This document shows, piece after piece, positions 1 to 50,023 of a stretch of DNA of 50,023 nt. The stretch is from NCBI GenBank assembly GCA_003553485.1, contig PWEJ01000031.1, positions 1-50,023 on the forward strand. Reading direction: 5' to 3'. The DNA comes from Halanaerobiaceae bacterium (lineage in GTDB: Bacteria; Bacillota; Halanaerobiia; Halanaerobiales; Halarsenatibacteraceae). A model generated the notes under the pieces. The model saw only the letters and a program-made list of their open reading frames with translations, searched no databases and was not told where the DNA came from. Numbering within the stretch: the stretch's first letter is position 1; each line of letters begins with the position of its first letter. The position numbers and the translations under genes were made by a program.

Positions 1-1077
1 GATTATATATTGCTGACAGTCTGCCTGCTGTTGCTAAGCTTTGGCCTGATGATGATTCTAAGCGCCAGTGCCATTAGAGCTTATAGTGTCTATGGCGATC
101 CCCATTATTTTTTTCAGAGACAATTGATTTATGCCGGGCTAGGCCTCCTTTCGCTCTTGTTTTTTTCTCGAATAGATTATCACAATTATTATCATCACTC
201 AAAGAAAATACTCTTAGTTGCTCTGTTATTGCTGGTGTTAGTTTTAATTCCAGGTATAGGAAGAAAAGTTGGTGGTTCCAGGCGCTGGCTCTCTATATAT
301 ATTTTTAATTTCCAACCGGCGGAGTTTGCCAAAATAGCCATAATCATCTATTTAGCTGCTTTTATAAAGCGCAAGGGAGGTAAAATTACTAATTTCAAAA
401 CTGGCCCCCTGCCAGCCTTGATTATTGTGCTTGGATTTTTTGTTCTGCTAATGAACCAACCAGATATGGGAACAGCTTTAACCATTTTTGGAGTTGCTAT
501 CTTTATGATGATTTTAGGAGGAGTGTTGTTGCGGCAGTTATTCTTGCTGAGTCTACCAGGAGCATTATTTATGCTCTATTATATCAACAGTGCTCACTAT
601 CGTCTGCTCAGGGTACAGACCTTCCTTGACCCCTGGAGTGATCCTCGAGGCACTGGCTATCATATTATCCAATCTTTATTTGCTTTAGGCTCAGGGGGAC
701 TTACCGGGGTAGGGCCAGGAAACAGTCGACAAAAGTTTCTTTATCTACCGGAACCTGGCACTGATTTTATTTTTGCCATCATTGGGGAAGAGTTTGGTCT
801 GCTGGGAGCCATCTTTGTTCTTTTCCTTTTTGCTCTTTTAGCCTATAGGGGAACGGTTATAGCTCTAACTGCTCCAGATACCTTTGGCACCCTTTTAGCT
901 GCCGGTATAACTGTCATGATAACCCTCCAGGCTTTAATAAATATTGGAGCCGTAACCTCTTTAATTCCAGTTACCGGTATCACCCTTCCCTTTATCAGTT
1001 ATGGAGGTAGTTCTCTGATTATTTCTTTATCGGCTATAGGCATTTTATTGAATATTTCTCGTCAATCCGTGCAGTGA
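1..1077 (+). CDS. ftsW: FtsW/SpoVE-type SEDS peptidoglycan glycosyltransferase (5' end cut off)
   Basis: This is a polytopic membrane protein of the SEDS family, which polymerises lipid II into septal glycan strands together with a class B PBP. The reading frame is open from base 1 (Asp-Tyr-Ile-Leu...). That matches the usual start of FtsW transmembrane helix 1, so the true start lies upstream of the window; the TTG at 10 is only the first start-like codon. About 358 codons are visible with roughly ten hydrophobic segments. Diagnostic parts are FQPAEFAK, the long loop ending LPEPGTDFIFAIIGEE with the conserved family Asp, and the C-terminal PFISYGGSS. The stop overlaps the upstream extension of the murG frame. 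FtsW is favoured over RodA by the LPEPxTDFIFA loop and by location. SpoVE cannot be excluded from sequence alone. Confidence 0.93.
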   Translation, partial: DYILLTVCLLLLSFGLMMILSASAIRAYSVYGDPHYFFQRQLIYAGLGLLSLLFFSRIDYHNYYHHSKKILLVALLLLVLVLIPGIGRKVGGSRRWLSIYIFNFQPAEFAKIAIIIYLAAFIKRKGGKITNFKTGPLPALIIVLGFFVLLMNQPDMGTALTIFGVAIFMMILGGVLLRQLFLLSLPGALFMLYYINSAHYRLLRVQTFLDPWSDPRGTGYHIIQSLFALGSGGLTGVGPGNSRQKFLYLPEPGTDFIFAIIGEEFGLLGAIFVLFLFALLAYRGTVIALTAPDTFGTLLAAGITVMITLQALINIGAVTSLIPVTGITLPFISYGGSSLIISLSAIGILLNISRQSVQ

Positions 1078-1154
1078 TTAAAACCAGAGCAAGAGATTAT
1101 TTTAATTATTTCAAGTTCCTCATAATCCAGTTAATTGGTGGGTGGTTTGTGGCT

Positions 1155-2315
1155 ATGAAATTATTGATTTCCGGCGGAGGGACCGGCGGGCATATTTCTC
1201 CGGCTCAGGCAATAATAAATAAATGGCAAGAAAATAGAGGAGAAGTTCTCTATTTAGGGGGAATTGGCAGTAGAGAGGAAAAAATAGCCCAGGAAAGTGG
1301 CCTTAATTTTCAGGGGTTGCCAGTAAAACCGCTGCCTCGTAAGCTTTCATTAGCTCTCTTTTCTTCTCTAGTGGCAAATTCCCGGGCCTTTTTTCAGGCT
1401 CGCCGAGCATGTAAGGATTTTAATCCTGATATAGTGGTCGGGACAGGTGGCTATACTGCCGGGGCTGTTCTCCTGGCAGCTGCTTTAGCTGGTTATCCCA
1501 CCATTATTCATGAGCAGAACTCCTACCCAGGCCTTACCAATCGAATACTGGCTAGATTTGTTGATCGGGTAGCTTTAAGCTTTAGCTCCAGTAAAGAGTT
1601 TTTTTCTCCAGGAGTAGCTGATAAACTTACAGTAACTGGTAACCCAGTGAGAAAATCGATTTTAGCAGTGGATAATAAGTATAAATCCAGTGATAACAAA
1701 AATAATAGCTTTGAGATTTTAGTTATGGGTGGAAGTCAGGGAGCAGTTTTTATAAATAAATTAATGTTAGATATCTATCCCCTGCTCTACGAGGATAAAA
1801 ATGTTAAAGACTTAAGGGAGAAGATTAATTTAAAGAAAGGCTTAGACCCCGTATCCGGGATAAAGGTAAGGCATATAACCGGAAAAAAAAATTACCAGCA
1901 GGTTAAAGAAAAATTAGCTAAGAGACTTAAACCCAAAAGGCTAAAAAACATTTCTTTAGTGGCTTATCTCACTGCCATGGAAGAAGCCTATGCCAGTGCT
2001 GATTTAATTATTAGCAGGGCTGGCGCTACCACCATTGCCGAGATAACAGCTGTGGGTTTACCGGCTATTTTAATTCCCTATCCTCATGCTGCTGATAATC
2101 ACCAATTACTTAACGCCCGGGAACTTTATCATAATCAGGCTGCTTATATAATGGAAGAGGATTCGCTTACTGCTGATAAATTATTGGAGAAAATTATCAC
2201 CCTGGCTGCAGATAAAAAGAAACTTAAAGCTATGGCAGAGGCAGCCCGTGATTTAGGTCAGCCAGCGGCAGGAGATTTGTTTTTAGCGGAAATAAAGGAG
2301 CTTATAAGGGGATAA
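1155..2315 (+). CDS. murG: UDP-GlcNAc:lipid I N-acetylglucosaminyltransferase MurG
   Basis: MurG adds GlcNAc to undecaprenyl-PP-MurNAc-pentapeptide on the inner face of the membrane to make lipid II. It is a GT-B fold enzyme. The N-terminal glycine loop GGGTGGHISPA follows directly after MKLLIS, a second loop MGGSQGA opens the C-terminal domain, and the UDP-GlcNAc site SRAGATTIAE is present. The frame is open back to a GTG at 1074 that overlaps the ftsW stop, but family members begin a few residues before the glycine loop. The likely start is therefore ATG 1155 or GTG 1149, both behind the GGTGGGTGG stretch at 1137-1145. At 386 aa it is slightly long, with a lysine-rich insertion after the second glycine loop. 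It is followed 4 bp later by murC. Confidence 0.93.
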   Translation: MKLLISGGGTGGHISPAQAIINKWQENRGEVLYLGGIGSREEKIAQESGLNFQGLPVKPLPRKLSLALFSSLVANSRAFFQARRACKDFNPDIVVGTGGYTAGAVLLAAALAGYPTIIHEQNSYPGLTNRILARFVDRVALSFSSSKEFFSPGVADKLTVTGNPVRKSILAVDNKYKSSDNKNNSFEILVMGGSQGAVFINKLMLDIYPLLYEDKNVKDLREKINLKKGLDPVSGIKVRHITGKKNYQQVKEKLAKRLKPKRLKNISLVAYLTAMEEAYASADLIISRAGATTIAEITAVGLPAILIPYPHAADNHQLLNARELYHNQAAYIMEEDSLTADKLLEKIITLAADKKKLKAMAEAARDLGQPAAGDLFLAEIKELIRG

Positions 2316-2319
2316 CAAG

Positions 2320-3828
2320 ATGGAGTATGGAGATTATAATAACTTAAAGAAACAAAAAAATGAAAGGCATAACAGAGCTCTAAATAATTTTGCCGGTCAA
2401 AAAGTACATTTGATTGGTATCGGTGGAATTTCCATGAGTGCCATTGCTTTTTTGTTAATAGAGCAGGGCGCTATTGTCTCAGGTTCAGATTTGAAAGAAA
2501 ATGATAAAGTTAAAAAGCTCCGTCGAAGGGGAGCAAAGATAAATATTGGCCACTGGGCAGAAAATATCAGTAATCCGGATTTAGTTGTTTTTAGCAGCGC
2601 CATACCGCAGGATAATCCGGAACTTAAGAAGGCCAGGCAGCAGGGTATTACCCTCTGGCAAAGGGCTAGGATGCTCTCTTATCTGACAGCGGGCCAGAAA
2701 CTTATCGCTATAACTGGCACCCATGGTAAAACGACTACCACTGGTATGCTAACAGCAATCTTTTTAGCCGCTGAAAGAGATCCAACGGTAATGTTAGGTG
2801 GAGATTTAGATCTGCTGGAAGGTAATTATCGAACTGGTTCAGGAGAGTATTTTTTGACGGAAGCGGATGAGAGTGATGGCTCTCTGCTTAACTTTGCTCC
2901 AGATATTGCAGTCGTCACAAATATTGAATTAGAACATTTGAATTATTACCAGAGTGAAGATGAATTAATTGAGGTGATGCTTGCTTTTTTGACAGGAGAT
3001 AAAACTCAGGAACCTGCAACTATTATACTCTGCCATGATGATTTTTTAACTCAGGAAAAGCTATTGCCTCGACTAAAAAAGGAAACTAATAAAGCTGAAA
3101 TTCTTACCTATGGTCTGTCAGGTGGAAAGCTTCAGGCCAATGATATTTCCATCAGGGGTTATAATTCTTCTTTTATGGTTGGATGCTCTGAAGGGAGTAG
3201 AGAGCTTTTGCAATTAAAAGTTCCAGGTAATTACAATATTTCAAATGCTCTAGCTGCTGCAGTAGCAGCCAGCCAGGCTGGCATTGACTGGCCCTCTATC
3301 AAAAAGGGCTTAAAAAATTTCTCCGGTGTCAAGCGCCGTTTTGAAATCAAAGGAAAATACGAGGGCATAACAGTAGTAGATGATTATGCTCACCATCCCA
3401 CTGAGATAGAAAATGTTTTTTCTCTGGCGGCTAGACTTGATTATAATCAGTTGTTTATAGCTTTCCAGCCCCATCGCTACACCAGAACAGCAAGACTCTG
3501 GGAAGATTTTGTAAAAGTATTGGCAGAGGCTCCTGGCATTTTGTTATTAACTGAAATTTACTCAGCCAATCAAAATCCCATACCGGGAATAAATTCCTGG
3601 AATCTTTATCAGGATATTAAAACTAAAGAGAAAAAGGTTATAGATTTCTCAGCAGAAGAGAAAAAACTAAAAGAGCAAAGTTTTTACTGTCCAGATCTTA
3701 AGAGTGTGGTAAATAAATTAAGGCAACTGGCCCAGCCTGGTGATCTTATTATCACCATGGGAGCCGGTGATATTTATCAGGCTGGTGAGGATTTCCTCGC
3801 TTCCTGTGAGGGATCCCGGGATGTTTAA
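2320..3828 (+). CDS. murC: UDP-N-acetylmuramate--L-alanine ligase MurC
   Basis: This cytoplasmic ATP-dependent ligase adds L-Ala to UDP-MurNAc, the first amino acid of the stem peptide. Domains in order are a Rossmann segment LIGIGGISMS (residues 31-40), the Mur-ligase ATP loop GTHGKTTT (133-140), the central ligase domain, and a C-terminal domain with DDYAHHPTEI and FQPHRYTRT. Length is 502 aa. About 25 charged residues precede the Rossmann segment, which is longer than usual. The start ATG 2320 has an AAGGGG site about 8 bp upstream. The 3' end overlaps the ftsQ start by 8 bp, indicating translational coupling. The murB gene that commonly lies between murC and ftsQ is absent here. Confidence 0.95.
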   Translation: MEYGDYNNLKKQKNERHNRALNNFAGQKVHLIGIGGISMSAIAFLLIEQGAIVSGSDLKENDKVKKLRRRGAKINIGHWAENISNPDLVVFSSAIPQDNPELKKARQQGITLWQRARMLSYLTAGQKLIAITGTHGKTTTTGMLTAIFLAAERDPTVMLGGDLDLLEGNYRTGSGEYFLTEADESDGSLLNFAPDIAVVTNIELEHLNYYQSEDELIEVMLAFLTGDKTQEPATIILCHDDFLTQEKLLPRLKKETNKAEILTYGLSGGKLQANDISIRGYNSSFMVGCSEGSRELLQLKVPGNYNISNALAAAVAASQAGIDWPSIKKGLKNFSGVKRRFEIKGKYEGITVVDDYAHHPTEIENVFSLAARLDYNQLFIAFQPHRYTRTARLWEDFVKVLAEAPGILLLTEIYSANQNPIPGINSWNLYQDIKTKEKKVIDFSAEEKKLKEQSFYCPDLKSVVNKLRQLAQPGDLIITMGAGDIYQAGEDFLASCEGSRDV

Positions 3829-4522
3829 ATATGTGGTGATATTGATGATTATTGCCCTGGTGCTGGGAATATTGTTTTCTTCTCCCCTCTTTGTCATCAA
3901 TGAAATTTCGTTATCTGGTTATGAGGTTGAGGATATTCCTGTAACAGAGCTAAAGGGGCAAAATATTTTTATGGTTGAACTTACAGAAATACAAGAAGTG
4001 ATTGAGCAAGATCCCTATGTGGAGGAAGTTGAGGTTCGGAGGAGGTTTCCAGATAAACTGGAGTTATTAGTAGTTGATAATCAGCCTTTAGCTGCTCTTC
4101 GCAATAACGATAAATATGTTGTTTTTAATGCCTATCAGCAGATAATTGGCGAAAATTTAGCCGAAAATCGTTACCAGGTGCCTGTATTGGAAAATGTCGC
4201 TTATAACTTTAGAGGACAGGAAGTAGTTTTAGATGAAGAGGTCAATATGTTTTTACAGGAGCTGGCTAAATTGCCGGAGGATAAATTACAGGAGATTAAA
4301 AAAGTTGATTTTAGCGGCTATCAGTTGAGCTTTTCCCTGGAAGAAGGAGCTGAAATAATACTGGGGGGATATGATGAATTAGAAAGAAAGTTCAATATTT
4401 TTTATTCAGCTTTAGAGCAGAATATTTTTGCTCCAGAAAATATTGAGTATCTTGATATTAGTGCCCCTGATAGGCCGGTGATAAGGGAGAAGGATAATAG
4501 TGATAATTATAATGATGAGTAA
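3821..4522 (+). CDS. ftsQ: Cell division protein FtsQ/DivIB
   Basis: This is a bitopic divisome protein that links FtsB/FtsL and early division proteins to septal synthesis. It has a short cytoplasmic start, one transmembrane helix at about residues 4-21, a POTRA domain at about 24-92 (containing PYVEEVEVRRRFPDKL), and a beta domain after it. Length is 233 aa from ATG 3821. The frame stays open upstream to 3740, but that stretch lies inside murC. The ATG at 3821 sits in the sequence ATGTTTAA, which contains the murC stop, and has GAGGG just upstream. Sequence conservation in this family is low; the call rests on the POTRA-like pattern, topology and the murC-ftsA position. Confidence 0.88.
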   Translation: MFKYVVILMIIALVLGILFSSPLFVINEISLSGYEVEDIPVTELKGQNIFMVELTEIQEVIEQDPYVEEVEVRRRFPDKLELLVVDNQPLAALRNNDKYVVFNAYQQIIGENLAENRYQVPVLENVAYNFRGQEVVLDEEVNMFLQELAKLPEDKLQEIKKVDFSGYQLSFSLEEGAEIILGGYDELERKFNIFYSALEQNIFAPENIEYLDISAPDRPVIREKDNSDNYNDE

Positions 4523-4624
4523 GAGGGATAAATAGTCGCAAATTATAGTAAATGTTGCAATAAAAAAAGGAATAATATCTTGAATGTTGAATTGTGTTAA
4601 AAGAAGGAATTAATGTGGCAGAGA

Positions 4625-4630
4625 GGAGGG
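4625..4630 (+). promoter_or_regulatory. Ribosome binding site fixing the ftsA start
   Basis: GGAGGG lies 6 bp before TTG 4637. The in-frame ATG at 4613 lies upstream of this site and has no comparable site of its own, so the TTG is the better start. Confidence 0.7.
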
Positions 4631-4636
4631 AGAATT

Positions 4637-5908
4637 TTGGCAGCTCAGCAAATTATAACAGCTCTGGATGTAGGCACTAAAAAGATTTGTGCTTTGATTG
4701 CCGAGATAAACGCCGAGGAGGAAATTGAAATTATTGGAGTTGGTTTAACTCCTTCCAATGGTCTGCGCAAGGGTATTGTGGTGGATATAGATTTAGCTGC
4801 CCAGTCGATTTCCCAGGCAGTGGATAAAGCTGAACGCATGGCGGGAATAGAAGTTGGGTCAGCCTTTGTTGGTATAGCTGGCTCCCACATATCCTCAGAA
4901 AATAGCCATGGAGTGGTGGCTGTCACCGGTGCTGAAAAAGAAGTAAAACAATCGGATATTGATAGGGTAATGGAAGCAGCCAAGGTAATACCAATTTCTC
5001 AAGAAGAAGAGATTGTCCATGTTTTACCCCGGGAGTTTATTATTGATGGTACAAGAGGGATTAGACATCCTCAGGGGATGTCAGGAGTGCGGTTAGAAGT
5101 TGAGACACATATCGTTAAAGGTTCTTCAACTTCTGTCAGCAACCTGGTTAAAAGTGTCAGGAGAGCTGGTCTGGAAGTAAATGATATTGTTTTAGATCAA
5201 CTTGCTTCCAGTCATGCGGTATTGTCCTCTGATGAACGAGAACTTGGAGTTTCATTAATAGATATAGGGGGTGGCACAACCGATTTAATAATTTTTCAAG
5301 AGGGAAATATCTGTTACACTTCAGTCTTACCGGTGGGAGGAAATCACGTTAGCAATGATATTGCAGTGGGGCTTAGAACCCCGGTATCAGAGGCGGAAAA
5401 ATTAAAGATCTTGCATGGGGCGGCGACTACTGAGATAATTGAAAAAGAAGAAAAGATAGATGTTTTAAAGCCTAGCGGTCAGGATAGCCACAAAGTTAAT
5501 CGTCGCTATCTCTGTCAGGTAATCCAGCCTCGAATGGCAGAAATTTTTCAACTGGTAAACAAAGAACTGCAAAAAAACGGAGGCAGAGATAGAACTCCTG
5601 CAGGTATGGTTATTACTGGAGGAGCTTCACTATTGCCAGGAAGCTGTCAATTGGCTGCTGATATAATAGGCTTGCCAGTGAGAAGAGGAGAACCAGAATA
5701 TGTTGAGGGTTTTTCTGATATTATTGATAACCCTGTCTACATAAAAAAAGATGGCAAGATTCCCAGACCTGTCTTTGCTACTGGAGTGGGCCTATTACTT
5801 TATGCTCGCCAAAACAAAAATTATTCCGGAAAACCAAAAAGGAAGAACAAAGAGGTGGTAAATAGCTTTTTTGCAAAGTTGAAGAGTCTTTTCGATGATT
5901 TTTTCTAA
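4637..5908 (+). CDS. ftsA: Cell division actin-like protein FtsA
   Basis: FtsA is an actin-fold ATPase that tethers FtsZ to the membrane and recruits later divisome proteins. The first phosphate loop is ALDVGTKK near the N-terminus, the SHS2 (1C) region follows, and the second phosphate loop is LIDIGGGTTDL near residue 207. GITGGAS-like sequence (VITGGASLLPG) marks the adenosine motif. The last 15 residues (SFFAKLKSLFDDFF) form an amphipathic helix suited to membrane binding. Length is 423 aa from TTG 4637, chosen because GGAGGG sits 6 bp ahead. It lies 114 bp after ftsQ and 85 bp before ftsZ. Confidence 0.95.
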   Translation: MAAQQIITALDVGTKKICALIAEINAEEEIEIIGVGLTPSNGLRKGIVVDIDLAAQSISQAVDKAERMAGIEVGSAFVGIAGSHISSENSHGVVAVTGAEKEVKQSDIDRVMEAAKVIPISQEEEIVHVLPREFIIDGTRGIRHPQGMSGVRLEVETHIVKGSSTSVSNLVKSVRRAGLEVNDIVLDQLASSHAVLSSDERELGVSLIDIGGGTTDLIIFQEGNICYTSVLPVGGNHVSNDIAVGLRTPVSEAEKLKILHGAATTEIIEKEEKIDVLKPSGQDSHKVNRRYLCQVIQPRMAEIFQLVNKELQKNGGRDRTPAGMVITGGASLLPGSCQLAADIIGLPVRRGEPEYVEGFSDIIDNPVYIKKDGKIPRPVFATGVGLLLYARQNKNYSGKPKRKNKEVVNSFFAKLKSLFDDFF

Positions 5909-5942
5909 AATATTTTTAATGATTTTTTGTTACTATTAATAA

Positions 5943-5970
5943 TTGATTGTTACAATAAGACTATTATACT
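5943..5970 (+). promoter_or_regulatory. Candidate sigma-A promoter for ftsZ
   Basis: TTGATT (5943-5948) and TATACT (5965-5970) are separated by 16 bp. Transcription would start near 5977, leaving a short leader that still includes the GAGGGGG site. It matches sigma-70 consensus at 4/6 and 5/6 positions; no experiment supports it. Confidence 0.4.
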
Positions 5971-5993
5971 CTTAGGAGAGGGGGTTTTTGTAA

Positions 5994-7055
5994 GTGTTTG
6001 ATATAGGGACAGAAGTTGAACAATTTGCCAATATAAAAGTAGTAGGGGTTGGCGGCGGAGGTAATAATGCTGTCAATCGCATGATTGATGATGGTTTAGA
6101 AGGTGTGGAGTTTATAGCCATCAATACTGATGCTCAGGTTTTAATGGATTCTAATGCCGGTATCACAATCCGAATTGGGGAAAAATTGACCCGGGGGTTA
6201 GGAGCTGGTTCAGATCCGGAAATTGGCCGGGAAGCAGCAGAAGAGAGTAAGCAGGAGATTGCCGATGCTGTTTCTGGTGCTGATATGGTTTTTATAACTG
6301 CCGGTATGGGTGGTGGCACCGGCACAGGAGCTGCTCCAGTGGTAGCTAAGGCAGCTAAGGAACAGGGAGCCCTGACGGTAGGAGTGGTTACCAAACCCTT
6401 TACCGTAGAAGGTACCACTAGAATGAAAAATGCTCAGCTGGGTATTGAAAATCTAAAAGAAGAGGTGGATACCTTAATTATAATCCCCAATGATAGGCTT
6501 CTGGAAGTAGCGGAAAAGAAAACTAGCCTGATGGAGGCTTTCAAAATTGCAGATGGCGTTCTACGACAGGGGGTTCAGGGCATTTCAGATCTTATCACTA
6601 TAACAGGAATAATTAATCTTGATTTTGGTGATGTGAAGACCATAATGAAAGATGCTGGCTCTGCCCTGATGGGAATTGGAAAAGCTGCTGGAGATGAGCG
6701 AGCTCAGGAAGCTGCTAAGCTGGCTATTGATTCACCATTATTGGAGGCTTCGGTAAATGGGGCCCAGGGTGTTTTGATTAATATCACCGGTGGTGACGAT
6801 CTTGGCATTCATGAGGCCTATGAAGCAGCTAAAATCGTCAAAGAGGTTTCCGATTCTGATGCCAACATAATCTTAGGAGCTGTTATAGATGAAAATCTTT
6901 CTGAAGAAGTTAAGGTCACAGTAATAGCAACTGGCTTTAACTCTCATAGTGACACCATAAAAAGCAGTAAAGAGGAAAGTTTCTCCGATGAGGTTCAGTT
7001 GGATACCGGTGAGGATGAGTTGGATATCCCTGCCTTTTTGCGCAAGCAGGATTAA
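5994..7055 (+). CDS. ftsZ: Cell division GTPase FtsZ
   Basis: FtsZ is the tubulin homologue that forms the cytokinetic ring. The GTP tubulin signature GGGTGTGA is at residues 106-113, with [13 protein letters not shown] at 18-30 and the T7 loop NLDFGDVK in the middle of the protein. A short acidic linker leads to the C-terminal peptide [10 protein letters not shown], which binds FtsA and SepF; both partners are encoded nearby. Length is 353 aa, normal for the family. The start is GTG 5994 behind a GAGGGGG site. A hairpin about 30 bp after the stop may end the transcript. Confidence 0.97.
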
Positions 7056-7087
7056 ATCGTGATGTCTATTACAGGGCTTGGCTAGGG

Positions 7088-7122
7088 CTCGATGCTTATC
7101 TGGGCATCGAGTTCTTGTTATT
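7088..7122 (+). terminator. Probable intrinsic terminator after ftsZ
   Basis: CTCGATGC (7088-7095) and GCATCGAG (7104-7111) form a perfect 8-bp stem with an 8-nt loop, followed by a T-rich but interrupted tail. Its position at the end of the division operon fits; the weak T run lowers confidence. Confidence 0.55.
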
Positions 7123-7201
7123 TTATCAATAAATATGATATACTTAAATTTAAGTTAAAAGAAAAAGAGTCAATTAATTTAGGAGTTAAAGAGGTGGGTC
7201 A

Positions 7202-7693
7202 ATGAAATGTCCTTATTGTGCTCATGAGGGTAGTAGGGTAATAGATTCTCGTACCACTGATAACAATAGCACTATTAGAAGAAGACGGGAATGTGAAAGC
7301 TGCCAGGAGCGTTTTACCACCTATGAAAAATATGAAAGAGTCCCTCTGCTGGTGGAAAAAAGTGACGGCAGTAGGGAGATGTTTTCTGAAGAAAAAATTT
7401 TGTCAGGTCTTTATAAAGCTACCGAAAAAAGACCGGTGACAGAAGAAGAATTGAGCGGGTTGGTTAAGGAAATAAAGGCTGAAATGTTAAATAAGATGGA
7501 GCAGGTGGTAACCAGCAAACAGATAGGTAATCTGGTTATGGAAAAATTAAAAAAGATAGATGAGGTGGCTTATGTTAGGTTTGCTTCGGTCTATCGAGAA
7601 TTCAAAGATGTGCAAAATTTCAAAGAGGAATTAGATAAATTGCTGCTGGAAAATCAGGAGGCGGGAAATGTTTGCGAAAATCAAGAAAGGTAA
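7202..7693 (+). CDS. nrdR: Transcriptional repressor NrdR
   Basis: NrdR represses ribonucleotide reductase genes in response to nucleotide state. The N-terminal zinc ribbon has Cys3-x2-Cys6 and Cys31-x2-Cys34, with RRRRECESCQERF typical of the family, and an ATP-cone domain covers about residues 46-136. Length is 163 aa. ATG 7202 follows GAGGTGG. In many spore formers spoIIGA-sigE-sigG lie between ftsZ and nrdR; here only 146 bp separate them. Its last 26 bp overlap pgeF. Confidence 0.96.
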   Translation: MKCPYCAHEGSRVIDSRTTDNNSTIRRRRECESCQERFTTYEKYERVPLLVEKSDGSREMFSEEKILSGLYKATEKRPVTEEELSGLVKEIKAEMLNKMEQVVTSKQIGNLVMEKLKKIDEVAYVRFASVYREFKDVQNFKEELDKLLLENQEAGNVCENQER

Positions 7694-8471
7694 TTTACAA
7701 TATCTTAAATTTAAACCCTGGGAAAAGTTTGGCCTCAGTGCTATCTTCACTGGCAAAATGTCAGAAGAGTACCAGGCTACAGCTAAACTATACAAAAAGC
7801 TGGGGATAGATACATCCCCAATTATTCAACCGCGACAGGTACATGGAAAAAATATTTTTTTAGTGAAAAGAGCAAATTTTTATCGCCAGAGAACCCCTAT
7901 TGCTGCCGATGCTTCCCTAGCTTTACCCTCACTGATGATTAACAAAAATGAGGATGTGGAAATAGATAGCAGCTCAAAGCTAAACAGTTCTTTTGTTTTG
8001 CAAGGAGTTTATGCTGATTGTACTCCTATCTATCTGTGTGAGCCAGAGCAAAAAATCTTAGCCTTAATCCATGCTGGCTGGCGAGGAACAGCTCGCCGTA
8101 TCTGCCAGGCGGTCATTAGAGAATTAAAGTTCAGAACAAAAGTCAACCCTGAAGGCTTACAGGCAATTATCGGACCGGCCATTGCCAGGAAAAATTATCA
8201 AGTCGGTCCAAAGGTTCTGGATTCCTTTAAAGATTACTGGCAAGACCCAGAAGATTTTTTTGCAGCTGATAACTCTGCTGCAGAGGAAAAGTATCTGCTG
8301 GACTTAAAAAAAGCCAATTATCAAGATTTACTTCAACAGGGCCTTAAAGCTGATAAGATATTTGTTAGTTCTTATGATACTTTTAGTGAAGAAGATCTCT
8401 TTTATTCCTATCGTCGGGAAGGTAACCAGGCTAAGAGGATGAAAGCCCTTTTGTTCTGGCATAGAGATTAA
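7668..8471 (+). CDS. pgeF: PgeF family (YlmD/YfiH, DUF152) peptidoglycan editing factor
   Basis: This family is linked to peptidoglycan quality control and to purine nucleoside phosphorylase/adenosine deaminase activity, and was formerly called a multicopper polyphenol oxidase. The zinc ligands expected for the family are visible: His59 (RQVHG), Cys118 (YADCTP) and His135 (HAGWRGT). About 20 extra residues between positions 84 and 108, before the Cys motif, look like an insertion relative to the usual compact form. Length is 267 aa. ATG 7668 has AGGAGG 5 bp upstream, inside the end of nrdR, so the two genes are translationally coupled. It matches the ylmD position of the Bacillus ylm cluster. 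Confidence 0.92.
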   Translation: MFAKIKKGNLQYLKFKPWEKFGLSAIFTGKMSEEYQATAKLYKKLGIDTSPIIQPRQVHGKNIFLVKRANFYRQRTPIAADASLALPSLMINKNEDVEIDSSSKLNSSFVLQGVYADCTPIYLCEPEQKILALIHAGWRGTARRICQAVIRELKFRTKVNPEGLQAIIGPAIARKNYQVGPKVLDSFKDYWQDPEDFFAADNSAAEEKYLLDLKKANYQDLLQQGLKADKIFVSSYDTFSEEDLFYSYRREGNQAKRMKALLFWHRD

Positions 8472-8520
8472 GAAAATGTGACAGGGCAGTAAAGAAAGAA
8501 GATTTTTTAGGTGGTGCTAT

Positions 8521-9471
8521 ATGGTTAAGAGGGCAAGAGAAGCTTCGTCCCAGGGGAAGAAGCAATATCTACACCGAATAATAATTTTATTGCTAATTTT
8601 CCTCTTGATTTTAGCTGGTTTTTTGCATTTCTGGGCTAGAAGCCGCCCCCAGATAGAAATGGTTAACTATGGTGAAGTGGTAGATCAATATCAAGGCACT
8701 GCAGTATTAATCCGCCAGGAGGAGACCTTTGACTCTGGAAAATCAGGTGAAGTGGAGCTAGTCCAGGCTGAGGGAGATAGAGTCCCTCAGGGAGAAAAGG
8801 TGGCTCAGCTATTTGACCAGGAAAACAATCAAATTCCCATATACACCGAAAGTTCGGGTTTGATCAGTTATGCCTATGATGGTTATGAAAATGTTTTGAC
8901 CACCGATATTATTGAGGAATTAACTTATACAAAATTAGCTGATATAGATCCAGGCTATAATCATCTCATAGATGGACGAAGGGTGACTTCAGAAGATTTT
9001 CTTTATCGGATTATCAACAATGACTATATCTACCTGGCTTTTTTACTTGCTGCTGAAGAGGTTGAGAGATTTCAACCTGGAGAAACTGTCTTTGTCAGCA
9101 AAGATTATCAGGAAGAGCTCTTCACCGGCGAGGTCTTAGACCTTAATTTCAATGGAGAAGAGGATACAGACAAGGAACAGGCCGTACTTGTGGTAAGAGT
9201 TGACCGATTTAAGCAGCGCTGGTTAAATCAAAGGATGGTGGAGAAAAAACTAATCAAAAATATTTATCGGGGTTTAGTGGTGCCTCGAGAAGCAATATTT
9301 TTAACCTCTGAAGGACGAGGAGTGTTAAGGCAGAATCAAGAAGGGGATTATGATTTTACCACCGTGGAAATTATCGGTGGGAACAGAGAAGAGGTTGTCG
9401 TCGAAGGTTTAGAGGTTGGGCAACGTATTTTGATTAATCCAGAATCTATTGATTATGGCAGGGGAGGCTGA
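8521..9471 (+). CDS. HlyD-like membrane fusion/adaptor protein
   Basis: A basic N-terminus precedes one transmembrane helix at about residues 20-39. A lipoyl-like half motif follows (roughly 70-110, GEVELVQAEGDRVPQGEKVA), then a beta-barrel-like section and a C-terminal segment ending in GLEVGQRILINPES, characteristic of HlyD/RND-type adaptors. Length is 316 aa. ATG 8521 is preceded by AGGTGG. No ABC or RND pump gene is adjacent, so a transport role is not shown. The position between pgeF and yggS suggests an envelope role tied to division or growth. It overlaps the ribosome binding site of yggS. Confidence 0.7.
   Translation: MVKRAREASSQGKKQYLHRIIILLLIFLLILAGFLHFWARSRPQIEMVNYGEVVDQYQGTAVLIRQEETFDSGKSGEVELVQAEGDRVPQGEKVAQLFDQENNQIPIYTESSGLISYAYDGYENVLTTDIIEELTYTKLADIDPGYNHLIDGRRVTSEDFLYRIINNDYIYLAFLLAAEEVERFQPGETVFVSKDYQEELFTGEVLDLNFNGEEDTDKEQAVLVVRVDRFKQRWLNQRMVEKKLIKNIYRGLVVPREAIFLTSEGRGVLRQNQEGDYDFTTVEIIGGNREEVVVEGLEVGQRILINPESIDYGRGG
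9461..9467 (+). promoter_or_regulatory. Ribosome binding site fixing the yggS start
   Basis: GGGGAGG lies 8 bp before TTG 9476. The earlier in-frame TTG 9449 and ATG 9455 lie upstream of this site and inside the preceding gene. Confidence 0.6.
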
Positions 9472-9475
9472 TAAC

Positions 9476-10219
9476 TTGTCTGATTTGACAGCAGAATTAA
9501 ATACTGAGACTAAAGAAGAGCTTATAAAAAGATACCAGGAGATAGAGGAAAAAATTATAACTGCTGCTGATAGAGCAGACCGGGATATTGAGAAAATCAA
9601 GTTAGTAGCAGTGGGTAAGACTCATCCTCTGTCCAGGATGCTTTTTCTTAAAGAACAATTGACCGATAGTAAAATATCTTTAACTGCCTTTGGCGAAAGT
9701 AGAGTCCAGGAATTATTGGCCAAGGAAGAGGAGTTTCCTGGCAAGATAAATTGGCATTTTATCGGTCACTTACAACGCAATAAAGTTAAATATCTAGCTC
9801 GTCTTGAAAACGTGACTCTAATTCATTCTTTGGATAGTTTAAGATTGGCCCGGGAAATAAATAAAAGAGCTAAAAAGAATGATAGAGCAATGGAAACTTT
9901 GCTTCAGGTTAATATAGCCGAAGATGAGAATAAATATGGTTTTATGCAAGATGAGGTTAAAGAATTTTTGCAGCAGGCTGAAGAATTTTCTCATCTAAAA
10001 ATAAAGGGATTGATGACTATCTTACCTCACTTTGCTGAGCAGGAGAAGACCCGACCTTATTTCCAAAAGATGAAAGAATTACAGGCTGAGCTTACGGCAG
10101 CAGGATTTAAACTGCCAGAACTTTCTATGGGTATGACCAATGATTATGAAATTGCTATTGAGGAAGGAGCCACCATTTTAAGAGTGGGGAGAGCCCTTTT
10201 TGGCCCCCGGGACTACTAA
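9476..10219 (+). CDS. yggS: YggS family PLP homeostasis protein
   Basis: This is a PLP-binding protein of the alanine racemase N-terminal fold that balances pyridoxal phosphate and amino acid pools. The PLP lysine is K48 in LVAVGKT, HFIGHLQRNK follows, and the C-terminal phosphate-binding stretch SMGMTNDYEIAIEEGAT with RVGRALFG is intact. Two usually strict motifs vary: VAVSKT reads VAVGKT, and FGENYVQE reads FGESRVQE. Length is 247 aa from TTG 9476, slightly long because of a charged N-terminus. It corresponds to ylmE and is followed closely by sepF, as in Bacillus. Confidence 0.93.
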   Translation: MSDLTAELNTETKEELIKRYQEIEEKIITAADRADRDIEKIKLVAVGKTHPLSRMLFLKEQLTDSKISLTAFGESRVQELLAKEEEFPGKINWHFIGHLQRNKVKYLARLENVTLIHSLDSLRLAREINKRAKKNDRAMETLLQVNIAEDENKYGFMQDEVKEFLQQAEEFSHLKIKGLMTILPHFAEQEKTRPYFQKMKELQAELTAAGFKLPELSMGMTNDYEIAIEEGATILRVGRALFGPRDY

Positions 10220-10235
10220 AAGGCAGGTGATAATA

Positions 10236-10670
10236 ATGAGTGAAAGCTACTGGAAGAAAATGTTGGATTTTTTCGGTTTTGCTGCTGATGAAGAGATGAC
10301 TGAAGGTGAGCAAGCAGATAATCCGACCACTGGGACTAAAAAGAAAAAAAGTGGCAAAAAGAATAAGGTGATTAAGTTGAGTAGAACTAAAGATGTAAAG
10401 TTAGTGGTACATAGCCCTGCTTCCTTTGACGGGGTGAGAGAAATAGTTGATGATTTGAAGGAATCAAAGGCTGTTATTTTAAATTTAGAAAACAGAGAAA
10501 AAAAGCTGGCCCGAAGATTTATTGATTTTCTCAGTGGTTCAGTCTATGCTCTTAATGGTAGTACTCAAAAATTAGGTACTGGTGTTTTTATATTCACTCC
10601 AGAGGGTATGGATGTGGATGCCAGAGCCATTGAAAATGCCATTAAAAATGAGTTCATAAGTGCAGAATAA
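10236..10670 (+). CDS. sepF: Cell division protein SepF
   Basis: SepF polymerises into rings, binds membranes through its N-terminal helix and bundles FtsZ filaments by its C-terminal core. The N-terminal MSESYWKKMLDFFGF is the amphipathic membrane helix. A lysine-rich linker (about 30-50) precedes the core with VILNLENREKKLARRFIDFL and GSVYALNGSTQKLG. Length is 144 aa. The frame is open back to 10200, but ATG 10236 has GGTGAT just upstream and gives the expected N-terminus. It lies 16 bp after yggS. Confidence 0.95.
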   Translation: MSESYWKKMLDFFGFAADEEMTEGEQADNPTTGTKKKKSGKKNKVIKLSRTKDVKLVVHSPASFDGVREIVDDLKESKAVILNLENREKKLARRFIDFLSGSVYALNGSTQKLGTGVFIFTPEGMDVDARAIENAIKNEFISAE

Positions 10671-10721
10671 AACTTAGCGTATAATCAAAACACAAGAAAA
10701 AAGAATAATGGAGGTATAATC

Positions 10722-11006
10722 TTGCTAATTTATCGCGCAGTAGACATTTTTTTTCAAATAATTTATTTGTTATTAATAATTAGAATAGTGCTCTCCTGGG
10801 TGGGGCGTGGTATTTCCTATAACTCCGCATTAAGAGGTTTTATTCAATTTGTTTATGGAGTTACAGAGCCTTTATTACGACCTATCAGGCAGGTTCTTCC
10901 TCCATCTGGCATGGGGATTGATTTTTCTCCCTTAATTGCTTTTATACTTCTGAGATTGGTGCAGAGTGTGGTTTTAAATTTGCTTAGATCGCTCTTTGTC
11001 TTTTGA
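10722..11006 (+). CDS. YggT family membrane protein (YlmG)
   Basis: This small protein (94 aa) has two hydrophobic segments, at about residues 5-25 and 65-90. Between them is TEPLLRPIRQVLPPSGMGIDFSP, the family hallmark after each helix. YggT/YlmG proteins sit in the sepF-divIVA neighbourhood in many bacteria and are implicated in envelope or division functions; the molecular role is unknown. The start TTG 10722 has GGAGGT 6 bp upstream. Confidence 0.9.
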   Translation: MLIYRAVDIFFQIIYLLLIIRIVLSWVGRGISYNSALRGFIQFVYGVTEPLLRPIRQVLPPSGMGIDFSPLIAFILLRLVQSVVLNLLRSLFVF

Positions 11007-11034
11007 TTCTAAAAATGCCGGTGGAGGAAAAAAT

Positions 11035-11826
11035 ATGACAGCACAAAATGACAGTTTGCTTTCACATTTGCATAGAGCAGCAGACCGGGAATTAGGCAAT
11101 AGGTTGCTTGATATGGTTGATATAGTAAGGACCAGGGATACCTCTCGCACCACTGAATTTGTCAATCCCCAGCAGAGAAATATTGCTGAGAACTTATTAA
11201 AGCAATTAACGGGAATAAATTTTAAAGTAGCCGGGGGTTATTATCAGGCCGAGAGAAAGAGGATCTTGCTATTCCCTGATTATCTTTTTCCTGATCATCA
11301 GGAGGTTCCTTTGAGTTTTATTAAAGTCAGTGGTAATTTTGACTTCGTCAATGTAAGTCATCGGGATTTTCTCGGAGCCCTGTTAGCTCTGGGCATTAAG
11401 AAAAGTTTAATTGGAGATATCCTGGTCCATGAAAATTATGCCCAGATTGTTCTAGCCCCAGAAATTTTGCCTGAAGTTAAATTAAATCTTGATTATGTTA
11501 ATGAAGTACCTGTTGAAATAAGTGAGATTAGCTCTGAGGATTTAATATTTAAGCCTCGCAATAGTAAAGAGATACTGGCTACTGTTGCTTCTTTGAGGCT
11601 GGATGCCGTTATAAGTGCTGGTTTTGGAGATTCACGCACTAAAAGCAGCTCTCAAATTACGGCAGGCCAGGTTAAATTGAACTGGGTACCAGAGAGTGAT
11701 CCTGCTGCAGATGTTGAAGTTGGTGATGTTATTTCCATTAGAGGTAGAGGTCGTCTGATAGTGGCTGAAGACCGCGGAATTTCCAATAGTGGTAGGATTA
11801 AACTTGCCATTGAGAGGATAACTTGA
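11035..11826 (+). CDS. YlmH family RNA-binding protein with S4 domain
   Basis: The N-terminal two thirds form the YlmH/S4-II-type domain (YLFPDHQEVP, HRDFLGALLALGI and a GDI motif). The C-terminal S4 RNA-binding domain lies at about 185-255 (LRLDAVISAGFGDSRTK, then VGDVISIRGRGRL). Family members bind rRNA or ribosomal complexes and have been linked to rescue of stalled 50S particles. Length is 263 aa from ATG 11035, which has GGAGG 6 bp ahead. The frame continues upstream to 10996, but that part overlaps yggT and lacks a site. Confidence 0.9.
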   Translation: MTAQNDSLLSHLHRAADRELGNRLLDMVDIVRTRDTSRTTEFVNPQQRNIAENLLKQLTGINFKVAGGYYQAERKRILLFPDYLFPDHQEVPLSFIKVSGNFDFVNVSHRDFLGALLALGIKKSLIGDILVHENYAQIVLAPEILPEVKLNLDYVNEVPVEISEISSEDLIFKPRNSKEILATVASLRLDAVISAGFGDSRTKSSSQITAGQVKLNWVPESDPAADVEVGDVISIRGRGRLIVAEDRGISNSGRIKLAIERIT

Positions 11827-11883
11827 GCTGATTTAAAATTATTATTTAAGGTTGGCAATGTCAATTATTTTGGAGGGATAAAA

Positions 11884-12645
11884 ATGAAGTTTTCACCTCT
11901 TGATATCTATAACAAAGAATTTAATAAGTCTACTTTTGGGTATAATTCTACTCAGGTTGATGAATTCTTAGATGAGGTTGGACTGGCTTATGAAAGAATG
12001 CTGAAGGATTATAGCTCACTGGAAGATGAAAAAAAGAGACTGGAAGAAAAACTAGAAAACTATGAGAATATCCAGGATAAATTGGAAGAAACTCTGCAAA
12101 AAGTGCAGAAAACAGTGGAAGAGCAGACGGCAAGAGCTAGACAGGAAGCAGATAGAATTAGAAGACAGGCGGAGAAAGAAGCAGATAATATCATAAAGCA
12201 GGCCAGAATTGAGGCTGACAGCATCAAACAACAGGCTCGCCAAAAGGTACAAAAGGAAAAAGCTGAGATTGAAGACCTCAAGGAACAGAAAGAGTTATTT
12301 AAAATTCGCTTCCGTTCCCTGCTTAATAATTATTTAAAAATTGTGGAAGAGGGCAATATAGAGTTAGATCAGGCTGAAAGTGAGCTGCTGGCTGATAGCA
12401 ATTTCAATAAACCTGAAGAGCAGAAAGTTAGCGGATTAAACACAAAAGAATCAGAAAATGAAGAATTAGATTCTGCTTATGAACCTCAAGATTTATCAGA
12501 GGAAGGTGAGATAACAGAAGAAGAAACTCAACTAAAAACCCCGGAAGATGAAGAAAATTCAGAGACTCTGCCCCGTCAGGACGAAGATACTCAACCTAAG
12601 GAAAAAGAACAAGAAAGAGATTTAGGTGAGACTAAAATCAATTAG
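11884..12645 (+). CDS. divIVA: DivIVA domain cell division/polarity protein
   Basis: DivIVA binds negatively curved membrane and organises division and pole proteins. The N-terminal lipid-binding domain reads SPLDIYNKEFNKSTFGY, with Phe18 in the membrane-inserting loop, followed by QVDEFLDEV. A long coiled coil covers about residues 28-155. The last 90 residues form a strongly acidic, Glu-rich tail that is longer than in Bacillus; length is 253 aa. The start has GGAGGG before ATG 11884. Gene order ylmH-divIVA supports the call. Confidence 0.94.
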   Translation: MKFSPLDIYNKEFNKSTFGYNSTQVDEFLDEVGLAYERMLKDYSSLEDEKKRLEEKLENYENIQDKLEETLQKVQKTVEEQTARARQEADRIRRQAEKEADNIIKQARIEADSIKQQARQKVQKEKAEIEDLKEQKELFKIRFRSLLNNYLKIVEEGNIELDQAESELLADSNFNKPEEQKVSGLNTKESENEELDSAYEPQDLSEEGEITEEETQLKTPEDEENSETLPRQDEDTQPKEKEQERDLGETKIN

Positions 12646-12687
12646 TTTAAATCGAAGTTCAGCTCTGTCAGATTACGAGGTGATTAG

Positions 12688-13869
12688 ATGTCAGCCCAGC
12701 AGAAAAATAAATTTAGTAAGCTTATATTATTGCTGTTGGTAATATTTTCTCTGCCGCTCTTTTTTACAGGCTGTACCAGGGTTAATACCGAGGCGGTAGA
12801 AGAAGAGGCAGTGGAGTTTGCTGCCGACACCCTGCCAGCAGAATTGCTGGCTAATCTGTCTGATAAAGAAGCAATTATGGTGGGTGAATTTGGCAAATTA
12901 GAACAACACCAGGAATTTTTGGCCACTCTGGTAATTGGTCTCCATCAGGAGCAGAATTTAAATCAGGTTGTTTTAAATCATAATCAGGCCTATGGCTGGA
13001 TTTTCGATAAATATGTTCAGGGAGATTTGGGGGCAGGAATTTTTGTCGATAATGTGATTAGTCCCTGGGTTGTGTTTTTAGAGAGGATCAGGGAGTATAA
13101 TTTAAATCAGCCTCAGGATAATAGAGTGAATGTGACCAGTGGTGACATTAACTTTCATCAGGATCAATTTATCAATTCTTTACAATTTTTTCGCCGTCAT
13201 ATGCCAGAATCTGACTCTCTAAACCGTCATGTCAATAACATTATTTCTGCTGGAGATAGAGAAAAAATATTAGAAAGTGTCTATGAAGATATATCCGAAA
13301 ACAAAGAGATTTATGCAGAAAATTGGGGTAGCAGGGAGACAGAACTTCTTTTGGCTATGTTAAAAGCTGAACTTGACAGCATTCCTATTAGAGACCTCTG
13401 GGATGCTGATTATATTAAAGCCCATAAAGAAAGAGAGGATTTCTTAAAAGAACTTACCCGGACCAAGCTAGATGAAGAGGGACGAGTGCTTTTTAATTAT
13501 GGTTTTTATCATCTGCAAAAAAACCATAAAATGGGAACGGAAAAAGAGTGGTTAGGTGAATATTTAAGCAAAGAGGATACTCCTTATGATTCCTATAATT
13601 TAGTGGTTGTTCCTTTACGAGGTAGTTTAAGGATAAATAATAATATCAGTGATGAAATAGATCTCCTCTCAGATCCTCCCTCGCAGGAATTAATAAGTAC
13701 CACAGCTGAGATATTTAATAGTGATAATTTAATATATTTAAATTTACAGGCAGAGGGATTTCAGCGGGGTCAAGCCAGGATAAACCTGCATCATCAGACC
13801 ATAGAAGCGGTTCCCAACGATATTTATGATGGTTTGATTTTATTACCTGAAGGTTCTCCTTTAAATTAA
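12688..13869 (+). CDS. Lipoprotein with erythromycin esterase (EreA)/ChaN-like domain
   Basis: The signal peptide ends in a lipobox with Cys29 (LFFTGC), so the mature protein should be a lipoprotein. The body resembles the erythromycin-esterase-like/ChaN (Tiki-type) fold: IMVGEFG, then HQEFLATLV, an AYGWIFDKYVQGD-type stretch, and an IREYNLNQPQDNRV segment that in EreA-like proteins follows the second helix. The canonical GExxHG catalytic start is altered to GEFGK (66-70), with the only nearby His at 74. Esterase activity is therefore doubtful. Length is 393 aa. It occupies the divIVA-lspA gap where Bacillus carries ileS. The true function is unknown; the family assignment is by remembered pattern. 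Confidence 0.55.
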   Translation: MSAQQKNKFSKLILLLLVIFSLPLFFTGCTRVNTEAVEEEAVEFAADTLPAELLANLSDKEAIMVGEFGKLEQHQEFLATLVIGLHQEQNLNQVVLNHNQAYGWIFDKYVQGDLGAGIFVDNVISPWVVFLERIREYNLNQPQDNRVNVTSGDINFHQDQFINSLQFFRRHMPESDSLNRHVNNIISAGDREKILESVYEDISENKEIYAENWGSRETELLLAMLKAELDSIPIRDLWDADYIKAHKEREDFLKELTRTKLDEEGRVLFNYGFYHLQKNHKMGTEKEWLGEYLSKEDTPYDSYNLVVVPLRGSLRINNNISDEIDLLSDPPSQELISTTAEIFNSDNLIYLNLQAEGFQRGQARINLHHQTIEAVPNDIYDGLILLPEGSPLN

Positions 13870-13971
13870 TCTGTTACTAATTTGCTGCCAGCTATTGAGA
13901 GTATAAACGTATTAAAGCCTGTCCTAAGAAAGCAGGTAACAAGAGGGTAAATAACAGGAGGATGATAAAAA

Positions 13972-14226
13972 ATGACCTCTAAAGATAAATACGTAAAAGT
14001 TGTGGATCTGGAAAATGAATTTGAAGCTGGTTTACTGGAAAAAGAATTGGAAGAGGCAGGCATTCCCTTTGAAATACATTCTCTACATGATCAGGCCTTT
14101 GATGGTCTATATCAGATGCTCCATGGCTGGGGTTTTCTTGCTGCGCCTCCTAATGAAGCAAAGAGGATCAAAAAAATTTATGAAGAGATTTTACAGGATT
14201 TAGAACAGGAGAAGGACACTGATTGA
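13972..14226 (+). CDS. DUF2007-like small protein
   Basis: This is an 84-aa soluble protein. The beta-alpha pattern KVVDLENEFEAGLLEKELEEAGIPFEI followed by a central variable loop and an AKRIKKIYEEIL helix resembles the DUF2007 putative signal-transducing family, which has a ferredoxin-like shape. ATG 13972 has AGGAGG about 8 bp upstream. It lies 25 bp before lspA, so co-expression is likely. No catalytic residues can be named. An overlapping frame at 14000-14203 is a shadow of this gene. Confidence 0.6.
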   Translation: MTSKDKYVKVVDLENEFEAGLLEKELEEAGIPFEIHSLHDQAFDGLYQMLHGWGFLAAPPNEAKRIKKIYEEILQDLEQEKDTD

Positions 14227-14250
14227 AGAAACTTTTTTGGAGTTGATTGA

Positions 14251-14709
14251 ATGTCTTATTTATTATTTTTGCTTTTCATTATCAGCGATAGATTGAGCAA
14301 ATATTATATTATTAATAATTTTGAGCTGGGAGAAAGCCAGATACTAATTGACAGGTTTTTACATATTACCTATGTGAGAAATACTGGAATAGCCTTTGGA
14401 TTACTGGCTGGTCGAGGCTGGCTGTTGATTGTTCTTCAGGCCCTGGTTATAATCCTCCTTCTTTTTCTCAAAATTAGTTTTTTTCCATCGCAATTATTTA
14501 TAAATCTTTGTTTTGTTGCTTTATTGGCAGGAGCCACAGGCAACCTGATGGATAGGATACTTTATGGTTATGTTGTTGATTTTATTGATGTTGGCTTCTG
14601 GCCAGTCTTTAATTTAGCCGATATCTTTATTGTGGTCGGAGCTCTGGGCTTGGTATATTTAATTATTAAAGAAGAATTTCAAGGAAACAAATTAATTAGT
14701 GGGTTTTAA
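14251..14709 (+). CDS. lspA: Lipoprotein signal peptidase II
   Basis: LspA cleaves prolipoprotein signal peptides before the lipidated cysteine in the membrane. The aspartyl protease pair is Asp110 (GYVVDF) and Asp124 (FNLAD), with VRNTGIAFG and GATGNLMDR as family blocks. Four transmembrane segments are visible in 152 aa. It works after Lgt (24.5 kb) and before Lnt (18.7 kb), both in this window. It is followed 8 bp later by the pseudouridine synthase gene, the usual lspA-rluD pairing. Confidence 0.95.
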   Translation: MSYLLFLLFIISDRLSKYYIINNFELGESQILIDRFLHITYVRNTGIAFGLLAGRGWLLIVLQALVIILLLFLKISFFPSQLFINLCFVALLAGATGNLMDRILYGYVVDFIDVGFWPVFNLADIFIVVGALGLVYLIIKEEFQGNKLISGF

Positions 14710-14717
14710 GGTGATAA

Positions 14718-15680
14718 ATGATGAAAAAGAAAGGACAGTTCCAGGAAGTAAGGGAGTTAACAGTCGAAGGAGAAGTCGATCGATTGGATAAATATCTGGC
14801 AGCAGAACTTAAGGATTACTCCCGAAGCTATATACAAAAATTGATTGAAAAAGAGTTAGTATTGATCAATTCAAAGCCTAATAACAAGCCGGCTCAGAGT
14901 CTAAATCCCGGGGATAAAATAACGGTAAAAATTCCTCCGCCGCAAGAAAGTTCTCTTTCTCCCTGCGATTTAGATTTAGAGATAATTTATCAGGATAATG
15001 ATATTGCTGTGGTCAATAAGCCAGCTAACCTGGTCGTTCATCCTGCCCAGAGCCATCAGGGGCCGACTCTGGTAGAAGGACTCTTATACCAGCTTAATAA
15101 TTTATCTGGCATCGGGGGAGAGAAAAGACCTGGAATTGTACACCGTTTGGATAAGAATACCACCGGTGCCCTGGTGATAGCTAAAAATGATAAGGCTCAT
15201 CGCCACCTGGCCGAGCAATTTAAAGAGCGGAAGGTCAAGAAAATATATAGAGCTTTTGTTAAAGGTTATCCCCGGCATGATAAAGCAAAGATAAAGGCTC
15301 CTATTGGAAGGGATCCCTATAATAGAAAAAAGATGACTGTTAGAAAAGAAAATAGCAAAGAAGCCATCTCCCGCTATCAGGTGGTCAAAAAATATAATGG
15401 TTTTTCCGAAGTGGAGATAGAACTTTTAACTGGCAGAACACATCAGATTAGAGTCCATTTGCAGTTTATCGGTCACCCTATTTTAGGCGATAAAAAATAC
15501 AGGGGACCGACATTATTAAAAAACGATGTTAATAACGAGCATTTGGTGACAAGGTCGATGTTGCATGCCTGGAAATTGGGTTTTATTCATCCTGGTTTAG
15601 AGGAGTTCAGGGAATTTACAGCTGATTTTCCTGCCGATTATTTAAAACTACAACAATTTCTGTCAGAAAAATTAAGCTGA
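14718..15680 (+). CDS. rluD: RluA/RluD family 23S rRNA pseudouridine synthase
   Basis: An S4 RNA-binding domain (about residues 15-75, RLDKYLAAEL) precedes the pseudouridine synthase domain. The catalytic motif HRLDKNTTG contains the nucleophilic Asp. AVVNKPANLVVHP and GRTHQIRVHL are family blocks. Length is 320 aa. RluD-type enzymes modify helix 69 of 23S rRNA; the exact target in this paralogue (Bacillus YlyB) is inferred. The start may be ATG 14718 or the next ATG 14721, both behind GGTGAT. Confidence 0.93.
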   Translation: MMKKKGQFQEVRELTVEGEVDRLDKYLAAELKDYSRSYIQKLIEKELVLINSKPNNKPAQSLNPGDKITVKIPPPQESSLSPCDLDLEIIYQDNDIAVVNKPANLVVHPAQSHQGPTLVEGLLYQLNNLSGIGGEKRPGIVHRLDKNTTGALVIAKNDKAHRHLAEQFKERKVKKIYRAFVKGYPRHDKAKIKAPIGRDPYNRKKMTVRKENSKEAISRYQVVKKYNGFSEVEIELLTGRTHQIRVHLQFIGHPILGDKKYRGPTLLKNDVNNEHLVTRSMLHAWKLGFIHPGLEEFREFTADFPADYLKLQQFLSEKLS

Positions 15681-15775
15681 AGAAGAAAATTAATTAGTTC
15701 TATTTTGCAGGAATCATTAAATTCTTTATAGAATAATGTTAGAGAAAAAAATAATGGGAAGGGTTGGTGTTAATC

Positions 15776-17830
15776 TTGGCTAAACATGATACTAAAGATA
15801 TTAGAAATTTTGCCCTGGTTTCTCACGGCGGCGCTGGAAAGACTACTTTTACAGAAATGGCTTTAGTTAAGGCTGGAGTTAAAAAAGAAGCAGGTACAGT
15901 AGAAAGAGGTAATACAGCCTCAGATTTTACTCCAGAAGAAAAGGATAAGCAATATTCAATTGTTAATTCTTACTTTTCTTTTCCCTGGAATGGGAAAGTT
16001 ATAAATTTAATAGATACACCAGGTTATGCTGATTTTAGAGGAGAAGCAGCCAGTGCTTTGAGTATGGTGGAAGGAGCATTGTTACTGATAGATGCCAGCA
16101 GTGGTGTAGAGGTGAATACAAATTATGTCTGGGAGAAGGCCCAGGCAAATAATTTAAGCAAGTTTATATTTATAAATAAAATAGATAAAGAAGAAGTTGA
16201 TTTTAATGCCGTTCATGATGAACTGCAGGAGTTTACCGAGGAAAATCTATTACCCCTAACAATACCAGCAGGAACAGGGGAGGATTTTTCTGGAATTATT
16301 GATCTCTTATCAGGTAAGCTGATTACAGAAGAAGGGGAAGCTGTTGATATACCTGCTGAATATCAGGATATGGCTGATGAGTATCATTTTGAACTCATTG
16401 AATCCATTGTAGAGTCTGATGATGAACTGATGATGAAATACCTCGAAGATGAAGAGATAACAGATGAAGAGATAACTGCCGCTCTTTTTGACTCTGTAGA
16501 GCAGAATATGACTGTTCCTATCTTTGCCGGGGTGGCTAATCGCAATTTTGGTATCAAACGGACTCTAGATTACTTGGTTAAGCTATTACCAGATGCTGGC
16601 AACAGAAATCCTCTTTACAATATTGAGGGAGAAGAGTTAGAGGTCGAGTTTTCTTCTGCAGGAAATATATTGGCCCAGGTAGGCAAAACCATGGTCGACC
16701 CTTATATTGGTAAACTGTCAATCTTCCGGATGTATAATGGTCAACTCAAAAAGGGTGAGGAGCTTTATGTTCCCCGCCTTGATGAAAAACTCAAAGCCAA
16801 TAAACTCTATAAGATAAATGGTTCTGAACAGGAGGAAGTTGAAGAGTTGATAGCTGGAGATATTGGAGCTGTGGCCAAGATTGGAGAATTAGAAACTTCT
16901 GATACTATAACTGATCCTGATGAAATCATCGAGTTGAAAAAATTAGAACTTCCTGAACCAATGTTGATTCAAAAGGTTACCAGTAAAGAGGGTCAGGATG
17001 ACGAGAAGATGTCCAATGCTATTCAGCGCTACAGTCAGGAAGATTTGACCTTTAAAGTAGAATTTAACCGAGAAACTAAAGAACTTTTAGTCTATGGTAT
17101 GGGAACAGTTCATTTAGATGTGATAAAGAAAATCTGTCAACGTAAGTTTGATGTTAGCTTTGATACCAGTCTCCCCAGTGTGGAATATAAAGAGACTATT
17201 CAAAGCAAAGCTGATGTGGAAGAAAAGTATAAAAAGCAGTCAGGTGGAAGGGGGCAATATGGTCACGTTATGATTCAGTTTGAGCCCCTATCTCGAGGCG
17301 AGGGCTTTGTCTTTGAGGAGGAAATTTTTGGTGGTGCTGTACCCAGTCAGTATATTCCGGCAGTGGAAAAAGGGATCAAAGAAGCTATGGAAGAGGGAGT
17401 TTTAGCTGGTTATCGGGTAGTGGATCTTAAGGCTATACTCTATGATGGCTCTTATCACGATGTCGACTCTTCGGAGATGGCTTTTAAAATAGCTGGCTCT
17501 AAAGCCTTCAAAAAGGCTATGGAGCAGGCTAAACCAGCTTTATTAGAGCCAATTATGAAAATAAAAGTTGTTGTCCCTGAAGATTTCATGGGGGATATTA
17601 TGGGTGATCTCAATTCCCGTCGTGGTAAAATTTTAGGCATGGATCCCGATAACGGCAAGCAGATTATTAATGCTGAAGTTCCTCAGGCAGAACTCTTTAC
17701 CTATGCCACTGACTTAAAGTCAATAACCGGTGGATATGGTAAGTTTAGCATGGAGTTTTCTCATTATGCTAAAGTACCTCAGCAGGAGGCAGAGGAGATT
17801 ATCAAAAAGCGCCGGGCTGAAAAGGAATAA
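15776..17830 (+). CDS. Elongation factor G-like GTPase (EF-G paralogue)
   Basis: This is a translational GTPase with the EF-G domain order: G domain (SHGGAGKTT near 16-24, DTPGYADF, NKID), domain II, III, IV (GGRGQYGHVMIQFEP) and V (ending around TGGYGKFSMEFSHY). Length is 684 aa. The P-loop reads HGGAGKTT instead of the AHIDAGKTT of canonical EF-G, and there is no str operon around it. It is therefore probably the second, EF-G-like paralogue found in many Firmicutes and Thermotogales rather than the main translocase. TTG 15776 is preferred; GTG 15767 and TTG 15764 are alternatives sitting on the GGAAGGG site. A strong terminator follows. Confidence 0.88.
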   Translation: MAKHDTKDIRNFALVSHGGAGKTTFTEMALVKAGVKKEAGTVERGNTASDFTPEEKDKQYSIVNSYFSFPWNGKVINLIDTPGYADFRGEAASALSMVEGALLLIDASSGVEVNTNYVWEKAQANNLSKFIFINKIDKEEVDFNAVHDELQEFTEENLLPLTIPAGTGEDFSGIIDLLSGKLITEEGEAVDIPAEYQDMADEYHFELIESIVESDDELMMKYLEDEEITDEEITAALFDSVEQNMTVPIFAGVANRNFGIKRTLDYLVKLLPDAGNRNPLYNIEGEELEVEFSSAGNILAQVGKTMVDPYIGKLSIFRMYNGQLKKGEELYVPRLDEKLKANKLYKINGSEQEEVEELIAGDIGAVAKIGELETSDTITDPDEIIELKKLELPEPMLIQKVTSKEGQDDEKMSNAIQRYSQEDLTFKVEFNRETKELLVYGMGTVHLDVIKKICQRKFDVSFDTSLPSVEYKETIQSKADVEEKYKKQSGGRGQYGHVMIQFEPLSRGEGFVFEEEIFGGAVPSQYIPAVEKGIKEAMEEGVLAGYRVVDLKAILYDGSYHDVDSSEMAFKIAGSKAFKKAMEQAKPALLEPIMKIKVVVPEDFMGDIMGDLNSRRGKILGMDPDNGKQIINAEVPQAELFTYATDLKSITGGYGKFSMEFSHYAKVPQQEAEEIIKKRRAEKE

Positions 17831-17878
17831 CAGAGCCGATAAATTGACTGTTAGATTAACATTATCAGTTAGTAGTAT

Positions 17879-17921
17879 AACCCCGGTCAGCTCTATTAGC
17901 TGACGGGGTTATTTTTTCTTG
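17879..17921 (+). terminator. Intrinsic terminator after the EF-G-like gene
   Basis: AACCCCGGTCAGCT pairs with AGCTGACGGGGTT through a GC-rich stem with one bulged G and a short loop, then ATTTTTTCTT. This is the strongest terminator in the left half and marks the end of the transcript upstream of the Crp/Fnr gene. Confidence 0.88.
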
Positions 17922-17980
17922 CTAAGTAGCTGGCTGCCCGGGTGTATAGAATTTAGTTTGTTTACAGCAGGGGGTGAAGT

Positions 17981-18658
17981 TTGTTGGCAACCATTGATGA
18001 AAATGTTAGGCTTCTCAAAAATTTTACAGTCTTTGAAAACTTGACCAGAAAACAACTTGAAGAAATTGCTGAAAAGTTAATCCCCAGAAAATATACCGCT
18101 GGAGAGACTATATTTTTTGAAGAGGAACAGGGCGATAAGATGTTTTTTTTGCGTCAGGGGCGGGTTAAAATTCTGCGAACTTCAACCCAGGGCAAGGAGC
18201 AGATCATTAAATTTTTAGGTGATGCTGAAGTTTTTGGAGAAGTGGTGATCTTTGGAATTGATAGTTATCCTGTTACTGCTATCTGTCAGGAGGATTCAGA
18301 AATAGAGGTTTTGAATAGAAAAGATTTTAGAGATTTTTATCTGTCCCATCCTGAAATAGGTCTGGGAATGCTGGAGACAATGGCCCAAAAACTATATTAC
18401 TCTCAGGGCATGATAAAAAGCCTGTCTTTACAAGATTCACGCAGTAAAGTAATTCAGGCCCTTTTGCAATTAACTCAAGAAGAAGGAACTGTGGAAATTA
18501 AAGAATTAAACCAACAGGAGCTGGCTAATTTTTTGAGCTTGACCCGGGAAACAGTCAGTCGCAACTTAAATCGACTAAAAAAAGAGGGTTATCTAGAGAT
18601 TTCAGGTCGAGAGATTATTATACCCGATAGAGATAAACTCAAAGCATTGTTGTCCTAA
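17981..18658 (+). CDS. Crp/Fnr family transcriptional regulator
   Basis: An N-terminal cyclic-nucleotide-binding-type beta barrel (about residues 12-130, IFFEEEQGDKMFFLRQGRVKI) is followed by a dimerisation helix. A Crp-type winged helix-turn-helix lies at about 150-222, with recognition region LSLTRETVSRNLNRLKKEG. No N-terminal Cys cluster of the Fnr type is seen, so an iron-sulfur oxygen sensor is unlikely; the ligand is unknown. Length is 225 aa. It starts at TTG 17981 (or TTG 17984) after GGGGGTGA. Its stop sits inside the AAGGAGG site of lnt, so the two are probably cotranscribed. Confidence 0.92.
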   Translation: MLATIDENVRLLKNFTVFENLTRKQLEEIAEKLIPRKYTAGETIFFEEEQGDKMFFLRQGRVKILRTSTQGKEQIIKFLGDAEVFGEVVIFGIDSYPVTAICQEDSEIEVLNRKDFRDFYLSHPEIGLGMLETMAQKLYYSQGMIKSLSLQDSRSKVIQALLQLTQEEGTVEIKELNQQELANFLSLTRETVSRNLNRLKKEGYLEISGREIIIPDRDKLKALLS

Positions 18659-18671
18659 GGAGGCTTCTTCT

Positions 18672-20156
18672 GTGAAATTGATGTTAGTTATATTGAGTGC
18701 CCTTTTAATAGCTTTACCCCTTAGCTTCCCCGGGCTTTATTTTTTAGCCTGGCTGGCTTTTATCCCTATATTATTGGTTTTGCGGCAGACTAAATCTTTG
18801 AAAAAAAGTTTTTTCTGGGGCTGGCTCTTTGGCTTTTTTCTTTATGCCGGAGCTAGTTACTGGTTATATTTTCCCATCAATGATTTCAGTGGGCTTCCCT
18901 TTCCCTTGGTTATACTGTTAACATTATTATTATTTGGGGTTGCTGGTATCACCCGGGGAATATGGGCGGTGATTTTCAAACTGACCAGTGGAAGTAAAGG
19001 AGAGTCACTGCTGGCTTTGCTAACAAGCTGGCTGGTGGTGGAGTATCTGCTCATGCAAATATTTCCTTATTTCCCCTTTGGATCTTTAGCCTTAACACAA
19101 ATTGATTTTAATCCCTTTTTACAATTAGCTGAGATTGGTGGGATGTATTTAATAATATTGTTAGTATTATTATTAAATGCTCTGCTTTTTAAAACTATCT
19201 CGCGCCAAAAAGTAGGATATATTTTTCTTGCTTTGCTGGTGGTTTTAGGTAGCAACTTTGCAGCTGGACACCAGCTTGATTTGCTGGAAGAAAGGAGAGC
19301 AGAGGTAGAGGAGACATTAGATGTAGGAGTGTTGCGGACAGAAATTCCTCAGGAGGATAAATGGTCTACAGAGAATATTGAGGCCAATCTTTTAGATGTT
19401 GCTCAACTCAGCAATGAGGCCTATACTGAGGGTGCTGAACTGGTGATTATGCCAGAAACTGCTCTTACCTTTGATTACCCTCGCAATAGTTATTATCGGG
19501 ATATGTTCCATGATGAGCTAGAGCAGGAAGGACATATTGTAGTAGGAAGTCAGGCTATTGATGAGGAGCCAGAACAATCCTATAATAGTGTTTTTCTGGT
19601 AGATGAAACAAAGGAAATTACCGGTAGATACAATAAAAGGATTTTAGTTCCAGGAGGAGAAAAAGTACCTTTCCCGGCTTTGCAGGAATTTTTTACTGGT
19701 GAAAGCTGGCAGTCCCTGGCAGCTGGAGAAGAAAATGAGATTTTAGAGTTGCCTGAAAATATTAGCTTTCAACCCCTGATTTGTTCAGAAATTTTGTATG
19801 CTCCCAGGGAAGTTGCTGAACTAGTGGACCATCAGTTTATGATCAATCCTTCTAATGAAGCCTGGTTTGGTGAGAGTAACTTACAAAATCAGATGTGGCA
19901 ATCAGCTCGTTTAAGAGCAGTGGAAACCAGGATGTCAGTTTTAAAAGCAGGTAATAAAGCATTTTCTGGTAAAGTTTACCCCGATGGCAGCTATGAAAAA
20001 ACGGAAGAGGCTGAAGTTTTTGCTGTTTCACTTCTGCCCGAGGGGCGAGAGGGAACTTATTATCAGCAATTTGGTGATTATCCCGTCTATCTTTCGTTGA
20101 TATTGTTATTTATTGTGATTCCAGTGATTAAGTTACTGCAAAATTCCCCTAGTTAG
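18672..20156 (+). CDS. lnt: Apolipoprotein N-acyltransferase
   Basis: Lnt transfers an acyl chain to the N-terminal amine of the lipidated cysteine, giving triacylated lipoproteins. The first 200 residues hold about seven membrane segments. The nitrilase-type domain (about 215-450) carries the catalytic triad Glu262 (MPETAL), Lys322 (YNKRIL) and Cys371 (LICSEI), with NPSNEAWFG after it. Length is 494 aa, typical. Lnt is characteristic of diderm and some actinobacterial envelopes; together with LspA and Lgt here it suggests an outer membrane. The start is GTG 18672 behind AAGGAGG. The stop overlaps the convergent rqcH stop. Confidence 0.94.
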   Translation: MKLMLVILSALLIALPLSFPGLYFLAWLAFIPILLVLRQTKSLKKSFFWGWLFGFFLYAGASYWLYFPINDFSGLPFPLVILLTLLLFGVAGITRGIWAVIFKLTSGSKGESLLALLTSWLVVEYLLMQIFPYFPFGSLALTQIDFNPFLQLAEIGGMYLIILLVLLLNALLFKTISRQKVGYIFLALLVVLGSNFAAGHQLDLLEERRAEVEETLDVGVLRTEIPQEDKWSTENIEANLLDVAQLSNEAYTEGAELVIMPETALTFDYPRNSYYRDMFHDELEQEGHIVVGSQAIDEEPEQSYNSVFLVDETKEITGRYNKRILVPGGEKVPFPALQEFFTGESWQSLAAGEENEILELPENISFQPLICSEILYAPREVAELVDHQFMINPSNEAWFGESNLQNQMWQSARLRAVETRMSVLKAGNKAFSGKVYPDGSYEKTEEAEVFAVSLLPEGREGTYYQQFGDYPVYLSLILLFIVIPVIKLLQNSPS

Positions 20157-21909
20157 GGGCCTTGTTTTTAGCAATTTCTGCTATTAATTCATCGTCGGGA
20201 GTGATATAGAGGGTCTCATGATTATCATAATAAACAATGCCAGGCTTAGCCCCCTTTGGTTTCCTTACGTTTTTTACTCTGGTAAAGTCCACTGGCACAT
20301 TGCTGGATTGCCGGGCCTTGCTAAAATAAGCAGCTAGCAGACAGGCTTCTTCAATTGTCTCCTGAGGAATTTGGCTGTCAGTATGATTTTTAACTATAAC
20401 ATGGGAGCCAGCTATTTTTCTGGTGTGGACCCATAGATCATCGCTATTAGCTACTTTTTTAGTCAATCTATCGTTTTGTCGATTATTTCTTCCCACTAAA
20501 ATTTGATACCCCTGGGAGGAATAATACTTGCGGGGAGGGGATTTCCGAGCAGCTTTGTTTTTCTTTTGCTTTTGTTGTTGCAGATAATTTTCTTCCCTTA
20601 ATTCTTCTTTTATTTCGGCCAGGTCTTCACTATCTTCAGCTTGTTCAATATTAACCTCCACCTCTTTAAGATATTTGCTTTCATGGCGGAGACGAGCTAG
20701 TTCTTTAATAAGGTGGTCCCGACTTTTTTTCAATTTACGCTGTTTTTTGAAGTATTTTTTGGCGTTTTCTGCCGGGCTAAGCTCTGAGTTTAGGGGGATA
20801 GAGATTTCTGGTTGTCCTTCTTGATAATAATCGACTACCGTTACCTCTTCCTGACCAGGAGTGATTTTGTGCAATTGTGATTTTAACAATTCTCCCCAGC
20901 GCTGATATTTATCAGCAGAAGAACTCTCCTGTAATTTGCCGTGAACTTTATTCTGCTGCCTCTCATTTTTTTCCAAATAATTATTGACAATCTTTTGCAG
21001 TCTATCTTTTTCTTTGAGGAAATCCTGTTTTAAAATATGCTCCTGATAATAGTAGTCAAAGAGCTCACCTAAACTGGCAAACTCTTTATCTTCTACATCG
21101 TTTTTATGTTCTAGAGGAAAGGCGGATTGATAGACTATCTCCTCTGCTTGATTTATTCCTAGAACCGGTTGAAAATCCTGCTCTTGAATGAGAGTCAGGT
21201 AGTTGAAAAGGCTATCTTTGATAGCAATTTTTTCTTGCTGGGATAGTTGGTGATAATTAGTTTCTGGTTCTACTGCCGCCTGATAAACTATCTCCCGGGC
21301 TGATTCTGGACCAATACCCTGAACATTATTGAGAATAGCTCGGTAGGCATACTTGCGGAAATCATCTCCTACCAGCTGCCACCACTGCTCTTCTCTAGTC
21401 AGTTGATAGGGGTTTATTTTATCCTGGGCCGGGGGATACTGATATTTAGCCTTAGGAATTAATTCTCGACTTGAATTTGCATCAGGTCCCATCCTTTTCA
21501 TAGCATCAAGTATATTATCTTCGGCATCAGCAAGGATGACATTACTATATCGACCCATAATCTCTAAATATAGCTGATATTTACTGGTATTTGATACTAT
21601 CTCAATTTCCAGCATCCTCTCTAACCCAGGTTGGGTTATGCTGGCAATTCTTCCCTGAGTTAAATGTTTTCTTAAGACCATAGTAAAAGTAGGTGGTTTA
21701 GGAGGATTAGAAAAATCAATCCTGGATATATGGACTCGAGATTGTCGGGGATCGATGACCACCAGCAGCTGGTAATTTTGCTGATTATTTCTTAGATCGA
21801 TTGTCAAAAAATTGGCCTGGGGCTGATATATCTTATTTATTTTAGCTCCCTGCAATTTCTCTGATAGTTCTTTGCGGCAGGCAGCTAACATTATACCATC
21901 TATTGCCAT
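20149..21909 (-). CDS. rqcH: NFACT protein RqcH (ribosome quality control; Rqc2 homologue)
   Basis: RqcH binds stalled 50S-peptidyl-tRNA complexes and directs C-terminal alanine tailing for degradation; it was once annotated as fibronectin-binding protein. The NFACT-N domain starts MAIDGIMLAACRKEL and contains EIMGRYSNVIL. A helix-hairpin-helix and long coiled coils (about 290-430) follow, and the NFACT-R domain (about 455-575) includes DDLWVHTRKIAGSHV and VRKPKGAKPG. Length is 586 aa from ATG 21909, which has GAGGTGATT upstream on this strand; the frame extends three more codons. It is one of only two minus-strand genes. Its divergent position next to remA matches Bacillus yloA. Confidence 0.94.
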   Translation of the reverse strand: MAIDGIMLAACRKELSEKLQGAKINKIYQPQANFLTIDLRNNQQNYQLLVVIDPRQSRVHISRIDFSNPPKPPTFTMVLRKHLTQGRIASITQPGLERMLEIEIVSNTSKYQLYLEIMGRYSNVILADAEDNILDAMKRMGPDANSSRELIPKAKYQYPPAQDKINPYQLTREEQWWQLVGDDFRKYAYRAILNNVQGIGPESAREIVYQAAVEPETNYHQLSQQEKIAIKDSLFNYLTLIQEQDFQPVLGINQAEEIVYQSAFPLEHKNDVEDKEFASLGELFDYYYQEHILKQDFLKEKDRLQKIVNNYLEKNERQQNKVHGKLQESSSADKYQRWGELLKSQLHKITPGQEEVTVVDYYQEGQPEISIPLNSELSPAENAKKYFKKQRKLKKSRDHLIKELARLRHESKYLKEVEVNIEQAEDSEDLAEIKEELREENYLQQQKQKKNKAARKSPPRKYYSSQGYQILVGRNNRQNDRLTKKVANSDDLWVHTRKIAGSHVIVKNHTDSQIPQETIEEACLLAAYFSKARQSSNVPVDFTRVKNVRKPKGAKPGIVYYDNHETLYITPDDELIAEIAKNKAPN

Positions 21910-22154
21910 TAGAATCACCTCATATACTTAACGATATCATCAAATATATCACTTGTAAATAAGAAGGCCGGTCTTTCTTGCTTAAAAGATTTTACTGTGT
22001 TATTATTAGTTAAAATAAGAAAAACCTAGCTTAATGAGTTTCTTTTTAGTAGCTGGCAAATTAGAAGTTAATAATAATTTTACATAGATTTTAGTTGCTA
22101 ATTAGCTAAAAATTTATCTAAAAAATATTATAGTTAGTCCTAGGAGGTACCTAG

Positions 22155-22406
22155 ATGAAAGTTAAGTTGATAAATATTGGTTTTGGCAATATCGTAGCCG
22201 GTAACAGAGTGATTGCAGTAGTTAGCCCGGAATCAGCACCGATTAAAAGAATTATTCAGGAAGCTAGAGAAAGAGGCATGTTGATCGATGCTACTTATGG
22301 TCGTCGAACCAGGGCTGTAATTATCACCGATAGTGATCATATCATACTATCAGCTATTCAACCGGAAACAGTCTCTCATCGCTTAAATGATGAGGAGGAA
22401 GACTAA
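22155..22406 (+). CDS. remA: RemA/DUF370 family DNA-binding regulator
   Basis: RemA is a small DNA-binding protein that activates matrix and osmolyte genes in Bacillus. The full family pattern is present: [24 protein letters not shown] and [15 protein letters not shown]. Length is 83 aa. ATG 22155 has AGGAGGT 7 bp upstream. It heads the remA-gmk-rpoZ-coaBC block. The yicC-type gene that often precedes it is not present; 236 bp of AT-rich DNA separates it from rqcH. Confidence 0.95.
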
Positions 22407-22451
22407 TATTCTGTAATATTGCTGTTTGTATTTTGTTGAGGAGGTGGATCT

Positions 22452-23024
22452 GTGGCACAGGGAACCTTATTTGTTCTTTCTGGACCCTCGGGGGTGGGAA
22501 AAGGTACTGTTTTAGAACATCTTTTTGCTGATTATGATGGTATTAACTATTCTGTCTCTATGACTACCAGGGATCCCAGACCTGGAGAGGTGGAGGGGGA
22601 GGATTACTTTTTTGTAGGTCGGAGTAAGTTTGAGAAAATGATTGATAATGATGAGTTGATAGAATATGCCTGTGTTCACGGCAATTATTATGGTACTCCC
22701 CGTCATTATGTAGAAAAAACCTTACATAGAGGGCAGGATATAATTTTAGAAATAGATATCCAGGGAGCAAATCAAGTTCGAGAATTATTTCCAGAAGCAG
22801 TATTTATTTTTCTTCAACCTCCTTCTCTGCAGGCTTTAGATAAAAGATTGCAGAAGAGAGGTTCAGAATCACCAGAAGCTCGAGAGATCAGGTTGGAGAA
22901 TGCCAGAAAAGAAATGGCCGAGGTTGACAAATATGATTATGTTATTTTAAATGATAAATTAGATAAGGCTGTGGAAAAGTTGAAAAATGTTATTGAACTA
23001 GAAAAGAATAGGAGGAAAAAATAA
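22452..23024 (+). CDS. gmk: Guanylate kinase
   Basis: It phosphorylates GMP to GDP with ATP. The P-loop GPSGVGKGTV lies near residues 10-19. The GMP-binding region includes SMTTRDPRPGEVEGEDYFF, and the lid contains RLQKRGSESPE. Length is 190 aa. The start is GTG 22452 behind GAGGAGGTGG. The stop shares one base with the rpoZ start (TAATG), indicating coupling. Confidence 0.96.
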   Translation: MAQGTLFVLSGPSGVGKGTVLEHLFADYDGINYSVSMTTRDPRPGEVEGEDYFFVGRSKFEKMIDNDELIEYACVHGNYYGTPRHYVEKTLHRGQDIILEIDIQGANQVRELFPEAVFIFLQPPSLQALDKRLQKRGSESPEAREIRLENARKEMAEVDKYDYVILNDKLDKAVEKLKNVIELEKNRRKK

Positions 23025-23239
23025 TGATAGCTAAACCTTCTTTGAATGACCTAAAGGATAAAGCTGATAGCCCCTTTACCATTGTAATAATGGCAGCTCA
23101 ACGAGCTAGAAATATCAACGATGGTGGCCGAGAATTATTGGATAAATATAGGGGTAGAAAGCCTGTAACAAAAAGTTTAGAAGAAATTGAAGCTGACGTA
23201 ATCTCTTATGAAAAAAATAACCCCAATAGTGTAAAGTAA
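23024..23239 (+). CDS. rpoZ: RNA polymerase omega subunit
   Basis: Omega stabilises assembly of the beta' subunit. The conserved helix is FTIVIMAAQRARNIND, followed by ELLDKYRGRKPVTKSLEEI. Length is 71 aa, normal for Firmicutes. It overlaps the gmk stop by one base and follows the AGGAGG site at the end of gmk. Confidence 0.94.
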   Translation: MIAKPSLNDLKDKADSPFTIVIMAAQRARNINDGGRELLDKYRGRKPVTKSLEEIEADVISYEKNNPNSVK

Positions 23240-23286
23240 GTTGGCTTAGTTTATAACAATACCAAAATTAGTAAGGAGAATAAAGG

Positions 23287-24486
23287 ATGGGAAAAAATAT
23301 TTTGCTGGGAATAACCGGGGGAATTGCAGCTTATAAAGCTGCATCTCTGGCCAGCAGTCTTAGTAAAAAAGGCCATAGTGTTTTCCCGGTGATGACAGCA
23401 TCAGCCTGCGAATTTATCTCTCCCCTGACTTTTCGGACATTAACCAATAACCCTGTAGAGGTAGATATGTTTACCCCGCCAGAACGACATGAGGTTAAGC
23501 ATATTAGCCTGGCTGATAAAGCTGACCTGGCTATTATTGCTCCAGCTACAGCTAATTTTATGGCCAAGTTAGCCCGGGGGATAGCCGATGATTTACTCTC
23601 CACTATTATTATGGCTACCAGAGCTAAGGTTTTGATAGCTCCGGCTATGAACGTCAACATGTATCAGGATGCCTCTTTTCAGAAAAATTTAGCTATATTG
23701 CAGGAAAGAGGTTTTACAATTATTGAACCAGAGAGTGGTCCTTTAGCCTGTGGCTATGAAGGCAAAGGGAGGATGGTAGAGCCTGAAATACTGGCAAGAA
23801 AAGCCTTAGCTTCTCTCACTGTCAAAGACCTGGCTGATTTATCTTTTTTAATTACTGCCGGTCCCACCAGAGAACCACTGGACCCAGTTCGTTATCTTTC
23901 AAATTATTCCAGTGGCAAAATGGGTTATGCTTTAGCAGAGAGAGCTGTGGCTCGAGGAGCCGAAGTTACGCTTATCTCTGGCCCTACTGCTTTGTCACCT
24001 GTAGGGGGAGCAGAAAATATTCTTATCGAGAAAGCAGCGGAGATGCAAAAAGCTGTGAGAAAAGAATTAGCTCAACATGATATTATTATTATGGCAGCAG
24101 CAGTTTCTGACTTTCGCCCCCATTCTATCAAAGAGGAGAAGATTAAGAAAGACCAGCAGAAGTTAACAGAGCTTGAATTAGAGAGAAACCCTGATATTTT
24201 AACAGAGGTGCAAAAGCTCAAAAATTCTAACCAGGTCCTAGTGGGTTTTGCTGCTGAAAGCAGCGATATTTTAGTTAAAGGAAGGGAAAAATATCAGCGG
24301 AAAAAGCCTGAAATATTGGTGGTAAATGATATTTCTCAGCAGGAAATAGGTTTCCAGGCTGATAGTAATGCTGGCTGGCTTTTGGTACAAGATGAAGAAA
24401 TAAAAATTAGCCAGAGAAGCAAAGTAGCCTTTGCAGAAGTGATTTTAGATGAAATAAAACAACACACTATTAGTAGAGGTGGTTAA
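23287..24486 (+). CDS. coaBC: Bifunctional phosphopantothenoylcysteine decarboxylase/phosphopantothenate-cysteine ligase
   Basis: This enzyme performs two successive steps of coenzyme A synthesis. The N-terminal CoaC flavoprotein domain (1-180) starts LLGITGGIAAYKA, has the catalytic-His region EVKHISLADKADL, the APAMNVNMY motif and the LACGYEGKGRM cysteine segment. The C-terminal CoaB domain (about 188-395) has ITAGPTREPLDPVRYLSNYSS and VSDFRP. Length is 399 aa. ATG 23287 follows AAGGAG. It sits in its usual place after rpoZ. Confidence 0.96.
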   Translation: MGKNILLGITGGIAAYKAASLASSLSKKGHSVFPVMTASACEFISPLTFRTLTNNPVEVDMFTPPERHEVKHISLADKADLAIIAPATANFMAKLARGIADDLLSTIIMATRAKVLIAPAMNVNMYQDASFQKNLAILQERGFTIIEPESGPLACGYEGKGRMVEPEILARKALASLTVKDLADLSFLITAGPTREPLDPVRYLSNYSSGKMGYALAERAVARGAEVTLISGPTALSPVGGAENILIEKAAEMQKAVRKELAQHDIIIMAAAVSDFRPHSIKEEKIKKDQQKLTELELERNPDILTEVQKLKNSNQVLVGFAAESSDILVKGREKYQRKKPEILVVNDISQQEIGFQADSNAGWLLVQDEEIKISQRSKVAFAEVILDEIKQHTISRGG

Positions 24487-24489
24487 ATC

Positions 24490-25263
24490 GTGGACCCTGT
24501 AGCTTTTTCTATAGGCCCCCTTCCAGTAAGGTGGTATGGGATTTTAATTGTCACAGGAATAATATTAGGTTTAATTTACCTGATATTCCAGGGGAAAAAG
24601 GAAGGATATGATTCAGAGGTCTGGCTTGATTTTTTATTGATTGCTTTACCTCTGGGCTTTATTGGAGCTCGACTTTATTACGTTATTTTTAATTTGGATT
24701 TTTTTATGAATAATCCTGATCAAATAATTAATGTTCGAGGCGGAGGCCTGGCAATTCATGGAGGTATTTTGGTTGGCCTAATAGTAACCTTTGTTTTTAT
24801 AAGCAAAAAGAAATTGCCAGTACTTAAAACTTTAGATTTATTAGCTCCAGCAGTGCTAATAGCAAAAGCTTTAGGTCGCTGGGGTAACTTTTTTAATCAG
24901 GAGGCCTATGGTTTTGAGGTGACAGCAGAGACTTTAAGCTGGTTGCCGGAGTTTATTAAAGAAGGGATGTTTATTCAAGGGGCATATTATCATCCTACTT
25001 TTTTATACCAATCTCTCTGGAATATTTTTATCTTTCTTTTGATTTTTATTTTAGTTAATAGCAAATTTTACCGACCTGGTAGAGGTTTAGCCTGCTATCT
25101 TATTGGTTACTCTATTGGGCGGTTTTATATCGAAGGAATGAGATTGGATAGCCTATATCTCGGCGGCTTGAGGATAGCTCAGCTAGTAAGTGGTGCCATG
25201 ATCATAGCTGGAATAGCAGTGTTTTACTATACTCTAAATAAGAAGCCGAAAATTAAGAATTAG
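24490..25263 (+). CDS. lgt: Prolipoprotein diacylglyceryl transferase
   Basis: Lgt is the first enzyme of lipoprotein modification, transferring diacylglycerol from phosphatidylglycerol to the lipobox cysteine. The Lgt signature [13 protein letters not shown] is at 129-141 and LAIHGGI at about 87-93. About seven transmembrane helices are seen in 257 aa. The start is GTG 24490 behind GAGGTGG. It is inserted with metK between coaBC and priA, which are adjacent in Bacillus. Confidence 0.95.
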
Positions 25264-25303
25264 TTTGTTGAGATTAAAATCAGTTCAAGAAGGGAGAATT
25301 GTC

Positions 25304-26473
25304 ATGAAAGGAAGGCGTTTAATTACTTCAGAATCGGTGACTGAAGGACATCCAGATAAACTGGCCGATCAAATTTCCGATGCTATTTTAGATAATATCA
25401 TAGCTCAAGATCCTAAAGCCCGGGTAGCCTGCGAAACCTTTGTTACTACGGGGCTGGTATTGGTATCAGGTGAGATAACAACTGATTGTTATGTTGATAT
25501 CACGGATATTGCCAGACAGAAAGTGGTGGATATTGGATATAACCGGGCAAAGTTTGGTTTTGATGGTGAGACCTGTGCCGTTTTAACTGCTATTGATGAA
25601 CAGTCCGGTGATATTGCCCAGGGTGTAAACGGGGCTCAGAACGCTGAAGATGAAAAAAATGAACTGGGAGCTGGAGATCAGGGTATTATGTTTGGTTATG
25701 CCTGTAATGAGACTCCAGAATTAATGCCCTTACCTATAACTTTAGCCCATCAATTGGCCCGCCGTCTGGCTCAGGTCCGGAAAGATAAAACCATAAGTTA
25801 TTTAAGACCTGACGGAAAATCCCAGGTCACTGTAGAATATGAAGGAGACCAGGCTGTGCGAGTTGATAAAGTAGTATTATCAGCCCAGCATCATCCTGAT
25901 GTAAAACTGGTTGACATGAAAGATGATCTAATAGAAAACGTCATTAAAAAGGTTATATCGCCAGATATGCTCGATGATGATACCCAGTACTTAATTAATC
26001 CTACAGGAAGATTTGTCATTGGAGGTCCCCATGGTGATGCGGGTTTGACAGGAAGAAAGATAATTGTTGATACCTATGGAGGTATAGCTCGTCATGGTGG
26101 AGGCTGTTTTTCCGGTAAAGATGCCACCAAAGTGGACCGGTCAGCTTCCTATGCTGCTCGTTATGTGGCTAAAAATATGGTAGCTGCAGGTCTAGCTGAT
26201 AAATGTGAGGTTCAACTTTCCTATGCCATTGGAGTAGCTCGTCCTCTTTCCATTATGGTAGAGACCTTTGGCACCGGCAAATTACCGGAAGAAAAACTGG
26301 TAGAGTTGGTCCGAGAGCATTTTGATCTGCGTCCGGCAAGTATTATTGAAAAACTTGAATTACGCAAACCTATTTTCCAGCAGGTAGCAGCTTATGGTCA
26401 TTTTGGTCGGCCAGAACTAGACCTTCCCTGGGAGAGAATTGATAAAGCGGAAGAATTAAAGTCTCATCTTTAA
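25304..26473 (+). CDS. metK: S-adenosylmethionine synthetase
   Basis: It makes SAM from methionine and ATP. Family blocks are [20 protein letters not shown] near the start, [12 protein letters not shown], and [17 protein letters not shown] in the C-terminal part. Length is 389 aa. The reading frame is open to 25265 upstream, but ATG 25304 has AAGGGAG about 8 bp ahead and gives the standard N-terminus. A terminator follows. SAM made here would feed RlmN, encoded 5 kb downstream. Confidence 0.96.
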
Positions 26474-26516
26474 TCCTGATTATTGTTATTCTTACAGAAT
26501 AAATTTTTGACTAACA

Positions 26517-26550
26517 GGCTGGCAGTTACAACTGTCAGCTTTAATTTTTG
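26517..26550 (+). terminator. Intrinsic terminator after metK
   Basis: GCTGGCAGTT and AACTGTCAGC form a stem of about 9-10 bp with one G-U pair and a tiny loop, followed by TTTAATTTTTG. It separates metK from priA. Confidence 0.75.
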
Positions 26551-26599
26551 CTAGTTTCTTAATATTGTCTCTCAGTGGATCAATTTAAGGCGTTATTTT

Positions 26600-26606
26600 G
26601 GAGGGG
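26600..26606 (+). promoter_or_regulatory. Ribosome binding site fixing the priA start
   Basis: GGAGGGG lies 7 bp before GTG 26614. The frame is open to a GTG at 26575, but that start lies upstream of this strong site. Confidence 0.65.
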
Positions 26607-26613
26607 AAGTTTT

Positions 26614-28911
26614 GTGGAGAAAAGATTTCTGCAAATAACAGTAAAGGTACCCGTACTCGGTGATAAAGGAGAATTTATTTATAGACCGGCTCAGGGCAAA
26701 GATATTACTGATTATCAATTGGGAGAAGTGGTAAGAGTTCCCTTCGGCCGTCAAGGAGATGTGAAGGGCTATTTGACTGGCTTTGCCGCTGAAGCTGATT
26801 TAGCAGAGGAAAAAATTAAGGAAGTAAAGGGCAAGGTTTCTAAGCAACCGGTGATAAGAGCCAGTTTATTGAAAGCATTGCGCCGACTTAAAGATTATTA
26901 CTCGGTGAGCCTTTTAAGTCTTTTACAAGCTGCTCTACCTCAGGGAGCTGATAAAGGAGGGAAAAAAAGCAAGAAGTTAGTGGCCTATAGTCTAACTCTG
27001 GACTCAGCTGAGACTCAAAAAAAGTGGGCAGAGCTTAAAAATAAGGCTCCAGCCCAGCAGAGGGTTTTACAAACCCTGCAGAAAGCTGACCGCGATTATC
27101 TAACAGCTAAAGAGTTAGTAAAAAGAGCAAATACCAGCCGACAGGTTCTTTATGCTCTTGAGGACAAAAAATTACTGCAGCGAAAAAAGATTAAAGTTAG
27201 ACGAAGACCGGCCTACAGATTATTTGCTGGAGAATCAAGCCCAGCTGATAAAGCTGATTATGCTGAAGCTAAGGGTAATAAAAACAGGGATATAACATTG
27301 AACGATCATCAGAGAGAGGCAGTAGAAGAAGTTAAAACTTCTTTGTCTCAAGGGGATAATCCGATTTATTTACTCCATGGCGTTACAGGCAGTGGTAAAA
27401 CTGAGGTATACCTGCGTTTGTTAAAAAAGGTCTTAGCTGAAGATAAAAGTGCTCTTCTATTAGTTCCTGAAATATCTCTAACCCCCTATCTAGTGGATTT
27501 CTTTTATGCTCACTTTCCTGGAGAGCTAGCTTTGTTACACAGTAGTCTTTCTCAGGGGGAAAGACTGGATGAATGGGAAAGAATCAGAGAGGGCAGGGCT
27601 AAGCTGGTTATTGGAGCCCGTTCAGCAGTTTTTGCCCCTGTTCAGGATTTAGGTATAATTGTAATCGATGAAGAACATGAGAGTACTTACAAGCAAAATA
27701 ATTACCCCTATTATCATGCACGGGGAGTAGCGGTGGTCAGGAGTCAGGTGGAAAAATTCCCGGTGGTTTTAGGATCAGCCACCCCTTCCTTAGAGAGTTA
27801 TTATTTTGCTCAACAGGGACATTATCGTTATTTATCTTTACCAGAAAGAGCTGGAGTAGGCCAAAAACCAACAAAAAAAATTGTTGATATGCGTCAGGAG
27901 ATGCAAGAGGGCAACTACGGTCTTTTAAGTCAGACTTTAAAGGAAAAAATTAATGATCGTCTTGAGGCCGGGGAACAGATCTTGCTTTTTCTTAACCGGC
28001 GGGGTTATGCCTCCTTTATATTATGCCAGTATTGCGGTGAGACTATAAAATGTCAGGATTGTGATATAACTTTAACCTACCATCGCCGTGAAGAGAGACT
28101 TCGCTGTCATTACTGTGATTATAAAGAACAGGTTCCTGAGAAATGCCCTCACTGTTCTAGCAAAATATTGCAGGATTTTGGAGCGGGCACGGAAAGATTA
28201 GAGGATGCTGTCAATGATCTCTTCCCTCAGGCCAATGTTATGAGAATGGATGTTGATACTACCGGGAGAAAAAATTCTCATCAAAGGATTTTAAAAAAAG
28301 TAGATAGTGGAGAAGTGGATATTTTATTAGGGACGCAGATGATAGCTAAAGGCCATGATTTTCATAATATAACCCTGGTTGGAGTGCTGGGAACTGATTT
28401 TTTATTAAATTTTCCTGACTTCCGTTCGGCAGAAAGAACCTTTCAACTTATAAGTCAGGTTTCCGGCAGAGCTGGTCGAGGTAAAAAAAGGGGAGAGGTG
28501 GTAATACAGACCTATAATCCCGATAATTTTGTTTTTCAGGCCATTAAAGATAATAAGTTGACTGAATTCTACCAGCAGGAATTAAAATTGCGTCAGAAAT
28601 TATTTTACCCTCCTGTGAGCCGCCTGGTAAGAATTTTACTGCGCTCCAGTGATGAAGATGTTTTAATAACTGTAACGGATAAGATTAACAGGGAGTTGCA
28701 AAAAGTGGATTGGGGAAAGGTAAAAATTTTGGGGCCAGCACCCTCTCCTTTAAGCAAAATACGGGGAGAGTACCGATGGCAGTTGCTGCTCTTTTTCCCC
28801 AATACTGCTACTAGACTTAAATATTTACCAAAGATTAAGCAAGCAATAACTGACTCTCTAGAATCAAAAGTAGAAATACTAGTTGATGTAGACCCAACTT
28901 CAATGTTATAA
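26614..28911 (+). CDS. priA: Primosomal replication restart helicase PriA
   Basis: PriA recognises abandoned replication forks and reloads the replisome. Domain order is an N-terminal 3'-end DNA-binding domain, a winged helix, a superfamily 2 helicase core with GVTGSGKTEVY (Walker A) and VIDEEHESTYKQ (Walker B, DEEH), a cysteine-rich zinc-binding region (CQYCGETIKCQDC ... CHYC ... CPHC), and the C-terminal helicase lobe with QVSGRAGRG. Length is 765 aa from GTG 26614. It lies 35 bp before def. Confidence 0.96.
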   Translation: MEKRFLQITVKVPVLGDKGEFIYRPAQGKDITDYQLGEVVRVPFGRQGDVKGYLTGFAAEADLAEEKIKEVKGKVSKQPVIRASLLKALRRLKDYYSVSLLSLLQAALPQGADKGGKKSKKLVAYSLTLDSAETQKKWAELKNKAPAQQRVLQTLQKADRDYLTAKELVKRANTSRQVLYALEDKKLLQRKKIKVRRRPAYRLFAGESSPADKADYAEAKGNKNRDITLNDHQREAVEEVKTSLSQGDNPIYLLHGVTGSGKTEVYLRLLKKVLAEDKSALLLVPEISLTPYLVDFFYAHFPGELALLHSSLSQGERLDEWERIREGRAKLVIGARSAVFAPVQDLGIIVIDEEHESTYKQNNYPYYHARGVAVVRSQVEKFPVVLGSATPSLESYYFAQQGHYRYLSLPERAGVGQKPTKKIVDMRQEMQEGNYGLLSQTLKEKINDRLEAGEQILLFLNRRGYASFILCQYCGETIKCQDCDITLTYHRREERLRCHYCDYKEQVPEKCPHCSSKILQDFGAGTERLEDAVNDLFPQANVMRMDVDTTGRKNSHQRILKKVDSGEVDILLGTQMIAKGHDFHNITLVGVLGTDFLLNFPDFRSAERTFQLISQVSGRAGRGKKRGEVVIQTYNPDNFVFQAIKDNKLTEFYQQELKLRQKLFYPPVSRLVRILLRSSDEDVLITVTDKINRELQKVDWGKVKILGPAPSPLSKIRGEYRWQLLLFFPNTATRLKYLPKIKQAITDSLESKVEILVDVDPTSML

Positions 28912-28946
28912 TTATAGGGAATGTAGGTAGCTGGAGGTGATTAACT

Positions 28947-29408
28947 GTGGCTGTGATGCCGGTAAGGAAGATTGGAGACCCGGTTTTGCGAAGTAAAGCT
29001 CAGCCGGTGAAGGAGATAAATACTAAAACAGAGAATCTGGTGGAAAACCTAAAGAGCACTCTGGTAGAATTAGAGGGATTAGGTTTAGCTGCCAATCAGA
29101 TTGGAGTTTTACAGCGAGTCTTTGTTATTAAAAGAAATAATGGAGAAATGCTGGAATTCATCAATCCTGAAATTTTACAAAAAGAGGGAAATAAAATTGA
29201 TAGAGAGGGCTGCTTAAGTGTACCTGAGCGGGAAGGGCCAGTCCCTCGAGCGGAGAAGGTAAAGCTTCGTTATCAAACTCTGACCGATGAAGAAGTTGAG
29301 GCTGTTTTTTCTGATTTAGAGGCTCGGGTAATCCAGCATGAACTTGATCACTTAGATGGGGTGCTGTTTGTTGATAAAGTAATTGACTTGCCAACTGCAA
29401 GCTATTAA
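28947..29408 (+). CDS. def: Peptide deformylase
   Basis: This metalloenzyme removes the formyl group from nascent proteins. The three motifs are intact: GLGLAANQIG (45-53), EGCLSVP with metal ligand Cys89, and QHELDHLDG with ligands His131 and His135 and catalytic Glu132. Length is 153 aa. The start is GTG 28947 behind GGAGGTGATT. It pairs with fmt directly downstream, which creates the formyl group. Confidence 0.96.
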   Translation: MAVMPVRKIGDPVLRSKAQPVKEINTKTENLVENLKSTLVELEGLGLAANQIGVLQRVFVIKRNNGEMLEFINPEILQKEGNKIDREGCLSVPEREGPVPRAEKVKLRYQTLTDEEVEAVFSDLEARVIQHELDHLDGVLFVDKVIDLPTASY

Positions 29409-29431
29409 TTTTTGCCACTGGAGGGATTTAA

Positions 29432-30367
29432 TTGCAGGTTGTATTTTTAGGTAGCCCGGAATTTGCTTTACCATCTCTGGAAAAATTAAAAAAATCGTCA
29501 GATATTTCCTTGCCATTGGTGGTCACTCAACCACCACGTAAAAAGGGGCGAGGTCAGCAAATTTATCCTACGGCAGTTGGTCGTTATGCTCGCGCTGAAA
29601 AGCTTGAATTGTTGGAAATCAAAGATATTAATTCCAGGTCAGCAATTAAAAAAATAGCTAATCTTAATCCTGATTTTTTAGTGGTGGTAGCCTTTGGACA
29701 AATTCTAAAGCCAGAAGTTTTAAAGCTGCCTCAGAAGGCTCCTATAAATCTTCATGCTTCTCTATTGCCTAAATATAGGGGGGCCAGTCCCATCAATCAG
29801 GCAATTATTGCTGGCGATGAATACAGTGGGGTAACGACAATGTTAATGGAAGAAGGCCTGGATACCGGCGATATTTTATTGCAGGAGAAAGTTAAGATTG
29901 ACCTTGATGATACTGCAGGTAGTCTTCATGATAAGTTGGCAGCCCAGGGGGCTGACCTGCTATTAAAGACTTTATTGGATTTTAGCCAGGGCAAGATTGA
30001 GCCTAGATCTCAAAGTGAAGATAAGGCTAGTTATTCTCCCCGATTAACAAAAAAAGACGGTGAGATAAATTTCACTAACAGCGCCTCTAAAATCCATAAC
30101 TTTATCCGGGGTAATAATCCCTGGCCAGGTGCTTATACTCATTTTAGGGATAAAAAATTGCTGGTGTGGAAATCAGCTTTAACGGAGGTCACCTGTGAAG
30201 GTAAACCAGGAGAGATCATAAAGGCTAAAGCGACGGAAGGCTTATTTATAGCTACTCAAGATATGGCTTTGCAGCTTAAGGTGGTTCAACTACCGGGTAA
30301 GAATAAAATGTCAGCTCGAGATTTTATCTGTGGTTATCAGCCTAAAGTGGGAGAGCAGTTGGGTTGA
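29432..30367 (+). CDS. fmt: Methionyl-tRNA formyltransferase
   Basis: It formylates initiator Met-tRNA using 10-formyl-THF. The N-terminal transferase domain has the catalytic Asn106/His108 in INLHAS, the SLLPKYRGASPI loop and GLDTGDIL. The C-terminal OB-like domain follows from about residue 205 (FIRGNNPWPGAYT). Length is 311 aa. The start is TTG 29432 behind GGAGGG. In Bacillus rsmB follows; here a DUF6391 gene does. Confidence 0.95.
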   Translation: MQVVFLGSPEFALPSLEKLKKSSDISLPLVVTQPPRKKGRGQQIYPTAVGRYARAEKLELLEIKDINSRSAIKKIANLNPDFLVVVAFGQILKPEVLKLPQKAPINLHASLLPKYRGASPINQAIIAGDEYSGVTTMLMEEGLDTGDILLQEKVKIDLDDTAGSLHDKLAAQGADLLLKTLLDFSQGKIEPRSQSEDKASYSPRLTKKDGEINFTNSASKIHNFIRGNNPWPGAYTHFRDKKLLVWKSALTEVTCEGKPGEIIKAKATEGLFIATQDMALQLKVVQLPGKNKMSARDFICGYQPKVGEQLG

Positions 30368-30412
30368 TATTTGTCTGGCATTTTTAGCAATTATGAGGGA
30401 AAGGAGATTATT

Positions 30413-31081
30413 ATGGGTCTCTGGTTGTTGTTATTGATTTTAATTTTTTTCTTTCCATTTATGATATGGCCTTTCCTGTTATTTTTTCTATTGCTGATTC
30501 CTTTGAAGTTAACTCTGACTTCACTGGGCACTCTGTTAACAGCTCCAGGCCAACTTTACCAGATAGCTAGAAATCCTCAGTTGCGGAAAAATCATGCTTT
30601 AGAGCACGCTACTATTAATGTTTTAGAAGAAAATTATAACTTAAATAAACTGGCTGGCTATGCTGAAAATGATGGCTTTTATATTATAGGGGTAAATAAT
30701 CCTTCTCAGGTAGAATTAGCTGCAAGAGAGGGGCTTAAGCGCTTACAACAGGGCGAAGAAGAGTTAGTTATTCATGATAGATGTGGTACTACAATTACTG
30801 CTGCTAATCTGGCAGCTGCTATTATATTTATTTTAATCTTAGTATTTACTGGAATGCTAAGCCTTTGGAGTATGCTTTTAGCTGTGGTTTTGGCTAATTT
30901 TTTTGCCCCCACCTTAGGGCGTTTTCTGCAGTTTAAAATTACCACCTCCAGCGAGGTAGAGGAAGTAGAGATTGTAGGAACTGAAATGGAGGTCTCTCCA
31001 ATGTCTTCTTTTTTACAGGCTGGTGGTGGGAAAATATTTGTTAAAACCCAGGAGATCCCCTATGCCACGGTATTGCGCTGA
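30413..31081 (+). CDS. DUF6391-like membrane protein
   Basis: A Leu/Phe-rich N-terminus forms one or two membrane segments (about 1-40). A segment beginning KNHALEHATINVLEENY, the DUF6391 hallmark as I recall it, and then GYAENDGFYIIG follow. A second membrane region lies at about 137-175, with a soluble tail ending near residue 222. No enzyme motif is recognised apart from the HALEHAT histidines, which could bind a metal. The frame is open to TTG 30371, but ATG 30413 has AAAGGAG 6 bp upstream. It occupies the usual rsmB position between fmt and rlmN. Confidence 0.65.
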   Translation: MGLWLLLLILIFFFPFMIWPFLLFFLLLIPLKLTLTSLGTLLTAPGQLYQIARNPQLRKNHALEHATINVLEENYNLNKLAGYAENDGFYIIGVNNPSQVELAAREGLKRLQQGEEELVIHDRCGTTITAANLAAAIIFILILVFTGMLSLWSMLLAVVLANFFAPTLGRFLQFKITTSSEVEEVEIVGTEMEVSPMSSFLQAGGGKIFVKTQEIPYATVLR

Positions 31082-31139
31082 TAAAGCTAAAACTTTTTTC
31101 TTAAAAAGCCTGTTATAACTTTAAATTAAGGAGATATAG

Positions 31140-32216
31140 ATGAGAGATATTAAAGGTTTTACCTTGGAAGAACTATCAGAGTTTTGTCGCCAGAATGATT
31201 TTGCTGGCTTTCGTTCTCAGCAGATCTTTAACTGGCTTTATCAGAATTTGACTGCTGACCCGGAGTCAATGCAAAACCTGCCTGAAGAGTTACAGTATTG
31301 GTTAAGAAAAAACTTTAACTTTACTAATTTAAAAGAAGAAAAACTAACAGAGGCTAAGGATGGTACAATAAATATAGTTTATCGACTTGAAGATGATAAA
31401 ACTATAGAGACGGTATTATTGCCCCAAACTAAAGGGAGTAAGTTTACAGCCTGTCTCTCTACTCAGGTTGGCTGTTCTTTAGGATGTAAATTTTGTGCCA
31501 CTGGCCAGCAGGGATATGTTAGAGATTTAAAAGCTGCTGAAATAGTGGACCAGGTCTGGCAGGGAGAAAAGCTTTTATCGGCTCAAGAAAATTTGGTCGA
31601 TGCCAGGAATGGTATTTCAGGAACAAGAAATATTCGTAATATAGTCTTTATGGGCATGGGAGAACCTTTATTAAATTATAACCAGCTTTTAAAAGCAGTG
31701 AATATTTTACGAGCACCTGCAACCTTTGATATTGGCAGTAGAAGGATTACTATTTCCACTGTTGGTATTATCCCGGGTATTAAAAAAATGGCTCAGGACA
31801 TGCCACAGGTAGGTCTGGCAATCTCCCTACATGCCGCCGATAACAAGCTGCGGAATAAGCTGATACCCCTTAATAAAAAATATGGTTTAAGAGAACTAAA
31901 GGCTGTTTTAAAAGATCATCAAGAAATAACTGGAAGAAGGGTAACTATTGAATATGCTCTCATTAAAGGGGTTAATGACAGCCAGCAGCAGGCAAAAAAG
32001 CTGGCTAGATGGTTAAAAGGCTTAAAGGCTTTTATTAACTTAATACCACTTAATCCCATAGAAGGCTCTGATCTCAGCGGTTCCAATTTAACTACCATTA
32101 ATTCTTTTAAAGCTGAGCTAATTAAGTCCGGTTATTCAGTAAAAATTAGAGATAGTAAAGGGCAAGAAATCAAGGCAGCCTGTGGTCAACTTAAACAGCA
32201 AGAGGAGGCAGAGTAA
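31140..32216 (+). CDS. rlmN: 23S rRNA (adenine2503-C2)/tRNA methyltransferase RlmN
   Basis: This is a radical SAM enzyme that methylates C2 of A2503 in 23S rRNA and A37 of some tRNAs. The iron-sulfur motif is Cys112-x3-Cys116-x2-Cys119 (GCSLGCKFCATG). MGMGEPLLNYN is the SAM GGEP-like block, and the second catalytic Cys lies in the C-terminal KAACGQL. Length is 358 aa. RlmN is preferred over Cfr by housekeeping context. ATG 31140 follows AAGGAG. It is 3 bp before prpC. Confidence 0.96.
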   Translation: MRDIKGFTLEELSEFCRQNDFAGFRSQQIFNWLYQNLTADPESMQNLPEELQYWLRKNFNFTNLKEEKLTEAKDGTINIVYRLEDDKTIETVLLPQTKGSKFTACLSTQVGCSLGCKFCATGQQGYVRDLKAAEIVDQVWQGEKLLSAQENLVDARNGISGTRNIRNIVFMGMGEPLLNYNQLLKAVNILRAPATFDIGSRRITISTVGIIPGIKKMAQDMPQVGLAISLHAADNKLRNKLIPLNKKYGLRELKAVLKDHQEITGRRVTIEYALIKGVNDSQQQAKKLARWLKGLKAFINLIPLNPIEGSDLSGSNLTTINSFKAELIKSGYSVKIRDSKGQEIKAACGQLKQQEEAE

Positions 32217-32219
32217 ATA

Positions 32220-32945
32220 ATGAAAGTCTGGGGATCTTCAGATTGTGGAAAATTACGGGATAAAAATGAAGATGCTTTTATCATAACTGAAGAATCTCCT
32301 GCTTTATTGGCGGTAGCTGATGGGATGGGAGGCCATAAAGCTGGAGAAGTCGCTAGCTCTATTGCTATTTCTCTGCTAAAAGATTATGATTTTAATTTTA
32401 AAAATGATATAGTCGAGCAGATCAGAAATTTGATTATTACAATCAATCAAAAAATTATTGATAAAGGAAGAACGAACCCTGAGTATTTAGGGATGGGCAC
32501 GACTCTAACATTAGGAGTTAAAGTGGCAGGAAAAATCTGTTACGGTCATGTAGGAGATAGTAGATTTTACCTATATCGTAAGGAAGAGTTAAATTGTATA
32601 ACTGAAGATCATTCTCTGGTGGGGAAGATGCTGGCTGAAGGAAAGATAAGTAAAGAAGAAGCCTTTCAACATCCCCGCAGTAACGTCCTGACTCAAGCTT
32701 TAGGTCTGGAGAAGGATTTAACTGTTGATAGTGATTGTTTTTCACTGGAACGAGGAGATCTACTTTTATTTTGCACGGATGGTCTTACCGATATGCTGCC
32801 AGAAGAGAAGATTAGCCAGCTGATAGCTGAGAAATATCCTGAACCTAAGGAAATTACCGAGACCTTAAAGAAGAAAGCTTTAGAAGCTGGTGGAAGAGAT
32901 AATATTACTATTGTGACAGGATTTGTCCAGGAGAGCGGGAAGTGA
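32220..32945 (+). CDS. prpC: PP2C-type Ser/Thr protein phosphatase
   Basis: It reverses phosphorylation by the adjacent PrkC kinase. PP2C motifs are KLRDKNEDAF with metal-binding Asp, VADGMGGHKAGE, GTTLTLG, GHVGDSRFYLYR, LFCTDGLTDML and GGRDNITIV. Length is 241 aa. It lies between rlmN and prkC with only a few bases on either side, so phosphatase and kinase are almost certainly co-expressed. Confidence 0.95.
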   Translation: MKVWGSSDCGKLRDKNEDAFIITEESPALLAVADGMGGHKAGEVASSIAISLLKDYDFNFKNDIVEQIRNLIITINQKIIDKGRTNPEYLGMGTTLTLGVKVAGKICYGHVGDSRFYLYRKEELNCITEDHSLVGKMLAEGKISKEEAFQHPRSNVLTQALGLEKDLTVDSDCFSLERGDLLLFCTDGLTDMLPEEKISQLIAEKYPEPKEITETLKKKALEAGGRDNITIVTGFVQESGK

Positions 32946-32950
32946 TCTAA

Positions 32951-34552
32951 ATGGATGAGATAATAAATGAGCGCTATCGAATAAATAGGGAATTAGGTCG
33001 GGGAGGAATGGCTGTTGTTTATGATGCCACTGATCTTCTCCTGGATCGTCAGGTAGCCCTAAAGATGTTGAAAGAAGAATATGCCAGTGATGATGATTTT
33101 ATTGAAAGACTTAAACTTGAAGCCCGAGCTGTAGCCCGAATAAATCATCCTAATGTGGTCAATATTTATGATATTAGTCAGCAAGAAGGCAGTTATTATC
33201 TGGTGATGGAAAATATTGCTGGAAAAAATCTTAAAGATATTATCTCTCGCCGGGGAAAAATTCCGGTGATTGAAGCTTTAGATGTAGCCTCTCAAATCTG
33301 TTCAGCTTTAATGGTTGCTCATAAAAATAACATAGTACACTGTGACATTAAACCCCATAATATCATTATAACTCCTCTCAATCAGGTAAAGGTTACTGAT
33401 TTTGGTATCGCCAGAGCGGTAAGCTCCTCCACTAAACATGAGGTAACTTCTTCTATCGAAGGCAGCGCCCATTATTTTTCTCCTGAGCAGGCTCAGGGGG
33501 CAGAAATCACTCCCCTTAGCGATATCTATTCATTAGGAGTTGTATTATATGAAATGTTAACGGGTCAGTTGCCCTTTACTGGAAAGACGGCAGTGAATGT
33601 GGCTTTAAAACATATCAAAGAAAAACCTGAAAATATCAAACTGCGAGAAGAAAATGTGCCTGAAGAAGTGGAAAATGTGATAATGACAGCTTTAGCTAAA
33701 AACCCCCAGGACCGGTATCAAAATGCACAAAAGATGCGAGATGCTATTAAAACAGTTTTGACCTCAATTCGAGAAAGAGAGCAGCAAAAACAAGAAGAAA
33801 AAGATAATAATCTGGCTAAAACTTTAATCCACGACAAATCAGCTGAAAAAATCAGGGCTGAACTCAATGAGGACCAGGACAAAGAAAGGCAGGAGACTAA
33901 AAGTTTTGCCTCCAGGGAACAATCAAGGGAGAGAGAGGAGCTGGGATCTAGAGCTGGAGAAGATAAGAAAAGGGAAGCAAAAGGAAATAAACAGGCTAAC
34001 AAAGGGAGAAATAGAAAGAAGCAGAAGCTTGTTAAGAGGGCACGTTTGATTTTCACCTTAACTATAATTTTTGCTGGCCTGCTTTTGATTAGCTATTTTA
34101 CTTACAGTGTTTTTATGGATGTCCCCATAGTGGAGGTTCCCGATGTTACTGGCTATGACCTCAGGGAAGCTGAGAATATTCTCCAGGAAAAAGGTTTTAA
34201 TTATACTGTAGCGGAAAATAAGATCAATCATGCTGAAATTGAGGAGAATCACGTGGCCAATCAATCTCCTTCTGCTGGAGATGAGGTTAGACAGACCCGG
34301 GATATAAATCTGGTATTAAGTGCTGGACCGGAATATGTTGAAGTGCCAGACTTAGAAAGTCTCAATTTAAGAGAAGCTAGAATTGTCCTGGAGGGCAGAG
34401 GCCTTACTGTAGGAGAAGAAAAATATGATTTTTCTGATGAATATCCGCAGGATATTGTCATTGGTAGTGATCCTCCAGCTGGTGAGGAGATAACTGAGGG
34501 CAGTGAGGTTGATATCATTGTTAGTCAGGGAAGATCACCTTATAATTTTTGA
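32951..34552 (+). CDS. prkC: PASTA-domain membrane Ser/Thr protein kinase
   Basis: This transmembrane kinase responds to peptidoglycan fragments or lipid II. The kinase domain (about 8-270) has the glycine loop GRGGMAVVYD, Lys38, the catalytic loop His130-Cys-Asp132 (HCDIKPHN, with the Arg of HRD replaced by Cys, as in several Firmicute PrkC proteins), and DFG 150-152. A highly charged juxtamembrane linker (about 275-358) leads to one transmembrane helix (about 362-386). Only two PASTA repeats follow (VEVPDVTGYDL and VEVPDLESLNL), against three or more in Bacillus. Length is 533 aa. Confidence 0.95.
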   Translation: MDEIINERYRINRELGRGGMAVVYDATDLLLDRQVALKMLKEEYASDDDFIERLKLEARAVARINHPNVVNIYDISQQEGSYYLVMENIAGKNLKDIISRRGKIPVIEALDVASQICSALMVAHKNNIVHCDIKPHNIIITPLNQVKVTDFGIARAVSSSTKHEVTSSIEGSAHYFSPEQAQGAEITPLSDIYSLGVVLYEMLTGQLPFTGKTAVNVALKHIKEKPENIKLREENVPEEVENVIMTALAKNPQDRYQNAQKMRDAIKTVLTSIREREQQKQEEKDNNLAKTLIHDKSAEKIRAELNEDQDKERQETKSFASREQSREREELGSRAGEDKKREAKGNKQANKGRNRKKQKLVKRARLIFTLTIIFAGLLLISYFTYSVFMDVPIVEVPDVTGYDLREAENILQEKGFNYTVAENKINHAEIEENHVANQSPSAGDEVRQTRDINLVLSAGPEYVEVPDLESLNLREARIVLEGRGLTVGEEKYDFSDEYPQDIVIGSDPPAGEEITEGSEVDIIVSQGRSPYNF

Positions 34553-34610
34553 TTAGATATATCAAATTTTTATTGCTCTTCATCTAATTACTTTAATATT
34601 GTCAAATAAA

Positions 34611-34617
34611 GGAGGAG
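34611..34617 (+). promoter_or_regulatory. Ribosome binding site for the CTG start of rsgA
   Basis: GGAGGAG lies 6-8 bp before CTG 34624. No ATG, GTG or TTG exists in this frame until ATG 34750, so this strong site has no other start to serve. Confidence 0.75.
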
Positions 34618-34623
34618 ATAGAG

Positions 34624-35493
34624 CTGCAGAGCAAAGGTCTAGTAGTAAGTGCCTATGGTGGGTTTTTCTTTGTTGCCTGTGAGGAAGAGATAATTCGTTG
34701 TGAGGTTAGAGGTCGGTTAACAGAGGAAATTTATCCTGGAGATAGAGTAATGGTAAAAGAAGGGATGATTGAGGAACTATTATCTCGCGATAACTTATTA
34801 TTCCGTCCTAAGATTGCTAATGTAGCTAAGGTTTTGCTGGTAATGGCAGTTGCTAAGCCAAAACTTGATTATTTTTTATTAGATAAATTTTTGCTTGCCT
34901 CTGAGTTGGAAAATGTTAAACCAGTAATAGTTTTAAACAAAACCGATTTAGCTCCGGATTTCAAGGAGAAAAATAAGGATAAAATTTCTGCCTACCAGGA
35001 AGCCGGTTATGACTTGCATTTAACCAGCGTGAAAAAAGAAGAAAATTTACATATGATTTTGGCTCACTTATCTCAGGGCATATCGGTCCTGGCTGGCCCT
35101 TCAGGAGTGGGTAAATCTGCCTTATTAAATAAACTTATTCCAGGTGCCGAACTTAAGACTGGGGAGGTCAGTGAAAAACTGGGAAGAGGGACCCACACCA
35201 CCAGGCGAGTAGAACTGCTCAAATCTGGAGCAGGGGGTTGGGTTGCTGATACTCCAGGTTTCACTTCGCTGGAAATTTCGGGAATTGAACCGGTGGATTT
35301 ACGCCATTATTATCCAGAGATAAGTCGGTATACTCCTCATTGCAAATTTAGCGCTAATTGTGTTCATATTCATGAGCCAGGTTGTGCTGTCAAAGATGCT
35401 CTGGCTCAGAACGAAATAGCTGACCATCGTTATCAATCCTATCGACATTTTTATAAAATTTTAGAGGAGGAGTGGAAGAATAAATATGATTAA
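34624..35493 (+). CDS. rsgA: Ribosome small subunit biogenesis GTPase RsgA (CTG start)
   Basis: RsgA is a circularly permuted GTPase that checks late 30S maturation. From CTG 34624 it has an N-terminal OB fold ([16 protein letters not shown] ... CEVRGRL ... YPGDRVMV), then G4 LNKTDL, G1 [15 protein letters not shown]3 DTPGFTSLE, and a C-terminal zinc motif with [15 protein letters not shown]. Length is 289 aa, the family norm. Starting at the first in-frame ATG, 34750, would remove most of the OB fold and leave 247 aa. The intact OB-fold sequence upstream and the strong GGAGGAG site favour CTG. The stop overlaps the rpe start by 8 bp. Confidence 0.9.
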
Positions 35494-36157
35494 AATAGCT
35501 CCGTCTTTATTGGCCGCTGATTTTGCCGAACTCAAGAAAGAAATAGCTAAAATATCTCAGGCTGATATGCTGCATCTGGACGTTATGGATGGGCATTTTG
35601 TGCCTAATCTAACCTTCGGTCCGAAGATCGTCTCGGCCCTGCGCTCCCATAGTGATCTTATTTTTGATACTCATCTAATGATTAAAAACCCAGAACAATA
35701 CCTAGAGGATTTTGCCGCAGCTGGCAGCGATATCATAACTTTTCATGTCGAAGCTACTAATCACAGTCACCGCCTGGTGCAGAGGATTAAAGGACTGGGT
35801 TTAAAGGCAGGGATATCCATCAACCCAGCTACCAGCCTGGAGAGTCTGCAATATTTACTACCGGAACTGGATTTAATATTATTGATGTCAGTTAATCCTG
35901 GTTTTGGTGGCCAAAAATTTATTCCAGTGATGCTAGATAAAATAAAACAATTACGGGAGATTATAAATACTGCTGATAAACAGATAGATTTAGCTGTTGA
36001 TGGCGGCCTTAAAACTGCCAATCTAACTTCGGTAGTGGAAGCAGGAGCTAATGTGTTAGTAGCTGGTTCTGCTATTTTTGGCAGTGAGAATCCCGAAAAG
36101 ACTATCAGGGAATTTAGAAATTTAGGTGAAGATGCCTGGCACCAGCAGATGAGCTAA
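35486..36157 (+). CDS. rpe: Ribulose-phosphate 3-epimerase
   Basis: It interconverts ribulose-5-phosphate and xylulose-5-phosphate in the pentose phosphate pathway. The TIM-barrel motifs [29 protein letters not shown] and LAVDGGL carry the metal-binding His and Asp residues. Length is 223 aa. ATG 35486 overlaps the rsgA stop, with AGGAGG just before it. Ribulose-5-phosphate is also the substrate of RibB encoded downstream. Confidence 0.96.
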
Positions 36158-36220
36158 AGAATAACTTTCAGTTAACAAGTAATCATAATCCTGGAGGAAT
36201 ATACTGCTTTTGCTGAGATA

Positions 36221-36249
36221 TTTACTTTACAGCCTTATTCTATTATGAT
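36221..36249 (+). promoter_or_regulatory. Candidate promoter of the riboflavin operon
   Basis: TTTACT (36221-36226) and TATGAT (36244-36249) are spaced by exactly 17 bp, about 75 bp ahead of the FMN aptamer. It is the best sigma-70 match in the intergenic region, judged by eye. Confidence 0.45.
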
Positions 36250-36321
36250 AAACTAATAAAGGAATTGTTACTCAAAGTTTTTTTAAGATTATCGAAAACT
36301 AAATAATTTATTAATATTGCT

Positions 36322-36433
36322 GCTAACGGGGATTGGTGAAATTCCATACCGGTGGTTAAAGTCCACAAGCCTGGTGTCAGGTTGATTTGGTGCAATTCCA
36401 AAACCGACAGTTAAAGTCTGGATGGTAGTTGGC
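36322..36433 (+). promoter_or_regulatory. FMN riboswitch (RFN element)
   Basis: Conserved blocks are in order: GGGGATTGGTGAAATTCC, ACCGGTGGTTAAAGTCCAC, AGCCTGGTGTCAGGTTGATTT, GGTGCAATTCC, AAACCGACAGTTAAAGTC and TGGATGG. The closing P1 stem pairs GCTAAC (36322-36327) with GTTGGC (36428-36433). It lies directly before a terminator and the rib genes, so FMN binding should lower expression of ribD-ribE-ribBA-ribH and probably thiN. Confidence 0.93.
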
Positions 36434-36446
36434 CTGTTCCATTTTA

Positions 36447-36475
36447 CCTTCCTCTGCAGGAAGGATTTTTTTATT
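36447..36475 (+). terminator. Regulatory terminator of the FMN riboswitch
   Basis: CCTTCCT (36447-36453), loop CTGC and AGGAAGG (36458-36464) form a perfect 7-bp stem, followed by A and seven T. It lies 14 bp after the aptamer, as expected for transcription attenuation. Confidence 0.9.
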
Positions 36476-36522
36476 TACCTTAATTAGGTGGTAAGTCAGA
36501 GGAGGAAAGGAGAACTGATAAT

Positions 36523-37680
36523 TTGTTTGCTGAAGCCGATAAAAAATTTATGAAAAGAGCCTTAGAATTAGCCCAAAGGGGTAAGGGTTTTGTCAGCCCC
36601 AATCCCTTGGTGGGAGCCGTCATTGTAAATAATGGCAGGATAGTAGGAGAAGGATTTCATGCTAATTATGGAGAGGACCATGCTGAAGTTATAGCTTTAA
36701 AGGAGGCCGGGAAAGAGGCAGAGGGAGCCAGGCTTTATGTTAACCTTGAACCCTGCAGCCATCATGGCAAGACCCCACCCTGTTCTCTCAGGGTGATTGA
36801 AGCAGGAATTAAAGAGGTTTATATAGCTAATAAAGACCCCAATCCTAAAGTAAACGGTCAGGGGATTACTCTGTTGCGAGAAAGAGGAATTGAAGTTAAG
36901 ACTGGCTTATTGGCAGAGGAAGGGGAAAGGTTAAATGAAGCTTTTTTCTTAGCCCAGCGGGAAAAGAGAGCTTTTATTAATCTCAAAGCAGCTCAAACTT
37001 TAGATGGTTATCTGGCTGCTCCTGGTGGTGATGCCCGCTGGATTACCGGTGAAAAAGCAAGAAAATATGGCCATAAATTACGTCATGAACTTGATGCAGT
37101 GATGATTGGTATTGGAACTTTATTAGCTGATAATCCTCGTCTTACAGTCCGAGACTTTCCCATAAAAGCAAACCAACCAGCCCGGATAATTTTAGATAGT
37201 TATCTGCAATTTCCCTTAGAAGCTCGTCTGTTATCGGAGGATGGAGGTGGAGACATATATATATTCACCGGCAAAAATCCCCGAGAAAGAAAGAGAGCAA
37301 ATAGCAATGATTTTTCAACTGCTGATTTCAAAGCCCGTAAAGCTAGATTTAAGGAACTTGATAATGTTGAAATTATTGAAAACCCTATGTCAGCTGAGGG
37401 TTTACTTTCTCCAGAAAAGATTGTTAAAAAATTAGCTGAGCTGGGTTTTATCAATATTCTTTTAGAAGGAGGGAGTCGGGTTAATTACTCTTTTCAAAGG
37501 GCTGGTTTAATTAACAAATATTATTTTTTCCTGGCTCCAAAACTCATGACAGGGAATAATGGGGTGCCGGTCTTTGCTGGCGATGCTCCTAAAAAAATAA
37601 AGGAGTTACCAGAACTCAATATTGTAACTCAAAAGTTTTTAGGTGAAGACTTATTATTAGTGGCATATCCGCAAGATTAA
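36523..37680 (+). CDS. ribD: Bifunctional riboflavin deaminase/reductase RibD
   Basis: It deaminates the pyrimidine and then reduces the ribosyl side chain in riboflavin synthesis. The N-terminal zinc deaminase has HAEVIAL and PCSHHGKTPPC. The C-terminal reductase (about 148-380) has ITGEKARKYGHKLR, DAVMIGIGTLLADNPRLT and LLEGGSRVNYSF. Length is 385 aa; the reductase carries a charged insertion near residues 245-280. The start is TTG 36523 behind GGAGGAAAGGAG. Confidence 0.95.
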   Translation: MFAEADKKFMKRALELAQRGKGFVSPNPLVGAVIVNNGRIVGEGFHANYGEDHAEVIALKEAGKEAEGARLYVNLEPCSHHGKTPPCSLRVIEAGIKEVYIANKDPNPKVNGQGITLLRERGIEVKTGLLAEEGERLNEAFFLAQREKRAFINLKAAQTLDGYLAAPGGDARWITGEKARKYGHKLRHELDAVMIGIGTLLADNPRLTVRDFPIKANQPARIILDSYLQFPLEARLLSEDGGGDIYIFTGKNPRERKRANSNDFSTADFKARKARFKELDNVEIIENPMSAEGLLSPEKIVKKLAELGFINILLEGGSRVNYSFQRAGLINKYYFFLAPKLMTGNNGVPVFAGDAPKKIKELPELNIVTQKFLGEDLLLVAYPQD

Positions 37681-37695
37681 AAAGGAGAATTCATC

Positions 37696-38367
37696 ATGTT
37701 TACTGGAATTATTAGAGAGGTGGGGACCTTATCAGCTAAACGTCGACAGGGAGAGAGCTATCAGCTGGATATTAGAGCTGAGAAAGTTTTGGCTAAATCG
37801 GGCCCTGGTGACAGCATTGCTGTCAATGGTGTCTGCCTTACGGTGGTAAAAAAGTCTGCCACAGGGTTTACTGCTGACGTAATGTCAGAGACTCTATCTA
37901 AAACTAATCTAGGGGATTTAAAGGCAGGCTCAGCGGTAAATCTAGAGCCGGCCCTGGGAGTGGGAGACCTGCTTGATGGACATATGGTTTCCGGGCATAT
38001 TGATGGAACAGGTATTCTTAAAGAAGTGAAGCAAAAGTCCCGTTCCTGGATAATTAGTATTAGTTATCCCCAGCAACTGGATAAGTACTTGATAACTAAA
38101 GGTTCAGTCGCCTTAAATGGTATCAGCTTAACTATTGTTGAAGTTAGTGGTGGCAACCTCAAAGTATCTTTGATACCTGAAACCTGGCGGGAGACTACTT
38201 TTTCTAGTCTGAAAATTGGCGACAAAATTAATATAGAAGTCGATATGCTGGGCAAGTATGTGGTAAAAACCACTGAGAAATTTTTGCAAGGGAACCAGGA
38301 ACAGGGACCTAAAGATAACTCTAGCGGTTTGACTAAAGAACAATTGAGAAGCAAAGGTTTTCTGTAA
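37696..38367 (+). CDS. ribE: Riboflavin synthase alpha subunit
   Basis: It dismutates two lumazine molecules to riboflavin. It starts with the invariant MFTGIIREVG and has two lumazine-binding repeats (about 1-97 and 98-195), with SIAVNGVCLTV and VALNGISLTI in matching places, plus MVSGHIDGTG. Length is 223 aa; a hydrophilic tail of about 20 residues goes beyond the usual end. ATG 37696 follows AAAGGAG. Confidence 0.95.
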   Translation: MFTGIIREVGTLSAKRRQGESYQLDIRAEKVLAKSGPGDSIAVNGVCLTVVKKSATGFTADVMSETLSKTNLGDLKAGSAVNLEPALGVGDLLDGHMVSGHIDGTGILKEVKQKSRSWIISISYPQQLDKYLITKGSVALNGISLTIVEVSGGNLKVSLIPETWRETTFSSLKIGDKINIEVDMLGKYVVKTTEKFLQGNQEQGPKDNSSGLTKEQLRSKGFL

Positions 38368-38412
38368 ACTTTTCTAGTTATTTATTTTTTATTGATGATA
38401 AGGAGGATATTA

Positions 38413-39654
38413 ATGGATTCTATTGAATCTGCAATTGAGGATATTAAAAAAGGAAAGATGGTTATTGTTGTTGATGATGAAGATAGGGAAAATGAGGGCG
38501 ATTTGGTCATGGCTGCTGAGAAGGCCACTACTGAAACTATAAATTTCATGATCAAAAAAGCTCGGGGTCTGGTTTGTGTACCTTTAGAAGAGAGCAGGTT
38601 AGAGGAGTTGGATATTCCTTTGATGACCAGAGATAATACTGACCCTCACCAGACAGCTTTCACCATTTCTGTGGACCATATCTCAACTTCTACCGGGATT
38701 TCCGCCGAAGAGAGAGCTAAAACAATACAGGAACTGGTTAATCCAGCTGCTTCTCCCCAGGATTTTCAAAAGCCAGGTCATATCTTCCCCTTAAAGGCAA
38801 AGAAGGGGGGCGTATTGCGGAGAGCAGGACATACTGAGGCCTCAGTGGATTTAGCTAAGCTTGCTGGATTAAAGCCAGCTGGAGTGATCTGTGAAATAAT
38901 TAAAGATGACGGTAAAATGGCCCGCCTGCCGGATTTAGAAGACTTTGCCGAGCAGTATGACCTCAAGTTGATTTCCATTGCCGATTTAATTAAATATAAA
39001 AAGAAACGGGAAAAATTAATCAAGTTGGAGGCCGAGGCAGACCTGCCCACTGAATATGGTGAGTTTACTATAAAAGTTTATTCCACCATGGTTGACAATT
39101 TAGAGCATGTAGCTTTAATAAAAGGTGATGTCATAAACGGGGATGATATCTTAACCAGGGTTCATTCAGAATGTTTGACTGGTGATGTTTTGGGCTCTCA
39201 CCGTTGTGATTGTGGGGATCAGCTCGATACGGCTCTGCAGATGATAGCTGAGGAAGGCAAGGGGGTTTTACTCTATATGCGCCAGGAAGGGCGTGGGATA
39301 GGATTGGCCAATAAGATTAAAGCTTACCATCTTCAGGATCAGGGGCTTGATACAGTAGAAGCTAACCTGGCCTTAGGTTTCCCAGCTGATTTAAGGGATT
39401 ATGGTATAGGGGCTCAGATATTAAGCGATCTGGGTATCAATTCAATTAAGCTTATAACCAACAACCCTAAAAAACTAATCGGTCTAGAGGGTTATGGGCT
39501 AGAAGTTACTGAACGAGTCTCTTTAGAGATTGACCCTACCTGCGAAAATGCTAATTATTTACAGACTAAAAAGGATAAACTGGGACATTACCTGCATCAA
39601 TTAGAAACTCCCAGCAAACAAGAAGTCAAACAGGAGGAAAAAAATAATGACTAA
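38413..39654 (+). CDS. ribBA: Bifunctional 3,4-dihydroxy-2-butanone 4-phosphate synthase/GTP cyclohydrolase II RibBA
   Basis: The N-terminal RibB domain (about 1-200) makes the four-carbon unit from ribulose-5-phosphate and has [18 protein letters not shown] and [12 protein letters not shown]. The C-terminal RibA domain (about 205-400) opens GTP and has the zinc motif around [20 protein letters not shown], then RQEGRGIGL. Length is 413 aa. ATG 38413 has AAGGAGG 7 bp upstream; the frame extends seven codons further to 38392, across that site. It overlaps ribH by 8 bp. Confidence 0.96.
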
Positions 39655-40111
39655 ACAGTATGAAGGACATTTACAGGGTGAAGGACTCAAAGTAGGAATT
39701 GTGGTTTCTAGATTTAATGATTTTATATCCGGCAAATTATTGGCTGGGGCCAAGGATGCTCTTTTTCGTCATGGAGTTGAAAAAGATGATGTTGAAGTGG
39801 CCTGGGTGCCTGGCTCCTTTGAAATTCCTTTAGTTGCTAAAAAAATGGCCAATAGTGGCAAATATGATGGTGTTATCTGTCTGGGGGCAGTTATTAGAGG
39901 AGAGACTCCGCATTTTGATTATGTATGTGCTGAGGTTTCTAAAGGAGTAGCCAAGATTGGTCTGGAAACAGAAAAGCCGGTGATGTTTGGTGTTATCACC
40001 ACCGACACTATTGAACAGGCTATTGAGAGGGCTGGCACTAAAGCCGGCAATAAAGGATTTGATGCTGCTCTGGGACTGTTGGAGATGGCTAATCTACTGC
40101 AGGAATTTTAA
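39647..40111 (+). CDS. ribH: 6,7-dimethyl-8-ribityllumazine synthase
   Basis: It condenses the RibB and RibD products into lumazine, forming icosahedral or pentameric shells. Motifs are [46 protein letters not shown] and [17 protein letters not shown]. Length is 154 aa. ATG 39647 overlaps the ribBA stop and has AGGAGG just upstream. Confidence 0.97.
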
Positions 40112-40119
40112 ATAAGCTT

Positions 40120-40785
40120 ATGGTCCCAAAAAAATCAGCCTGCATTGTTTTAAATGGCAAGATAGAAAAAGAGGAATTGCCCTTCTATCAGCATGAAATA
40201 AAAACCTCTCAGGTGTCTATAGCGGCCAATGGTGGTTCAAAACTTTTTCAACTATTAGATATGGAGATGGATTATTTGATTGGTGATCAGGATTCTATGA
40301 CGGAAGAAGAAGTTGACTTTTGGTCAGCCAAAGAGGTTAAGATCAAGAAATATCCAGTGGCTAAAGATGAGACGGATTTAGAACTTTGCCTTGATCATTG
40401 TGCTGCTTTAGAAATAACTGAGGTTAAAATTCTGGCCGGGCTAGGAGGCAGAATAGACCAGCAATTAGCTAATATTTATCTACTGGAATATGCCAGGGAA
40501 CTTGATATAAAGGCGAAAATAGTCTCTCCGGGACTTGAAGTCGGCTTGATAATTAATTCTCTAAAACTTATTGATAGGCAGGGTGCCAGGCTTTCTTTAT
40601 TGAGTTTAACGGAAGAGGTTTCTGGTTTAAAGATACTTGGCTGTCAATATAATGTTGCAGATTTTACTTTAAAGCGCTATAAAACCCGGGGTATCAGCAA
40701 CATCATCCAGGAAAAAACGGCTATGATTTCAGTTGAAGAAGGAATACTACTTTATGTTGTAGAAGAAAAGAATCACTTAGATTAG
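40120..40785 (+). CDS. thiN: Thiamine diphosphokinase
   Basis: It makes thiamine diphosphate from thiamine and ATP. Family motifs are AANGGSKLFQLL, LIGDQDSM, the KDETDLELCLDH block and LAGLGGRIDQQLANIYLL. Length is 221 aa. It begins 8 bp after ribH with only a weak ribosome binding site, so it is probably read from the rib transcript. In Bacillus thiN follows rpe directly; here the four rib genes and their riboswitch lie between them. Confidence 0.93.
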   Translation: MVPKKSACIVLNGKIEKEELPFYQHEIKTSQVSIAANGGSKLFQLLDMEMDYLIGDQDSMTEEEVDFWSAKEVKIKKYPVAKDETDLELCLDHCAALEITEVKILAGLGGRIDQQLANIYLLEYARELDIKAKIVSPGLEVGLIINSLKLIDRQGARLSLLSLTEEVSGLKILGCQYNVADFTLKRYKTRGISNIIQEKTAMISVEEGILLYVVEEKNHLD

Positions 40786-40828
40786 AAAAAGTAGTTTTTT
40801 ATAACGATTTTTATCAGGGGGAATATTA

Positions 40829-42052
40829 ATGGATATTTATGAAGAGGCTTTAAAAATGCACCGCCAGCATCAGGGTAAGATATCAGTGGAAAGCAAGGTT
40901 GATATTAAGGATAGTAAGGATTTGAGTCTGGCTTACTCTCCCGGGGTAGCAGAGCCCTGCCGAGAAATTGCCAGTGACAAGGATAAAAGCTATGAGTATA
41001 CCGCCCGCGGTAATCTGGTGGCAGTGGTGTCGTCAGGAACTGCTGTCTTAGGCCTGGGAAATATTGGCCCGGAGGCAGCTTTACCAGTTATGGAGGGTAA
41101 GGCTGTTTTGTTTAAGAAGTTTGCCGGGGTAGATGCTTTTCCCCTATGTGTGAAGAGCACTGATCCTGATGAAATAGTGAACTTTGTTAAAATGTTGGAG
41201 CCCACCTTTGCTGGTATTAATTTAGAGGACATTGCTGCCCCTGATTGCTTTTATATTGAAGAGAGGTTAAAACAAGAGACCGAGATGGCTATTTTTCATG
41301 ACGATCAGCATGGTACTGCGATTGTAGCCTATGCTGGCCTGCTCAATGCTTTGAAAATAGTGAGCAAAAAATTAAATAATTGTCAGCTGGTAGTTAATGG
41401 AGCTGGAGCTTCAGCTACTGCAACAGTTAAACTATTAATCCAGGCTGGCCTTAAAGAAGAAAATATTATTATCTGTGATAGCCTAGGTATAATCCATGAA
41501 GATCGCCAGGGTGGGCTTACAGAAGCTAAAAAAGAGTTAGCTCAGCTCTCTAATCCCAATAATATCGATGGGAATTTAGCTGCAGCTGTTCAGGGGGCTG
41601 ATATCTTTTTAGGACTTTCGGTGGGAGAAGTTTTAAAACCTGAAATGGTAGAAAGCATGGCTAAAGATCCAGTTATTTTTGCCCTGGCTAATCCAACTCC
41701 GGAGATTGACCCGGAACTGGCCTTTCAGGCTGGAGCAAAAATAGTGGCCACCGGTCGTTCAGATTACCCCAATCAGATTAACAATGTGTTGGCCTTTCCC
41801 GGGGTATTGAAGGGAGCACTTTTAGTTAGAGCAAAAGAAATTAACGAAGAGATGAAATTGGCAGCTGCTCGAGCTATTGCTGGATTTATTGAGGAGATAA
41901 AACCAGAAAAAATTGTTCCAGACCCCTTTAAACCCGGGGTAGCTGGGGAAGTAGCCTTAGCTACAGCAGAGGCTGCTTTGGAGACAGGGGTGGCTAGAAT
42001 ACAGTTGACTAGAGATAAAATGCTAGAAATATTAGAGGAAGACACCTTTTAG
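40829..42052 (+). CDS. NAD(P)-dependent malic enzyme
   Basis: It decarboxylates malate to pyruvate with reduction of NAD(P). The short (407 aa) bacterial form is seen, with [13 protein letters not shown] near the N-terminus, an [23 protein letters not shown] block, the metal and catalytic region [19 protein letters not shown], and Rossmann [16 protein letters not shown]. Cofactor preference cannot be read with confidence. ATG 40829 follows CAGGGGGA. It is convergent with the next gene, only 13 bp apart. Confidence 0.94.
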
Positions 42053-42065
42053 ACTGTTTTTAATC

Positions 42066-42593
42066 TTACCTTGGGTCGACGAGATAATTCTCGATAAGGT
42101 AATAAGCCAAAAGAGCTCCGACATAACCACCTATAAATGATATGATAGTCATGAGGAAAAAAGGAATAATTAAATCGGTGCTTTCAAAACCGTAGCCTCC
42201 TGCTAGATAGTATGTTAATAAAAGAGAATTTAAAGTGCCGAATAAGCTAAAGGAGCCGGTGACTATTCTAAGCTGCCAGCTTTTATAATCTTTCAAGACT
42301 AACCAGCTTAGTAATTCAGTTAAAAGACCGGCAGAAATTATAGCAACGCCCATGAGTAATGATATTAGGGACATTATTCCAGCTAAAACAAAAGTCACTG
42401 CAAAGATAACGCCTTTTCTTTTAATTTTATAAAGAGGAAAGTAAAGCATAAAACTTGAAAAAACAGTAACTCCAACAAATTTTGAACCAGGAAAAGGCAG
42501 AAGATTAGCTGTTAAATAAAAAAACCAGCCTAAGATAAAAGTTAAAGCAACTGTTATGGCTATTACAGTCATATCCTTGATTTTAAATTTCAT
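42066..42593 (-). CDS. Multi-pass membrane protein, ECF transporter S-component-like
   Basis: The protein is 175 aa with five or six hydrophobic helices and short basic loops. The N-terminus MKFKIKDMTVIAITVALTF and the size resemble ECF-type vitamin transporter S components, but no substrate motif is recognised. The start has GGGAGG about 8 bp upstream on this strand. No ECF energising genes are nearby, so it would need shared A/T modules. It is divergent from katG across a 249-bp promoter region. It could instead be an unrelated small integral membrane protein. Confidence 0.5.
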   Translation of the reverse strand: MKFKIKDMTVIAITVALTFILGWFFYLTANLLPFPGSKFVGVTVFSSFMLYFPLYKIKRKGVIFAVTFVLAGIMSLISLLMGVAIISAGLLTELLSWLVLKDYKSWQLRIVTGSFSLFGTLNSLLLTYYLAGGYGFESTDLIIPFFLMTIISFIGGYVGALLAYYLIENYLVDPR

Positions 42594-42713
42594 TAATTTC
42601 CTCCCGAAAACTTGTTAAGTTAATATTAATATATGTCAGCCTTAAATGCAATTTAGTGAGAAATATATCAATTTCAATTAACTGAGAAGAATATTTGAGA
42701 AAATCAATCAATT

Positions 42714-42743
42714 TTGCTTGTAAAAATATAACAAATGTGATAA
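42714..42743 (+). promoter_or_regulatory. Weak candidate promoter for katG
   Basis: TTGCTT (42714-42719) and TGATAA (42738-42743) are spaced by 18 bp and lie directly upstream of the palindrome at 42752. The match to consensus is modest. Confidence 0.3.
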
Positions 42744-42751
42744 ATTAAAAT

Positions 42752-42771
42752 TTACAAACAATAATTTGTAA
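42752..42771 (+). promoter_or_regulatory. Candidate operator upstream of katG
   Basis: TTACAAA and TTTGTAA form a perfect 7-bp inverted repeat around a 6-bp spacer, placed where transcription of katG would start. It does not match the PerR or Fur consensus well; the binding protein is unknown. Confidence 0.35.
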
Positions 42772-42812
42772 GGGACAGGTCTTTAAAAGGTGAGACAGTT
42801 TTTTTAATTTAA

Positions 42813-45026
<2,214 letters not shown>

Positions 45027-45094
45027 ACTTTTATTGGAGATAAATATTAATTAGCTGATAATTGAGAACTAGAAAAACAAAACTAAATAGAAGG

Positions 45095-45313
45095 CAATCA
45101 GGTGCCCCCGGTTACGGCCGGGGGAGAATAGGGAATCAGGTGCAAAACCTGAACGGGCCCGCCACTGTAACCAGCTCTGTCTGGATTATTTAAGCCACTT
45201 AAATACACAATATATTTAGGGAAGGCGAGTTAATATAGTTTATAGCTGGAAGTCAGGAGACCTGCCTGATTGTTTAACCTACAATTTCCCGTTGGCAGGA
45301 AAAAGTAGGTAAA
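45095..45313 (+). promoter_or_regulatory. Cobalamin riboswitch
   Basis: Conserved parts are GGTGCC at the start, AGGGAATCAGGTGCAAAACC, CGGGCCCGCCACTGTA, and the B12-box core AAGTCAGGAGACCTGCC. P1 pairs CAATCAGG (45095-45102) with CCTGATTG (45265-45272). A following hairpin (45273-45313: CCTAC/GTAGG plus TTTCC/GGAAA) has loop CGTTGGCA, whose TGGC can pair with GCCA at 45161-45164. This is the L5-L13 kissing contact typical of the class. It precedes a TVP38-family gene. Confidence 0.93.
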
Positions 45314-45396
45314 CCGATTAGATTTATTCCTGAAACAGGATTTTTCTTTAAAATTCTGGACTGGAATCTCAATTATTCTTAAGAGGTTTACTATTA

Positions 45397-45423
45397 CTCA
45401 ACCCTGTCTGGGTTGAGTTTTAG
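45397..45423 (+). terminator. Terminator of the cobalamin riboswitch leader
   Basis: CTCAACCC (45397-45404), loop TGTCT, and GGGTTGAG (45410-45417) form a perfect 8-bp stem followed by TTTTAG. It ends a few bases before the ribosome binding site of the next gene. A weaker hairpin TCCTG/CAGGA with a five-T tail at 45328-45345 may also take part. Confidence 0.8.
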
Positions 45424-45447
45424 TATTTAGGAGGACATTATATTACT

Positions 45448-46161
45448 ATGGAAAAATTAACCGGTATAGTTAAATCCAATAGCAAAAGTTTATCCAGAAT
45501 TCTTGTCTTTTTATTGTTAGCAGTTACTTCATATTTTATACTAACCGGCAGGGGTTTTGATTTAATAACTTTTCAAAATAATATCCAGCGTTTGCAGTAT
45601 TTCGGGCAAAATTATTTGCTTTTTACTATAATGATATATTTAATAATACGGTACATTTTTGCTGTTGTCTCAATTCCAGGAACTGGAGTATTGACGATAG
45701 TTGGTGGAGCTATATTTAATTTTTGGCTGGCTTTACTGCTGGTTTCACTGTCAGTGAGCCTCGGTGTGTTAACAGTTTTTTTGCTCAGCAGGCATGCCTT
45801 TAGAAATTTGATTAAAGAGAAATTATCACATCATTTTCAGGCAATGGAACAATTGCTGGAGAGATATGGACCATCGCTTTTATTTTTGTTGAGAATTTGC
45901 GAATTATTTCCTTCTTTTGTTATCAATTCTTTTTTTGCTCTAACCCCAATTAAAACCTTTACTTATTTCTGGATTAGTTTTATAGGACATTTACCTGGTA
46001 TTATTGTCTTTGTAAATGCCGGTAGTCGCATAAATGAAATTGAGCAAGTAGGTGACCTACTGCAGCCCTCTATATTTTTATCCTTATCTGCCTTAGCTTT
46101 ACTCCCTCTATTGACCAAAGTTATTTACAATAAAATTTTATCCCGGCCAATAAAAATTTAG
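45448..46161 (+). CDS. TVP38/TMEM64 (SNARE-associated/DedA-like) membrane protein
   Basis: The protein is 237 aa with about five or six membrane segments. The VTT/SNARE-associated domain covers about residues 70-200: a SIPGTGVLTIVGGAIF re-entrant segment, a LERYGPSLLFLLRICELFP stretch, and FFALTPIKTF with FIGHLPGI after it. Related proteins move lipids or small metabolites across membranes; the substrate here is unknown. It follows a complete cobalamin riboswitch and terminator, so cobalamin should repress it. The AGGAGGA site lies 12-13 bp before ATG 45448, a slightly long spacing. No cobalamin synthesis or BtuCD genes are adjacent. Confidence 0.82.
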   Translation: MEKLTGIVKSNSKSLSRILVFLLLAVTSYFILTGRGFDLITFQNNIQRLQYFGQNYLLFTIMIYLIIRYIFAVVSIPGTGVLTIVGGAIFNFWLALLLVSLSVSLGVLTVFLLSRHAFRNLIKEKLSHHFQAMEQLLERYGPSLLFLLRICELFPSFVINSFFALTPIKTFTYFWISFIGHLPGIIVFVNAGSRINEIEQVGDLLQPSIFLSLSALALLPLLTKVIYNKILSRPIKI

Positions 46162-46233
46162 AAAATAATATTATGACTGCAACTAAATCTTTAGCCAAAA
46201 TATTACAATAGCGGTGTTATTATTTTGAAATTA

Positions 46234-46242
46234 TGTTATAAT
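46234..46242 (+). promoter_or_regulatory. Extended -10 promoter candidate for methionine gamma-lyase
   Basis: TGT followed by a perfect TATAAT (46237-46242) forms an extended -10 element 48 bp before the gene. No good -35 is seen. The surrounding TTATGTTATAAT recurs upstream of the last gene of the window. Confidence 0.5.
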
Positions 46243-46289
46243 GAAATTAGATTTAAGCATTTAATTTTTTATGATATGGGGGGAGATTT

Positions 46290-47474
46290 GTGAAAAAATA
46301 TCAAGACTTTGCCACTCGGGCAATTCACAGTGATGAAGGACATAAGAATGAACTGGGGGCATTAAGGACACCTATTTACCAGAGTTCTACTTTTGTTTTC
46401 GATAATGTACAGCAGGGAGCTAACAGATTTGCTGGAGAAGAAGAGGGCTATATTTATACCAGATTGGGGAACCCTACTCAGGCTGATTTAGAAAAACAGA
46501 TAGCCGACTTAGAAGGAGGGGAAGCAGCAATAGCTACAGCTTCAGGCATGGCAGCGACTTCAGCAGCAGTCCTGCAGTTTTTAAGTGCTGGAGACCACTT
46601 AATTGCCTCAGACACTCTTTATGGCTGCACTCATTCCTTTTTTGAAGAGATGCTTCCACGCTGGAACATAGAAGTTAGTTTTGTTGATATGACTGACTTG
46701 AACAATGTAAGAAAAGCTGCTCAGAATAGTACTAAAGTAATATTTGCTGAAACACCGGCTAATCCTACCCTGGATTTGGTTGATATTGCTGAGCTTGCTA
46801 AAATATCTGATGATATATCCAGTAGATTAATCATAGATAATACTTTTATGACTCCTTATCTCCAACGCCCCCTGGAAATGGGAGCTGATATAGTCATCCA
46901 CTCAGCAACTAAATATATTGGTGGTCATGGTGATACTATAGCTGGATTGATAATTGGTTCAGAAGAAGATATTATTGAAATCAGGGAGTCCACTATTAAA
47001 GATATCGGTGGTATTATAGCTCCTTTTAACGCCTTTTTACTGTTAAGAGGAATCAAAACACTCTGTATTCGAATGGATCGCATCTGTAAGAACACTCGTA
47101 AGGTTGCAGAATATTTGAATGCTCATCCTCGAGTAATAGAAGTTTATTACCCGGGTCTTACCAGTCATCCTCAACATGAGTTAGCCAAAAGGCAGATGGA
47201 GGATTTTGGTGGTATTATTGCCTTTGAATTGGAAGGAGGTTTTACAGCCGGTAGAAATTTAATGAATGAGGTTGAACTTTGCGTTTTAGCTGTAAGTTTA
47301 GGTGATGTCGATACTCTAATTCAACATCCTGCTTCCATGACTCATTATGTTGTGCCGGAAGAAGAGAGATTAGAAGCTGGAATAACTGATAGTTTGGTCA
47401 GAATATCGGTGGGTTTAGAATCTGTTGATGATATTATTGCTGATCTTGATCAGGCTTTAGAAGCCTGTCATTAA
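46290..47474 (+). CDS. megL: Methionine gamma-lyase (Cys/Met metabolism PLP enzyme)
   Basis: It cleaves methionine to methanethiol, ammonia and 2-oxobutyrate. Fold type I features are YTRLGNPT (56-63), YGCTH with Tyr111 and Cys113, DNTFMTPY, and SATKYIGGHGD with PLP Lys208. Cys113 matches the active-site Cys that marks methionine gamma-lyases over cystathionine lyases. Length is 394 aa. GTG 46290 follows GGGGGGAG. It has its own promoter candidate, so it is probably not controlled by the upstream riboswitch. A cystathionine gamma-lyase role is the main alternative. Confidence 0.85.
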   Translation: MKKYQDFATRAIHSDEGHKNELGALRTPIYQSSTFVFDNVQQGANRFAGEEEGYIYTRLGNPTQADLEKQIADLEGGEAAIATASGMAATSAAVLQFLSAGDHLIASDTLYGCTHSFFEEMLPRWNIEVSFVDMTDLNNVRKAAQNSTKVIFAETPANPTLDLVDIAELAKISDDISSRLIIDNTFMTPYLQRPLEMGADIVIHSATKYIGGHGDTIAGLIIGSEEDIIEIRESTIKDIGGIIAPFNAFLLLRGIKTLCIRMDRICKNTRKVAEYLNAHPRVIEVYYPGLTSHPQHELAKRQMEDFGGIIAFELEGGFTAGRNLMNEVELCVLAVSLGDVDTLIQHPASMTHYVVPEEERLEAGITDSLVRISVGLESVDDIIADLDQALEACH

Positions 47475-47538
47475 TATTTTTATAATAAATACCACAGAAA
47501 TATCCGCAACAAAATTTAAAGGCAGGGATTAAATATAT

Positions 47539-48321
47539 ATGGCTAGTTTTTTGCAAAATAGACAGGTAAACAGGAGAGAATTAGAGATAGATGGTGTGCC
47601 AGCAAATGAGTTTAAGCCCAGGAAAAATGAGGTAAAGGGAGGAGTAATATTTTATCATGGCTGGTCTTCCAATAAGGAAAATCAAACTTTTCGAGCCAGC
47701 ACAATAGCCAGTTTTGGTTTTCGGGTCCTGGTTCCTGATGCTATTAACCACGGTTCTCGAGGTGAGATTGATTATGATACAGAGGAATCTTTACGACAAA
47801 ACTTTTTTCCTACAGTGATCCAATCAGTATTGGAGGCTAATTCTTTATTAAACTATTTGAGAGAAAAAATTAACGGGGGTTTTTTAGCAGTTGCTGGACA
47901 TTCTATGGGTGGATTCACGGCAGGAGGGGTTTTTGTCCACTATCCCAAAATTGCCACTCAGATTAACGTTAATGGTTCCTGTGCCTGGCTGGAAACTAGA
48001 AATCTACTAGTTGATAAACCAGGTAGTTTTGCTGATAAAGTTAATATTCAGGGTATTGATTATGAACTCAAAAAATTTGACCCTTACTATAATTTGGATA
48101 ACCTGGATGAAAGACCATTACTTCTCCTGCATGGAGAACAGGACACCTCAGTTCCTTTAGCAGGGCAGAAAATCTTTTATCAGGCGGCCTTAAGTCGTTA
48201 CCAGAATCACCCAGGTAGATTAAATTTAATTACTTATGATAACTTAAACCATTACTATACTACCGGCATGTTGGCTGAAACTATCGAATGGTTATTTAAA
48301 GTTTACCAGAATAGAAAGTAA
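47539..48321 (+). CDS. Alpha/beta hydrolase
   Basis: The enzyme is a serine hydrolase of the alpha/beta fold. The oxyanion region is FYHGWSSNKE, the nucleophile Ser122 lies in AGHSMGGF, Asp202 in LLHGEQDTSVP and His238 in DNLNHYY, so the triad is complete. Length is 260 aa. It resembles dienelactone hydrolase/prolyl oligopeptidase-type esterases; the substrate is unknown. No signal peptide is seen, so it is cytoplasmic. The gap from megL is 64 bp. A bidirectional terminator follows. Confidence 0.85.
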   Translation: MASFLQNRQVNRRELEIDGVPANEFKPRKNEVKGGVIFYHGWSSNKENQTFRASTIASFGFRVLVPDAINHGSRGEIDYDTEESLRQNFFPTVIQSVLEANSLLNYLREKINGGFLAVAGHSMGGFTAGGVFVHYPKIATQINVNGSCAWLETRNLLVDKPGSFADKVNIQGIDYELKKFDPYYNLDNLDERPLLLLHGEQDTSVPLAGQKIFYQAALSRYQNHPGRLNLITYDNLNHYYTTGMLAETIEWLFKVYQNRK

Positions 48322-48378
48322 CAGAGTAAAATTTAATTGAAAAGACCAGTATTTAAGGAAAACTGAACATTCAGCAAT

Positions 48379-48416
48379 AAAACCTCCGCAATTGATTTAT
48401 ATGCGGAGGTTTTATC
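48379..48416. terminator. Bidirectional intrinsic terminator
   Basis: AAAACCTCCGCA and TGCGGAGGTTTT form a perfect 12-bp stem around an 11-nt loop. The flanking A and T runs allow termination in both directions. It separates the hydrolase gene from the regulator. Confidence 0.88.
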
Positions 48417-48484
48417 TATGAAAATAATATGACTGAGATACTGCCAAAATCTAACTCTAAAATGACTGATAGCTTTCAATTTTA

Positions 48485-48493
48485 TGTTATAAT
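48485..48493 (+). promoter_or_regulatory. Extended -10 promoter candidate for the SARP-like gene
   Basis: TGT plus TATAAT (48488-48493) lies 50 bp before the gene. It shares TTATGTTATAAT with the candidate at 46231-46242. No clear -35 is visible. Confidence 0.5.
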
Positions 48494-48543
48494 TTTTATG
48501 ATTATTATGTAAAATCATTTTTTAATAGGGCTAGGTGGTAGAT

Positions 48544-49725
48544 ATGTATGATGATACTAAAAATATATATATTTATACTCTGGGCAGGTTTTCTGTGAAA
48601 GACGGAAATAGCGAACTTATCTCAACTCAACAGAGATCTAGCAAGAGATGGCTTCTTTTTCAGCTTCTTTTTACCTATAGAAATGATAGTATTCCCGTGG
48701 AGAAGATATATGACTATGTTGAACTAAATGAAAGTGTTAATCCGCCAGAAGCTTTAAAGATTTTAGTATATTATCTAAGGCAAAACTTAAATAACACCAA
48801 TCCTGATAAGAACGTTATACCAGGAAAGTTTGTTATCTGTGAGAAGGGCCAGTATTATTTTAATATTGAGTCAGAGTATTGGTTTGATGGGGATGAGTTT
48901 GAGCTTTTGTTTAATAAAGCAAACTCAGTGATTAATTCTAACCCTGATAATGCTCTGCGACTTTTTAAAAAGGCCCTTAACTTTTATCAGGGAGAGTATC
49001 TTATGGAGGTTGGAGCTAAAGCCTGGGTATTACCCACCAGGAATTACTATCGAAGAATGTATTTAACAGCCATAATAAAAACCTGTAAATTACTTGTGGC
49101 CAGGGATGATTATCAATCTGCCATAGAATTATGTATGGATGGCTTAAAAACTAATCCCTTTGAAGAAAATTTACATGAGATAATTATTAATTCTTTCCTT
49201 AAAAGCAACCAGACGAATCTGGCCAGAATTCACTGTGAAGATATTGTTTCACTTTATAAAGAAAATGATCTTCATCTACCAACTAAGTTACAAAAATTAT
49301 ATACTATGTTATGCAGTAAAAAGACTGGCTTAAACCCAATAATTGAGTTGACTAAAATTCCTTTTATGTCAGAGGTTGAAGGCGCATTAGTATGTAATAT
49401 TGATATTTTTAAATTCATCTATAAATTTGAAAAAGCCAAAAAAGAAAGAAAGAGGGGAGTTCCATTTTTAGTATATTTTAAATTACCAGCTAGAATTTTA
49501 ACGCAGGATAATATTGAAATGCAAATTCATGAACTAGAAAATATTTTTAAAGCTAAATTGAGAAAGAGTGATCTTTTTTGTCCCTGGAATAAATTTGATT
49601 ATGTTTTGTTATTAAATAGCGAAAATCATAATTCAGTAGAAATTGTCATTGAAAGATTAAAAAAATCTCTTGCAAAAGAGCTTGATATTTCTCAGGAAGA
49701 TATTGAGATTAGGATTGCTGAATAA
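48544..49725 (+). CDS. SARP/BTAD-type transcriptional regulator with GGDEF-like C-terminus
   Basis: An OmpR-type winged helix occupies about residues 5-100 (YIYTLGRFSVKDG, and a LVYYLRQNLN recognition helix). A bacterial transcriptional activator (BTAD) tetratricopeptide-like domain lies at about 105-250 (ALRLFKKALNFYQGEYL, ELCMDGLKTNPFEE). The last 110 residues look like a degenerate nucleotide-cyclase/GGDEF fold: LRKSDLFCPWNKFDYVLLL sits where LRxxDxxxRxGGDEFxVLL would be, then VIERLKKSL. The catalytic GGDEF is lost. Length is 393 aa from ATG 48544, which has GGTGG 5 bp upstream; GTG 48535 is an alternative. Target genes are unknown. Confidence 0.78.
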   Translation: MYDDTKNIYIYTLGRFSVKDGNSELISTQQRSSKRWLLFQLLFTYRNDSIPVEKIYDYVELNESVNPPEALKILVYYLRQNLNNTNPDKNVIPGKFVICEKGQYYFNIESEYWFDGDEFELLFNKANSVINSNPDNALRLFKKALNFYQGEYLMEVGAKAWVLPTRNYYRRMYLTAIIKTCKLLVARDDYQSAIELCMDGLKTNPFEENLHEIIINSFLKSNQTNLARIHCEDIVSLYKENDLHLPTKLQKLYTMLCSKKTGLNPIIELTKIPFMSEVEGALVCNIDIFKFIYKFEKAKKERKRGVPFLVYFKLPARILTQDNIEMQIHELENIFKAKLRKSDLFCPWNKFDYVLLLNSENHNSVEIVIERLKKSLAKELDISQEDIEIRIAE

Positions 49726-49844
49726 ATTGTTTGGAAAATAGATTATGACTGCAAAGAAATCTGCAATAGTTTTTTGGAAATAACTTGACTAATTTAGAGT
49801 AACTAAAATAAGGATAAATGTCCTGAATATAATATTAGCAAATT
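49726..49844 (+). other. Short AT-rich gap after the last gene
   Basis: No convincing gene is seen. A 12-codon open frame at 49744 begins ATGACTGCA and encodes MTAKKSAIVFWK; a similar 12-codon frame beginning MTATKS follows the TVP38 gene at 46173. Neither has a clear ribosome binding site. Confidence 0.4.
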
Positions 49845-49889
49845 GACCTGGAATAACTGCCTCGGCAGTTTTTTTCAGGTCTTTTTTTT
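49845..49889 (+). terminator. Nested double terminator
   Basis: An inner hairpin ACTGCC/GGCAGT (49856-49869) ends in seven T. An outer pair GACCTG (49845-49850) and CAGGTC (49876-49881) closes around it and is itself followed by seven T. Either fold can terminate the upstream transcript. Confidence 0.85.
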
Positions 49890-50023
49890 ATTTAAATTTT
49901 TATTTATAACTTAGAATTAACCTGGTTTCACCCAAATATAATTTAATTAAAACCTTTATCTATCCCTGATAAACCATGTAATGACTGCAATCTTAAGGAG
50001 TTAGTATTATAATTTAGTTATAA
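49890..50023. other. Right-edge intergenic DNA
   Basis: The sequence is AT-rich with no supported gene. AAGGAG at about 49995-50000 and a TATTATAAT stretch near the end could belong to the start region of a gene beyond the window. Confidence 0.4.

Follow-up and report, generated by a model that had tools for sequence, protein, structure and literature searches.

A VTT/TVP38 Membrane Protein behind a Cobalamin Riboswitch, Probably a Helper of Cobalamin Synthesis and Possibly a Cobalt Importer

Proteins of the VTT/DedA/TVP38 family are found in all domains of life, most of the bacterial branches having no known substrate, and VTT proteins other than the one considered here have been investigated for lipid scrambling or for the flipping of carrier lipids. 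The family is described as having two re-entrant hairpins, with functionally essential residues of YqjA located on the two re-entrant loops, and its members have been argued to be secondary transporters, possibly proton-coupled (PMC7818093). Predicted B12-regulated cobalt transporters, CbtAB, CbtC-CbtG and CbtX, are listed in PMC2667541, and in the accessible text of a survey of cobalamin regulons in 255 genomes (PMC3766115) no VTT protein is mentioned. The cobalamin riboswitch, the VTT family and B12-regulated transporters of cobalt are thus each already known; a search of the open-licence literature, supplementary tables aside, found no link between VTT/DedA/TVP38 proteins and cobalamin, its riboswitches or cobalt. 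Here we describe such an association in a stretch of 50,023 nucleotides (the window; GenBank assembly GCA_003553485.1, contig PWEJ01000031.1, positions 1 to 50,023 of the forward strand) from a Halanaerobiaceae bacterium. The evidence tying this VTT subfamily to B12 synthesis is strong, comprising the riboswitch, conservation across a clade, operon position, a gene fusion and a change at the hinge of the protein, which is probably a dedicated helper of the pathway.

The RF00174 covariance model matches the + strand of the window at 45083-45283 over its complete length (model positions 1-189) with a score of 114.5 bits (E 4.6e-28), against a gathering threshold of 31.5. An earlier note, made from the sequence alone, had described a complete aptamer with P1, a B12 box and a 3' hairpin able to kiss L5, and the covariance search that it proposed confirms the complete aptamer, moving its start from 45095 to 45083. 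P1 and the B12 box, AAGTCAGGAGACCTGCCTG (about 45250-45268), were read directly from the sequence, as was a P13-type hairpin (45273-45313) with arms TTTAACCTAC (45273-45283) and GTAGGTAAA (45305-45313). The loop of this hairpin, CGTTGGCA (45290-45297), is a candidate for contact with L5 (TGCAAAA, about 45141-45147), the TGC of which can pair with the GCA of L13. Further along the same strand are two terminator-like hairpins, TCCTGAAACAGGA followed by TTTTTCTTT (45328-45340) and ACTCAACCC-TGTCT-GGGTTGAGT followed by TTTAG (45396-45418). The pattern of the 8-bp terminator previously claimed ahead of the gene is present in the second of these, with 9 pairs, but its T tract is weak (TTTTAGTATTT) and that of the first hairpin is better. 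Because three terminator-like sites were found where 1.0 +/- 1.1 are expected, the window by itself argues only weakly for a terminator, and folding of the leader identified no antiterminator.

A ribosome-binding site read from the sequence, AGGAGGA (45430-45436, + strand), precedes the gene, which occupies 45448-46161 on the + strand and encodes a membrane protein of 237 residues. The product matches VTT_dom (PF09335) with 67.5 bits (gathering threshold 33.9), the only domain found in it; CbiM, CbiQ and CbiO domains are absent and an NCBIfam search of the protein matched no family. Upstream lies KatG and downstream, on the same strand, a methionine gamma-lyase beginning at 46290. Since the stretch from the VTT stop codon (46161) to the lyase yielded no terminator, the gene is perhaps not strictly alone on its transcript, read-through being possible, so that its earlier description as a lone gene holds in one relative (G004, see below) and possibly not in the window. 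Elsewhere in the window a complete FMN riboswitch (36318-36437, + strand, 98.6 bits) precedes riboflavin-synthesis-like genes, an ordinary arrangement; a hydrophobic protein of 175 residues with no Pfam or NCBIfam match (42066-42593, - strand) may, as judged by eye, be an ECF S component; and a regulator of 396 residues with a BTAD domain and a weak Trans_reg_C match (48535-49725, + strand) stands alone at the window's end.

Relatives were searched with the window VTT protein (genomes are labelled G followed by a number, the window genome being G000) and the results split sharply between a few strong orthologues and generic VTT proteins, the latter about 20-30% identical. The orthologues are those of G004 (59% identity, same family), G046 (54%) and G016 (44%), with further ones in G063 and G109 from another class of the phylum. 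G046, the sole return from a scan of named genomes, is Fuchsiella alkaliacetigena; G109 probably represents Natranaerobius thermophilus, to which G063 would be related. Plasmid VTT proteins were generic, with <40% identity among the matches listed. An RF00174 element is found on the same strand about 155 nt upstream of the VTT gene in G004 and G046 and just upstream of it in G063 and G109. Five of the six clade members, in four different gene neighbourhoods, therefore carry the riboswitch, as compared to 0/41 of the other VTT genes checked (Fisher p about 4e-6 for 5/6 vs 0/40 others, a guide only since related genomes are not fully independent). The functional link between riboswitch and VTT gene that had been proposed from the window is confirmed and extended by these relatives, the orthologues bearing the element rather than lacking it throughout. 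No RF00174 match, relaxed thresholds included, was obtained upstream of the sixth member, in G016; that gene (L039:8308-9030, + strand) ends near a contig edge and has a c-di-GMP-I riboswitch downstream.

Comparison of the five leaders strengthens the case for a terminator in the window because hairpins with T residues are similarly placed in all four of the riboswitch-bearing relatives, such a site lying between aptamer and start codon in 5/5 riboswitch-VTT leaders (window, G004, G046, G063 and G109). The P13 hairpin with a GGCA loop recurs in G004 and G046. By eye, and not by a statistical test, L13 contains GGCA where L5 has TGC or TGT (window, G004, G046) and TTCG where L5 has TGA (G063, G109), as would be expected of a kissing contact. 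The VTT-linked aptamers do not group together and tend to be similar to other aptamers of the host genome, that of the G046 VTT gene being 90% identical to another G046 aptamer. Because of this tendency a single travelling riboswitch-VTT cassette is unsupported and separate recruitment in several lineages is suggested; on the simplest reading of the sequences B12 control of VTT genes arose lineage by lineage, and gene conversion could also have produced the host-wise grouping.

In a tree of 36 VTT proteins the six orthologues are monophyletic with support of 100/99 and a long stem. Residue 152 is Glu in 6/6 clade members and Pro in 35/35 of the others aligned, within a hinge motif R-x-x-E-x-x-P-S-F-x-I-N-S that replaces the R-x-x-P-x-x-P-x-N-x-Q-N-Y of other VTT proteins, and P77 and P155 are invariant in 41 sequences. 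A structure model from six sequences was unusable (pLDDT 46) and we have used an AlphaFold2 model based on 41 sequences (pLDDT 84.4), in which helices break at 75-78 and 152-155. Model and alignment together show in the window protein the two re-entrant hairpins with conserved prolines that characterize PF09335, and the break at 152-155 matches the described re-entrant hairpin, so that E152 is predicted to lie at the second re-entrant hinge. Assignment of the window protein to the B12-linked clade is based on the PF09335 match, the tree, E152 and the model. The clade is remodelled at both hinges, where the fold has its functional core and where the clade has changed most. Among the residues invariant in the clade there is no His, Cys, Met or Asp, which makes a classic transition-metal site less likely. 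Because Foldseek with the window VTT model returned nothing at E <= 0.001, and VIA-align against solved structures gave at most Z 5.0 with no convincing relative, no fold relative is claimed.

The gene order in G063 and G109 connects the clade with corrin-ring synthesis. In both, the VTT gene is first in an anaerobic corrin-ring operon, riboswitch-VTT-cbiD-cbiET-cbiL.... In G109 further corrin-ring genes follow, after which come a CobU-like protein and a small membrane protein resembling an ECF S component. The VTT and cbiD genes of G109 share about 34 bases, and in G063, so far the one draft genome with this fusion, a single 622-aa frame without a stop contains both VTT (residues 75-191) and CbiD (residues 247-503), as delimited with Pfam. 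In G147, from a sister family, the slot between riboswitch and cbiD is occupied by CbiM, CbiQ and CbiO, the last of these being fused to CbiD. A census of CbiD proteins with unusually long frames, covering about 180 CbiD-bearing genomes of the phylum, yielded as N-terminal fusion partners a CbiO-type ABC ATPase in eight cases, CobU in one and VTT in one; in two long-frame proteins CbiE follows CbiD. Since CbiMQO holds the slot in G147 and the partners of CbiD are mostly of CbiO type, VTT occupies the usual place of a cobalt transporter. The fusion of a CbiO-type ATPase to CbiD, seen in eight genomes (L114:9012-11048, L119, L122, L123, L124, L126, L127 and L128), seems to be recurrent in this phylum. 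The Fuchsiella VTT gene lies inside a B12 island with ThiC-family genes, CobT, CbiM genes, an ECF S component and several more riboswitches. Directly behind it is a broken FecCD/BtuC gene (L038:7719-8310, - strand), perhaps all that is left of an operon for B12 uptake from which VTT acquired its riboswitch, and at L038:2954-3991 (- strand) two cobalamin riboswitches flank a gene of 109 codons and precede an SBP_bac_5 ABC transporter of the peptide/nickel type.

The 2.84 Mb draft genome that contains the window has six RF00174 elements, the other five of which lead to CbiX, to a BtuF-like protein with CobU, to BtuFCD, to CobA with cbi genes and to CobT. None of these five is followed by a cobalt importer, and among the annotated genes no membrane protein other than VTT and BtuFCD is under riboswitch control. 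The two CbiQ-like matches in the genome belong to other ECF systems and a search for a NicO protein found none. There is an orphan CbiM (L116:1156-2341, + strand) with neither CbiQ nor CbiO adjoining and no riboswitch; the next gene encodes a small exported protein to which no family could be assigned. CbiD is present in 5/5 riboswitch-VTT genomes (the chance of that alone is about 0.012), which places the anaerobic corrin pathway in all of them, and G016, with a VTT gene and no riboswitch, has neither CbiD nor CbiM. The clade is absent from 22/27 CbiD-bearing genomes examined and is therefore an accessory rather than a core component of B12 synthesis. CbiM too occurs in 5/5 riboswitch-VTT genomes, under B12-riboswitch control in at least G004, G046 and G109, and VTT is thus not the sole cobalt route there; the idea that VTT substitutes for CbiMQO genome-wide was rejected as stated.

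We tentatively read the locus, at a little under an even chance, as encoding a VTT transporter dedicated to cobalamin synthesis, repressed by its riboswitch and most likely importing cobalt. By analogy with known cobalamin riboswitches of biosynthetic operons, plentiful B12 would cause the riboswitch to terminate transcription and turn VTT off; when B12 is low the terminator would not form and the protein would be made. Transport activity is suggested by the VTT/DedA literature, and the slot common to VTT and CbiMQO points to cobalt, which the protein would then import to supply corrin-ring synthesis, either together with the ECF transporter CbiMQO or instead of it. It is because of this shared slot, and because the window genome has no B12-regulated cobalt importer, that we prefer cobalt, the most likely substrate that we can infer, over a less likely corrinoid precursor. 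Supply of cobalt or a precursor for de novo synthesis is the stronger reading as compared to uptake of finished corrinoids. Of the functions suggested earlier, a B12-replaceable one is disfavoured because VTT heads the corrin-ring operon in two genomes and is fused to CbiD in one, the product being a VTT membrane protein encoded with cbi genes in those two genomes and not a B12-independent isozyme; lipid-linked handling finds no specific support. Against cobalt it must be said that the BtuC remnant behind the G046 gene points equally to corrinoid uptake, and that a fusion may owe its partner to the order of the genes and not to a chemistry in common. That the E152-marked subfamily as a whole constitutes a new, single-protein class of cobalt importers, recruited separately to cobalamin riboswitches, is a broader proposition that we hold to be possible and rather doubtful.

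The main rival, unlikely in our judgement, is that what VTT moves through the membrane for cobalamin synthesis is a precursor, corrinoid or tetrapyrrole (cobinamide, cobyrate, benzimidazole or alpha-ribazole). It draws on the same riboswitch and operon evidence and on the Fuchsiella island, where VTT adjoins the BtuC remnant among ThiC-like genes, CobT and an ECF S component. However, the slot in G063 and G109 is that of the cobalt transporter, and the operon there already has ECF S-like and AIRS-like kinase proteins, probably for alpha-ribazole salvage, counterparts of which were identified in Fuchsiella. The window genome, moreover, has a separate BtuFCD, and G016, which in lacking CbiD would depend on salvage, has a VTT gene with no riboswitch. 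The fusion in G063 and the overlap in G109 could also be understood if VTT carried nothing and served as a membrane anchor or scaffold for corrin enzymes, CbiD first, but VTT lies far from cbiD and is regulated alone in G000, G004 and G046, and remodelling has been greatest at the re-entrant hinges, where the functional core lies; we regard a scaffold as very unlikely.

Membership in PF09335 raises the prospect that the protein keeps the general VTT/DedA task, be it movement of lipids or carrier lipids or tolerance of alkaline pH, with its B12 regulation incidental. Of the hosts, at least Fuchsiella is an alkaliphile of soda lakes (PMC9387241) and another is probably Natranaerobius, N. thermophilus having a growth optimum of about pH 9.5 (PMC2764116). 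A riboswitch in four neighbourhoods and membership in a cbi operon would be hard to reconcile with an incidental role, as would a distinct clade with both hinges remodelled, and this explanation is quite unlikely; that alkaline brine underlies the patchy distribution of the clade is speculation. Finally, a stray riboswitch beside an unrelated gene might have been suspected from the window, where VTT stands alone between KatG and methionine gamma-lyase, neighbours that are not B12 genes. Chance placement has been rejected on the evidence of the relatives (5/6 orthologues with a riboswitch vs 0/41 other VTT genes) and retains next to no probability.

A branch of the VTT family tied by regulation, operon position and fusion to one pathway comes with a short, testable list of substrates. 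If our preferred reading is correct, anaerobic cobalamin synthesis gains a component, probably one of use in cobalt-poor settings such as alkaline brines, and, were cobalt import to be true, a defined small substrate could be given to one branch of a family best known for members that move lipids.

It is instructive to set the locus beside the described systems that it most resembles. Like other RF00174 riboswitches it has the aptamer, the B12 box, the P13 hairpin and a downstream terminator-like hairpin before the gene, differing in that the regulated gene here encodes a VTT protein. Within PF09335 the protein is placed by its VTT domain (67.5 bits) and by the two re-entrant hinges of the model, and is set apart by belonging to a separate clade with its own hinge motif. 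A fusion of TVP38 to an FAD-dependent oxidoreductase, known from the annotation of plasmid records, likewise joins an N-terminal VTT domain to a soluble enzyme, but the VTT part is generic (about 30-35% identity) and the enzyme a different one. CbtAB-CbtX, compared here by description only, are also membrane proteins for which riboswitch and neighbourhood are the sole grounds of assignment to cobalt, none being described as a VTT protein in the available part of PMC2667541. With CbiMNQO, the B12-regulated ECF transporter for cobalt, there is no sequence relation, VTT being a single protein of 237 residues without an ATPase that coexists with CbiM; the likeness is one of position, in the riboswitch-cbiD slot of G147, and of the ATPase-CbiD fusion that parallels the VTT-CbiD fusion of G063.
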